43,037 nucleotides of DNA, from NCBI GenBank assembly GCA_919902495.1, contig CAKKRC010000046.1:1-43037 (forward strand), written 5' to 3'. Shown here piece after piece: positions 1 through 43,037 of this stretch. This DNA comes from Nitrospiria bacterium (GTDB lineage Bacteria; Nitrospirota; UBA9217). Under the pieces are notes generated by a model. The model searched no databases. It saw only the letters and a program-made list of their open reading frames with translations, and was not told the origin of the DNA. Every line of letters starts with the position of its first letter. Within the stretch, counting starts at the first letter, position 1. A program made the position numbers and the translations under genes.

Positions 1-24
1 TCTAAGAACGGAAATTAAATCGTT

Positions 25-61
25 GTGCTCTCTTGGTGTCTTGGTGACTTCGTGGCAGAGG
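25..61. repeat. Partial copy of a short intergenic repeat (half-palindrome)
   Basis: The bases just before hypE (GTGCTCTCTTGGTGTC..., ending CGTGGCAGAGG) resemble one arm of the inverted repeat at 10277-10369, whose right arm reads CTCGGTGTCCTCGGCG... and ends CTGTGGCAAG. The other arm would lie outside the window. The hypE ribosome binding site AGAGG lies at its end. Confidence 0.5.
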
Positions 62-71
62 TTTGTTTTCT

Positions 72-1067
72 ATGGATAAGATACTTCTTGGTCACGGCAG
101 CGGCGGAAAACTGATGCACACGCTTATCCAGGAACACTTCAACCCGGCATTTGGGAACGCAGGCGCAGGCGATTCCGCCGTTATTCATGTCCATTCAAAG
201 AAACTGGCCTATTCGACCGATTCCTATGTTGTTTCGCCATTGTTCTTTCCCGGCGGCAATATCGGAGACCTCGCGGTCTGCGGCACCGTGAACGACCTGT
301 CCGTTGCCGGGGCGGTGCCGCTGTACCTGACCGCGGGGTTCATCATCGAAGAGGGATTCCCGCTTGCAGATCTCAAGAAGATCATCGCAAGCATGGCTGC
401 AGCCGCCAAACAGGCAGGCGTCACGATCGTTGCGGGAGACACCAAGGTCGTGAACAAGGGGAAGGCGGACGGCGTGTTCATCAATACGTCGGGCATCGGT
501 TCACTTGCGGACGGTATCTCTATTTCACCGGCCAATATCCGCGAAGGGGATGCGGTCATCATCAGCGGAGAGTTGGGGAACCACGGCGTCGCGATCCTTG
601 CCGAACGGAACGGGCTCACGTTCGAACCGCCCATCAAGAGCGACACGCGACCGCTGAACAGTCTTGTAAAGGTAATGTATCAGGCGACCGATAAGATACG
701 ATTCATGCGGGACCCTACGCGAGGAGGCCTTGCTACCACACTGAAGGAGGCTTCACTTGAGTCAGGGCTCTGCATCCGGATACGCGAACAGGTGCTACCT
801 GTCCCGCCGCAGGTGAAAGGAGCATGCAGTCTCCTGGGACTCGATCCGCTCTACGTGGCAAACGAAGGCATCCTGGTGGCCATGGTCGATCCCGGCGTCG
901 CGGAGGCGATCGTCTTGACGATGAGGACGCATGAATATGGCAGGAACGCCGCAGTGATCGGTACGGTTGACCGTTCGGCACCGGGAATGGTGCTGCTCGA
1001 GACCGCTGCTGGAGGGAGCCGCATCATTGATATGCTCCAGGGTGAGATGCTGCCCAGGATCTGTTGA
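72..1067 (+). CDS. hypE: Hydrogenase maturation protein HypE
   Basis: HypE takes a carbamoyl group from HypF on its C-terminal cysteine, dehydrates it with ATP to a thiocyanate and passes cyanide to the HypCD scaffold that builds the NiFe-hydrogenase Fe(CN)2CO centre in the cytoplasm. The 331-aa product has the family's length, the N-terminal GHGSGGK segment (about residues 7-13), the AIRS/PurM-type ATP-binding fold with GAGDSAV near the N-terminus and DPTRGGLATTLKEA in the middle, and ends PRIC with the catalytic C-terminal Cys. The ATG at 72 is chosen because AGAGG lies 10 bases upstream; the in-frame TTG at 63 is too close to it. No other hyp or hydrogenase gene follows, so it is probably the last gene of a hyp operon that lies to the left. 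Confidence 0.95.
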   Translation: MDKILLGHGSGGKLMHTLIQEHFNPAFGNAGAGDSAVIHVHSKKLAYSTDSYVVSPLFFPGGNIGDLAVCGTVNDLSVAGAVPLYLTAGFIIEEGFPLADLKKIIASMAAAAKQAGVTIVAGDTKVVNKGKADGVFINTSGIGSLADGISISPANIREGDAVIISGELGNHGVAILAERNGLTFEPPIKSDTRPLNSLVKVMYQATDKIRFMRDPTRGGLATTLKEASLESGLCIRIREQVLPVPPQVKGACSLLGLDPLYVANEGILVAMVDPGVAEAIVLTMRTHEYGRNAAVIGTVDRSAPGMVLLETAAGGSRIIDMLQGEMLPRIC

Positions 1068-1293
1068 TCATGACCGGTTGGCTGGTATGTCCAGTCATGC
1101 TGCGGGGGAATACGCCGCGAGGCGCACCGCACTTAAGAAGGGCAGGGCAATATTCGCCTTCTGCCCGTGAGATGCTCACCGCTGATCGCGGCGCGCGGGA
1201 CCTGCTGAGTAAAATGCGCTTGAGCGGCGACGGTGTTCCCGTCTCAGCCGCCCTGAAAGGAAGAACGATGCAGGCTCCCTCTCGATAAGGCGC
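1068..1293. other. Non-coding stretch after hypE
   Basis: I see no convincing gene here. CATGAC and GTCATG near 1070-1100 can form a hairpin after the hypE stop, but no T-run follows, so it is at best a weak terminator. Confidence 0.4.
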
Positions 1294-1494
1294 CTATGTA
1301 TGCTGCTGCGCGCGGCTCCGAACTTCCTTAATATGCCGATAGGTGCTCGTCCCGGCTGCCCAGAACATAGATAGCACAAATGCCAGGCCGACCAGCCCCA
1401 GCACATCGAACTGCTTGACGATATCGGGCAGGAACTGTCTTAGACTGAACAACAGCATGCAACTGATTACCAATGCCCTCATGACCGTGATCAT
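1294..1494 (-). CDS. Small two-helix membrane protein, unknown
   Basis: A 66-aa frame beginning MITVMRALVISCMLL. It has two hydrophobic segments (about residues 4-18 and 31-49, the second VLGLVGLAFVLSMFWAAGT) and a short basic C-terminal tail (YRHIKEVRSRAQQ). The ATG at 1494 is preceded on the minus strand by GGGAGG at a 5-base spacing, the main reason to believe it is translated. I recognise no family. It stands alone between hypE and a non-coding region; the nearest minus-strand signals upstream are the small-RNA candidate and its terminator at 1670-1718. A chance frame cannot be excluded. Confidence 0.5.
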   Translation of the reverse strand: MITVMRALVISCMLLFSLRQFLPDIVKQFDVLGLVGLAFVLSMFWAAGTSTYRHIKEVRSRAQQHT

Positions 1495-1530
1495 CTCATC
1501 CTCCCGTAGTTAAAGATGTAAGTTATTACA

Positions 1531-1665
1531 TTATTTCGCTGGCATCTCCGTCTCCTGGTTCTTAACAGTGTGCTCGGGACGGATTGCCGCTTTCACCGGG
1601 ACTTCCTCACCAGGAAATGCAGGATGATAAATCGGCAGGCAGCCTCCTTTCTATAAAAGTTGCAT
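1531..1665 (-). other. Possible short frame with an internal TAG, upstream of the small membrane protein
   Basis: On the minus strand an ATG at 1665 opens the frame MQLL, then TAG, then 39 further codons of natural-looking composition (beginning KGGCLPIYHPAFPGEEVP, ending ETEMPAK) and TAA at 1531-1533. AAAGGAGG follows the TAG, but no standard start codon sits at the right distance. It could be a decayed small gene, a leader peptide region or chance. Confidence 0.15.
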
Positions 1666-1669
1666 CGAA

Positions 1670-1718
1670 CGAATAAAAAACCGGGCAGTCCACAGGACAC
1701 TGTCCCGAGACGACCCGG
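1670..1718 (-). terminator. Rho-independent terminator (minus strand)
   Basis: Read on the minus strand, the arms at 1718-1709 and 1690-1681 pair at 8 of 10 positions (CCGGG...GCCCGG), enclosing a small GGAC/GTCC hairpin, and are followed at once by TTTTTTATTC (1680-1671). No minus-strand protein gene lies upstream, so it most likely ends the RNA proposed at 1671-1834. Confidence 0.65.
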
Positions 1719-1834
1719 CTGAATGATCTTGGATGGCCACGACCCGTTGTTTCTCGCCCGATGTTGATCAAATGGGTCGATTCACTGTAGGGGGCTCAGG
1801 GCCAGAAAACGACAAAAGCACCATTAACTCTCTT
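1671..1834 (-). ncRNA. Candidate small RNA, about 165 nt, family unknown
   Basis: A minus-strand transcript is predicted from a sigma-70 type promoter (1841-1869) to the terminator at 1670-1718, and contains no credible reading frame. Nested complementary blocks suggest structure: TGGCC (1804-1800) with GGCCA (1738-1734), and inside it CGACCC (1779-1774) with GGGTCG (1745-1740). The terminator hairpin is itself branched. I could not match it to 6S, SRP, tmRNA, RNase P or a known riboswitch. Its size and isolated position between hypE and the gene at 2148 suit a stand-alone sRNA. This is inference from signals only. Confidence 0.4.
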
Positions 1835-1840
1835 ATGCAA

Positions 1841-1869
1841 TGGATAACATGTAATGGAAGGCCTGTCAA
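1841..1869 (-). promoter_or_regulatory. Sigma-70 type promoter for the small-RNA candidate
   Basis: On the minus strand: TTGACA (1869-1864), 17-base spacer ending TGT, then TATCCA (1846-1841), giving an extended -10 (TGnTATCCA). The same TTGACAG...TGTTATC architecture occurs before the CBS gene at 5804-5832. Confidence 0.5.
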
Positions 1870-1920
1870 ACTGAAGTTATAATAACACCATCATCTATCT
1901 ATAATAATTTTAGAAAAACA

Positions 1921-1989
1921 TTACATTCCTACACAGGTATCAGGTGGGTGGCCTCCCTGTGATTGAGGGAAGGCGTTACACTTCTACAC
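1921..1989. repeat. Short direct repeats flanking a small hairpin
   Basis: TTACATTCCTACAC (1921-1934) recurs as TTACACTTCTACAC (1976-1989), 55 bases apart. Between them GCCTCCCT and AGGGAAGGC can pair. It lies some 160 bases upstream of the gene at 2148 and could be a pair of regulator sites. The rest of 1870-2147 shows AT-rich promoter-like sequence (TATAAT near 1901) and no gene. Confidence 0.3.
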
Positions 1990-2147
1990 GTGATGAGCAG
2001 TCGCAAATGGCTGGAATTATTTTCCTAGGAGCGTATACTAAACATATTTGACCATAGCGATATTCTTAAGAACACGAAAATAGCATGCACGCGAGAGGCA
2101 GTTTACTCTGTAACATAGCACAGAGCGGCTGTGAAAGGGATGTGCGA

Positions 2148-2570
2148 ATGTCTTTAAGGTCGGGAATAAATCCCATTGCCGTCATTGTAGGGGTGATGAC
2201 CGAGATGATCGGCTCTGTTGCAACAGGAATGGTACTGATCATTGTGATGTCGGCAAGCGGCATCCCCGACAACGAACTTCTACCTCGGATCCACAGCCTC
2301 AGCGGACTGATGCTCAGATTGATCGGGATCCTGGGTTTTACGTTCATCGGCGGTTATTTCGCGGCTCAAACGGCGGGTCAGTCCCATATCCTTCACGCAG
2401 GGGTCGTTGCCGTGATGGGGCTGATTTTGAGCTTCTTGTGCTGGGAGCCGGACTTGCCACTTTGGTACGGGTTTTTGCATGTTGGGGGCATGGTCCCCGC
2501 CGGTCTCTTGGGTGGATATATTGCAAAGAACCCCCCCATGCCTGCTGATCAGGATGACCCTTTTGATTGA
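2148..2570 (+). CDS. Small integral membrane protein, unknown function
   Basis: A 140-aa protein (MSLRSGINPIAVIVG...) with four hydrophobic stretches: about residues 9-34, 48-70 (LMLRLIGILGFTFIGGYFAA), 80-97 and 105-123, and a short acidic C-terminus. The glycine-rich helices resemble small 4-TM families of the TIGR04086/DUF3792 kind, but I cannot assign it. The ATG at 2148 is preceded by AAGGGA with a 7-base spacer; an in-frame ATG at 2085 would add 21 residues with no ribosome binding site. It precedes the nucleoside transporter by about 185 bases; no functional link is evident. Confidence 0.7.
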   Translation: MSLRSGINPIAVIVGVMTEMIGSVATGMVLIIVMSASGIPDNELLPRIHSLSGLMLRLIGILGFTFIGGYFAAQTAGQSHILHAGVVAVMGLILSFLCWEPDLPLWYGFLHVGGMVPAGLLGGYIAKNPPMPADQDDPFD

Positions 2571-2689
2571 GCGGCGAGCAGAAGCAGGTTCTGGTCATCG
2601 AAAAAGCTGTCATGGCGATCTCATCCGATACCACTGCAGCGATCATGATGCGCAGCATCGCGTTGAAGATGTTATCGCGCGTCGCATGA
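2567..2689 (+). other. Possible 40-aa frame overlapping the preceding stop
   Basis: TTG at 2567 overlaps the TGA of the previous gene (TTGA) and opens a 40-codon frame rich in protein-like sequence (VLVIEKAVMAISSDTTAAIM...). The neighbouring frame continues with MRLTMEDFLAVSTVPV before a stop at 2734-2736. The two could be parts of a decayed gene broken by a frameshift near 2685. No family recognised. Confidence 0.15.
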
Positions 2690-2754
2690 GGCTGACCATG
2701 GAGGATTTTCTCGCGGTCAGCACAGTACCCGTGTAAGAGGGAGACCTATCATTC

Positions 2755-4059
2755 ATGTACAATCTGATCAGTTTCATGGGGATATTCGTTTTGATGGGTG
2801 TTGCCTGGGCCCTGTCGACGGACCGCCGCGTTGTCAACTGGCGTGTTGTGATCTGGGGGACGGCGCTTCAGCTGGTCTTCGCGGTCTTCATCTTCGTGGT
2901 CCCATCCGGGGCAAAGGCCTTCCTGGTCGTGAACGATGGCGTGGGAAAAGTACTGGACAGCGCCATGGCGGGCACGAAGTTCCTCTTCGGCAGGCTTGCT
3001 CTTCCGCCAGGCATGAAGAACGAGATGGGTGAGGAGTCCATCGGCTTCATCCTTGCCATTCAGGCGCTGCCCACGGTGGTCTTTTTCGCCAGCCTCATGG
3101 CCGTGCTTTACTACATCGGCGTACTGCCCTGGCTCGTGCGTTTGTTCTCCCGTGCTTTCACACGGCTGATGCGGATCAGCGGGGCTGAAGCGCTCAGCAC
3201 AGCGGCCAACATCTTCGTGGGCGTCGAGTCCGCCACGGTCATCCGTCCGCACCTTGCGACGATGACGAACTCAGAACTTTGCACCATCCTGACCGGCGGG
3301 ATGGCCACCATCGCTTCGAGCGTCATGGCGCTCTATGTATTCATCCTTCAGCAGCAGTTCCCGACGATCGCGGGGCATCTCGTTTCGGCGTCGATCCTGG
3401 GCGCACCCGCGGCGATCATCATGTCCAAGCTGATGCTTCCCGAGACGGGCAGGCCGGAGACCCTGGGTGTCGTTGTTCATCCGCACTACGAGAAAGAGTC
3501 AACGCTCATGGAGGCGGTCATCAACGGCGCCGATGCGGGATTCAAACTGGTGATCGGTATCATAGCGCTGCTTCTGGCGCTTCTGGGTCTGGTCGCGTTG
3601 CTCGATATGATCGTTACGGCTATCGGTGGCCAGGTCAACTCAATGCTCGGCATTTCGGTGGATTGGACGCTCCGGGGTCTTCTGGGTTATCTGTTCTATC
3701 CCTTCGCGCTGATCATCGGCGTGCCGTCAGCCGATGCCTCGATCGTCGCCCGGCTGATCGGAGAACGGGCGATCCTGACGGAAGTACAGTCCTACCAGGA
3801 CCTTGCGGCGGCCCTGGCTGCCCACAAGATCCAGAACCCGCGTTCTGCGCTGATCGCGGCGTATGCCCTGTGCGGGTTCGCGCACGTGCCGTCCGTGGCG
3901 ATCTTCGTCGGCGGCACTGCGGCGCTGGCGCCATCGCGTACGCGTGATCTCGCCCGGGTGGGCTTTCGCTCGCTCGTGGCAGCAACGCTTGCATGCCTCA
4001 TGATCGGAGCGGTCGCCGGAACCTTCTATACGCAGGGCTCGATCCTGCTCGGAAAATAA
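2755..4059 (+). CDS. Concentrative nucleoside transporter (CNT family, NupC-like)
   Basis: A 434-aa inner-membrane protein of the CNT family (TC 2.A.41), which imports nucleosides with a proton or sodium gradient. It begins with three hydrophobic helices, then shows the family signatures: GFILAIQALPTVVFF (about residues 97-111, gate region), EALSTAANIFVGVESATVIRP (about 145-165, first re-entrant hairpin/unwound helix) and, near the C-terminus, CGFAHVPSVAIFVGGTAALAP (second signature). Where NupC has GQTEAP, this protein has GVESAT, so the nucleobase-contacting residues differ and the substrate may too. The start ATG has GGGAG about 11 bases upstream. It is followed by two unknown membrane genes on the same strand. 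Confidence 0.88.
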   Translation: MYNLISFMGIFVLMGVAWALSTDRRVVNWRVVIWGTALQLVFAVFIFVVPSGAKAFLVVNDGVGKVLDSAMAGTKFLFGRLALPPGMKNEMGEESIGFILAIQALPTVVFFASLMAVLYYIGVLPWLVRLFSRAFTRLMRISGAEALSTAANIFVGVESATVIRPHLATMTNSELCTILTGGMATIASSVMALYVFILQQQFPTIAGHLVSASILGAPAAIIMSKLMLPETGRPETLGVVVHPHYEKESTLMEAVINGADAGFKLVIGIIALLLALLGLVALLDMIVTAIGGQVNSMLGISVDWTLRGLLGYLFYPFALIIGVPSADASIVARLIGERAILTEVQSYQDLAAALAAHKIQNPRSALIAAYALCGFAHVPSVAIFVGGTAALAPSRTRDLARVGFRSLVAATLACLMIGAVAGTFYTQGSILLGK

Positions 4060-4102
4060 CGCGGCATCGTCGCGTGCATCACGACGGCTCGAAGGAACTC
4101 TA

Positions 4103-4630
4103 ATGGGAAGAAAGAACTCTGTTTTCGGTACGCTCGGGGCCGTCTGGGGCCTGACCGGCATCCTGGCGCTGCTTTTGAGCGCGACACTCCGGCTCTGGCC
4201 GCTGGTCGAGGAGGCCTTTTCCTACCCGCTCACCTGGTACCACCGCGTCGCCCTTCTCGTCATTGCGCTCGGCATGGCCTATTTCGAGGGTTATAAAGGC
4301 TTCCAGATGGCATTTTCGCCGCGCACTGCGGCGCGGGCGCGCTATCTCCTTCACAATCCCCGTCCATTGCATATCATTCTGGCGCCTTTTTTCTGCATGG
4401 GCTATTTCCATGCAACTAAGCGGAGAAAGACCACGTCGATCGCGCTTACCCTGGGGATCATTACGCTCATCGTGCTGCTTCGCTTCGTCGCACAACCCTG
4501 GCGCGGCATTATCGATCTCGGCGTCGTCGTGGGGCTTGCCTGGGGGATCGTGTCGCTGCTTGCATTCAGTATTCAGTCATTGGGAGAAGACACCTATCCG
4601 TATTCTCCCGAAGTTCCCGACGAGGAGTGA
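4103..4630 (+). CDS. Conserved-looking membrane protein, unknown
   Basis: A 175-aa protein with about four membrane helices (residues 9-27, 46-62, 89-103, 112-130/136-155) and an acidic, tyrosine-containing tail (EDTYPYSPEVPDEE). Between helices lies YFEGYKGFQMAFSPRTAARA, a probable cytoplasmic loop. AAGGAA stands 6 bases before the ATG. Its stop lies 3 bases before the next start, so the two are surely co-translated. I do not recognise the family. Confidence 0.75.
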   Translation: MGRKNSVFGTLGAVWGLTGILALLLSATLRLWPLVEEAFSYPLTWYHRVALLVIALGMAYFEGYKGFQMAFSPRTAARARYLLHNPRPLHIILAPFFCMGYFHATKRRKTTSIALTLGIITLIVLLRFVAQPWRGIIDLGVVVGLAWGIVSLLAFSIQSLGEDTYPYSPEVPDEE

Positions 4631-4633
4631 TAT

Positions 4634-5671
4634 ATGGAAATGAATGAGGCCTTAACAACCAAGGAGCTGCCCGGCACGCTGGTCGTCTTCATGATCGGCC
4701 AGACCTGTATGAACCTGGAGGCAACGGGGACCGTTGAGACCAGGACCGTCAGGAGCGCGCCGAGCTATCCTGATGTGATCCCAAAGCAGAAGATCATCAA
4801 GCAGGAACGGCATCACGTGGATTCCAGGGAAGTTGGGTTTCTGGTCAAGGCATACCTGCCGGATGTGCTTGTCGTTGAAGCATCGGTGGCCGTGAACAGC
4901 ATTCTTGCTGATACGACCCTGGAGCTCAAGCGAAAGCTGGTGACAGAATGCCGCAAGGTCCTCGCTGAATATACGTGCAATAGGGAATTTGACGAAGAAT
5001 ACAGCGTTTACTGCATCTCGGGTTATCAAGGTGATCCGGAAGTATATCTGTCCCTGTACGGAGACAGGATCGTTGCATTCTTGAAGAACGAGAACGAGCA
5101 GCTTGACGAGGAGGAGGTTTCAGCAACGCTTGCTTCCTATCTGAAATACGGCAAGGATGATATTACTATCGTTGATTGGGATGGAGCCTTCATCTTCGAT
5201 GCGGCTGGTGATTTCATGAGCAATATCGAACTGTTCGAGATAGCCAATCTTCAACTGCTCAGGTCAAGGATCCTCGCCGATGATCTTGACCGAAGGCTGG
5301 AAATGACCCTTAATCTTCTCAGGACCCCGAAAACCGTTCCCCTGATCAGGTCCCGCGATATCCGGAAGGTCCTCAAGGAGATCATCGAGATCAGGACGCA
5401 ATCAATTCTTGAATCGGAAACAATCGAGCACAATATAAAACTTATCGGGGATTGGTATTCTGCAAGGCTCTATACGCTCATTGCCAGGAAATATCATCTT
5501 GATGAATGGGCTAAGGACATCAAGGAGAAACTGGATATGCTTGAGGATGTTTATACCATGGCAACGGAGAACTTCAGCATATCCTACCGGGCCACGATCG
5601 AATTCGTGATCCTCGCCGGCTGGTTTGTTCTTCTCCTTCTCTACGTGGCGGAGTTTCTCCTTCTCAGGTAG
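4634..5671 (+). CDS. DUF155 / RMD1-YagE family protein
   Basis: A 345-aa protein of the DUF155 family (yeast Rmd1, bacterial YagE-like), whose molecular role in bacteria is not established; mitochondrial relatives are membrane-anchored scaffold proteins. The N-terminal half is a mixed alpha/beta domain (to about residue 175), the C-terminal half is helical with LFEIANLQLLRSRILADDLDRRL (about 198-220) typical of the family, a long helix pair, and one hydrophobic helix at the very C-terminus (about 320-343, FVILAGWFVLLLLYVAEFLLL). That layout matches the family's C-terminal anchor. GAGGAG lies 7 bases before the ATG; a second ATG two codons later is possible. It is probably in one operon with the 175-aa membrane gene. 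Confidence 0.85.
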   Translation: MEMNEALTTKELPGTLVVFMIGQTCMNLEATGTVETRTVRSAPSYPDVIPKQKIIKQERHHVDSREVGFLVKAYLPDVLVVEASVAVNSILADTTLELKRKLVTECRKVLAEYTCNREFDEEYSVYCISGYQGDPEVYLSLYGDRIVAFLKNENEQLDEEEVSATLASYLKYGKDDITIVDWDGAFIFDAAGDFMSNIELFEIANLQLLRSRILADDLDRRLEMTLNLLRTPKTVPLIRSRDIRKVLKEIIEIRTQSILESETIEHNIKLIGDWYSARLYTLIARKYHLDEWAKDIKEKLDMLEDVYTMATENFSISYRATIEFVILAGWFVLLLLYVAEFLLLR

Positions 5672-5803
5672 ACTTATTACTATTCTCTACACACCAGATA
5701 TAAATAGCAACAGTCGTTCCTTCAAGGTAACTCCCTTGTAACCTTTCTTCTCAAGCGGCCATATAAAAATAAATAGAGTTTATCTGCTAATTGTAATAGC
5801 AAT

Positions 5804-5832
5804 TTGACAGCGGGACTGTCTGGTGTTATCAA
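5804..5832 (+). promoter_or_regulatory. Sigma-70 type promoter for the CBS-domain gene
   Basis: TTGACA (5804-5809), 17-base spacer ending TGT, TATCAA (5827-5832): a consensus -35 and an extended -10. Transcription would begin near 5839 and run through the structured leader. Between 5672 and 5803 I see only AT-rich sequence with no gene. Confidence 0.7.
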
Positions 5833-5861
5833 TTTAATAACAGGCGCATATCACCATTCCC

Positions 5862-5968
5862 GATAAAGCCGGCCCTTGGCTCGATCAAGAAGGGCGCGGA
5901 AAGCAACGGGTCTTGAAAAAGACAGCCGGGCTGCCGAAGGAATCGCCTTTGGTATGTCCGGTTTTTTA
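5862..5968 (+). promoter_or_regulatory. Structured 5' leader, GEMM-I-like (cyclic dinucleotide) riboswitch candidate
   Basis: The leader contains GGGCGCGGAAAGCAACGGG (5891-5909) and GACAGCCGGGCTGCCGAAGG (5921-5940), close to the GEMM-I pattern GGGACGCAAAGCCACGGG ... TAGCCGGGTTGCCGAAGG. The P2 equivalent would be GCCC (5871-5875 region) with GGGC (5891-5894), and P3 is capped by a perfect GTCTT-GAAA-AAGAC hairpin (5910-5923). The expected 5' GGCAAACC is not conserved, and the GNRA loop is in P3 rather than P2, so the match is partial. The 3' arm runs straight into a terminator, as expected for an on/off expression platform. The ligand (c-di-GMP or cGAMP) is inferred from family resemblance only. 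Confidence 0.5.
5926..5968 (+). terminator. Intrinsic terminator inside the leader of the CBS gene
   Basis: CCGG (5926-5929) and GCCGAAGG (5933-5940) pair across the loop AATCG with CCTTTGGT (5946-5953) and CCGG (5958-5961), followed by TTTTTT (5962-5967). It lies 58 bases before the ATG and shares bases with the aptamer-like region, so it is probably an attenuator. Confidence 0.7.
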
Positions 5969-6025
5969 TTGGACCACGAATGAACGAGCGCCATCACGAA
6001 ACGAGGATGAAAGGAGGAAAGCATA

Positions 6026-6487
6026 ATGTATAACACAATGACAGTGCATGATATCCTGAAGACCAAAGGACATGGTTATCTGGCGATGCCCCCGGGTGCG
6101 ACTGCATACGCAGCCCTGGAGGTTATGGCTGACCATAACGTGGGTGCGCTTCTGGTTATGGATGAGGGAAAATTAGTGGGTGTTTTCTCTGAACGCGATT
6201 ATGCGCGGAAGGTCATCTTGCAGGGTAAATCATCGCGGTCGACCACCGTGGGAGAGCTTATGAGTTCCCCTCCGATCTCTGCGTCGCCGAGCATCACCTT
6301 GCATGACTGCATGGTACTGATGACCAGCAACCACATTCGCCATCTTCCGATCATGGAAATCGGGGCGATAGCAGGGGTTGTGAGCCTCGGTGATGTGGTC
6401 AGCTTGATCATCCGGAGCCAGGAAGCCGCTATCGATCAGTTGGAGAACTATATTTCCGGTGATTTTCCCGCCTTCGCCGCACAGTAA
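6026..6487 (+). CDS. CBS-domain pair protein
   Basis: A 153-aa cytoplasmic protein made of two CBS motifs (about residues 6-62 and 72-128) that together form a Bateman module, which usually binds adenine nucleotides. Typical features are GALLVMDEGKLVGVFSERDYARKV in the first repeat and HIRHLPIMEIGAIAGVVSLGDVV in the second. Stand-alone CBS pairs of this kind act as energy or nucleotide sensors for unknown partners. AAGGAGG lies 8 bases before the ATG. The gene is monocistronic, with its own promoter and a riboswitch-like leader, and converges on the CAP-domain gene. Confidence 0.9.
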   Translation: MYNTMTVHDILKTKGHGYLAMPPGATAYAALEVMADHNVGALLVMDEGKLVGVFSERDYARKVILQGKSSRSTTVGELMSSPPISASPSITLHDCMVLMTSNHIRHLPIMEIGAIAGVVSLGDVVSLIIRSQEAAIDQLENYISGDFPAFAAQ

Positions 6488-6502
6488 TGGCGAATTTAAT
6501 CT

Positions 6503-6535
6503 CCCCGCAGCAAACTGCGGGGAATGCGCTCGCTC
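6503..6535. repeat. Hairpin plus intergenic repeat between convergent genes
   Basis: CCCCGCAG-CAAA-CTGCGGGG (6503-6522) is a perfect 8-bp hairpin and may serve as a bidirectional terminator. Its right arm continues as GCGGGGAATGCGCTCGCTC (6517-6535), which recurs with one change at 30894-30912. Confidence 0.6.
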
Positions 6536-6626
6536 CTCGGTTCAACAGTTGGTGTGTCCGGCAGGGTGCGATCTGCGGAAGCGGAACATCCAGAGCCCCG
6601 GGGCAATGATGCAGCCGGGCAGTCCT

Positions 6627-7253
6627 TCAGCAGAAGTTCTGTGTAATGTATATCTTGTCATCAGGTGAAAGGAAGACACCGATGCCCTCGTTCCGCCAGT
6701 GCGGCGTGAGGATGTTCTTCCGGTGACCGGGGCTGTCCATCCAGCCCCGCACTGTTGTTTCCGCGATCTGCTCCTCGGAGTTCCAATCATAGTATGCATC
6801 CCTGTTCACCGTGGTGACCGAGTTGTATCGGACGTTCAAAAAGATGTTTTCAGCGCCCATATGGACCGTGTTGCCGATGCGCAGTGAACAGGTATAGCCT
6901 TCTTGCCGATACCGGAAGGAAAAATCATGACCTTCCGGAGAATCATGGCTGAAATAGCGGCGAGATGCCATATCCTTGCTATGACCGCGGGCGATCCGGG
7001 CAAGATCATTGTCCGCGGCGAGCTGGGAGAGGCCACGCTTTCCGCGCTCGCGGTTAATGAGCGTATGTATCATCCTTTCCAGATCATTTGCGCGGAGAAC
7101 GGGTTTTGGACGATGGATGAGAGGAACATCGGGTCGGCCTGTTGAACGGGGAGCGTGACAGGATAGGCCGCATATCGAGACCGCGGCCATGAGCAGCCCG
7201 ACGAGGGCCGTTTGCGCGCGTGAGATCGTGATTCCAGAGCGTATAGGTCGCAT
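6627..7253 (-). CDS. Secreted CAP-domain (SCP/PR-1) protein
   Basis: A 208-aa exported protein with an N-terminal basic region and a hydrophobic stretch (about residues 15-31) ending in ICGLSC; this could be a signal peptide or a non-canonical lipobox. From about residue 58 follows a CAP domain: INRERGKRGLSQL, then the histidine-containing SKDMASRRYFSHDSP, GAENIF, and near the C-terminus WMDSPGHRKNILTPHWRNEGIGV. Bacterial CAP proteins are extracytoplasmic, with sterol/lipid-binding, nuclease or unknown roles. Cysteines at the end of the chain may form disulfides. The best ribosome binding site (AGGAG) is 12 bases upstream of the ATG, rather long. It is convergent with the CBS gene. Confidence 0.88.
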   Translation of the reverse strand: MRPIRSGITISRAQTALVGLLMAAVSICGLSCHAPRSTGRPDVPLIHRPKPVLRANDLERMIHTLINRERGKRGLSQLAADNDLARIARGHSKDMASRRYFSHDSPEGHDFSFRYRQEGYTCSLRIGNTVHMGAENIFLNVRYNSVTTVNRDAYYDWNSEEQIAETTVRGWMDSPGHRKNILTPHWRNEGIGVFLSPDDKIYITQNFC

Positions 7254-7423
7254 GGGGAAGCGTCTCTCCTGTTAGGACGATACGAAAAGATACCGGGAAG
7301 CCAGGGATCCGGGCAAAGCGTTCACGGGATGATAGTAACCGGTTTCTCAAGGTCCGTCAGCTGACATGCGTGTGACCTCGTGTGGGATGCCGCGACCGGA
7401 ACCAGAAACGGGGGAGAAAAGCG

Positions 7424-7466
7424 AAGAAAGAAATACGACCTCGCCGCCGGAGAGCTGGCGACGAGG
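7424..7466 (-). terminator. Terminator after rpmB (minus strand)
   Basis: On the minus strand CCTCGTCGCC (7466-7457) pairs with GGCGGCGAGG (7448-7439) across an 8-base loop and is followed by the T-rich run TCGTATTTCTTTCTT. It lies 13 bases past the rpmB stop. Confidence 0.65.
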
Positions 7467-7479
7467 ATGATGAACGGAT

Positions 7480-7674
7480 CTAACTGACCTTCTTGACCTT
7501 GCCGGAACGGATACAGCGGGTGCAGACGTGCATCCGAATGTGACCACCGCTCGGACTCAATGTCTTGACGCTCTGAATGTTAGGTTTGGATATTTTCTTG
7601 GACTTATTGTTCGCATGGCTCACCTTGTTGCCGCTGAGCGCGCCTTTACCGCAAATTTGACACTTACCTGCCAC
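7480..7674 (-). CDS. rpmB: Ribosomal protein bL28
   Basis: The 64-aa product has the bL28 pattern: [11 protein letters not shown] at the start, [12 protein letters not shown] in the middle and [10 protein letters not shown] at the end. Cysteines 5, 8, 51 and 54 form the two CxxC pairs of the zinc-binding form of this large-subunit protein. The start is GTG at 7674 with AGGAGG 8 bases upstream. The gene stands alone, divergent from recG, with a terminator just downstream. Confidence 0.97.
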
Positions 7675-7713
7675 GGGGATGTCCTCCTGAACCTAAAAAT
7701 GATTGCTTAAAAA

Positions 7714-7750
7714 GCAGGCGTATGCTACCATATGCCTGCGTCGCTTGCAA
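7714..7750 (-). promoter_or_regulatory. rpmB promoter region with overlapping inverted repeat
   Basis: On the minus strand TTGCAA (7750-7745), a 17-base spacer and TAGCAT (7727-7722) make a plausible sigma-70 promoter for rpmB. GCAGGC (7714-7719) and GCCTGC (7734-7739), with TATG/CATA inside, form an inverted repeat over the -10 element. It could be an operator or a chance palindrome in the divergent rpmB/recG gap. Confidence 0.4.
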
Positions 7751-7781
7751 GGGATAAATTCAATAAAAAATAAAGAAATTC

Positions 7782-10229
7782 ATGAGTCCCGACGATCTCA
7801 AGACCATCCTGGAGAGGTTGAAAAAACCGCTTAGTTTCGCCTCCCGCGATGATTTTGCCCACCTGAAAAGCCTTTCTGACCTGGAACCATTCGTCAACGC
7901 ACAACTTGAAGAATTAAGGCGCCTGCCCATCGACAGAGGCACCATAGCCGAACTGGAAGGTCTTTTTTCCGGATTTGACTGTCTTACAACCGACCGGAAG
8001 CGGATCCAGATCCAGCGGGCTGTTGAGATCATTGCACGGATCGGGCCGGCAGGGGAAGGAATGATCCGTTCGCAAGTTAAGGGTCCGAACCCTGTCGAGA
8101 GAACAGCATCTGACTCGTCCGGTGTGCGCCTTGATACGCCGGTACAGTACTGCAAGGGCATCGGCCCAAAGCGGGCGGAACTGATGGGAAAACTGGGCAT
8201 TGCAACGGTTGAGGACGCTCTGTTCACTCTGCCCTGGAGATACGAGGACCGGGGAAACCTGAAAAAGATATCCCTTCTTGCCTACGGCGCCTTTGAAACA
8301 GTGAGCGGCGAGGTCGTTTCTGCCGAGGTCGTCCAGACCAGACGGCAGCGGGTGAAGGTCTTTGAACTGGTCATTTCGGACAAGACCGGGATCCTGGTGG
8401 GCTCGTGGTTCAACCAGCCGTTCATGCAGAAGACATTCAAGCCAGGCCAGCGGGTGATCCTGTCCGGGACCATCAGGAGCAATCCTTACAAGGGCGGCCG
8501 GCCGCAGATGGACAATCCTGACTACGAGATCCTCGATGATGATGATCCGGAAAGCCTCTTGATCCATACCGGCAGGACCGTGCCTATCTATCGGGCCACA
8601 GCAGGCCTGTCGGTACGGGCCATTCGCAGTTTCATGAAGGCCGTCATCGACTCCTGCTCTGGATCCCTCGTGGAGGTCCTCCCTGCCTCTCTGGTCCAGA
8701 AATACTCGCTCATGCCGGCGCGGGAGGCGGTGTCCGAAGCGCATTTCCCGACACGGGAGCAGAACATAGATGTCCTGAACCGCGGCATGAGCGCGGCACA
8801 CCGTCGGCTCAGCTTTGAGGAGCTGTTTATCCTTGAACTGGGACTGTCGCTCAGGAAAAGGGGCGTGACGACGGAAAAAAAGGGGATCAGCTTTTTGCCT
8901 CCGGTCAAGCTCGAAGCGGCGCTCAGGAAGCAGCTGCCTTTCCGTCTGACCGCCGCACAGGAGCGGGTCATCGCGGAGATCACGAGGGACATGGCCGCGG
9001 AGCATCCTATGAACCGTCTGGTGCAGGGCGATGTGGGATGCGGCAAGACCGTCGTAGCGCTCCTGGCGGCCCTTGTGGCAGTGGAGAACGGCTACCAGGC
9101 CTGTCTCATGGCGCCCACGGAGATCCTCGCCGAGCAGCACTTCAGGAATATCACGGCACTTGCAGGACCTCTCGGTATTTCCGTGGCGCTCCTGATCGGC
9201 AGCCTCAAGAAGAAGGCAAAGGAGGCGGCCCTTGCCGATATTTCCTCCGGCACGTCGCAGATCGTGATCGGGACCCATGCCCTGATCGAAGAAGGGGTGA
9301 TCTTCAACAGGCTCGGGCTGGCCATCATCGACGAGCAGCACCGGTTCGGCGTAATGCAGCGCTCCACGCTCAAGTCAAAGGGGTATGAGCCCGATGTTTT
9401 GATCATGACGGCCACCCCCATCCCGCGCACCCTTGCTCTCACGGTGTACGGCGACCTCGATGTCTCGGTCATCGACGAGATGCCGCCCGGCAGGAACGAG
9501 ATCATCACCCGGCTCTTTTTTGAAAGCCGCCGGCGTGAGGCATATCAGCTCATGGAGGGGGAGCTCGGAAAGGGGCGGCAGGTCTATGTGGTCTATCCCC
9601 TGGTCAAAGAATCGGAAAAGAGCGACCTCAAGGCCGCGACGGAGATGGCGGTCCATATGCAGACGGATATTTTCCCCGCCTGGAAGATAGGCCTTGTGCA
9701 TGGAAAGATGAAGGGGGATGAGAAGGAGGCCGTCATGGCGGCTTTCAAATCCGGCACGGTCAATATCCTGGTCTCCACCACGATCATTGAGGTCGGCGTG
9801 GACGTGTCGAACGCCTCGGTCATGGTCATCGAACACCCGGAGCGTTTTGGTCTCGCCCAGCTCCACCAGCTCCGGGGCAGGGTGGGGAGAGGGGCCCACC
9901 AGTCCTACTGCGTCCTGATGGGGCCCCGCATGTTCACCGACGAGACCCGTGACCGCATGAACACCTTTGTCCGGACCAATGACGGGTTCCGGATCGCCGA
10001 AGAGGACCTGCGTCTGCGGGGACCGGGCGAGTTCTTCGGAACGCGGCAGTCCGGCCTGCCGGACCTCAGGGCGGCGAACATCATCCGCGATGCCGATCTC
10101 CTAGAAAAGGCGCGGACAGAGGCGTTCGATCTGGTCTCGCAGGATCCAGAACTTGCCGCCTATCCTGACCTGCGGGAACAGGTCAGAAGACGATGGCAGG
10201 GCAAGCTTGGCCTGGTAACGGTAAGTTGA
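7782..10229 (+). CDS. recG: ATP-dependent DNA helicase RecG
   Basis: RecG drives fork regression and branch migration of Holliday junctions during replication-fork rescue. The 815-aa protein is longer than E. coli RecG (about 690) because of an extra N-terminal helical segment (about residues 1-110), seen in several phyla. It then has the wedge/OB domain (from [20 protein letters not shown]), Walker A GDVGCGKT (416-423), the DEQH box (517-520), helicase motif [15 protein letters not shown], and motif [11 protein letters not shown], followed by the RecG C-terminal TRG region (about 760-800). No strong ribosome binding site precedes the ATG. Divergent from rpmB. Confidence 0.97.
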
Positions 10230-10276
10230 TATTTGATGGGTAATCTGATACAGTAAGAACGCTATCGATAACATCG

Positions 10277-10369
10277 CTTGCCACCGAGTATAAAGAGAGC
10301 ACAGAGAAATGCCGACGAACAACGATGTTAAAATCTTTTCTCGGTGTCCTCGGCGAACTCTGTGGCAAG
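10277..10369. repeat. Imperfect palindromic intergenic repeat (93 bp)
   Basis: The left arm begins CTTGCCACCGAG and continues to CACAGAGAAA (10277-10309). The right arm (10336-10369) reads TTTTCTCGGTGTCC... and ends CTGTGGCAAG; its reverse complement begins CTTGCCACAGAG and matches the left arm imperfectly along its length. It fills the gap between recG and the next gene. One arm of a similar element lies at 25-61. Confidence 0.7.
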
Positions 10370-10406
10370 GTATTTATGGTCTTGTTTGTATTCAAGGGGT
10401 TGAACC

Positions 10407-10775
10407 ATGACCGTCTGGGAAAAAACGCTGATCAATTTGCAAAAAGGCTACGGCAAGCTGATGTCCTTTACCGCCAACGCCTCCGAACGCATCAAGGCTG
10501 AGATCACCATTGTCCGGCTCAGGATGCAGATCGATGCGTTGCGGGGAACGATCGGCGATCACCACCGTTCTATAGGAAAGAAGCTCCTCGAAATGAGGGA
10601 CACCGATGCGCTCCCCGGTTCCTTTGCCCTATTTTTTACGAACAGTGAAATAACAGCGCACTTGGAAAAGATCGAACGGGCGCAAAAGGACCTGGAGATA
10701 CTCCTTGATGACCTTCGGCATGAATCAGACGCGCTGAAGGCGGTGTCGGTCCCTGATGAGGAGAGGTCTGCATGA
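10407..10775 (+). CDS. Coiled-coil protein, unknown
   Basis: A 122-aa cytoplasmic protein that is almost wholly helical, with heptad-like stretches at about residues 25-60 (IKAEITIVRLRMQIDALRG) and 80-108 (ITAHLEKIERAQKDLEILL). No membrane segment or known domain is visible. AAGGGG stands about 8 bases before the ATG. Its stop overlaps the ATG of the prepilin peptidase by four bases, so it is translated with the pilD-kinase-regulator set and may serve the same system, but nothing in the sequence shows its role. Confidence 0.75.
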   Translation: MTVWEKTLINLQKGYGKLMSFTANASERIKAEITIVRLRMQIDALRGTIGDHHRSIGKKLLEMRDTDALPGSFALFFTNSEITAHLEKIERAQKDLEILLDDLRHESDALKAVSVPDEERSA

Positions 10776-11599
10776 TCGTTGGCATCGTCCTTCTCTTCGG
10801 GCTCATTCTCGGCAGCTTTTTAAACGTTTGCATAGCGCGGATCCCTCACGAAACGTCCATTGTCAGTCCTCCTTCCCATTGTCCGCGCTGCAAGACCCCG
10901 ATCCACTGGTACGACAATATTCCCCTGGTCAGCTATGCCGTCCTCCGGGGCAGGTGCCGGACGTGCGGACAGCATATATCCTGGCGCTATCCGCTCGTCG
11001 AGCTGATGAACGGTCTTCTCTATCTCTGGGCGTTCACCGAATTCGGTATCACCGGCGAGGCGTTCCTGGTGATGGCGCTGTGCTCATCTCTTGTGGTCAT
11101 CACGTTCATTGATCTTGACCATCAGATCATTCCTGATATTATTACGTATCCCGGCATGGTGATCGGTCTGGTCGTGGCTCCATTCTTCATGTCCACCCTC
11201 GATGCACCGCTGCCATTCGGACTGGACAGCGTTCTCCCGTCTCTGGGACAGTACGGCGCTGCGTTCCTGAATGCTTTCATCGGCCTTCTGCTCGGTGGCG
11301 CACCGCTCTATCTCATCGGGTTGCTCTGGGAGAAACTCCGGAAGGTCGAGGCCATGGGAGGTGGTGACGTTAAATACATGGCAATGGTCGGCAGTTTTCT
11401 GGGGTGGAAGGGGGCCTTTCTGACCATCATGCTCGGCGCGATGACCGGCTCGATCGTGGGAGTTGCGCTCATCTTGCTCAAGAAACACCAGGCTGACAAG
11501 GTCATCCCCTTCGGACCGTTCCTGGCATTCGGTACGCTCATGACCCTGTTCCAGGGGTCCGATATCATTTCGTGGTATCTTGCTCTTATCAGCATATGA
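10772..11599 (+). CDS. pilD: Prepilin peptidase (type IV leader peptidase, A24)
   Basis: This integral membrane aspartyl protease removes the leader from type IV pilins and pseudopilins and N-methylates the new N-terminus. The 275-aa protein has the N-terminal cytoplasmic zinc-binding domain with C37/C40 and C62/C65 (CPRC and CRTC), and the two catalytic aspartates: D114 in ITFIDLDHQIIPD and D199 in MGGGDVKYMAM, the GxGD-type motif. About seven to eight membrane helices follow. The start overlaps the previous stop and the stop overlaps the kinase start (ATGA both times). No pilin gene is in the window, so substrates lie elsewhere. Confidence 0.96.
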   Translation: MIVGIVLLFGLILGSFLNVCIARIPHETSIVSPPSHCPRCKTPIHWYDNIPLVSYAVLRGRCRTCGQHISWRYPLVELMNGLLYLWAFTEFGITGEAFLVMALCSSLVVITFIDLDHQIIPDIITYPGMVIGLVVAPFFMSTLDAPLPFGLDSVLPSLGQYGAAFLNAFIGLLLGGAPLYLIGLLWEKLRKVEAMGGGDVKYMAMVGSFLGWKGAFLTIMLGAMTGSIVGVALILLKKHQADKVIPFGPFLAFGTLMTLFQGSDIISWYLALISI

Positions 11600-12855
11600 C
11601 CGAAAAAACGCTTCCCATAGTGATACTCGGTGTCCTGGTGGTTGCGGCAGGATCGTTTTTCATCTGGGGAATGATGAGGCGCTATCGCCGTGAAATGGGG
11701 CTGAAGCAGGAAGATCAGGAAAAGACCCAGGACGTCAGCTTCATCATCGGAGCCTTCCAGGATGTTACCCGCCAGCTCAAGGAAAAGGAAAAAGAGCTTG
11801 AACGCCTCCGGTCACTTGCCGAACAGCGTGCAGAGAACGTCGAAAGCTATACGGAGAACATCCTCCAGTGCGTCACGAGCGGTGTCATCACCTTTGACAC
11901 GAATGGTCTTTCCACCACGATGAACCGGGCCGCTGAGGAGATCCTGGGCCTGGAGCGTGCAAAGGCTCTGGGCAGGACGTGCGGTGAGATATTCGGCGAA
12001 GGAGATACCTGCAGGCTTGTTCAGGATACGCTGCAGAAGAAAATACCTTCACGGAGGATGGAAACCGAACTGGTGCGGCAGAAAGATCGCATCTGGCTCG
12101 GATTCAACACCGCGCTTCTCATGGACCGTCAGGGAAAAAGCCTCGGCGTTATCTTGTCCTTTTCCGATCTGACCGAGGTGAAGCAGCTGCAGGAGCAGAT
12201 GGAACTCAGGGAAAGGCTCACAGCCCTCGGAGAAATGTCCGCAGGAATAGCCCACGAGCTCAGGAACCCCATGGCGGTCATCGCGGGATACCTGAACCTG
12301 CTTGCGAAGAAGCAGGACGGCGCGGGACAAGCGGTCATTAAAGATGTCCTTGAAGAGATCGGCGGCATGAACCGCATCATCGGCGATCTCCTGACCTTTG
12401 CCCGCCCAACGGCCCTCAATCGCACACCGGTCAACATGCGGGAGCTGGTCGAGAGCTGTGTAGCCACCGTCCTGCAGGCGAAGGGCGCTGATGCACGGAT
12501 CGCGACGGTCCTTGACCTGGGGGAGGGAACAGCGCCTATCGACGAGGTGCTGATGCGGCAGGCGCTGGGGAACCTTATACAGAATGCCGTGGAGGCAATG
12601 CCCGATGGCGGTACCCTCACGGTGAGATCGCATCGCGATCATGACCTGATCATCACCGTAAAGGACGCCGGGATCGGAATACCCCGGGAGCAACACCGGA
12701 AAATATTCCTTCCGTTCTTCACGACCAAGGACAAGGGCGTCGGCATGGGCCTGGCCCTTACCCATAAGATCATAACCGCACACGGCGGCAGGATCGAGGT
12801 GGAGAGCGGAGAGGGTGGCGGAACAGCGTTTTCCATCACGATACCGCTGGAGTGA
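11596..12855 (+). CDS. PAS-domain sensor histidine kinase (PilS/ZraS-like)
   Basis: A 419-aa membrane kinase: one N-terminal helix (about residues 6-28), a coiled coil (50-80), a PAS domain (about 85-195, ILQCVTSGVITFDTNGL), HisKA with the phospho-accepting H220 in SAGIAHELRNPMAV, and a HATPase_c domain with N, G1 (DAGIGIP) and G2 (GVGMGLALT) boxes. It should pass phosphate to the NtrC-type regulator that follows and overlaps it. There is almost no periplasmic part, so the signal is membrane-borne or cytoplasmic. Adjacency to pilD suggests a PilS-type role, though ZraS/HydH-like kinases look the same. The ATG at 11596 overlaps the pilD stop. Confidence 0.93.
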   Translation: MTEKTLPIVILGVLVVAAGSFFIWGMMRRYRREMGLKQEDQEKTQDVSFIIGAFQDVTRQLKEKEKELERLRSLAEQRAENVESYTENILQCVTSGVITFDTNGLSTTMNRAAEEILGLERAKALGRTCGEIFGEGDTCRLVQDTLQKKIPSRRMETELVRQKDRIWLGFNTALLMDRQGKSLGVILSFSDLTEVKQLQEQMELRERLTALGEMSAGIAHELRNPMAVIAGYLNLLAKKQDGAGQAVIKDVLEEIGGMNRIIGDLLTFARPTALNRTPVNMRELVESCVATVLQAKGADARIATVLDLGEGTAPIDEVLMRQALGNLIQNAVEAMPDGGTLTVRSHRDHDLIITVKDAGIGIPREQHRKIFLPFFTTKDKGVGMGLALTHKIITAHGGRIEVESGEGGGTAFSITIPLE

Positions 12856-12869
12856 CATTTATTACCACT

Positions 12870-16297
<3,428 letters not shown>

Positions 16298-16298
16298 C

Positions 16299-17138
16299 GT
16301 GCGGCTTGGTTTTCATGTGTCCATATCCGGCGGTTTTTCCCTTGCCGTCCAGCGCGCCCATGAGCTCGGCTGCACGACGATGCAGATGTTCAGCCGCAAT
16401 CCCCGCGGATGGACCGTAAAGCCCCTTGCAACGGAGGACATTGCCGAGTTCAAGCGGCTTCGCGAACAGTATGACATCCGTCCGGTATTTGTCCATACAA
16501 ACTATCTTATCAATCTGGCATCAACGAAGCCCGACCTGTACGAACGATCGATCGAGCAATTCGTCATCGATATAGAACGGACCGAGCATCTTGGAGCTGA
16601 ATATCTGGTGACCCATCTCGGATCGGCGAGCGGCCAGGAGCCCGGATGGATGATCGACCGGGTCGCCGATGCTCTGAACATGGCCATGAAGCTCCATAAG
16701 CCCCAGGCGACGATCCTGCTCGAGAACACAGCTGGCGAAAAAGGGGACGTGGGGTATACCTTCGAACAGGTGAACGAAGTGATATCCCGCCTCAGCAATA
16801 CTGATAAGATCGGCATCTGCTATGATACCTGCCACGGCTTCGCAGCGGGCTATGATATCCGGACAAAGCAGGGTGTTGACGCTGTCGCACAGAAGATCGA
16901 CAGTACGGTCGGCCTCGGCAGGCTAAAAGGCATGCACCTCAATGATTGTCTCAGGGAGTTCGATTCCCGTGTGGACCGTCACTGGCACATCGGCGAAGGC
17001 AAGATCGGAGACGAAGGATTCAAGGCCATCCTGAACCACGCGGCATTCAAGGATGTACCCAAGATCATGGAAACACCGAAAGAGACCGATGAGGACGATC
17101 CCCGGAACATGAAGAAGGTCCGCTCGCTGGTGAAATAG
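16299..17138 (+). CDS. nfo: Endonuclease IV (AP endonuclease family 2)
   Basis: Endonuclease IV cuts the backbone 5' of abasic sites and removes blocked 3' ends in base-excision repair, with three zinc ions. The 279-aa protein is a TIM barrel of normal length with family signatures: GFHVSISGG at the start, FVHTNYLINLAS, LVTHLGSASGQE, ILLENTAGEKGDVG, IGICYDTCHGFAAGYD, GMHLNDCLREFDSRVDRHWHIGEG and IMETPKETDED, which hold the His, Glu and Asp zinc ligands. The start is GTG with GGGAGG 9 bases upstream. The ligA-nfo pair joins two repair functions in one transcript. Confidence 0.96.
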   Translation: MRLGFHVSISGGFSLAVQRAHELGCTTMQMFSRNPRGWTVKPLATEDIAEFKRLREQYDIRPVFVHTNYLINLASTKPDLYERSIEQFVIDIERTEHLGAEYLVTHLGSASGQEPGWMIDRVADALNMAMKLHKPQATILLENTAGEKGDVGYTFEQVNEVISRLSNTDKIGICYDTCHGFAAGYDIRTKQGVDAVAQKIDSTVGLGRLKGMHLNDCLREFDSRVDRHWHIGEGKIGDEGFKAILNHAAFKDVPKIMETPKETDEDDPRNMKKVRSLVK

Positions 17139-17206
17139 TTCTTTGTGCGTTCATCAGTCCATGGTATATCTCTCCTGCCCGCAGTCATCTGATAATTAGA
17201 CCATTT

Positions 17207-18523
17207 ATGCAGAAAAGCATCAGAAAACAAATGTTATCCCTTGCCGTCCCCGTGGTCCTGTCGAGCTTTTTGCAGCGTTCCGTCGGGATCGTGGACATCT
17301 TCCTTGTCGGCGGGCTCGGCGCGTCCGCCATCGCAGCAGTCGGTGTGGCCCAGATCATGGTATTTGTCGTCATGAGCATGTCCTGGGGCATCAATGTGGG
17401 TACGACGGTCCTGGTCTCGCAGCTCTGGGGGGCGGGACGAAAAGAGGAGGCCGGGAAGGCCGCGTACCAGGCGATGCTCATGGCGGTGCTTGCGGCGATC
17501 GTCATCATGGTTGTCGGCCATCTTGCCGGCGGCAAAGTGGCCGGACTGCTCGGCGCGAACGAAATGGTCCAGCAGATCCTGTATCCCTATTCGAAGGTCA
17601 TTTTCACGTTCATTATTTTTACCATTTCCATCAATGTCCTTTCGGGCATCATGCACGGTGCCGGAGATACCAGGACACCTCTTTACGCGACGCTGATCGT
17701 GAACATCTTGCATGTCGTTGTCGCATATCCGCTGATCTACGGGAAATGGGGTCTTCCCGCTATGGGCGTCAAAGGCGCGGCGATCGCGATAGCGATATCA
17801 GAATGCCTGGGAGCCGGGTTCCTCTTCGCCCGATCTCTGAAGCGTCGTTACATCGTCCCTTCTCGAGAGCTGGAAATGCGGCTGACGACGATGACTGTAA
17901 AACTTGGTTGGCCGATCTTTATAGACCGGCTTTTGCAGAACGCGGGATCAATGGTCTTCGCGAAGGTCATCTTGCTGTATGGAACGTCTGTCTACGCCGC
18001 ACATCAGGTGGGGCTTGCCATCGAGGCAATATCGTTCATGCCTGGCTACGGTATCGCCGTTGCCGCCGCGACCATGGTCGGACAGAACCTCGGCGCGGGA
18101 AGGCCCGACGATGCGCGGCTCTCGGCGTATGAAGCGAACCGTCTTGCCGTGGTCCTTATGGCCGGCATGGGGTTCGTGTTCTTTTTCTTTCCCTATGTCC
18201 TGCTCAGGCTGTTCACCAGTGATCCTGAGGTGATCAGGTATGGTATACTCTACATGAAGATCGTGGCCTTCGCCCAGGTCCCGCTTGCCATTACCATGGT
18301 GCTTGCCGGGTCCCTGCGCGGGGCCGGCGATACGGGCTTCATCATGTTCGCGACCATGGCAGGGATGTGGCTCATTCGCATCCCGGTGACTGCCCTTCTT
18401 GCAACGGTGTTCCACGCACCGATCCAGGCGGTCTGGTCGGTCATGATAGTCGATTGGCTGGTGAGGATGGGGCTACTGAACTGGCGGTATCGGAAGGAGC
18501 GATGGGGGAGATTGGAGATATGA
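17207..18523 (+). CDS. MATE-family multidrug efflux transporter
   Basis: A 438-aa membrane protein with about twelve helices in two related halves, as in NorM-type MATE exporters that expel cationic drugs against sodium or protons. Recognisable segments are LAVPVVLSSFLQRSVGIVDIFLVGGLG (N-terminal half start), GINVGTTVLVSQLWGAG, GIMHGAGDTRTPLYATLIVN, and in the second half GYGIAVAAATMVGQNLGAGRPDDA and GSLRGAGDTGFIMFATMAGMW. There is no clear ribosome binding site before the ATG. It stands after nfo by 68 bases. Confidence 0.95.
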   Translation: MQKSIRKQMLSLAVPVVLSSFLQRSVGIVDIFLVGGLGASAIAAVGVAQIMVFVVMSMSWGINVGTTVLVSQLWGAGRKEEAGKAAYQAMLMAVLAAIVIMVVGHLAGGKVAGLLGANEMVQQILYPYSKVIFTFIIFTISINVLSGIMHGAGDTRTPLYATLIVNILHVVVAYPLIYGKWGLPAMGVKGAAIAIAISECLGAGFLFARSLKRRYIVPSRELEMRLTTMTVKLGWPIFIDRLLQNAGSMVFAKVILLYGTSVYAAHQVGLAIEAISFMPGYGIAVAAATMVGQNLGAGRPDDARLSAYEANRLAVVLMAGMGFVFFFFPYVLLRLFTSDPEVIRYGILYMKIVAFAQVPLAITMVLAGSLRGAGDTGFIMFATMAGMWLIRIPVTALLATVFHAPIQAVWSVMIVDWLVRMGLLNWRYRKERWGRLEI

Positions 18524-18578
18524 TCGCTCCGGACAACGGACCGAGTCTGGCAATCACACAGGGAACCAGGGAGGATGC

Positions 18579-18815
18579 ATGCCTGATATCATGGAAATGA
18601 TCGGAAAAGAGGTGGAAGTTATCGCGAACGGAGTGTCCTATAAGGGTGTTCTGATAGAGGTATCCGATACCGATGTCCATCTCAAGGGAACGCTGGGGTA
18701 TATTTCTCTGCCGACGTCTTCGGTGACCGAGGTGCGTCCGACAGAAAAAAAGACCGTGCAGTGGGAGAACACCTTCGATGTTCCGGCAGAGGAAAAGAAG
18801 GACCTTATTCCCTAG
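18579..18815 (+). CDS. Small beta-rich protein, possibly SH3/Sm-like, unknown
   Basis: A 78-aa cytoplasmic protein. Residues 5-52 (MEMIGKEVEVIANGVSYKGVLIEVSDTDVHL...) read as alternating strands with the turn pattern of Sm/SH3-like barrels; the C-terminal 25 residues are charged and probably disordered. GGAGG sits 4 bases before the ATG. Nothing in the context shows its role. It is convergent with the regulator gene that ends at 19016. Confidence 0.75.
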   Translation: MPDIMEMIGKEVEVIANGVSYKGVLIEVSDTDVHLKGTLGYISLPTSSVTEVRPTEKKTVQWENTFDVPAEEKKDLIP

Positions 18816-18835
18816 CCCGGACAAGCCGGAATAGT

Positions 18836-18868
18836 AAAATTCAAATTGCAAATTGCAAAGTGCAATTT
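18836..18868. repeat. AT-rich TTGCAA-type intergenic repeat
   Basis: AAAATTCAAATTGCAAATTG followed by CAAAGTGCAATTTT: short tandem and inverted TTGCAA/CAAATT units. A longer related element lies at 35189-35249. Confidence 0.45.
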
Positions 18869-18897
18869 TGATGGTCTCGTAAGAAGTCATCATTGCT

Positions 18898-18984
18898 GTC
18901 ATTGCGAGGAGCGGAGCGACGCGGCAATCTTGACTTATCAGGCAGATACGAGCTGCGAGATTGCTTCGCTTTGCTCGCAAAGAC
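18898..18984. repeat. Palindromic GTCATTGCGAG intergenic element (87 bp)
   Basis: The left arm starts GTCATTGCGAGGAGCGGAGC and ends GGCAATCT (18930). The right arm (18957-18984) starts GAGATTGCTTCGC and ends GCTCGCAAAGAC; its reverse complement begins GTCTTTGCGAGCAAAGCG. Terminal inverted repeats with this sequence are a widespread bacterial intergenic repeat type. It lies between convergent genes. Confidence 0.7.
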
Positions 18985-19015
18985 ATGTAAAATACTTATT
19001 CAACAGCTTGCTATC

Positions 19016-20345
<1,330 letters not shown>

Positions 20346-20374
<29 letters not shown>

Positions 20375-22628
20375 GCAGAGGCTCCTTGTGAATATCGGTC
20401 AGTACCGGCAGGATGATAGTGAAGGTGGTTCCCGCTCCAAGCGTGCTTGCGACCTTGATATCACCTTTGAACCGCTTCACGATATTGTAGCTTACGGAGA
20501 GACCGAGCCCGGTCCCTTTGCCGACTTCCTTGGTCGTGTAAAAAGGATCGAAGATCTTTTCCAGGTCGGCAGCAGGGATCCCGGTGCCGGAATCGTGGAA
20601 ATCGATGAAGATCGTGTCGTGGCCCTGCTCGTTCAGGCCGTGTCTGCTCGTTACCGAAAGCCTGCCGCCATCGGGCATCGCATCCAGCGCGTTCAGGATG
20701 ATGTTGATGAACACCTGGGCGATCTGCCCCTCGTCGATCATGGTCCGGGGAATGTCCGGGGTGAGGCTGACAGTTATGTCGAGGGTGCTTTTCATGCGCT
20801 TGTCGAGGCGCATGAGGTCAAGGGACGACTTCAAGATATCGTTGATCTGGACCAGTTTGATCGTGGTCGAATCAGGACGGGAGAACGTGGACATCTGGCG
20901 CACGATCTCGGTGATGCGCAGGATGTGGCTGTTGATGGTGTCGAGGCTGTTCTGGGCGAACTCGTCTGTGGTCATCTCCCGCAGCAGCTGGGCGAAGGTC
21001 GAAATGGAGGTGAGGGGATTGCCGATCTCGTGGGCGACGCCCGCGGCAAGACGTCCGAGAGCGGCGAGCTTTTCCGAGTGCAGGACCTGCTGCTCGAGCT
21101 TCTTGGCCGTCGCGACCTCTTTGTCGACCCTGTCCTCAAGCTCAACCGTGTATTGCTTGAGCGCTTCCTCAAGGTGCACGCGTTTGGTGACGTTGTTGCT
21201 TGCGATCACGATGCCGGTCACCTCGCCGGCGATGATCAGGGGACTTACGTTCATGTCGAAGAAAATCGGTTCCGGCTGGATCCCCGTGATCCGGTACTCC
21301 TTGACCTCGATGCTGGTGCTGCCTGTAATGCACCGATGCAGGAGGGTTTCGATGGGGACCCCCTCATAGCGAGGAAGATTGTCCGGGAACAGCGAGAAAA
21401 ATTGCCTTCCGACGATGTCCTGTTTGGGACGGCCGAGGGCCTTTGCCTGGGCGGTGTTCACGGTCTTGACCGTCAGGTCCCGGTCCAGGACAAGAAGGCT
21501 GGTCTGCGTGTTCTCGATGATGTTCTCAAGATAGTTCTTCGCGATCACGATCTCCTGCTCGAGGCGGCGCTGATTTTCGAGATGCATGGCCTTTTCCTCG
21601 GCCTTGATCTTCTTTCGGTAAGTGATCGTGGAAATGGCGGAGGCGACCAGCGTCGTGATGAAAATGGAGATGATCAGGAGAGAGAAGAACGACTGGCTTT
21701 TATGCATCAGGGCGATCACATCCGAGTAGGGGGCGGAGACCACGACGAACCAGGAACGAACGCCGACCGGGAACTTGTAATAAGCCGCGAGCTTGTTCTC
21801 TCCACCCGGAGCTACATAGTACCCGAAGGTCTCCGCCTTGCCCTCGACCATCTGCTTTTCCGCATTGAAGGAACGGTGGCACTGGAAGCACGAGGGGTCC
21901 GTATGGAACAGGTTCTTGCCGAGCATTTGCGGTTGGGTGGGATGGTAGAGGAGCGTGCCATCGCTGTCCATCATCCATGCATATCCGCGGGTGCCGGACT
22001 TGACCGGCAGCAGATACTTCTGCGTGATGCCGTCAACGGACAGGATGGCGAGGACGACGCCGTTGAACTGAGGATCTTGTGATCCGGGTGCTATCTGATA
22101 GATGGGGACCGCTATGATGAACTGTTTCGAGTCAGGCCTTTCGACGACAATGTTCATGAGGTCCGTGACCAGGTGCTCGTTCGCGCGAAGGGTGCTCGCC
22201 CTGATAAAATATTTCGTATCAGCAAGACTATCGCCTTCCCGCTTCGGATAGCCGCTGTCATACAGGATGGCGCCGCGCCGGTCCAGCACCCGGAGGGCAA
22301 CGAGGATGTCGCTTTCGATGTGATAGTGTATCCCTTTTACGACCGCACGTGCCTGGGAGCTCCGGCCGACCTGCATGATATCGGGCAGCTGCGAGATGAC
22401 GCTGATGTCCTTATAGACATGATCGAGGAACGATTCCACGTTGATGGCGACCTGCTGGGCAAGCAGGAGCTGCTGTTTGTTGAACTGGTCGGCCATCTCG
22501 TTCCGGAGCGTCTGATGAAAGGTCTGTCCGATGATGATGATGAGGGAAAGGATGAAAAGAAAGGCCAGGATGACCACGAGCGGCGTAAGGATCTCACGGT
22601 TCTTCAGGTTGCGGAACGCGCTGAACAT
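20346..22628 (-). CDS. Cache-PAS histidine kinase with periplasmic CxxCH haem motif
   Basis: A 760-aa membrane kinase: helix about 17-37, a large periplasmic double-Cache region (about 38-310), second helix about 312-332, PAS (about 375-480), coiled coil, HisKA with H533 in AAGVAHEIGNPLTS and a HATPase_c domain (G boxes DSGTGIP and GKGTGLGLS). Within the membrane-distal part of the Cache region lies CFQCH (C247, C250, H251), the covalent haem-c attachment motif, so the sensor probably binds haem in the periplasm and reads redox state or a gas such as NO or CO. It should phosphorylate the overlapping NtrC-type regulator. The ATG at 22628 has no ribosome binding site and lies only 5 bases beyond a promoter -10. 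Confidence 0.92.
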
Positions 22629-22633
22629 GCGCT

Positions 22634-22663
22634 AATTTACTGCCAAAATACGAGCGATGTCAA
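22634..22663 (-). promoter_or_regulatory. Internal promoter, nearly leaderless, before the Cache kinase
   Basis: On the minus strand TTGACA (22663-22658), an 18-base spacer, TAAATT (22639-22634), then AGCGC and the ATG. Transcription would start at or next to the ATG, predicting a leaderless mRNA. Confidence 0.5.
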
Positions 22664-22760
22664 GGGATTAGATTGCCAGGGACATATCGGATCCGGGCGG
22701 AAAATGATAGTGCGAGGGCCGGGCCGCAGGCAAAACAAGGGGCCGGCAGGATGCAGGAGC

Positions 22761-24578
22761 TCAAAGGTCAAGGGCGGTCGTAAGATGGTCTCCCTCGATC
22801 TGCCATACTTTATCCAGGGGCAGGGTGAATGAAAAAGAACTTCCTTTTCCCGGGGTGCTTTCCGCCCATATCCTGCCGCCATGGTATTCGACGATCTGCT
22901 TGGTAATGGCAAGGCCGAGTCCGGTGCCTTCCGCGTGGGTCGTGAGGACGTCACCGGAGCGGCGGAATTTCTCGAAAATGACTTCGAAGTCCCGGGAAGG
23001 GATCCCGACGCCGGTATCCGAGATCTTCACAATGATCTGATGACGCGGGACGTCCTCCGTAAATGCATTGATGGAGATCGTACCGCCATCGTGAGTGAAT
23101 TTTACGGCATTGGACAGGATGTTCGTGATCACCTGAATCAAGCGGTCCCGATCGCCGTACAGCTTGGGCAGGGAAGACGGAACGTTCATGATGATGGAGA
23201 GGCTCTTGTTGTCTGCAAGGGATTGCATGCTGGTCACGGAGTTCTGGATGATCTCGCTCAGGGAGATGCGGGTCACGTGCCAGCTCAGTTTTCCCGCTTC
23301 GATCTTGGTGAGGTCCAGGATATCGTTGATCAGCCTTGCGAGGCGGTCGGTTTCATTGTTGATGATGGAGAGGAGGCGGGTCCGCTTCTCGCCCGTCATT
23401 CGGGATTTCATCATGATCAACTCGGTGAACGCCTTGATGGACGTGAGCGGGGTGCGAAGCTCGTGAGATACGACCGAGATGAAGTCCGATTTGAGCTGGT
23501 CGAGCTCCTTCAGCTTTTTGTTGGCAAGCTCCAGTTCGCGGTTCGCCACTGCCAGGTTCTGGTTCGAGAACTGAAGACGCTCGTATGCCTTGGTCAGATT
23601 TTCCGTCTTTTCCGCCACGCGAAACTCAAGGTTGCGGTTCAGGTCCTCCAGTTCATGACGATTCTTCTCGATCTCCTGGGCCATTTTGTCGAAGCTCTGC
23701 GACAGGACGCCGATCTCGTCGTTCGAAATGAGGTTCGACCGCGCATTGAGATCGCCCTTTTCGAGTCGCCGGATGACGCTGACCATGTGCCCGAGAGGGT
23801 TGGAAATGCTGGTCGCGAGCAGGATGCCGATCCCTGACGTCAGGATGAGCGTGGCGATGGTTACCAGGAAGATCAGGTTGAAAAGCTGGCTCATGACGGG
23901 CTGGTTCGGCGAGAACTCTAACGGCATGAGGCTGAGTTCCATGCCGACCTTCCGGTACATCAGGAAGCCGAGGGCGATGAGGGGCGCCGTGACAGTCGCG
24001 AGGAGGATGGTGACCAGGCGGGTGCGGGTGTTGATGTGGATCACCTTGGTCTCGTCCACCAGGATGTTCTTGGTCTTTTCCGCGAGGAACTGGCGGACCG
24101 GATACAAGAGCCGTTCGGTAAGGAAGAACGAGAAGATGGGGAAGAATGCAAGCCCGATCCCGGCATACAGACCGAGCCTGATGTTCTCCTTCAGCGGTAG
24201 ACCGCCGACGGTCCCCATGTACAGGCAGTCGAAGAGGGTCACGAGCTCGTAGCGAATGAGGACCGTGGCAGCGTGGACAATGGGCAGGTTCAGCGCCCGC
24301 GTACGCGCTTCAGCCATGACATCATCCGGCGGGTCCAACCGGCGTTTCAGATAGAACGCCAGCATTTCGATAGGCCGGTTCTCCCAGCGTTCCATGAAAT
24401 AGTATGCAGAGAAGATGCCGATCGGGGCGAGAATTACAATGGTGATGAAGATGTAATGGAACAGGTGGGCCGTCGAGAACTGCATGCTTACCAGGATATA
24501 CGGGATCAGGGTGGAAAAGATGACGGCGATGATTACCAGTTCGCTGTAGATTATTTTTTTAGAGACATTAAGTTCCAT
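22761..24578 (-). CDS. HAMP-domain sensor histidine kinase with multi-helix N-terminus
   Basis: A 605-aa membrane kinase. The N-terminal 260 residues hold about five hydrophobic helices (9-31, 39-62, 134-157, 188-209, 233-259) with little periplasmic sequence. Then come HAMP (about 260-312), a coiled coil, HisKA with H372 in SVVSHELRTPLTS, and HATPase_c with DTGVGIP and GTGLGLAIT. It resembles phytochrome/PhoR-class hybrid-free kinases; the signal may be membrane or cytoplasmic. No regulator is adjacent downstream; the likely partners are the CheY-like protein at the head of the operon or the NtrC-type one at its end. It starts 16 bases after the methyltransferase stop. Confidence 0.92.
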   Translation of the reverse strand: MELNVSKKIIYSELVIIAVIFSTLIPYILVSMQFSTAHLFHYIFITIVILAPIGIFSAYYFMERWENRPIEMLAFYLKRRLDPPDDVMAEARTRALNLPIVHAATVLIRYELVTLFDCLYMGTVGGLPLKENIRLGLYAGIGLAFFPIFSFFLTERLLYPVRQFLAEKTKNILVDETKVIHINTRTRLVTILLATVTAPLIALGFLMYRKVGMELSLMPLEFSPNQPVMSQLFNLIFLVTIATLILTSGIGILLATSISNPLGHMVSVIRRLEKGDLNARSNLISNDEIGVLSQSFDKMAQEIEKNRHELEDLNRNLEFRVAEKTENLTKAYERLQFSNQNLAVANRELELANKKLKELDQLKSDFISVVSHELRTPLTSIKAFTELIMMKSRMTGEKRTRLLSIINNETDRLARLINDILDLTKIEAGKLSWHVTRISLSEIIQNSVTSMQSLADNKSLSIIMNVPSSLPKLYGDRDRLIQVITNILSNAVKFTHDGGTISINAFTEDVPRHQIIVKISDTGVGIPSRDFEVIFEKFRRSGDVLTTHAEGTGLGLAITKQIVEYHGGRIWAESTPGKGSSFSFTLPLDKVWQIEGDHLTTALDL

Positions 24579-24594
24579 GGGTACGTTTAGTGTG

Positions 24595-25758
24595 TCAGGG
24601 GAACAGCGCCTTGATCGCGAGCTTTCGCAGAAGCGCAGCGTTTGTGACGAGAGCAGCCATCGCCTCGGGGCTGGAAGCCAGAAGTCCCTTGGCCGTTCTG
24701 ATGCCCGCTGATGTCAGTTTCACGGAGTCCGCCTCCGGAAAGTTCGCTATCCGGTTCAGCGGAATGTCGTTCTTGAGCGTGTAGATGACCACCAGTCGTG
24801 ATTCCCCCTGGATCACCGGCATGAACGTGTGATGCAAGGCGCTTACTTTCTTGATAAGCTCGTCAGCCTCCGTTTCGCTGAAGAAACCGGTGAAATCGGT
24901 GAACAAGGTCGCCAGCAGCACGTCCACGGAGATCGTCTGGATGTTGTTCGCGATCACCTGGTTGAAGAATATTCCGTAGCGGGAGATCCGGATCATGTCC
25001 TGGATGAACTTCTCGCGTTTTGCGATCGGAAGGAAATGGAATACATTGAACGCATAGACCCAGTCAAAGGCATTGTCCGGGAAGCGGGTCATGTCGGTCA
25101 CATCGCCAACCTGAAGGTCTATCTGGTCCTGAAGTCCCTCTTCCGAGTTCTTGCGTTTTCCCTGTTCGATCGTATGGATGTTCATATCGATCCCCGTCGC
25201 GCTGACGCCGGGGCAGGTCCGGGAGATCTCCCGGAGGACCGACCCGTCACCGCAGCCGAGATCAAGGATGGTATGGCCGGTCGACAGCCCTGAACCCTTG
25301 AAGAATTCGGCGGAGGACTTGGAGAGCTGCGACGCAACCCGGGGGATATAGTCGCGGCTGATCTTGCCCTGGCTTATGCTGTCAAGACCGACGCCTTTCT
25401 GATACGCATCTTTGGAATGCTGAATGGCCTTGGTGAAATAGGAGAACATGTGATGCAGGCCGAGCAGATCGGGAGTGGGCGTACCCTCGCGCAGCAGCGA
25501 TCCCTTGGTGGTAAGCGTATATCCGCCGTCCGATCTGTTGATATATCCGTAGGAAACAGCGAACCGAAGCCAGCGTTCCACCTTGGTTATGTCATATCCC
25601 AGTTGACCCGACAGTTCCTGGGCAGTGATCGGCTTGTTGAGCGGTATCCAGTCGAAAAAGCCGAGTTCGATCCCCTGGACCGTGTTGAGCCCGATCGCGC
25701 CATGGATCAGCATGGTCATCTGCTCCGAGGAAAATTTTTTTATTTCTTCCGGTGTCAT
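24595..25758 (-). CDS. SAM-dependent methyltransferase, O-methyltransferase-like
   Basis: A 387-aa cytoplasmic enzyme with an N-terminal winged-helix/dimerisation domain (about residues 10-90, AIGLNTVQGIELGFFDWI... then KVERWLRFAVSYGYI) and a class I Rossmann methyltransferase domain whose motif I is ILDLGCGDGS with D166, and motif II TGIDMN. This two-domain plan is that of small-molecule O-methyltransferases. Substrate unknown. Its position inside a sensor-kinase operon is unusual: it might make or modify a signal, or methylate a component of the sensor pathway. It is flanked by 16-base gaps on both sides, so the transcript is surely shared. Confidence 0.88.
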   Translation of the reverse strand: MTPEEIKKFSSEQMTMLIHGAIGLNTVQGIELGFFDWIPLNKPITAQELSGQLGYDITKVERWLRFAVSYGYINRSDGGYTLTTKGSLLREGTPTPDLLGLHHMFSYFTKAIQHSKDAYQKGVGLDSISQGKISRDYIPRVASQLSKSSAEFFKGSGLSTGHTILDLGCGDGSVLREISRTCPGVSATGIDMNIHTIEQGKRKNSEEGLQDQIDLQVGDVTDMTRFPDNAFDWVYAFNVFHFLPIAKREKFIQDMIRISRYGIFFNQVIANNIQTISVDVLLATLFTDFTGFFSETEADELIKKVSALHHTFMPVIQGESRLVVIYTLKNDIPLNRIANFPEADSVKLTSAGIRTAKGLLASSPEAMAALVTNAALLRKLAIKALFP

Positions 25759-25774
25759 CAGAGCCTCCGTGACG

Positions 25775-26452
25775 TCAGTTCTTGTTGATCAGGGCCTTAA
25801 TCACGACGATACCATAAATGGCCCAGATGATGATGAGGATGCTCCAAATGAGGACGCTGAGCTTTCTCATGCTGGCTTCGTCGGATTTTTTTTCACGTCG
25901 TCTGATCTCGCGGTCCTTTACCTTTGCACGGAGATAGAATTGACGGTGATCGGCATATCGATCGGGAGAGAGTTCGAAGAGTCTTGCAATGATAACGGCA
26001 TCCTCACGACTGAGAGAAAAGGGGAACTCATACGAAGAATCGATATCAGGGTCGCTCATCAATATGTCCTCGATATCTTCAGGCCGTTTGGATCTCAACA
26101 TGGTTTCGTAGCAGGTGAGCAGGTTATCGTTGACGGTCTTAGAGAACGTTTTGAAGGGCCACATCTTTTCGAACTTGGAGTTGATAAAGCTGGACTCATA
26201 GCACAGGGACGCTTTGCGACAATCTCCCAGTTTCATGTGGCACAGACCGCTCAGCGCGAGGGCATTTGCCAGGCCGGAAACGCCGTTAGAAAGGGGGGCC
26301 GTGAAGGGATGGCCCCTGACGTCGATCTTTCTGAACAATTGCTCAGCTTGCTGGAGATCAACGATAGCCTGTTCGTACTTGTGCTGCTGGAGCAGGGCTG
26401 AGCCGCGCTCAAAGACCTGCTGGGCGATCATTTTGATACCGGTGTCCTGCAT
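25775..26452 (-). CDS. TPR-like protein with C-terminal membrane anchor
   Basis: A 225-aa protein. The N-terminal part has TPR-like helix pairs (FERGSALLQQHKYEQAIVDLQQAEQLF, then ALSGLCHMKLGDCRKASLCYESSF). A basic charged stretch (about 175-195) is followed by one hydrophobic helix at the C-terminus (about 198-220, VLIWSILIIIWAIYGIVVI), so it is probably tail-anchored with the repeats in the cytoplasm. TPR proteins scaffold others, here perhaps the kinases and receiver of the same operon. The specific partner is not shown by the sequence. Confidence 0.75.
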   Translation of the reverse strand: MQDTGIKMIAQQVFERGSALLQQHKYEQAIVDLQQAEQLFRKIDVRGHPFTAPLSNGVSGLANALALSGLCHMKLGDCRKASLCYESSFINSKFEKMWPFKTFSKTVNDNLLTCYETMLRSKRPEDIEDILMSDPDIDSSYEFPFSLSREDAVIIARLFELSPDRYADHRQFYLRAKVKDREIRRREKKSDEASMRKLSVLIWSILIIIWAIYGIVVIKALINKN

Positions 26453-26459
26453 AGGAAGA

Positions 26460-26846
26460 TCAATGATGGAAAAGGGTCTTCACCCGGGCGAGGATTTCCA
26501 TGGGGCTGAAGGGTTTAACGATATATTCGTCGGCGCCGACTTCCTTCCCGCGTTCCTGCTCCGCCACCTGTCCCTTGGCGGTCAGCATGATGACGTAGAT
26601 GCTTTTCAGGTCAGGATCGTTCTTGATGGTACGGCAGACATCGTAGCCGTTGATCTCCGGCATCATGATGTCCAGGAACAGGATGTCCGGTTTTCGCTCC
26701 CGTACTTTTCGGAGGGTGTCAGCGCCGTCACTGGCAAGCCGCAGCTCATATCCCTCATCCTCAAGGAGGTAGGTCAGGGCGTCCCTGATATTCTCATTAT
26801 CGTCAGCGATCAGTATTTTTTTCTGGTCCATGGCCGTTGTATTCAT
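26460..26846 (-). CDS. CheY-like single-domain response regulator
   Basis: A stand-alone receiver domain: acidic pair D15-D16, phospho-acceptor D59 in ILFLDIMMP, the switch Thr in MLTAKGQ and the Lys in YIVKPFSP. There is no output domain, so it acts by protein contact or phosphate relay. It heads the six-gene signalling run. The start is uncertain: ATG at 26846 or ATG at 26831 (MDQKKILIADD), neither with a ribosome binding site. A GTG at 26876 is excluded because it falls between the -35 and -10 of the promoter at 26858-26886. With 26846 the mRNA leader is only about 5 bases. Confidence 0.92.
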   Translation of the reverse strand: MNTTAMDQKKILIADDNENIRDALTYLLEDEGYELRLASDGADTLRKVRERKPDILFLDIMMPEINGYDVCRTIKNDPDLKSIYVIMLTAKGQVAEQERGKEVGADEYIVKPFSPMEILARVKTLFHH

Positions 26847-26857
26847 AATATGTATAA

Positions 26858-26886
26858 ATAGTATCCTGATATTCACTGTTTGTCAA
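26858..26886 (-). promoter_or_regulatory. Promoter of the six-gene signalling operon
   Basis: On the minus strand TTGACA (26886-26881), 17-base spacer, TACTAT (26863-26858). Predicted start near 26851, a few bases before the ATG at 26846. Confidence 0.7.
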
Positions 26887-26965
26887 GTTGAGAGGCTGCG
26901 AGTGTTTCGGATGTGGTAAATTGGCAAGGACAGGATTATACGATAGTTGTCTGAAGTATTTAAAG

Positions 26966-26994
26966 TTGTAAATAGTGGTTGTGTCCTGTAAAAT
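26966..26994 (+). promoter_or_regulatory. Promoter for tldD (divergent)
   Basis: TTGTAA (26966-26971), 17-base spacer, TAAAAT (26989-26994), giving a leader of about 75 bases to the TTG start of tldD. Confidence 0.45.
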
Positions 26995-27075
26995 GACTTG
27001 GAATGAGTTCGCTCAGGGTTCCACCGTCAGAGATCTGTGGACCACGAACCACCGGGCTGGAGCAAGGAGGAGTAT

Positions 27076-28470
27076 TTGGACGTCGGATTTGATATGCACG
27101 CGGTGTTACGGAAGGTCCTGAGAAACGGGGGAGAATACGCCGACCTGTACCTGGAGAGGTCCTCACCTCTTGCCATCCAGTGTGAAGATGACCGGATCGA
27201 GAAGGTTATTGCCGGGCGCGAATGCGGCGCTGGGCTGAGGCTTATATCCGGAAAGAGGACGGCCTACGCCTATACGAACGAACTTACCACATCATCGCTT
27301 CTTGGACTGGCCGAGACCATGAGCAGGTCGGTCAGGTCCCTAGAGGGGCCCGGGGAACGAACGATCGTCCTGCAGGGAACATCCCTTGCCGGCAGCGGGA
27401 ACTTCGTGAAACAACCGCCCGAGAAGGTAGCAACGGACAAAAAAGCGGATATGGTGAAGCGGGCAAACCACGTTGCCCGGAGCTTTGATCCGCGGGTACG
27501 TCAGGTGATGGTGACCTACCGGGAGAACCGCCAAGAGGTGCTCATTGCTTCATCCTCCGGCGAGGTGATCGAGGATGCGCGGTGCTATCTTACTGCCATG
27601 GTACAGGTGGTCGCGTCCGCCGGCGGGATCGTGCAGACGGGCTATGAGCCCGTGGGCGGTCTTATCGGTATGGAGCTCTTCGATGCGGAGCCTCTGGAAA
27701 TTGCAGCGGAAAAGGCTGCGCGCAGGGCCTTGATGATGCTGACCGCCCGTAAGGCTCCTGCGGGAAGGATGCCGGTGGTCCTGTCGTCCGATGCGGGCGG
27801 GACCATGATCCATGAAGCGATCGGTCATGGCCTCGAAGCGGATCTCGCCCAATCCGGGCTGTCGGTCTATTCGGGCAAGATCGGCCAGCAGATCGCGTCA
27901 CCGCTGATCACGGTCGTTGATGATGCGACCCTGCCGGGAAGAAGGGGATCGTTCTTCGTGGATGATGAGGGAACGCACGCGCAACGCACGGTCCTCGTGG
28001 ACCAGGGCATCCTGAAAACCTATCTGTACGATCGACTTACCGCGATGAAGGATGGGACCCTGTCCACGGGAAATGGCAGAAGAGAGTCCTACCGGCACCG
28101 CCCCATTCCCCGCATGACCAACACCCTGATCGCGCCGGGCGCAGCAAGGCCGGCCGATATCCTGAAGGCCACGCCGAAAGGCCTCTTTGTCCGCAAGATG
28201 GGGGGAGGGCAGGTGAATACGGTCAATGGAGATTTCGTGTTCGAGGTGAGCGAGGGATATCTCATCGAGAACGGCCGGATCGCTGAACCCGTGCGCGGTG
28301 CGACGCTCGTGGGGAACGGCCCGTCCGTTCTTATGTCGATCGACCTGGTCGGTTCGGACCTGGGCTTTTCCATCGGAACCTGCGGCAAGGACGGCCAGGG
28401 CTCGCCGGTGAGCGATGCCCAGCCGACACTCAGGATCCCTGAGATCACCGTCGGTGGAGAAGTGGAGTAG
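27076..28470 (+). CDS. tldD: TldD-family metalloprotease
   Basis: TldD, usually as a heterodimer with TldE/PmbA, is a zinc protease that degrades unfolded peptides and matures some modified peptides. The 464-aa protein has the family motif HEAIGHGLEAD with zinc ligands H246 and H250, and a C-terminal GTCGKDGQ with the third-ligand Cys; GYEPVGGLIG and NTVNGDFVFEV are also typical. I chose TTG at 27076 because AAGGAGG ends 5 bases before it; a GTG at 27037 and an ATG at 27094 have no such signal. No tldE partner is in the window. Confidence 0.93.
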   Translation: MDVGFDMHAVLRKVLRNGGEYADLYLERSSPLAIQCEDDRIEKVIAGRECGAGLRLISGKRTAYAYTNELTTSSLLGLAETMSRSVRSLEGPGERTIVLQGTSLAGSGNFVKQPPEKVATDKKADMVKRANHVARSFDPRVRQVMVTYRENRQEVLIASSSGEVIEDARCYLTAMVQVVASAGGIVQTGYEPVGGLIGMELFDAEPLEIAAEKAARRALMMLTARKAPAGRMPVVLSSDAGGTMIHEAIGHGLEADLAQSGLSVYSGKIGQQIASPLITVVDDATLPGRRGSFFVDDEGTHAQRTVLVDQGILKTYLYDRLTAMKDGTLSTGNGRRESYRHRPIPRMTNTLIAPGAARPADILKATPKGLFVRKMGGGQVNTVNGDFVFEVSEGYLIENGRIAEPVRGATLVGNGPSVLMSIDLVGSDLGFSIGTCGKDGQGSPVSDAQPTLRIPEITVGGEVE

Positions 28471-28477
28471 CGGTACG

Positions 28478-30217
28478 ATGTTCACATTCATTCGAAAGCG
28501 CCTCGAACTCAAGATCATCGTCTCCCTGACGCTCGTGATCGCCTGCATGATCGGGGTCTATACCTACATTGACATCGGACACATGCGGACCGACACGATA
28601 CGCACTTCGGAACGCACGCTGGGCGCACTGGCCGCGGCCATCAAGGGAACGGTGATCGCATCCATGAAAAAAGGCCATCATGAACTCGTCAAGAACATCC
28701 TTGACGCGGTCAATGTGCCCGATTTCATTGACCGGGTGATGATCTACGACGGTTCGGGACGGCCGGTCCAGGGACTTGAAAAATACGACAGCGGGGGTGG
28801 CCTGACCATGGACATCCCTCCTGCGATCCTGCATTCCGTGGTCAGGGGGGATATCAGTGATATTCGCGATCAGCGGGACAGCACCAATATAAGCTATTAC
28901 TCTCCCATCGAGAACAAGCCGGAGTGTTTCGGATGCCATGGGAACGCAGTAAAGCTGAACGGCATCCTTCGCATCGATTTTTCTCTCCGCGAACTGAACG
29001 ATCTGATCATCTCCCGCCGCAACCGGGAACTCTTGTGGAGCGCGGCAATGATCTTGCTTCTGGTCGGCGTGCTGGCCGCACTGCTGCGGATCGTTGTCTA
29101 TCGCCCGGTCAGGGAGCTTCGCGACGCAATGACAAGCACTGAAGGAGGGGCGGCGCTGACGCGGCTCTCCCGCAAGGGGACCGACGAACTTGCCGATCTC
29201 AAGAGCAGCTTTGTGAATATGCTCGACCGGATCGAGACGCTGCACCAGACGAACCTTGAAAAAGAAAAAGAGCTTGCCCGCACGGGAGAAGAGCTGCGGT
29301 TCCGTGCCGAGCTTCAGTCGATGTTCGACGCCATGCCCGACGGCGTGCTGCTGGTGGACAGGGAATTCAGGATTCTCCAGAGCAATCCGCGCGTGTTCGA
29401 GCTTCTTCCCCAGCTGAGCGATGCTGATGGCCGCATCCCGGCCGGCCAGGTAATGGATGGATCGTCGCCGCACCACGGACTGCAGGCCGCGATGACGAAC
29501 GGCAAAGTAGGTGAACAGCAAAGCACCCTGGTGCATCCTGATGGCCGGACCCGTCATCTCCATAGCATCTTCGCTCCGCTGGTCGAGGATGGCGCGACAA
29601 TGTTCGTGGTTGAGGTCATCCGGGACGTATCTGAACGGGTCACTACGGAGAGGGAACTGGCGGAAAAAACCTCGGAACTGCGCATGACCAACCGGCTCCT
29701 GGCACAGCTTGCCGTTACCGACAGTTTGACGCAGCTCTACAACCGGCGGCATTTTGACGAGGTCCTCTTCAAGGAGATCAAACGGTATAACCGCCGAAAA
29801 TACACCTCTCTTTCTCTCATGATGATCGATATCGACCATTTTAAGGATCTGAACGACCAGTACGGTCATCTTGCCGGCGACTCGGTGCTGCGCGAGTTGG
29901 CCCGTATCCTGCGCGAAGGGGTGCGGGAGACGGACACGATCGCCCGGTACGGCGGCGAAGAGTTCGCCATTGTGATGCCGGACACCCCTCTTGACGGTGC
30001 CGCCTATAAGGCCGAGATCCTGCGGCAGAAGGTCCAGCTGCAGGAATTTCCGGGAGCGGGAAAGCCTATTCACAGCACGATCAGTATCGGGGTCGCGGCC
30101 TATGTGACGGGTTTCCCGCATGACCTGATCAAGGCCGCGGACAAGGCGCTGTACCAGGCAAAGAACGGGGGCAGGAACACCGTGGTGGTCTCGCGGCGGG
30201 ATGAAGTGGAGGTCTGA
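28478..30217 (+). CDS. Diguanylate cyclase with periplasmic CxxCH haem sensor, HAMP and PAS
   Basis: A 579-aa membrane protein: helix about 10-30, periplasmic domain (30-185) containing CFGCH (C150, C153, H154), second helix about 187-208, HAMP (about 208-262), coiled coil, PAS (about 275-390) and a GGDEF domain with GGEEF at 492-496. RETD at 483-486 is the product-inhibition I-site five residues before it, so it is probably an active, feedback-limited c-di-GMP synthase. The CxxCH motif with IENKPECFGCHG and GILRIDFSLRELN resembles haem-c four-helix or Cache-like sensors. It starts 8 bases after tldD and ends 2 bases before mogA. Confidence 0.93.
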   Translation: MFTFIRKRLELKIIVSLTLVIACMIGVYTYIDIGHMRTDTIRTSERTLGALAAAIKGTVIASMKKGHHELVKNILDAVNVPDFIDRVMIYDGSGRPVQGLEKYDSGGGLTMDIPPAILHSVVRGDISDIRDQRDSTNISYYSPIENKPECFGCHGNAVKLNGILRIDFSLRELNDLIISRRNRELLWSAAMILLLVGVLAALLRIVVYRPVRELRDAMTSTEGGAALTRLSRKGTDELADLKSSFVNMLDRIETLHQTNLEKEKELARTGEELRFRAELQSMFDAMPDGVLLVDREFRILQSNPRVFELLPQLSDADGRIPAGQVMDGSSPHHGLQAAMTNGKVGEQQSTLVHPDGRTRHLHSIFAPLVEDGATMFVVEVIRDVSERVTTERELAEKTSELRMTNRLLAQLAVTDSLTQLYNRRHFDEVLFKEIKRYNRRKYTSLSLMMIDIDHFKDLNDQYGHLAGDSVLRELARILREGVRETDTIARYGGEEFAIVMPDTPLDGAAYKAEILRQKVQLQEFPGAGKPIHSTISIGVAAYVTGFPHDLIKAADKALYQAKNGGRNTVVVSRRDEVEV

Positions 30218-30219
30218 CC

Positions 30220-30750
30220 ATGCGTAGATCGTGCGATCAAGCCACCGGACCGGGGACCATCAGGACGGCGATCATCACCCTGAGCGACAAAGGGGCGAAG
30301 GGGGAGCGCGAGGACGAAAGCGGAAGGGTCATCCGTGACATGGTAACCGGCATCGGCGCCGATGTCCGTCACTATGAGGTGCTCCCTGATGAACGTGAGC
30401 GGATCGTCGACGCGTTAAAGCGCCATGCGGATTCTGGTGCGATCGATCTGATCCTGACCACGGGCGGTACCGGGGTCGCTCCCCGGGATGTGACGCCTGA
30501 GGCCACCCGTGAGGTCATCGACCGGGAGCTTCCGGGCATGTCCGAGGCCATGCGAGCGGAAAGTCTCAAGAAGACCCCCCATGCCATGCTGTCCCGTGCC
30601 ATAGCCGGTATGCGCAAACAGACCCTCATCGTGAACCTTCCCGGCAGCCCCCGTGCTGTCCGCGAGAACCTCGCTGTCATCCTTCCTGCACTGGTGCATG
30701 CCATTGAGAAGATCAAGGGCGATCCCTCCGACTGCGGCGCACCCTTGTAG
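30220..30750 (+). CDS. mog: Molybdopterin adenylyltransferase (MogA/MoaB family)
   Basis: The enzyme adenylates molybdopterin before molybdate insertion in molybdenum-cofactor synthesis. The 176-aa protein has the MogA/MoaB fold with LILTTGGTGVAPRDVTPEAT (TTGGTG at residues 80-85), GMSEAMRAES, HAMLSRAIAGM and NLPGSPRAV. Distinguishing MogA from MoaB by sequence alone is hard. GGAGG lies about 7 bases before the ATG. It follows the GGDEF gene by two bases; a shared transcript is certain but a shared function is not evident. Confidence 0.92.
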   Translation: MRRSCDQATGPGTIRTAIITLSDKGAKGEREDESGRVIRDMVTGIGADVRHYEVLPDERERIVDALKRHADSGAIDLILTTGGTGVAPRDVTPEATREVIDRELPGMSEAMRAESLKKTPHAMLSRAIAGMRKQTLIVNLPGSPRAVRENLAVILPALVHAIEKIKGDPSDCGAPL

Positions 30751-30772
30751 CATTGTACCGCCTCCTTTTCCG

Positions 30773-30802
30773 TTGACAACCTGTTCCGGTGTTTGCTACA
30801 GT
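30773..30802 (+). promoter_or_regulatory. Promoter for the zinc-ribbon gene
   Basis: TTGACA (30773-30778), 18-base spacer, TACAGT (30797-30802). The transcript would start near 30809, 160 bases before the ATG. Confidence 0.5.
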
Positions 30803-30842
30803 GAAGCTCCTGCAGTCCCGCCCTTCGGGACGGGGGAGCTTC
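30803..30842. repeat. Perfect inverted repeat next to the promoter
   Basis: GAAGCTCC (30803-30810) pairs with GGAGCTTC (30835-30842), with GTCCC/GGGAC nested inside. No T-run follows, so it is not a standard terminator for mogA; it overlaps the predicted transcription start and could be an operator. Confidence 0.5.
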
Positions 30843-30893
30843 GATCCTTAAGATACTAATTCATTCTGATCGCTCGCTAATCCCTCACCAAAC

Positions 30894-30912
30894 GCGGGGA
30901 ATGCGCTTGCTC
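30894..30912. repeat. Second copy of the GCGGGGAATGCGC intergenic repeat
   Basis: GCGGGGAATGCGCTTGCTC matches 6517-6535 at 18 of 19 positions. The hairpin-forming left arm of the first copy is not conserved here. Confidence 0.55.
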
Positions 30913-30968
30913 AAGGATTTATTCTCGTGAACGATCGGGCACCATTTTCCTCATGGCAAGGAGACGTA

Positions 30969-31724
30969 ATGTTCTGTCCACACTGCGGCAAGGAAATTAC
31001 CGAAGGCCACGCCTTCTGTCAGTTTTGCGGTGGAACCATCACTGCTGCGGCCGTATCAGCGACCCAGCCGGGCAGGGCCAAGACGGCGTGGGAAGACCCG
31101 TCCACGCGGTGGACCGTACAGGGACTGCTCTCCTCTCTGAAGGGCTCTCTTTTTACTCCGGCCAATTTTTTCCGGACCATGAACGTCACCGGGGGGATAA
31201 CCGATCCCATGCTCTATGCCTTGATCACGGGCATGGTGAGCTGGATGATATACTATTTCTGGATGATAGTCCTTCACGATCCGCTCAGAAGCTATATCCC
31301 GCAAACGGGTGCGTCAGACTTCGATGCGTTCCAGGGCGCAGGCATCGTGGCCGCTGCGGTCCTTACGCCATTCATTCTTATTGCATCGCTCTTCATCTGG
31401 TCGGGCATACTCCACTTGCTCTTGATGCTGGTGCGCGGGGCTCAGAACGGCTTTGAAGCGACCTTCAGGGTCGTATCCTACAGTATCGGCGCATATGTCT
31501 TTCTCATGATCCCTTTTTGCGGAGCTTTCATTTCCGGGCTTTGGACGCTCGTGATCGCGATCATCGGACTGAAGGAAGCGCACGGAACGACCGGCGGGAA
31601 GGCATCGTTTGCCGTATTGTTCCCGCTTATCATGTGCTGCGCCATCGTGGTGCTGTTTTCCCTGCTGGTGCTGGGGACCGTCGCGGCCTCCTTCGGGACC
31701 ATGCCACATAAGCCATGGAAGTAG
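30969..31724 (+). CDS. Zinc-ribbon plus Yip1-like membrane protein
   Basis: A 251-aa protein. The N-terminus is a zinc ribbon with C3, C6, C17 and C20 (MFCPHCGKEI...FCQFCG). After a linker come about five membrane helices in the pattern of Yip1-domain bacterial proteins (FFRTMNVTGGITDPMLYALITG, then LHLLLMLVRGAQNGFEATFRVVSYSIGA, then FISGLWTLVIAIIGLKEAHGTT). Function in bacteria is unknown. AAGGAG stands 6 bases before the chosen ATG; the in-frame upstream GTG near 30927 has none. Confidence 0.85.
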   Translation: MFCPHCGKEITEGHAFCQFCGGTITAAAVSATQPGRAKTAWEDPSTRWTVQGLLSSLKGSLFTPANFFRTMNVTGGITDPMLYALITGMVSWMIYYFWMIVLHDPLRSYIPQTGASDFDAFQGAGIVAAAVLTPFILIASLFIWSGILHLLLMLVRGAQNGFEATFRVVSYSIGAYVFLMIPFCGAFISGLWTLVIAIIGLKEAHGTTGGKASFAVLFPLIMCCAIVVLFSLLVLGTVAASFGTMPHKPWK

Positions 31725-31809
31725 GGTAGGGGGGCAGGCGTAAAGACTCCGGAGTTCCGATCACCCAATAGCTTTACCATGAGTTTACCATCGATGTCGA
31801 TCGGTCGTT

Positions 31810-32217
31810 ATGCACATTTCCCTGAGAAAGAAGAACGCCGGTGAGATAGAGTTCACGATCATCTACGGAATGATCGCACTACTGGCCCTTGTCTCGGCCA
31901 GGGTTTTACCCATCCAGGAGATACTGCCGGCCTGCCTGTTCCGGGCGGCAACCGGAATACCCTGCCCTTCGTGCGGCACAACAAGAGTACTGGTGCATCT
32001 GGCGCATGGTGATATTGCCGGCTCCCTGCTCCTGAACCCGCTCTTTTTCCTGGCCATGATAACCGCTCTTTCTTTGTTCTTCGTGCGCTCGGCCCTTCTT
32101 CCCTTCAACAGTTCAAGGATCACGCTCATCCATACCCGCCGCGAAGGCACATTCTTGCGGGCAGGAATGGCCGGCCTGTTTCTGCTGAATTGGATCTATC
32201 TCATTTTCACCCGGTAA
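31810..32217 (+). CDS. DUF2752 membrane protein
   Basis: A 135-aa protein with three or four membrane helices and the DUF2752 signature: FRAATGIPCPSCGTTRVLVHLAHGDIAGSLLLNPLFF, with the CPSCGTTR cysteines near residues 52-55. Function unknown; the pair of cysteines suggests metal or redox chemistry. It is 85 bases after the Yip1-like gene, and the two probably share a transcript. Confidence 0.85.
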   Translation: MHISLRKKNAGEIEFTIIYGMIALLALVSARVLPIQEILPACLFRAATGIPCPSCGTTRVLVHLAHGDIAGSLLLNPLFFLAMITALSLFFVRSALLPFNSSRITLIHTRREGTFLRAGMAGLFLLNWIYLIFTR

Positions 32218-32269
32218 CCGCCCGCCTGCGCCCAACTAGCCGGATATACAAACAAAAATAATTAAATTG

Positions 32270-32298
32270 TTGCCATTTCAACATCACTATGATAATAT
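32270..32298 (+). promoter_or_regulatory. Promoter for the ROK kinase gene
   Basis: TTGCCA (32270-32275), 17-base spacer, TAATAT (32293-32298), in an AT-rich gap. An alternative -10, GATAAT at 32291-32296, pairs with TTGTTG at 32267. Confidence 0.5.
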
Positions 32299-32352
32299 AC
32301 CCGTCTTTACAAGAATGTCCTTTAGTTTTCCATGGTTAGGGAGGTTTTTGCG

Positions 32353-33288
32353 GTGGGCCCTGTGGTCATCGGCGTAGATCTGGGCGGGACGAATTTACGG
32401 ACCGCGCTGGTGAGTCAAAATGGTGAAGTTGCTGACAAGGTCAAAGAACCCACGCGCGCGTCAGATGGTCATGCAAAGGTCATTCAGAAACTGATCGAGA
32501 ACATCAAAGCGCAGTTGGACAGCGCGCTTCGCAACGGGTTCAAGGTCGCCGCTGTCGGCGTCGGAGCCCCCGGCGTGATCCATGCCCAGACCGGTATGGT
32601 CGTAAAATCTCCAAACTTCCCTGATTGGAACAATCTGCCTCTGAAAAAGGAACTGGAATCTGCGCTTGCCCTTCCGGTTTCCATTGAGAACGATGCGAAC
32701 GCCGCGGCCCTCGGCGAGCAGTGGCGTGGCGCCGGACGCGGCATAACAAGCATGATCCTGCTCACGCTCGGGACCGGCGTTGGTGGAGGAATCGTTCTGG
32801 ATGGCAGGATCTGGCCGGGAGCAGATGGTATGGCAGGGGAGATCGGCCATATGACCATCATTCCCGACGGGAGACGATGCGGCTGCGGTAATACGGGATG
32901 TCTTGAGATGTACACTTCGAGCCGCGGTATCGTCATGACCTATCAGGAACGGTCGTCCCGACCGCAGTCTATCACGTCCGAGGAGATCTACCAGGCTGCG
33001 CGGGACGGCGATGCGGTGGCCGGTGACGTGATGAAGGATATGGGCCGTTTCCTCGGGATCGGCATTGCGAATCTGATCAATATCTTCAATCCGGAGATGA
33101 TCGTCATCGGCGGCGGGGTGAAGGACGCGTGGCCGCTCTTCATAGACGCTACGCGCGAGGAGATCAAGAAGCGAGCTTTTGAATACACCGCTGCCCGGAC
33201 CCGGATCGTCTCCTCCCTGCTCGGCGACGACGCGGGCATGATCGGTGCCGCCGCTCTGGCTTTCCAGAAATTGAACGCTGTTCACTGA
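32353..33288 (+). CDS. ROK-family sugar kinase (probable glucokinase)
   Basis: A 311-aa cytoplasmic kinase. It starts GPVVIGVDLGGTNLR (phosphate-binding loop, D9-N14), has SIENDANAAALGEQWRGAG with the catalytic Asp, TLGTGVGGGIV, GEIGHMTI and the ROK zinc motif CGCGNTGCLE (C176, C178, C183). Glucose phosphorylation is the commonest role of this subgroup; N-acetyl sugars are possible. The GTG at 32353 is chosen because AGGGAGG lies 8 bases before it and it yields the standard N-terminus; the ATG at 32332 has no ribosome binding site. Confidence 0.92.
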   Translation: MGPVVIGVDLGGTNLRTALVSQNGEVADKVKEPTRASDGHAKVIQKLIENIKAQLDSALRNGFKVAAVGVGAPGVIHAQTGMVVKSPNFPDWNNLPLKKELESALALPVSIENDANAAALGEQWRGAGRGITSMILLTLGTGVGGGIVLDGRIWPGADGMAGEIGHMTIIPDGRRCGCGNTGCLEMYTSSRGIVMTYQERSSRPQSITSEEIYQAARDGDAVAGDVMKDMGRFLGIGIANLINIFNPEMIVIGGGVKDAWPLFIDATREEIKKRAFEYTAARTRIVSSLLGDDAGMIGAAALAFQKLNAVH

Positions 33289-33366
33289 GGTCCCCTGCTG
33301 CGGAATGCGCATTGCACGCGACGCATGCGGACCGATACGGTCATCCGTGGCTACCCACAAGGAGTT

Positions 33367-35178
33367 ATGTCAGAAAAGCACATAAGAAACTTCTGTATCA
33401 TCGCCCATATCGACCATGGAAAGTCGACCCTTGCCGACAGGATCCTTGAATATACCGGAGCTCTTTCCGATCGGGAGATGGCTGCGGCCGGAAGGGACCA
33501 GGTGCTCGACAATATGGACCTTGAACGCGAGCGGGGGATCACCATCAAGGCGCATGCGGTGCGGCTCACCTACAAAGCGGCCGATGGCCAGGAGTATATC
33601 CTGAACCTTATCGATACGCCGGGTCATGTGGACTTTACCTATGAGGTATCGCGGAGCATGGCAGCCTGTGAGGGAGCGCTCCTCGTGGTGGACGCATCCC
33701 AGGGTGTCGAGGCCCAGACCCTGGCAAACGTATACCTTGCACTGGACCGCAACCTCGAGATCATCCCGGTGATCAATAAGATCGACCTCCCGAGCGCTGA
33801 TGTGGAGGGGGCGAAGCACCAGATCGAAGAGGTCATCGGGCTGGATGCCTCCGGGGCGATCCCGGCCAGCGCCAAACAAGGCATCGGGATCAGGGACATC
33901 CTGGAGTCCGTTGTGAAGAACATCCCGGACCCGCCGGGCGACCCTGCTGCTCCGCTGAAAGCCCTGCTTTTCGATTCCTGGTATGATACCTATCAGGGGG
34001 TCGTGGTGCTTGTCCGCATCATGGAAGGAACGGTGCGGCCGCACCAGAAGATCAAGCTTTGGTCCACCGGGGCGCTCCATGAGGTCCAGTCCGTCGGCGT
34101 GTTCACTCCCAAGATGGCGCAGAAGAATGAACTGTCACCCGGTGAGGTGGGGTACATCATCGCGGGCATCAAACGCGTGGCGGACGCAAAGATCGGCGAT
34201 ACCATATTCGACGCCCTTGATCCCGCCGCGCAGCCGCTCCCGGGCTACAAGGAAGTGAAGCCCATGGTATTTTCCGGCCTGTACCCGACGGTCAGCGACG
34301 ACTATGCCGACCTGAAAGATGCGCTGGAAAAGCTCCGGTTGAACGATTCATCATTCACCTATGAGCCGGAAACATCGCTGGCGCTGGGTTTCGGCTTTCG
34401 CTGCGGGTTCCTGGGTCTGCTTCACATGGACATCATCAAGGAGCGTCTCGAGCGGGAGTTCAAGCTCTCCCTGATCCCCACGGCGCCGACGGTGATCTAT
34501 CAGGTGACGAAGACCAATGGGGATGTCGTTCTGATCGATAATCCTGCGAAGCTTCCGGATATTCAGGAGATACAGAAGATCGAGGAACCGTTCATCATTG
34601 CTTCGATCATCACCCCCGAGCAGTACGTGGGCCAGCTGATCGCCCTTTGCCAGGAACGGCGGGGGAACCAGAAGGAGATCACCTATATCACCAAGGACCG
34701 GGTGATGATACGCTACGAGCTGCCGCTGAACGAGATCGTCATGGATTTCTACGACCGGCTCAAGTCCCTGACCAAGGGATACGCGTCCATGGATTACGAT
34801 CTGACGGGATACGTCGAATCCGACCTCGTGAAACTCGACATGCTCATGAACAGTGAACCGGTAGACGCGCTCTCGCTCATCACCCACCGGGACAAGGCCG
34901 CTATCCGGGGACGTCAGCTCGCCGAAAAGCTCAAGGAGGTCATCCCGCGGCAGATGTACGAGGTCATCATCCAGGCAGCGATCGGGTCAAAGATCATCTC
35001 CCGCGAAACAGTGCGTGCGCTTCGCAAGGACGTGACGGCAAAGTGCTACGGCGGCGATATCACCCGGAAACGGAAACTCCTCGAAAAGCAGAAAGAGGGA
35101 AAGAAGAAGATGAAGCAGATCGGCAGCATCGAACTGCCGCAGGAAGCGTTTCTCGCGGTGCTGAAAGTGGGGGAGTAA
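33367..35178 (+). CDS. lepA: Elongation factor 4 (LepA)
   Basis: LepA is a ribosome-associated translational GTPase involved in initiation and back-translocation. The 603-aa protein has G1 AHIDHGKST (13-21), G2 region [11 protein letters not shown]3 DTPGHVDF, G4 NKID and the LepA-specific C-terminal domain ([20 protein letters not shown]). The ATG at 33367 gives the usual MSEKHIRNF beginning, although AAGGAG is only two bases away; an ATG at 33325 would add 14 residues. It leads the lepA-lepB-yicC-gmk-rpoZ-coaBC block. Confidence 0.97.
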
Positions 35179-35188
35179 AATCAGTGAG

Positions 35189-35249
35189 CATTGCAAAATG
35201 TAAATTGCAAATAGTAAATTTTGAAATTTCCAATTTGATATTTACAATG
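35189..35249. repeat. AT-rich inverted repeat between lepA and lepB
   Basis: CATTG (35189-35193) and CAATG (35245-35249), with GTAAAT and ATTTAC inside, flank TTGCAAATAGTAAATTTTG. Related in sequence to 18836-18868. Confidence 0.5.
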
Positions 35250-35272
35250 CAGTTCTCGATCTTGGAGGGTTG

Positions 35273-35983
35273 ATGGCAGAGGAAGCACGGCAGGAGCCAA
35301 GTCAAAAAAAGTCCTTTTACAAGGAATGGATCGAACCGTTCCTGATAGCAGCGGTCGTAGCGCTGTTCATCCGCCAGTTCGTGGTAGAGGCGTTCAAGAT
35401 ACCGTCGGGGTCCATGATCCCGACGCTCACGATCGGCGATCACCTTCTGGTGAACAAGTTCCTTTACGGGCCGAGGATCCCCTTTACGGACATCCGGTTC
35501 TTCTCCGGCAAGGAGCCGAAGCGGGGTGACATCATTGTATTTAAATTCCCGGAGGACGAAAGCAAGAACTTCATCAAGCGCGTTGTCGGTGTACCGCAGG
35601 ACAAGATCGAGATCAGAAAGGGAGTTTTGCTGATCAACGACCAGCCGGTGCCGGTCGCCGATGTCGGACAGTCCGGCGACAAGGAGCAGGGTCCCCTGCA
35701 GCAGTCGGGATGGCCGCGTCTGCTCGATGAACAGCTCGGGAACATGAAGCACCGGATCCAGTATCTCCATGACCAAAAGGACATGAACTTCGGTCCGGTC
35801 CTGGTCCCCAAGGAATCGGTCTTTGTCATGGGGGACAATCGGGACAACAGCCAGGACAGCAGGGTCTGGAAGTTCGTCAAGTACGAAAAGATACTTGGCA
35901 AAGCGCTCATCATCTACTGGTCCTGGGACGGGAACGACGGCCGGTGGCTTCGGTGGGAACGGATCGGCAACCTGATCAAATAA
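35273..35983 (+). CDS. lepB: Signal peptidase I
   Basis: LepB cleaves signal peptides from exported proteins at the outer face of the inner membrane. The 236-aa protein has one N-terminal helix (about 20-38), the catalytic Ser47 in IPSGSMIPTL, the general-base Lys102 in FIKRVVGVPQD, and GDNRDNSQDSR near the C-terminus. A 40-residue insert about residues 122-180 enlarges the beta domain, as in other LepB proteins. GGAGG is 4 bases before the ATG. It precedes a small membrane gene by ten bases. Confidence 0.97.
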   Translation: MAEEARQEPSQKKSFYKEWIEPFLIAAVVALFIRQFVVEAFKIPSGSMIPTLTIGDHLLVNKFLYGPRIPFTDIRFFSGKEPKRGDIIVFKFPEDESKNFIKRVVGVPQDKIEIRKGVLLINDQPVPVADVGQSGDKEQGPLQQSGWPRLLDEQLGNMKHRIQYLHDQKDMNFGPVLVPKESVFVMGDNRDNSQDSRVWKFVKYEKILGKALIIYWSWDGNDGRWLRWERIGNLIK

Positions 35984-35993
35984 GGAGGCGGCA

Positions 35994-36386
35994 ATGCGTA
36001 TCATAGACAGCGAGGACGGCGTCAGCGGCATAAAGGTAATGATCTGGCTGGTGATCCTGGGCGCTGGATTCTACGTGGGGGTCACATATTTGTCGGTCCA
36101 ACTGGATTTCCAGCGGATGAAGGACGCCATGAGCAGCAAGGCAAGTGTCGCGCAGGTCCTCAAGGATGAGGAAATACGGAACGATCTCATGGGCAAGGCA
36201 AAAGAACTCGGGCTTCCGCTCACGGGCGAGAGCTTCGTCGTCATTCGGGACGAAGAAAAACGCATGATGACCATCAAGGCAGCGTGGGACGTGGAGGTCC
36301 ATTATTTCGGAGGCCTGTGCGGGGACCTGTGCATCCAGACCTATCATTTTGAGCCGGTGGCACAAGAGAAGATCATTACAAAATAG
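35994..36386 (+). CDS. Single-helix membrane protein, DUF4845-like, unknown
   Basis: A 130-aa protein with one N-terminal membrane helix (about 14-34, VMIWLVILGAGFYVGVTYLSV) and a presumably periplasmic alpha/beta domain (LKDEEIRNDLMGKAKELGLPL..., VIRDEEKRMMTIKAAWDVEVHY). Its place right after lepB and its layout resemble DUF4845 proteins, but the match is only by eye. Two cysteines (CGDLC) near residue 111 could pair. AAGGAGG precedes the ATG. Confidence 0.7.
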   Translation: MRIIDSEDGVSGIKVMIWLVILGAGFYVGVTYLSVQLDFQRMKDAMSSKASVAQVLKDEEIRNDLMGKAKELGLPLTGESFVVIRDEEKRMMTIKAAWDVEVHYFGGLCGDLCIQTYHFEPVAQEKIITK

Positions 36387-36434
36387 CGGCGGGTGCTGTG
36401 GTGCAGGCACAGATCGAGCGAAGGGGAAATGACA

Positions 36435-37316
36435 GTGATCCGAAGTATGACCGGTTACGGGAGAAGCGACGTCAGGGACGCCGCGGGCAGTTTTACCATA
36501 GAGATGCGATCGGTGAACAACCGCTATCTCGATGTGCAGATCAAACTGCCGAGAAGCCTCAACGCCTTGGAACCGCGGATCAAGAAATCGGTCCAGGACG
36601 GTCTTTCCCGCGGACGGATCGATGTGTTCATCACGCGCAGCAGCGGTGAATCGACCCCATTCAGGTTCGCCGTCGATTTTGAACGTGCGGAACAGTATAT
36701 CGGGGCACTCAGAGAACTGAAAGCGCGGTTCTCCCTCCCCGGAGAGGTGGACCTGTCCCTGCTCAATGCGCTCCCTGACATCATCGGAAGGGAAGAGGTC
36801 ACCGAGGATATGGAATCGGTCTGGACCCTGCTGGCAACAGGCATCGGTCAGGCGGTGGCATCGCTCAGGACCATGCGGGAGCAGGAGGGGGAGGCGCTGT
36901 CCCGGGACATCGCGGGCCGTCTACGATCCATCGATGAACTGGTAAGCGCCATTCGGAAGCGCACCCCGCTGGTCGTCGAGCAATCAAGGGCACGGATGAC
37001 CGAGGCGCTGGAGAGGATGCTCAAGGAACAGCCGGACCCGTCCCGTTTGGCGCAGGAGATCGCCATCCTGGCCGAGCGGACCGATGTAACCGAGGAAATC
37101 ACGCGACTGGGAAGCCACGGAGGACAATTTCTCGCGCTGCTGCGGGGAACGGGCAGTGAACCGGTGGGAAGGAAACTCGACTTTCTGATCCAGGAGATGG
37201 GCCGCGAGGTCAATACGATCGCCTCCAAGGCCCTTGATGCGGAGATATCCCTGCAGGTCGTTACCATCAAGGCTGAACTGGAAAAGATCCGGGAGCAGGT
37301 GCAGAACATTGAGTAG
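36435..37316 (+). CDS. yicC: YicC-family endoribonuclease
   Basis: YicC proteins are RNases of the YicC/YloC family. The 293-aa protein has the N-terminal IRSMTGYGRS, the SVNNRYLDVQIKLPRSL segment and the C-terminal GRKLDFLIQEMGREVNTIASKALD signature. I place the start at GTG 36435 because AAGGGG lies 8 bases upstream and the standard N-terminus MIRSMTGYG results; ATG at 36429 would leave only a two-base spacer. Its end overlaps the start of remA. Confidence 0.93.
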   Translation: MIRSMTGYGRSDVRDAAGSFTIEMRSVNNRYLDVQIKLPRSLNALEPRIKKSVQDGLSRGRIDVFITRSSGESTPFRFAVDFERAEQYIGALRELKARFSLPGEVDLSLLNALPDIIGREEVTEDMESVWTLLATGIGQAVASLRTMREQEGEALSRDIAGRLRSIDELVSAIRKRTPLVVEQSRARMTEALERMLKEQPDPSRLAQEIAILAERTDVTEEITRLGSHGGQFLALLRGTGSEPVGRKLDFLIQEMGREVNTIASKALDAEISLQVVTIKAELEKIREQVQNIE

Positions 37317-37571
37317 GCGTAAGGAACGTACGCTGGTCAATATCGGCTACGGCAACATGGTCATGTCCACGAAAGTGGTCGCTGTCCTATCGCCGGAACC
37401 GGCGCCGATGCGCCGTCTGAAGGACGACGCGAAGGAGCGGACATGCTGATCGACGCGACCCAGGGGAGAAAGACCAGGTCCAGCAGTATCACCGATAGCG
37501 ACCACGCCATACTCTTCGCAGTGCAGGTGGAGACGCGTACGCAGCGTTTCACCAGAGGGGAGGGAGCATGA
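37309..37571 (+). pseudogene. remA: remA (DUF370) interrupted by a one-base frameshift
   Basis: RemA is a small DNA-binding regulator of the DUF370 family. The first part (from TTG 37309; [20 protein letters not shown]..., [14 protein letters not shown]) stops at TGA 37447-37449. The second part, 42 codons from ATG 37443 ([20 protein letters not shown]...), is the family's C-terminal half in the -1 frame. Adding one G near 37440 (CGGACATG to CGGGACATG) would restore one 87-aa protein reading [22 protein letters not shown] lies 5 bases before ATG 37443, so the halves could also be translated separately. A mutation, a sequencing error or a true split are all possible. The stop overlaps gmk. Confidence 0.85.
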
Positions 37572-38179
37572 CCCGTCGCGATGGGATCCTCTTTGTTGTG
37601 TCGGCCCCGTCGGGCGCGGGGAAGACAACCCTGTGCACCGCGATCACGGATTCTCTGGAGAACCTGACCCATTCCATATCGTCCACGACCCGGAAGCCGC
37701 GGCCCGGGGAGGTCGACGGCCGGGACTACTACTTCGTGTCGGAAGAGCGGTTCCGGGAAATGAAGCTGGCAGGCGACTTTGCCGAGCACGCAGTGGTGCA
37801 TTCCAACCACTACGGTACGTCAAAACGCGTGCTTCTTGATATGATCAAGGAAGGCGTCGATGTGATCCTGGACATCGACACCCAGGGAGCGCGGCAGATC
37901 AAGGACCATTGTAACACGGCTGTATTCATCTTCATCATGCCTCCCTCGATGGCCATTCTCGAGGAACGCCTTCGGAACCGGAGGTCGGACCGGGAGGACG
38001 ATATCCGGAAGAGGATGCAGCGTGCGGTGGATGAGATACGGGATTTCGGCCTCTATGACTATATCGTCGTGAACCGTGATTTTGAACGGGCGCTCTCCGA
38101 GCTTCGCTCTATCGTCGTGGCTGAACGATGCCGCACCAAACTGATGAAGGTGAACTGGATCGAAGAACTATTAAAATGA
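37568..38179 (+). CDS. gmk: Guanylate kinase
   Basis: Gmk phosphorylates GMP to GDP with ATP. The 203-aa protein has Walker [11 protein letters not shown] (12-21), the GMP-binding [20 protein letters not shown] and [28 protein letters not shown], and the R-rich lid [14 protein letters not shown]. It overlaps the end of remA by four bases (ATGA), and GGGAGG lies close upstream. Normal length. Confidence 0.97.
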
Positions 38180-38212
38180 CAATAAATCCGAACAGGACCG
38201 TGGAGGTGAACA

Positions 38213-38650
38213 ATGCTTAAGATCGCAGAAGACATTATCTCATTGCCGATCGAGATCAGGCCGAAGATGGCTGACTCAAAATTCCGGCTGGTGCACATCG
38301 CATCGCAGCGGGTGCGCGAGCTCTCCGCAGGGGATCCGCCGCTGGTGGCCTCGAAGTCCATCAAGGACACCACCATCTCCCTCGAGGAAAGCCTGCTGGG
38401 CGCCTACAAGGTCACCATTGGACCTGAGGCGATGGTGGCGAAAGAGGAGCTTCGCAAGCGCAAGGAGCAGGAGCGTCTCGAAGAACAGCTCTCCGCCAAG
38501 GAAGAGGAGATCCGGAAGGAGCTGTCCGCTTACCTTACGGATACCCAGGAAGACCTGGGCGATGGCGAGATCGGCGATGCTGATGCTGCTGAGGATGAGG
38601 CGGCTCCATCGGATGAGGACGCCGAAGAAGCGGAATCACCTGAAGAGTAA
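38213..38650 (+). CDS. rpoZ: RNA polymerase omega subunit with long acidic tail
   Basis: Omega helps assemble RNA polymerase by holding beta-prime. The N-terminal 70 residues fit the family (PIEIRPKMADSKFRLVHIASQRVREL...TTISLEESLLGAYKV). The remaining 75 residues are a charged coiled coil (KEELRKRKEQERLEEQLSAK) and then a strongly acidic tail rich in Asp, Glu and Ala. At 145 aa the protein is about twice the E. coli length (91). The position between gmk and coaBC is the usual one for rpoZ and supports the call. Confidence 0.85.
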   Translation: MLKIAEDIISLPIEIRPKMADSKFRLVHIASQRVRELSAGDPPLVASKSIKDTTISLEESLLGAYKVTIGPEAMVAKEELRKRKEQERLEEQLSAKEEEIRKELSAYLTDTQEDLGDGEIGDADAAEDEAAPSDEDAEEAESPEE

Positions 38651-38668
38651 CGTGAGGAAGGCCCTGGC

Positions 38669-39871
38669 ATGATGTCCGGAAAGCGCATCCTTTTGGGGGT
38701 AACCGGCGGAATAGCGGCCTATAAGGCCGTTGATGTCCTGCGGCGGCTTCGGGAGCAGAACGCTGAAGTGAGGGTCGTCATGACCCGGAACGCAGCCCGG
38801 TTCGTCACGCCTCTGACCTTCGCCGCCTTGAGTGGAATGCCGGTGTTGACCGACGAGTTCGCCGAAGGGGAATGGGGCAGCATGGGGCATATTGCCGTGA
38901 CCGATGGTCTTGACCTTGCCCTGGTAGCTCCGGCAACGGCCAATATCATCGGAAAAATGGCTGCTGGCATCGCTGACGATACCCTGTCCACAGCGCTCAT
39001 GGCGGCAGCATGCCCGGTCATCGTTGCGCCTGCCATGAACGACCGCATGTACCGGAATGCCATACTGCAAAAGAACATTGCATACCTCAGGACGGCCGGT
39101 ATCAGGTTCGTAGACCCGGATACCGGCGCCCTTGCCTGCGGCACGAACGGCCAGGGGAGATTGGCTTCACTGGAGAGCATTCTGCAGGCGGTTGTCGACG
39201 CCTGTTCGCCGAAATCCCTCGCCGGGATCAACGTCCTGGTCACCGCGGGCCCGACACGGGAACCGATCGACGCGGTTCGGTTCATCAGCAACCCGTCGAC
39301 CGGGAAGATGGGATATGCCCTGGCAGCTGCGGCGCGGGACCGCGGAGCAACTGTCTTGCTCGTGTCAGGTCCGACCCAGCTTGTTCCCCCGCAGGGGGTC
39401 GACCTTATCGCAGTGACCACTGCCGCAGAGATGGACCGTGCCGTGAAGGAGCATGCCGGACGGTGCAAGGTCATTATCATGGCAGCTGCCGTGTCTGATT
39501 TCCGACCGTTGGAGACATCGGACCGCAAGATCAAGAAGAGCAGCGCCCCATTACAGTTAGCGCTCGAGCCGACCACGGATATATTGAAAGGTCTTGGTGA
39601 TGCAAAAGAAGGGCGTATTCTCGTTGGATTTGCCGCGGAGACCGATGCGCTCGTCCTGAACGCCCGCGAAAAGCTTGTCCGAAAGAATCTCGATCTTATC
39701 ATTGCGAACGACATCGATGCACCGGATTCGGGTTTTGCCGCAGACACGAACAGGGCAACCATGATCGACCGCACAGGTTCCGTTGATGAGCTGCCGTGCA
39801 TGACGAAGGCCGAGATGGCTGTCCGCATCATCGACAAGGTCATAGAACTCAAGAAAAATCAAGGGCTTTGA
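38669..39871 (+). CDS. coaBC: Bifunctional phosphopantothenoylcysteine synthetase/decarboxylase
   Basis: CoaBC couples phosphopantothenate to cysteine and decarboxylates the product in coenzyme A synthesis. The 400-aa protein starts with the FMN-binding CoaC domain (GVTGGIAAYKAVDVLRRL, VMTRNAARFVTPLTF, with catalytic His in GSMGHIAVTD and APAMNDRMY) and continues with the CoaB domain (VLVTAGPTREPIDAVRFISN, AAAVSDFRP, DLIIANDI). Two adjacent ATG codons (38669, 38672) are equally possible starts. It closes the lepA-to-coaBC block. Confidence 0.96.
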   Translation: MMSGKRILLGVTGGIAAYKAVDVLRRLREQNAEVRVVMTRNAARFVTPLTFAALSGMPVLTDEFAEGEWGSMGHIAVTDGLDLALVAPATANIIGKMAAGIADDTLSTALMAAACPVIVAPAMNDRMYRNAILQKNIAYLRTAGIRFVDPDTGALACGTNGQGRLASLESILQAVVDACSPKSLAGINVLVTAGPTREPIDAVRFISNPSTGKMGYALAAAARDRGATVLLVSGPTQLVPPQGVDLIAVTTAAEMDRAVKEHAGRCKVIIMAAAVSDFRPLETSDRKIKKSSAPLQLALEPTTDILKGLGDAKEGRILVGFAAETDALVLNAREKLVRKNLDLIIANDIDAPDSGFAADTNRATMIDRTGSVDELPCMTKAEMAVRIIDKVIELKKNQGL

Positions 39872-39872
39872 C

Positions 39873-39902
39873 TTGACTTTCCGAAACGATTTCTGGTACA
39901 AT
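39873..39902 (+). promoter_or_regulatory. Promoter for the TPR-roadblock operon
   Basis: TTGACT (39873-39878), 18-base spacer ending TGG, TACAAT (39897-39902), an extended -10 promoter. A second TTGACT sits at 39868. The leader to the ATG at 39935 is about 26 bases and has no ribosome binding site. Confidence 0.65.
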
Positions 39903-39934
39903 CAACGCAATTTGGACCTCGCTCTACCTACCCA

Positions 39935-41299
39935 ATGGAGAAAGAAAACGCCGAAATAGAGAAATTGACGGAGCGGATCGCCAAGGATCCCAAGTCGAAG
40001 CTCTTTGTGCCTCTTGCCGAAGAGCATAAGAAGGCCGGGGACATCGAAACGGCCATCCGCGTGCTGACGGACGGACTGAAACACAATCCGGGCTACGTCA
40101 CTGCGCGATCGTTTCTGGGCAGGCTGCTCATGGATAAAGGGGACCTGGCCGGAGCGCAGAAGGAACTGGAGGAGGTCATCAAGACCATTCCCGACAACCT
40201 TCTGGCGCAGCGCAAGCTGGGTGATATTTACGTGCTTCAGGGGCGGGGGACCGACGCGCTGCCGAGATATAAGGCGGCACTCGCGTTGAACCCGGGTGAC
40301 AAGGACCTCCCGTCGCTCCTTGCGGACCTTGAAGCAGGCAAGGATGTATCTTCCCGGATACCAGGACCGAAGACACCTGCGTCACCAGCCGAAATAAAAC
40401 CGCAGCCGGTCCCCGCAGCTCCCGCCCAGCCGAAGGCGGCCCCGGCCGCGGCCCTCAAGACCGCAACACCGCCGCAAACCGCCGCCGCTCAAAAATCCCC
40501 TGCCGCGCCTGTACCGCATGCCACCCTGAAGGCAGAGCAAACAGCAGCAGCTCCTGTTCCGCCTGTTAAAGCCGCAGCTCCACCTCCGGCACCGCCGGCC
40601 CCCGACGAGGCAGAGGTCATCGAAGATATCGTTGAACTTGAGTCGCTGGACCGCGCGGTCCCGGCTCCCGAACCGATCACACCGTCACCCGCAACGTTCC
40701 CTGTCCCTGCGCCCTTCGACCTGAGCGAAGCTCCGATCGAGACGGTTTCCGGCAGTGAAGAACGTGAGGCAGTTTCCTGGGAAGCGGCCGATGCAGCTGT
40801 TCCTGAACAAGTCGAGCAGTCGGGTGCGGACCAGGGCAGCGACGATCTGAACACGAATACCCTTGCGGAACTCTATATCTCGCAAGGTTTTTACGATAAG
40901 GCCATCGAGATCTATCAGGGAATGCTGAATGATCGGCCGGGCAACGCAGTCTTACAGCAGAAACTTGAGCAGATCAGGGCCATGTCCGGTGAGGCCGACA
41001 AGGGCCATGAACGGTTTACCGGGGCAACCCCGGGTCCGGGAGAATACGCCCCGCCCGCTGCGGATGTCTTTACTGCGGACCCGACGGCGGCCGTTTCCGG
41101 CGCATCACCTCCGGCAGCAGATGCGTCCTCTCGTAAGGAAACAATTCTCCGTGAACCAGCTCCGCAGATGACCGTTCAGGATCCATCAGGGGCACCTGCT
41201 TCTCCGCACGGTCCTCAGGCAGCAACCACCAGAAGAAAAGAGACGATCGACCGGCTCGAGTCGTGGTTGAACACCATCATGAAGGAGAAACCGGAATAA
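39935..41299 (+). CDS. TPR protein with long Pro/Ala-rich linker
   Basis: A 454-aa protein. Residues 1-130 form TPR helices (AEEHKKAGDIETAIRVLTDGLKHNPGYVTAR, then LGRLLMDKGDLAGAQKELEEVIKTIPDN, then LGDIYVLQGRGTDALPRYKAALALNPGD). About 140-235 is a Pro/Ala/Lys-rich disordered linker. A further TPR lies near 315-345 (LAELYISQGFYDKAIEIYQGMLNDRPGN), then another disordered part and a final short helix (RRKETIDRLESWLNTIM). No signal peptide or membrane helix is visible, so it is probably cytoplasmic, a scaffold. Its stop overlaps the roadblock gene by one base, so the two likely act together. Confidence 0.8.
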   Translation: MEKENAEIEKLTERIAKDPKSKLFVPLAEEHKKAGDIETAIRVLTDGLKHNPGYVTARSFLGRLLMDKGDLAGAQKELEEVIKTIPDNLLAQRKLGDIYVLQGRGTDALPRYKAALALNPGDKDLPSLLADLEAGKDVSSRIPGPKTPASPAEIKPQPVPAAPAQPKAAPAAALKTATPPQTAAAQKSPAAPVPHATLKAEQTAAAPVPPVKAAAPPPAPPAPDEAEVIEDIVELESLDRAVPAPEPITPSPATFPVPAPFDLSEAPIETVSGSEEREAVSWEAADAAVPEQVEQSGADQGSDDLNTNTLAELYISQGFYDKAIEIYQGMLNDRPGNAVLQQKLEQIRAMSGEADKGHERFTGATPGPGEYAPPAADVFTADPTAAVSGASPPAADASSRKETILREPAPQMTVQDPSGAPASPHGPQAATTRRKETIDRLESWLNTIMKEKPE

Positions 41300-41655
41300 T
41301 GTCCTTCGCCGATATCCTCAGAGAGGTCGTGAACGGTACCGAAGGTGCCCTGGGGGCGCTCGTGGTAGGGGTTGACGGGATCCCTGTCGATGAGTACTCC
41401 ATCACGAAAGACATCGATCTTCAATCCATGACGGTAGAGTATGCCACGCTCCTGAAAGAGATCGAACGGGGATCGCAGGCCTCCCAGCTTGGCTCCACGA
41501 GGGAGGTCACGGTCATTGCGGACGCGGCCATGATCCTGCTTCGACGGCTCAATGAGGAGTACTTTATGGTGCTGATCATACGGCCTGACGGGAACTTCGG
41601 CAAGGGAAGATTTCTTCTTCGGATGTCGGTGCCGAAGTTGCTGAAGGAATTCTGA
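41299..41655 (+). CDS. Roadblock/LC7-domain protein (MglB-like)
   Basis: A 118-aa cytoplasmic protein made of one roadblock/LC7 domain: [43 protein letters not shown], then [24 protein letters not shown]. Bacterial members act as GTPase-activating or scaffold partners of small Ras-like GTPases (MglA type). No MglA gene is in the window. The ATG overlaps the TPR gene's stop; AAGGAG lies 11 bases upstream. A strong terminator follows. Confidence 0.88.
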
Positions 41656-41689
41656 CAGATCAAAATCCACGCAGGAACGTACGCTTCTC

Positions 41690-41712
41690 AAAACTGCCTC
41701 AGGCAGTTTTTT
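41690..41712 (+). terminator. Rho-independent terminator after the roadblock gene
   Basis: AAAACTGCC-TCA-GGCAGTTTT (41690-41710) is a perfect 9-bp hairpin running into TTTTTTG. It lies 17 bases before the aroQ ATG, so aroQ depends on read-through or a promoter close by. Confidence 0.85.
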
Positions 41713-41728
41713 GTTTTCCGGGAGGACC

Positions 41729-42175
41729 ATGAAGATACTGGTTGTACACGGGCCGAACCTCAATCTGCTGGGGAAACGGGAGCCTCACATCTATGGCACC
41801 GTTACCCTGGATGAGATCAACGGGCGACTGACAGCGCTGGCGAAGGAACTGGGGACGGATGTATCCTGCTTCCAGTCGAACCATGAGGGAGAACTGGTGC
41901 AGAAGATCCAGGACGCCATGGGCCAGTACCAGGCCATCGTGATCAATCCCGGGGCCTACACCCATACGAGCGTCGCGCTTCGCGATGCCATAGCATCGAC
42001 GGGCATCCTTGCCGTGGAAGTGCATCTCTCGAACATCTACCGCAGAGAGGAGTTCCGTAAGCATTCGTACATTTCAGGCGTTGCTGCCGGCCAGATAACC
42101 GGTTTTGGGCCTGAGAGCTATTTGCTCGGGCTCCGCGCCGCCGTCCAGGCGGTACGGTCCGCAGCCGGTCAATGA
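41729..42175 (+). CDS. aroQ: Type II 3-dehydroquinate dehydratase
   Basis: The enzyme makes 3-dehydroshikimate in the aromatic amino acid pathway. The 148-aa protein has the type II pattern: [10 protein letters not shown], the catalytic Tyr22 in [40 protein letters not shown] and H99 in [24 protein letters not shown] stands close before the ATG; the upstream in-frame ATG of 41711 lies inside the terminator U-run. Its stop overlaps pepP (ATGA). Confidence 0.97.
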
Positions 42176-43037
42176 ACGATCTCCGAAGTGAAAGTGCGCG
42201 CGTTGTCGCGCTTCGGCGGCTCATGGGGGAACGAAACATAGAGGCCCTCCTCGTGACGCAGCGTGAGAACGTACGGTACCTTACAGGGTTTACCGGTTCA
42301 TCGGGAAGCGTCGTGATCGCTTCCGGCAAACCGATACTGGTCACGGATTTTCGTTATCAGATCCAGGCGGCCGCAGAGGCCCCGAAGGTGAAGGTCCTGA
42401 TCCAGAAGAAGGACCATGTTACTGCGGTCAAGGAAGCGGCGAAACGGCTTGGCGTCAATACCCTGTGGTTCGATGATGCCTCGATGACCATCGAACGAGC
42501 CAAAGCCTTCAGAAAACAGGGGCTCCACTTGAAAGGCATCAAGGACCCGGTCGCAGAGATACGGCAGCGGAAGGACCGTATTGAACTTGCAAAGATCAAT
42601 ACCGCCATTCACCGGGCGGAGGACGCCTTTCGGGCATTGAAGCGTTTCATCAAACCGGGCGTGTCGGAGCGTGAACTGGGATTCAAGCTGGAAATGCTCA
42701 TACGCGAGCAGGGATCGCGCAGAACGGCCTTTGACATCATCGTTGCTTCGGGAACGAACGGCGCCATGCCCCATGCATCGATCACCGATCGCCGTCTCCG
42801 CGCAGGGGACCTGGTGACCCTCGATTTTGGCGCGGAAGCGGACGGATACTACAGCGATATCACCAGGACCGTCTGTGTCGGCCGGCCGACACCACGGCAG
42901 CGCAGGGTCCATGATCTTGTGCTCCAGGCCCAGACCCGGGCCATCGACGCGGTCAAACCGGGTGTGCGCTGCGCTGAGCTCGACCGTCATGCCCGCACCA
43001 CCATCGCGCAGGCCGGTCACGGGAAATACTTCGGGCA
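42172..43037 (+). CDS. pepP: Xaa-Pro aminopeptidase (M24), 3' part cut by window end
   Basis: The first 288 codons of a creatinase/prolidase-type metallopeptidase that removes residues before proline. An N-terminal creatinase-like domain (about 1-125, [18 protein letters not shown]) precedes the pita-bread catalytic domain, with [18 protein letters not shown] and the first two metal ligands D218 ([10 protein letters not shown]) and D229 (YSDITRT). The His and Glu ligands lie beyond the window. The ATG overlaps the aroQ stop. In many genomes efp follows pepP, but that cannot be seen here. Confidence 0.92.

Follow-up and report, generated by a model that had tools for sequence, protein, structure and literature searches.

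Profile searches, structure prediction and comparison of orthologues indicate that a gene of a Nitrospiria bacterium, located at 28478..30217 on the forward strand of the window (the whole 43,037-nucleotide stretch of contig CAKKRC010000046.1 that was analysed), encodes a diguanylate cyclase in which a covalent haem outside the cytoplasm very probably switches c-di-GMP synthesis inside the cell. We consider it probable that this protein is a one-component c-di-GMP switch, driven by redox changes at its c-type haem and independent of the dCache histidine kinase encoded next to it.

The architecture of the protein provides both ends of such a switch. The 579-residue reading frame was taken to start at 28478 and not at an in-frame ATG at 28415, because the start residue is common to all orthologues. 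By hydropathy, two hydrophobic stretches, assigned as transmembrane helix 1 (28496..28579, approximately residues 7-34) and transmembrane helix 2 (29024..29113, approximately residues 183-212), flank a periplasmic region of about 150 residues, and the haem c attachment motif CFGCH (28925..28939, residues 150-154) lies in this periplasmic loop. The second helix is followed by a HAMP domain (29102..29236, residues 209-253), whose PF00672 score of 22.9 bits is slightly below the cut-off of 25, by a cytoplasmic PAS domain (29324..29641, residues 283-388; PF08448 (PAS_4), E=6.7e-8) and by a GGDEF diguanylate cyclase domain (29711..30178, residues 412-567; PF00990, E=2.2e-50; TIGR00254, E=4.8e-54), all on the forward strand. 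Both the active-site motif GGEEF (29951..29965, residues 492-496) and the product-inhibition site RETD (29924..29935, residues 483-486) are invariant in the six orthologues long enough to cover them. RETD stands five residues N-terminal of GGEEF, which is the canonical spacing of an RxxD I-site, and with active-site motif and I-site both intact the sequence qualifies as that of a diguanylate cyclase. Reading frames, Pfam matches and hydropathy agree with the initial annotation, which had placed CFGCH between membrane helices and ahead of HAMP, PAS and a GGEEF domain with an intact RETD.

What kind of sensor lies between the two membrane helices? By profile and by predicted fold, the sCache-like ectodomain (28565..29023, approximately residues 30-182) groups with the c-haem sensor domains of GSU0582 and GSU0935. 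A sub-threshold Pfam match to Mcp40H-20_sensor covers residues 55-170 of the cyclase, and PF21563 gives 20.7 bits for the window ectodomain against a cut-off of 27, with E<=10 in all seven orthologues and a best value of E=1.2e-7. PF11845 (Tll0287-like) also stays below its cut-off in the window protein (13.3 versus 24.1 bits), the best orthologue reaching E=0.0013. When an alignment of the seven orthologous ectodomains was used as the query of a profile search of the PDB, the only significant matches were 3b47 (E=3.8e-5) and 3b42 (E=4.2e-5), which are periplasmic c-haem sensor domains from two Geobacter chemoreceptors, GSU0582 and GSU0935; the next match was Tll0287 (5b82), with E=0.61. An AF2 model of the ectodomain, built on a shallow alignment of three sequences (the window protein and two relatives) and of middling confidence (pLDDT 65.8, pTM 0.67), comprises two helices, one long and one short, and a sheet of five strands in which CxxCH separates strands 4 and 5. 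The succession of strand 109-119, CxxCH loop and strand 135-143 in this model corresponds to an insert before the last strand of a single Cache domain. Foldseek against the PDB ranked 3b42_B, 3b42_A and 3b47 as the top three matches of the model (E 4e-5 to 8e-5), with other Cache-type ectodomains (WalK, CitA) lower down. Low TM-scores to 3b42 and 3b47 (0.32-0.46, rmsd near 15) probably reflect the crystallisation of GSU0582 and GSU0935 as domain-swapped dimers (PMC8396549).

The haem attachment motif is rare in shuffled sequence, CxxCH arising in 76 of 200,000 trials with the shuffled ectodomain. Loss of the motif in orthologues was the observation that the initial annotation had named as contrary to its reading; it is retained in all seven intact orthologues, and also, as CFGCH, in a relative outside the family (G033) with 40% identity. 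Given its rarity in shuffles and its retention in the seven orthologues, a chance origin was rejected. A further conserved residue is Met63 (28664..28666), the predicted distal haem ligand. In GSU0935, the haem ligands and attachment residues are Met60, His144, Cys140 and Cys143 (PMC8396549). The histidine of CxxCH occupies position 110 in the aligned GSU0935 chain, an offset of 34 that places Met60 at position 26; His143 of GSU0582 gives the same offset, and Met26 of that chain is also aligned with Met63. The window residue is thus aligned exactly with the axial ligand Met60 of both proteins. All seven orthologues have Met63, and its column holds M in 28 of the 28 wider CxxCH-bearing homologues in which the column is aligned. 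Two full-length homologues that lack CxxCH (L087 and L113) lack Met63 as well, one of them being poorly aligned there. Met63 may still be conserved for merely structural reasons, the CxxCH-less controls being these two full-length homologues only.

For the redox-driven switch that we favour, the following sequence of events can be proposed. Haem c would be attached in the periplasm through Cys150 and Cys153, with His154 and Met63 as the axial ligands in the reduced state. With rising periplasmic potential the iron would be oxidised and Met63 released, as reported for GSU0582 and GSU0935, in which Met60 leaves the iron on oxidation and which have midpoint potentials of -156 and -251 mV (PMC8396549). 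An ensuing change in the N-terminal helix may be passed on through transmembrane helix 2 and the HAMP domain, possibly with the PAS domain, and alter GGDEF dimerisation and thereby the output of c-di-GMP, which the RETD I-site would cap. Oxidation may turn the switch either on or off. The same genome encodes cytochrome c assembly proteins and multihaem cytochromes.

Could the same architecture serve to sense NO? NO binding to the iron would then displace Met63 and set c-di-GMP, and the redox behaviour would be incidental, an explanation that we regard as possible but on balance not the probable one. NO binds to GSU0582 and GSU0935 whether the haem is oxidised or reduced, and in the reduced form Met60 is lost (PMC8396549); slow NO release has been described for a membrane-bound, HAMP-linked sCache_heme protein, NO sensing being proposed for signal-fused members of that family (PMC12889525). 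However, for the latter protein no sixth ligand from the protein is known, whereas in the window cyclase this place is taken by an invariant Met, and our genome search found no cytochrome cd1 nitrite reductase, which is one NO source among others. Judged by sequence, redox potential and NO are both candidates for the signal, redox being slightly favoured.

The occurrence of the cyclase was followed in 14 genomes of the family, with no further ones from the order, and, outside the family, in a sample of about 400 genomes from the phylum. Seven of the 14 encode an intact cyclase (G000, G001, G002, G003, G011, G012 and G013, the copy in G013 being cut by the contig end), and the six other intact orthologues are 54-62% identical to that of the window. 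The phylum genomes outside the family yielded a single full-length relative, the G033 protein, with 40% identity over residues 1-572. dN is lower than dS in the ectodomain, the HAMP-PAS part and the GGDEF part of the gene, at dS values near saturation. In G004, G008 and G010, tldD and mogA adjoin with the cyclase cleanly absent, and in G005, a sister species of the same genus, a remnant (L140, G005:C85, approximately 10612-11423) is left in an otherwise conserved locus. From this remnant about 570 bp with the CxxCH region and about 320 bp with the GGEEF region are missing, and there are further small breaks. Loss of the gene in some lineages shows that the cyclase is dispensable.

On the forward strand of the window, the cyclase is preceded at a distance of 7 bp by tldD (27037..28470, assigned by Pfam) and followed after 2 bp by a mogA-like molybdopterin gene (30220..30750; PF00994, E=5.7e-38). 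The linkage of tldD and cyclase was seen within the family only. The lasting neighbour is mogA, a molybdenum cofactor gene, which is kept even across families: it neighbours every intact orthologue with a long enough contig, lies beside the G005 remnant and is found in G033. The gene order in G033 (L194, G033:C53, 7564-12078) is c-haem histidine kinase, cyclase, MOSC protein, mogA. The kinase of this locus carries CYGCH, its PF21563 score of 32.1 bits is over the cut-off and its ectodomain is homologous to that of the cyclase; one haem signal could feed two outputs there. Taken further, cyclase and mogA might form an old unit in which the c-haem reads a redox or NO state set by molybdoenzyme respiration and passes it on as c-di-GMP, with one haem signal and two outputs in G033, a proposal that we rate as unlikely. 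Approximately eight molybdopterin oxidoreductases are encoded in the window genome. A connection of the cyclase with molybdoenzyme respiration is so far only a lead; operon inertia would give the same picture. If the connection holds, the cyclase would be functionally tied to molybdenum cofactor supply.

The initial annotation had proposed another partner, in that the cyclase and another CxxCH sensor, encoded in the opposite operon, would turn the haem-c state into two outputs from the same locus. The opposed operons are present as described, tldD, cyclase and mogA on the forward strand being divergent from kinase genes on the reverse strand. This other sensor is a histidine kinase (20346-22628, reverse strand) with a dCache_1 ectodomain (E=5e-19) and CFQCH at residues 247-251. 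That cyclase and kinase form one module, splitting one haem-c signal into a phosphorelay and c-di-GMP, seems to us very doubtful, even though a periplasmic CxxCH is conserved in both genes (seven of seven cyclase and 13 of 13 kinase orthologues) and several genomes share their divergent arrangement and gene order. The kinase motif lies in a loop after HPTQPQM(L/V)GKN, at a place that differs from that of the cyclase motif. Whether the periplasmic regions share a fold, as the initial annotation had asked, was examined by hhalign of the two ectodomain alignments, which matched no more than eight columns around CxxCH; an AF2 model of the kinase ectodomain on its own gave no useful information (pLDDT 37). 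Homology of the two sensor domains was rejected on these eight columns; the domains also differ in family, dCache versus single Cache, and in motif position. The two genes differ in retention as well. Thirteen of the 14 family genomes have the kinase, the exception (G002) being 74% complete; it is present in G004, G008 and G010, where tldD adjoins mogA with no cyclase between, and the G005 kinase, 93% identical to that of the window, is intact beside the broken cyclase. Across families, the neighbour of the cyclase is mogA and not this dCache kinase. What stands of the two-output proposal is a c-haem ectodomain driving a diguanylate cyclase, while the joint reading with the kinase falls on separate families and separate retention. 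We infer that the cyclase acts independently of the adjacent dCache kinase, with no conserved wiring between them.

The kinase side of the locus has features of its own. The fold position of the CxxCH in the dCache kinase is unlike that in sCache_heme domains and suggests an independent haem c insertion; our literature search did not find a published c-haem dCache sensor. The divergent operon also holds HAMP kinase, methyltransferase and TPR genes (22761-26452, reverse strand), a block that is absent from G005, G009 and G010, in which the flanking response regulator and the dCache kinase stay. A scan of the window for sigma-54-like patterns found nothing.

Finally, that the CxxCH of the cyclase is vestigial, metal-binding or a disulphide, in an ectodomain that senses a small ligand like ordinary Cache domains, is highly improbable: haem on the cyclase is a prediction and the two full-length CxxCH-less homologues exist, but CxxCH and Met63 are strictly co-conserved phylum-wide and the domain is homologous to two solved c-haem domains.

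Judged by its sequence, the cyclase belongs to a recently published kind of sensor, sCache_heme, some members of which are fused to c-di-GMP enzymes, and within it to the GSU0582/GSU0935 branch with a predicted Met ligand. For this family, which counts GSU0582 and GSU0935 as members, covalent haem in single Cache domains, fusions with c-di-GMP enzymes and an enrichment across several phyla are already on record (PMC12889525). With these two chemoreceptors the cyclase has in common the ectodomain family by profile and fold, the place of CxxCH, the Met60 equivalent, two transmembrane helices and a HAMP domain. It differs in having a PAS-GGDEF output where they have a chemoreceptor signalling domain, and their solved domains are only about 20% identical to the window ectodomain. 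The likeness to sCache_heme (DUF3365/Tll0287, PF11845) lies in a single Cache domain whose last strand is preceded by a CxxCH insert, whereas the window protein scores below the Pfam cut-off and has a predicted Met as distal ligand in contrast to the Cys of Tll0287. PA14_53310, a heme-regulated periplasmic CHASE4 diguanylate cyclase, is similar in that its GGDEF output is under the control of haem at a periplasmic domain; in that study, however, heme was added to the purified protein, CxxCH is unmentioned in the text and the sensor domain is a different one (PMC13277305).

Within the same genome, at least five further ectodomains are over the Tll0287-like cut-off; counts of CxxCH sensors come from family and homology searches and are lower bounds. 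Two membrane-anchored paralogues also combine a c-haem motif with GGDEF, and neither is orthologous to the window cyclase. One (C14:12294), counted among the ectodomains over that cut-off, joins a Tll0287-like domain with CLACH to GGDEF and has an ectodomain of the Tll0287 kind. The other (C61:26857, L086) has a GGEEF motif and differs by an extra CxxCH, with two such motifs (CKGCH and CHRCH) between its membrane helices; it is perhaps a di-haem cyclase. A whole-protein scan of the genome contigs returned mostly GGDEF-only relatives and two useful c-haem homologues (L019 and L037). The closest paralogous ectodomain in the genome, with CIHCH, is that of a histidine kinase (L082, G000:C61:3862-4584); counterparts occur in most genomes of the family, also in those from which the cyclase has been lost.

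In conclusion, the comparative data illustrate how easily a plausible 'shared locus' story fails, as retention and loss of the cyclase do not follow those of the kinase beside it. A conserved c-haem ectodomain that is wired to c-di-GMP and has kept its axial Met would allow the question of redox versus NO sensing to be asked directly.
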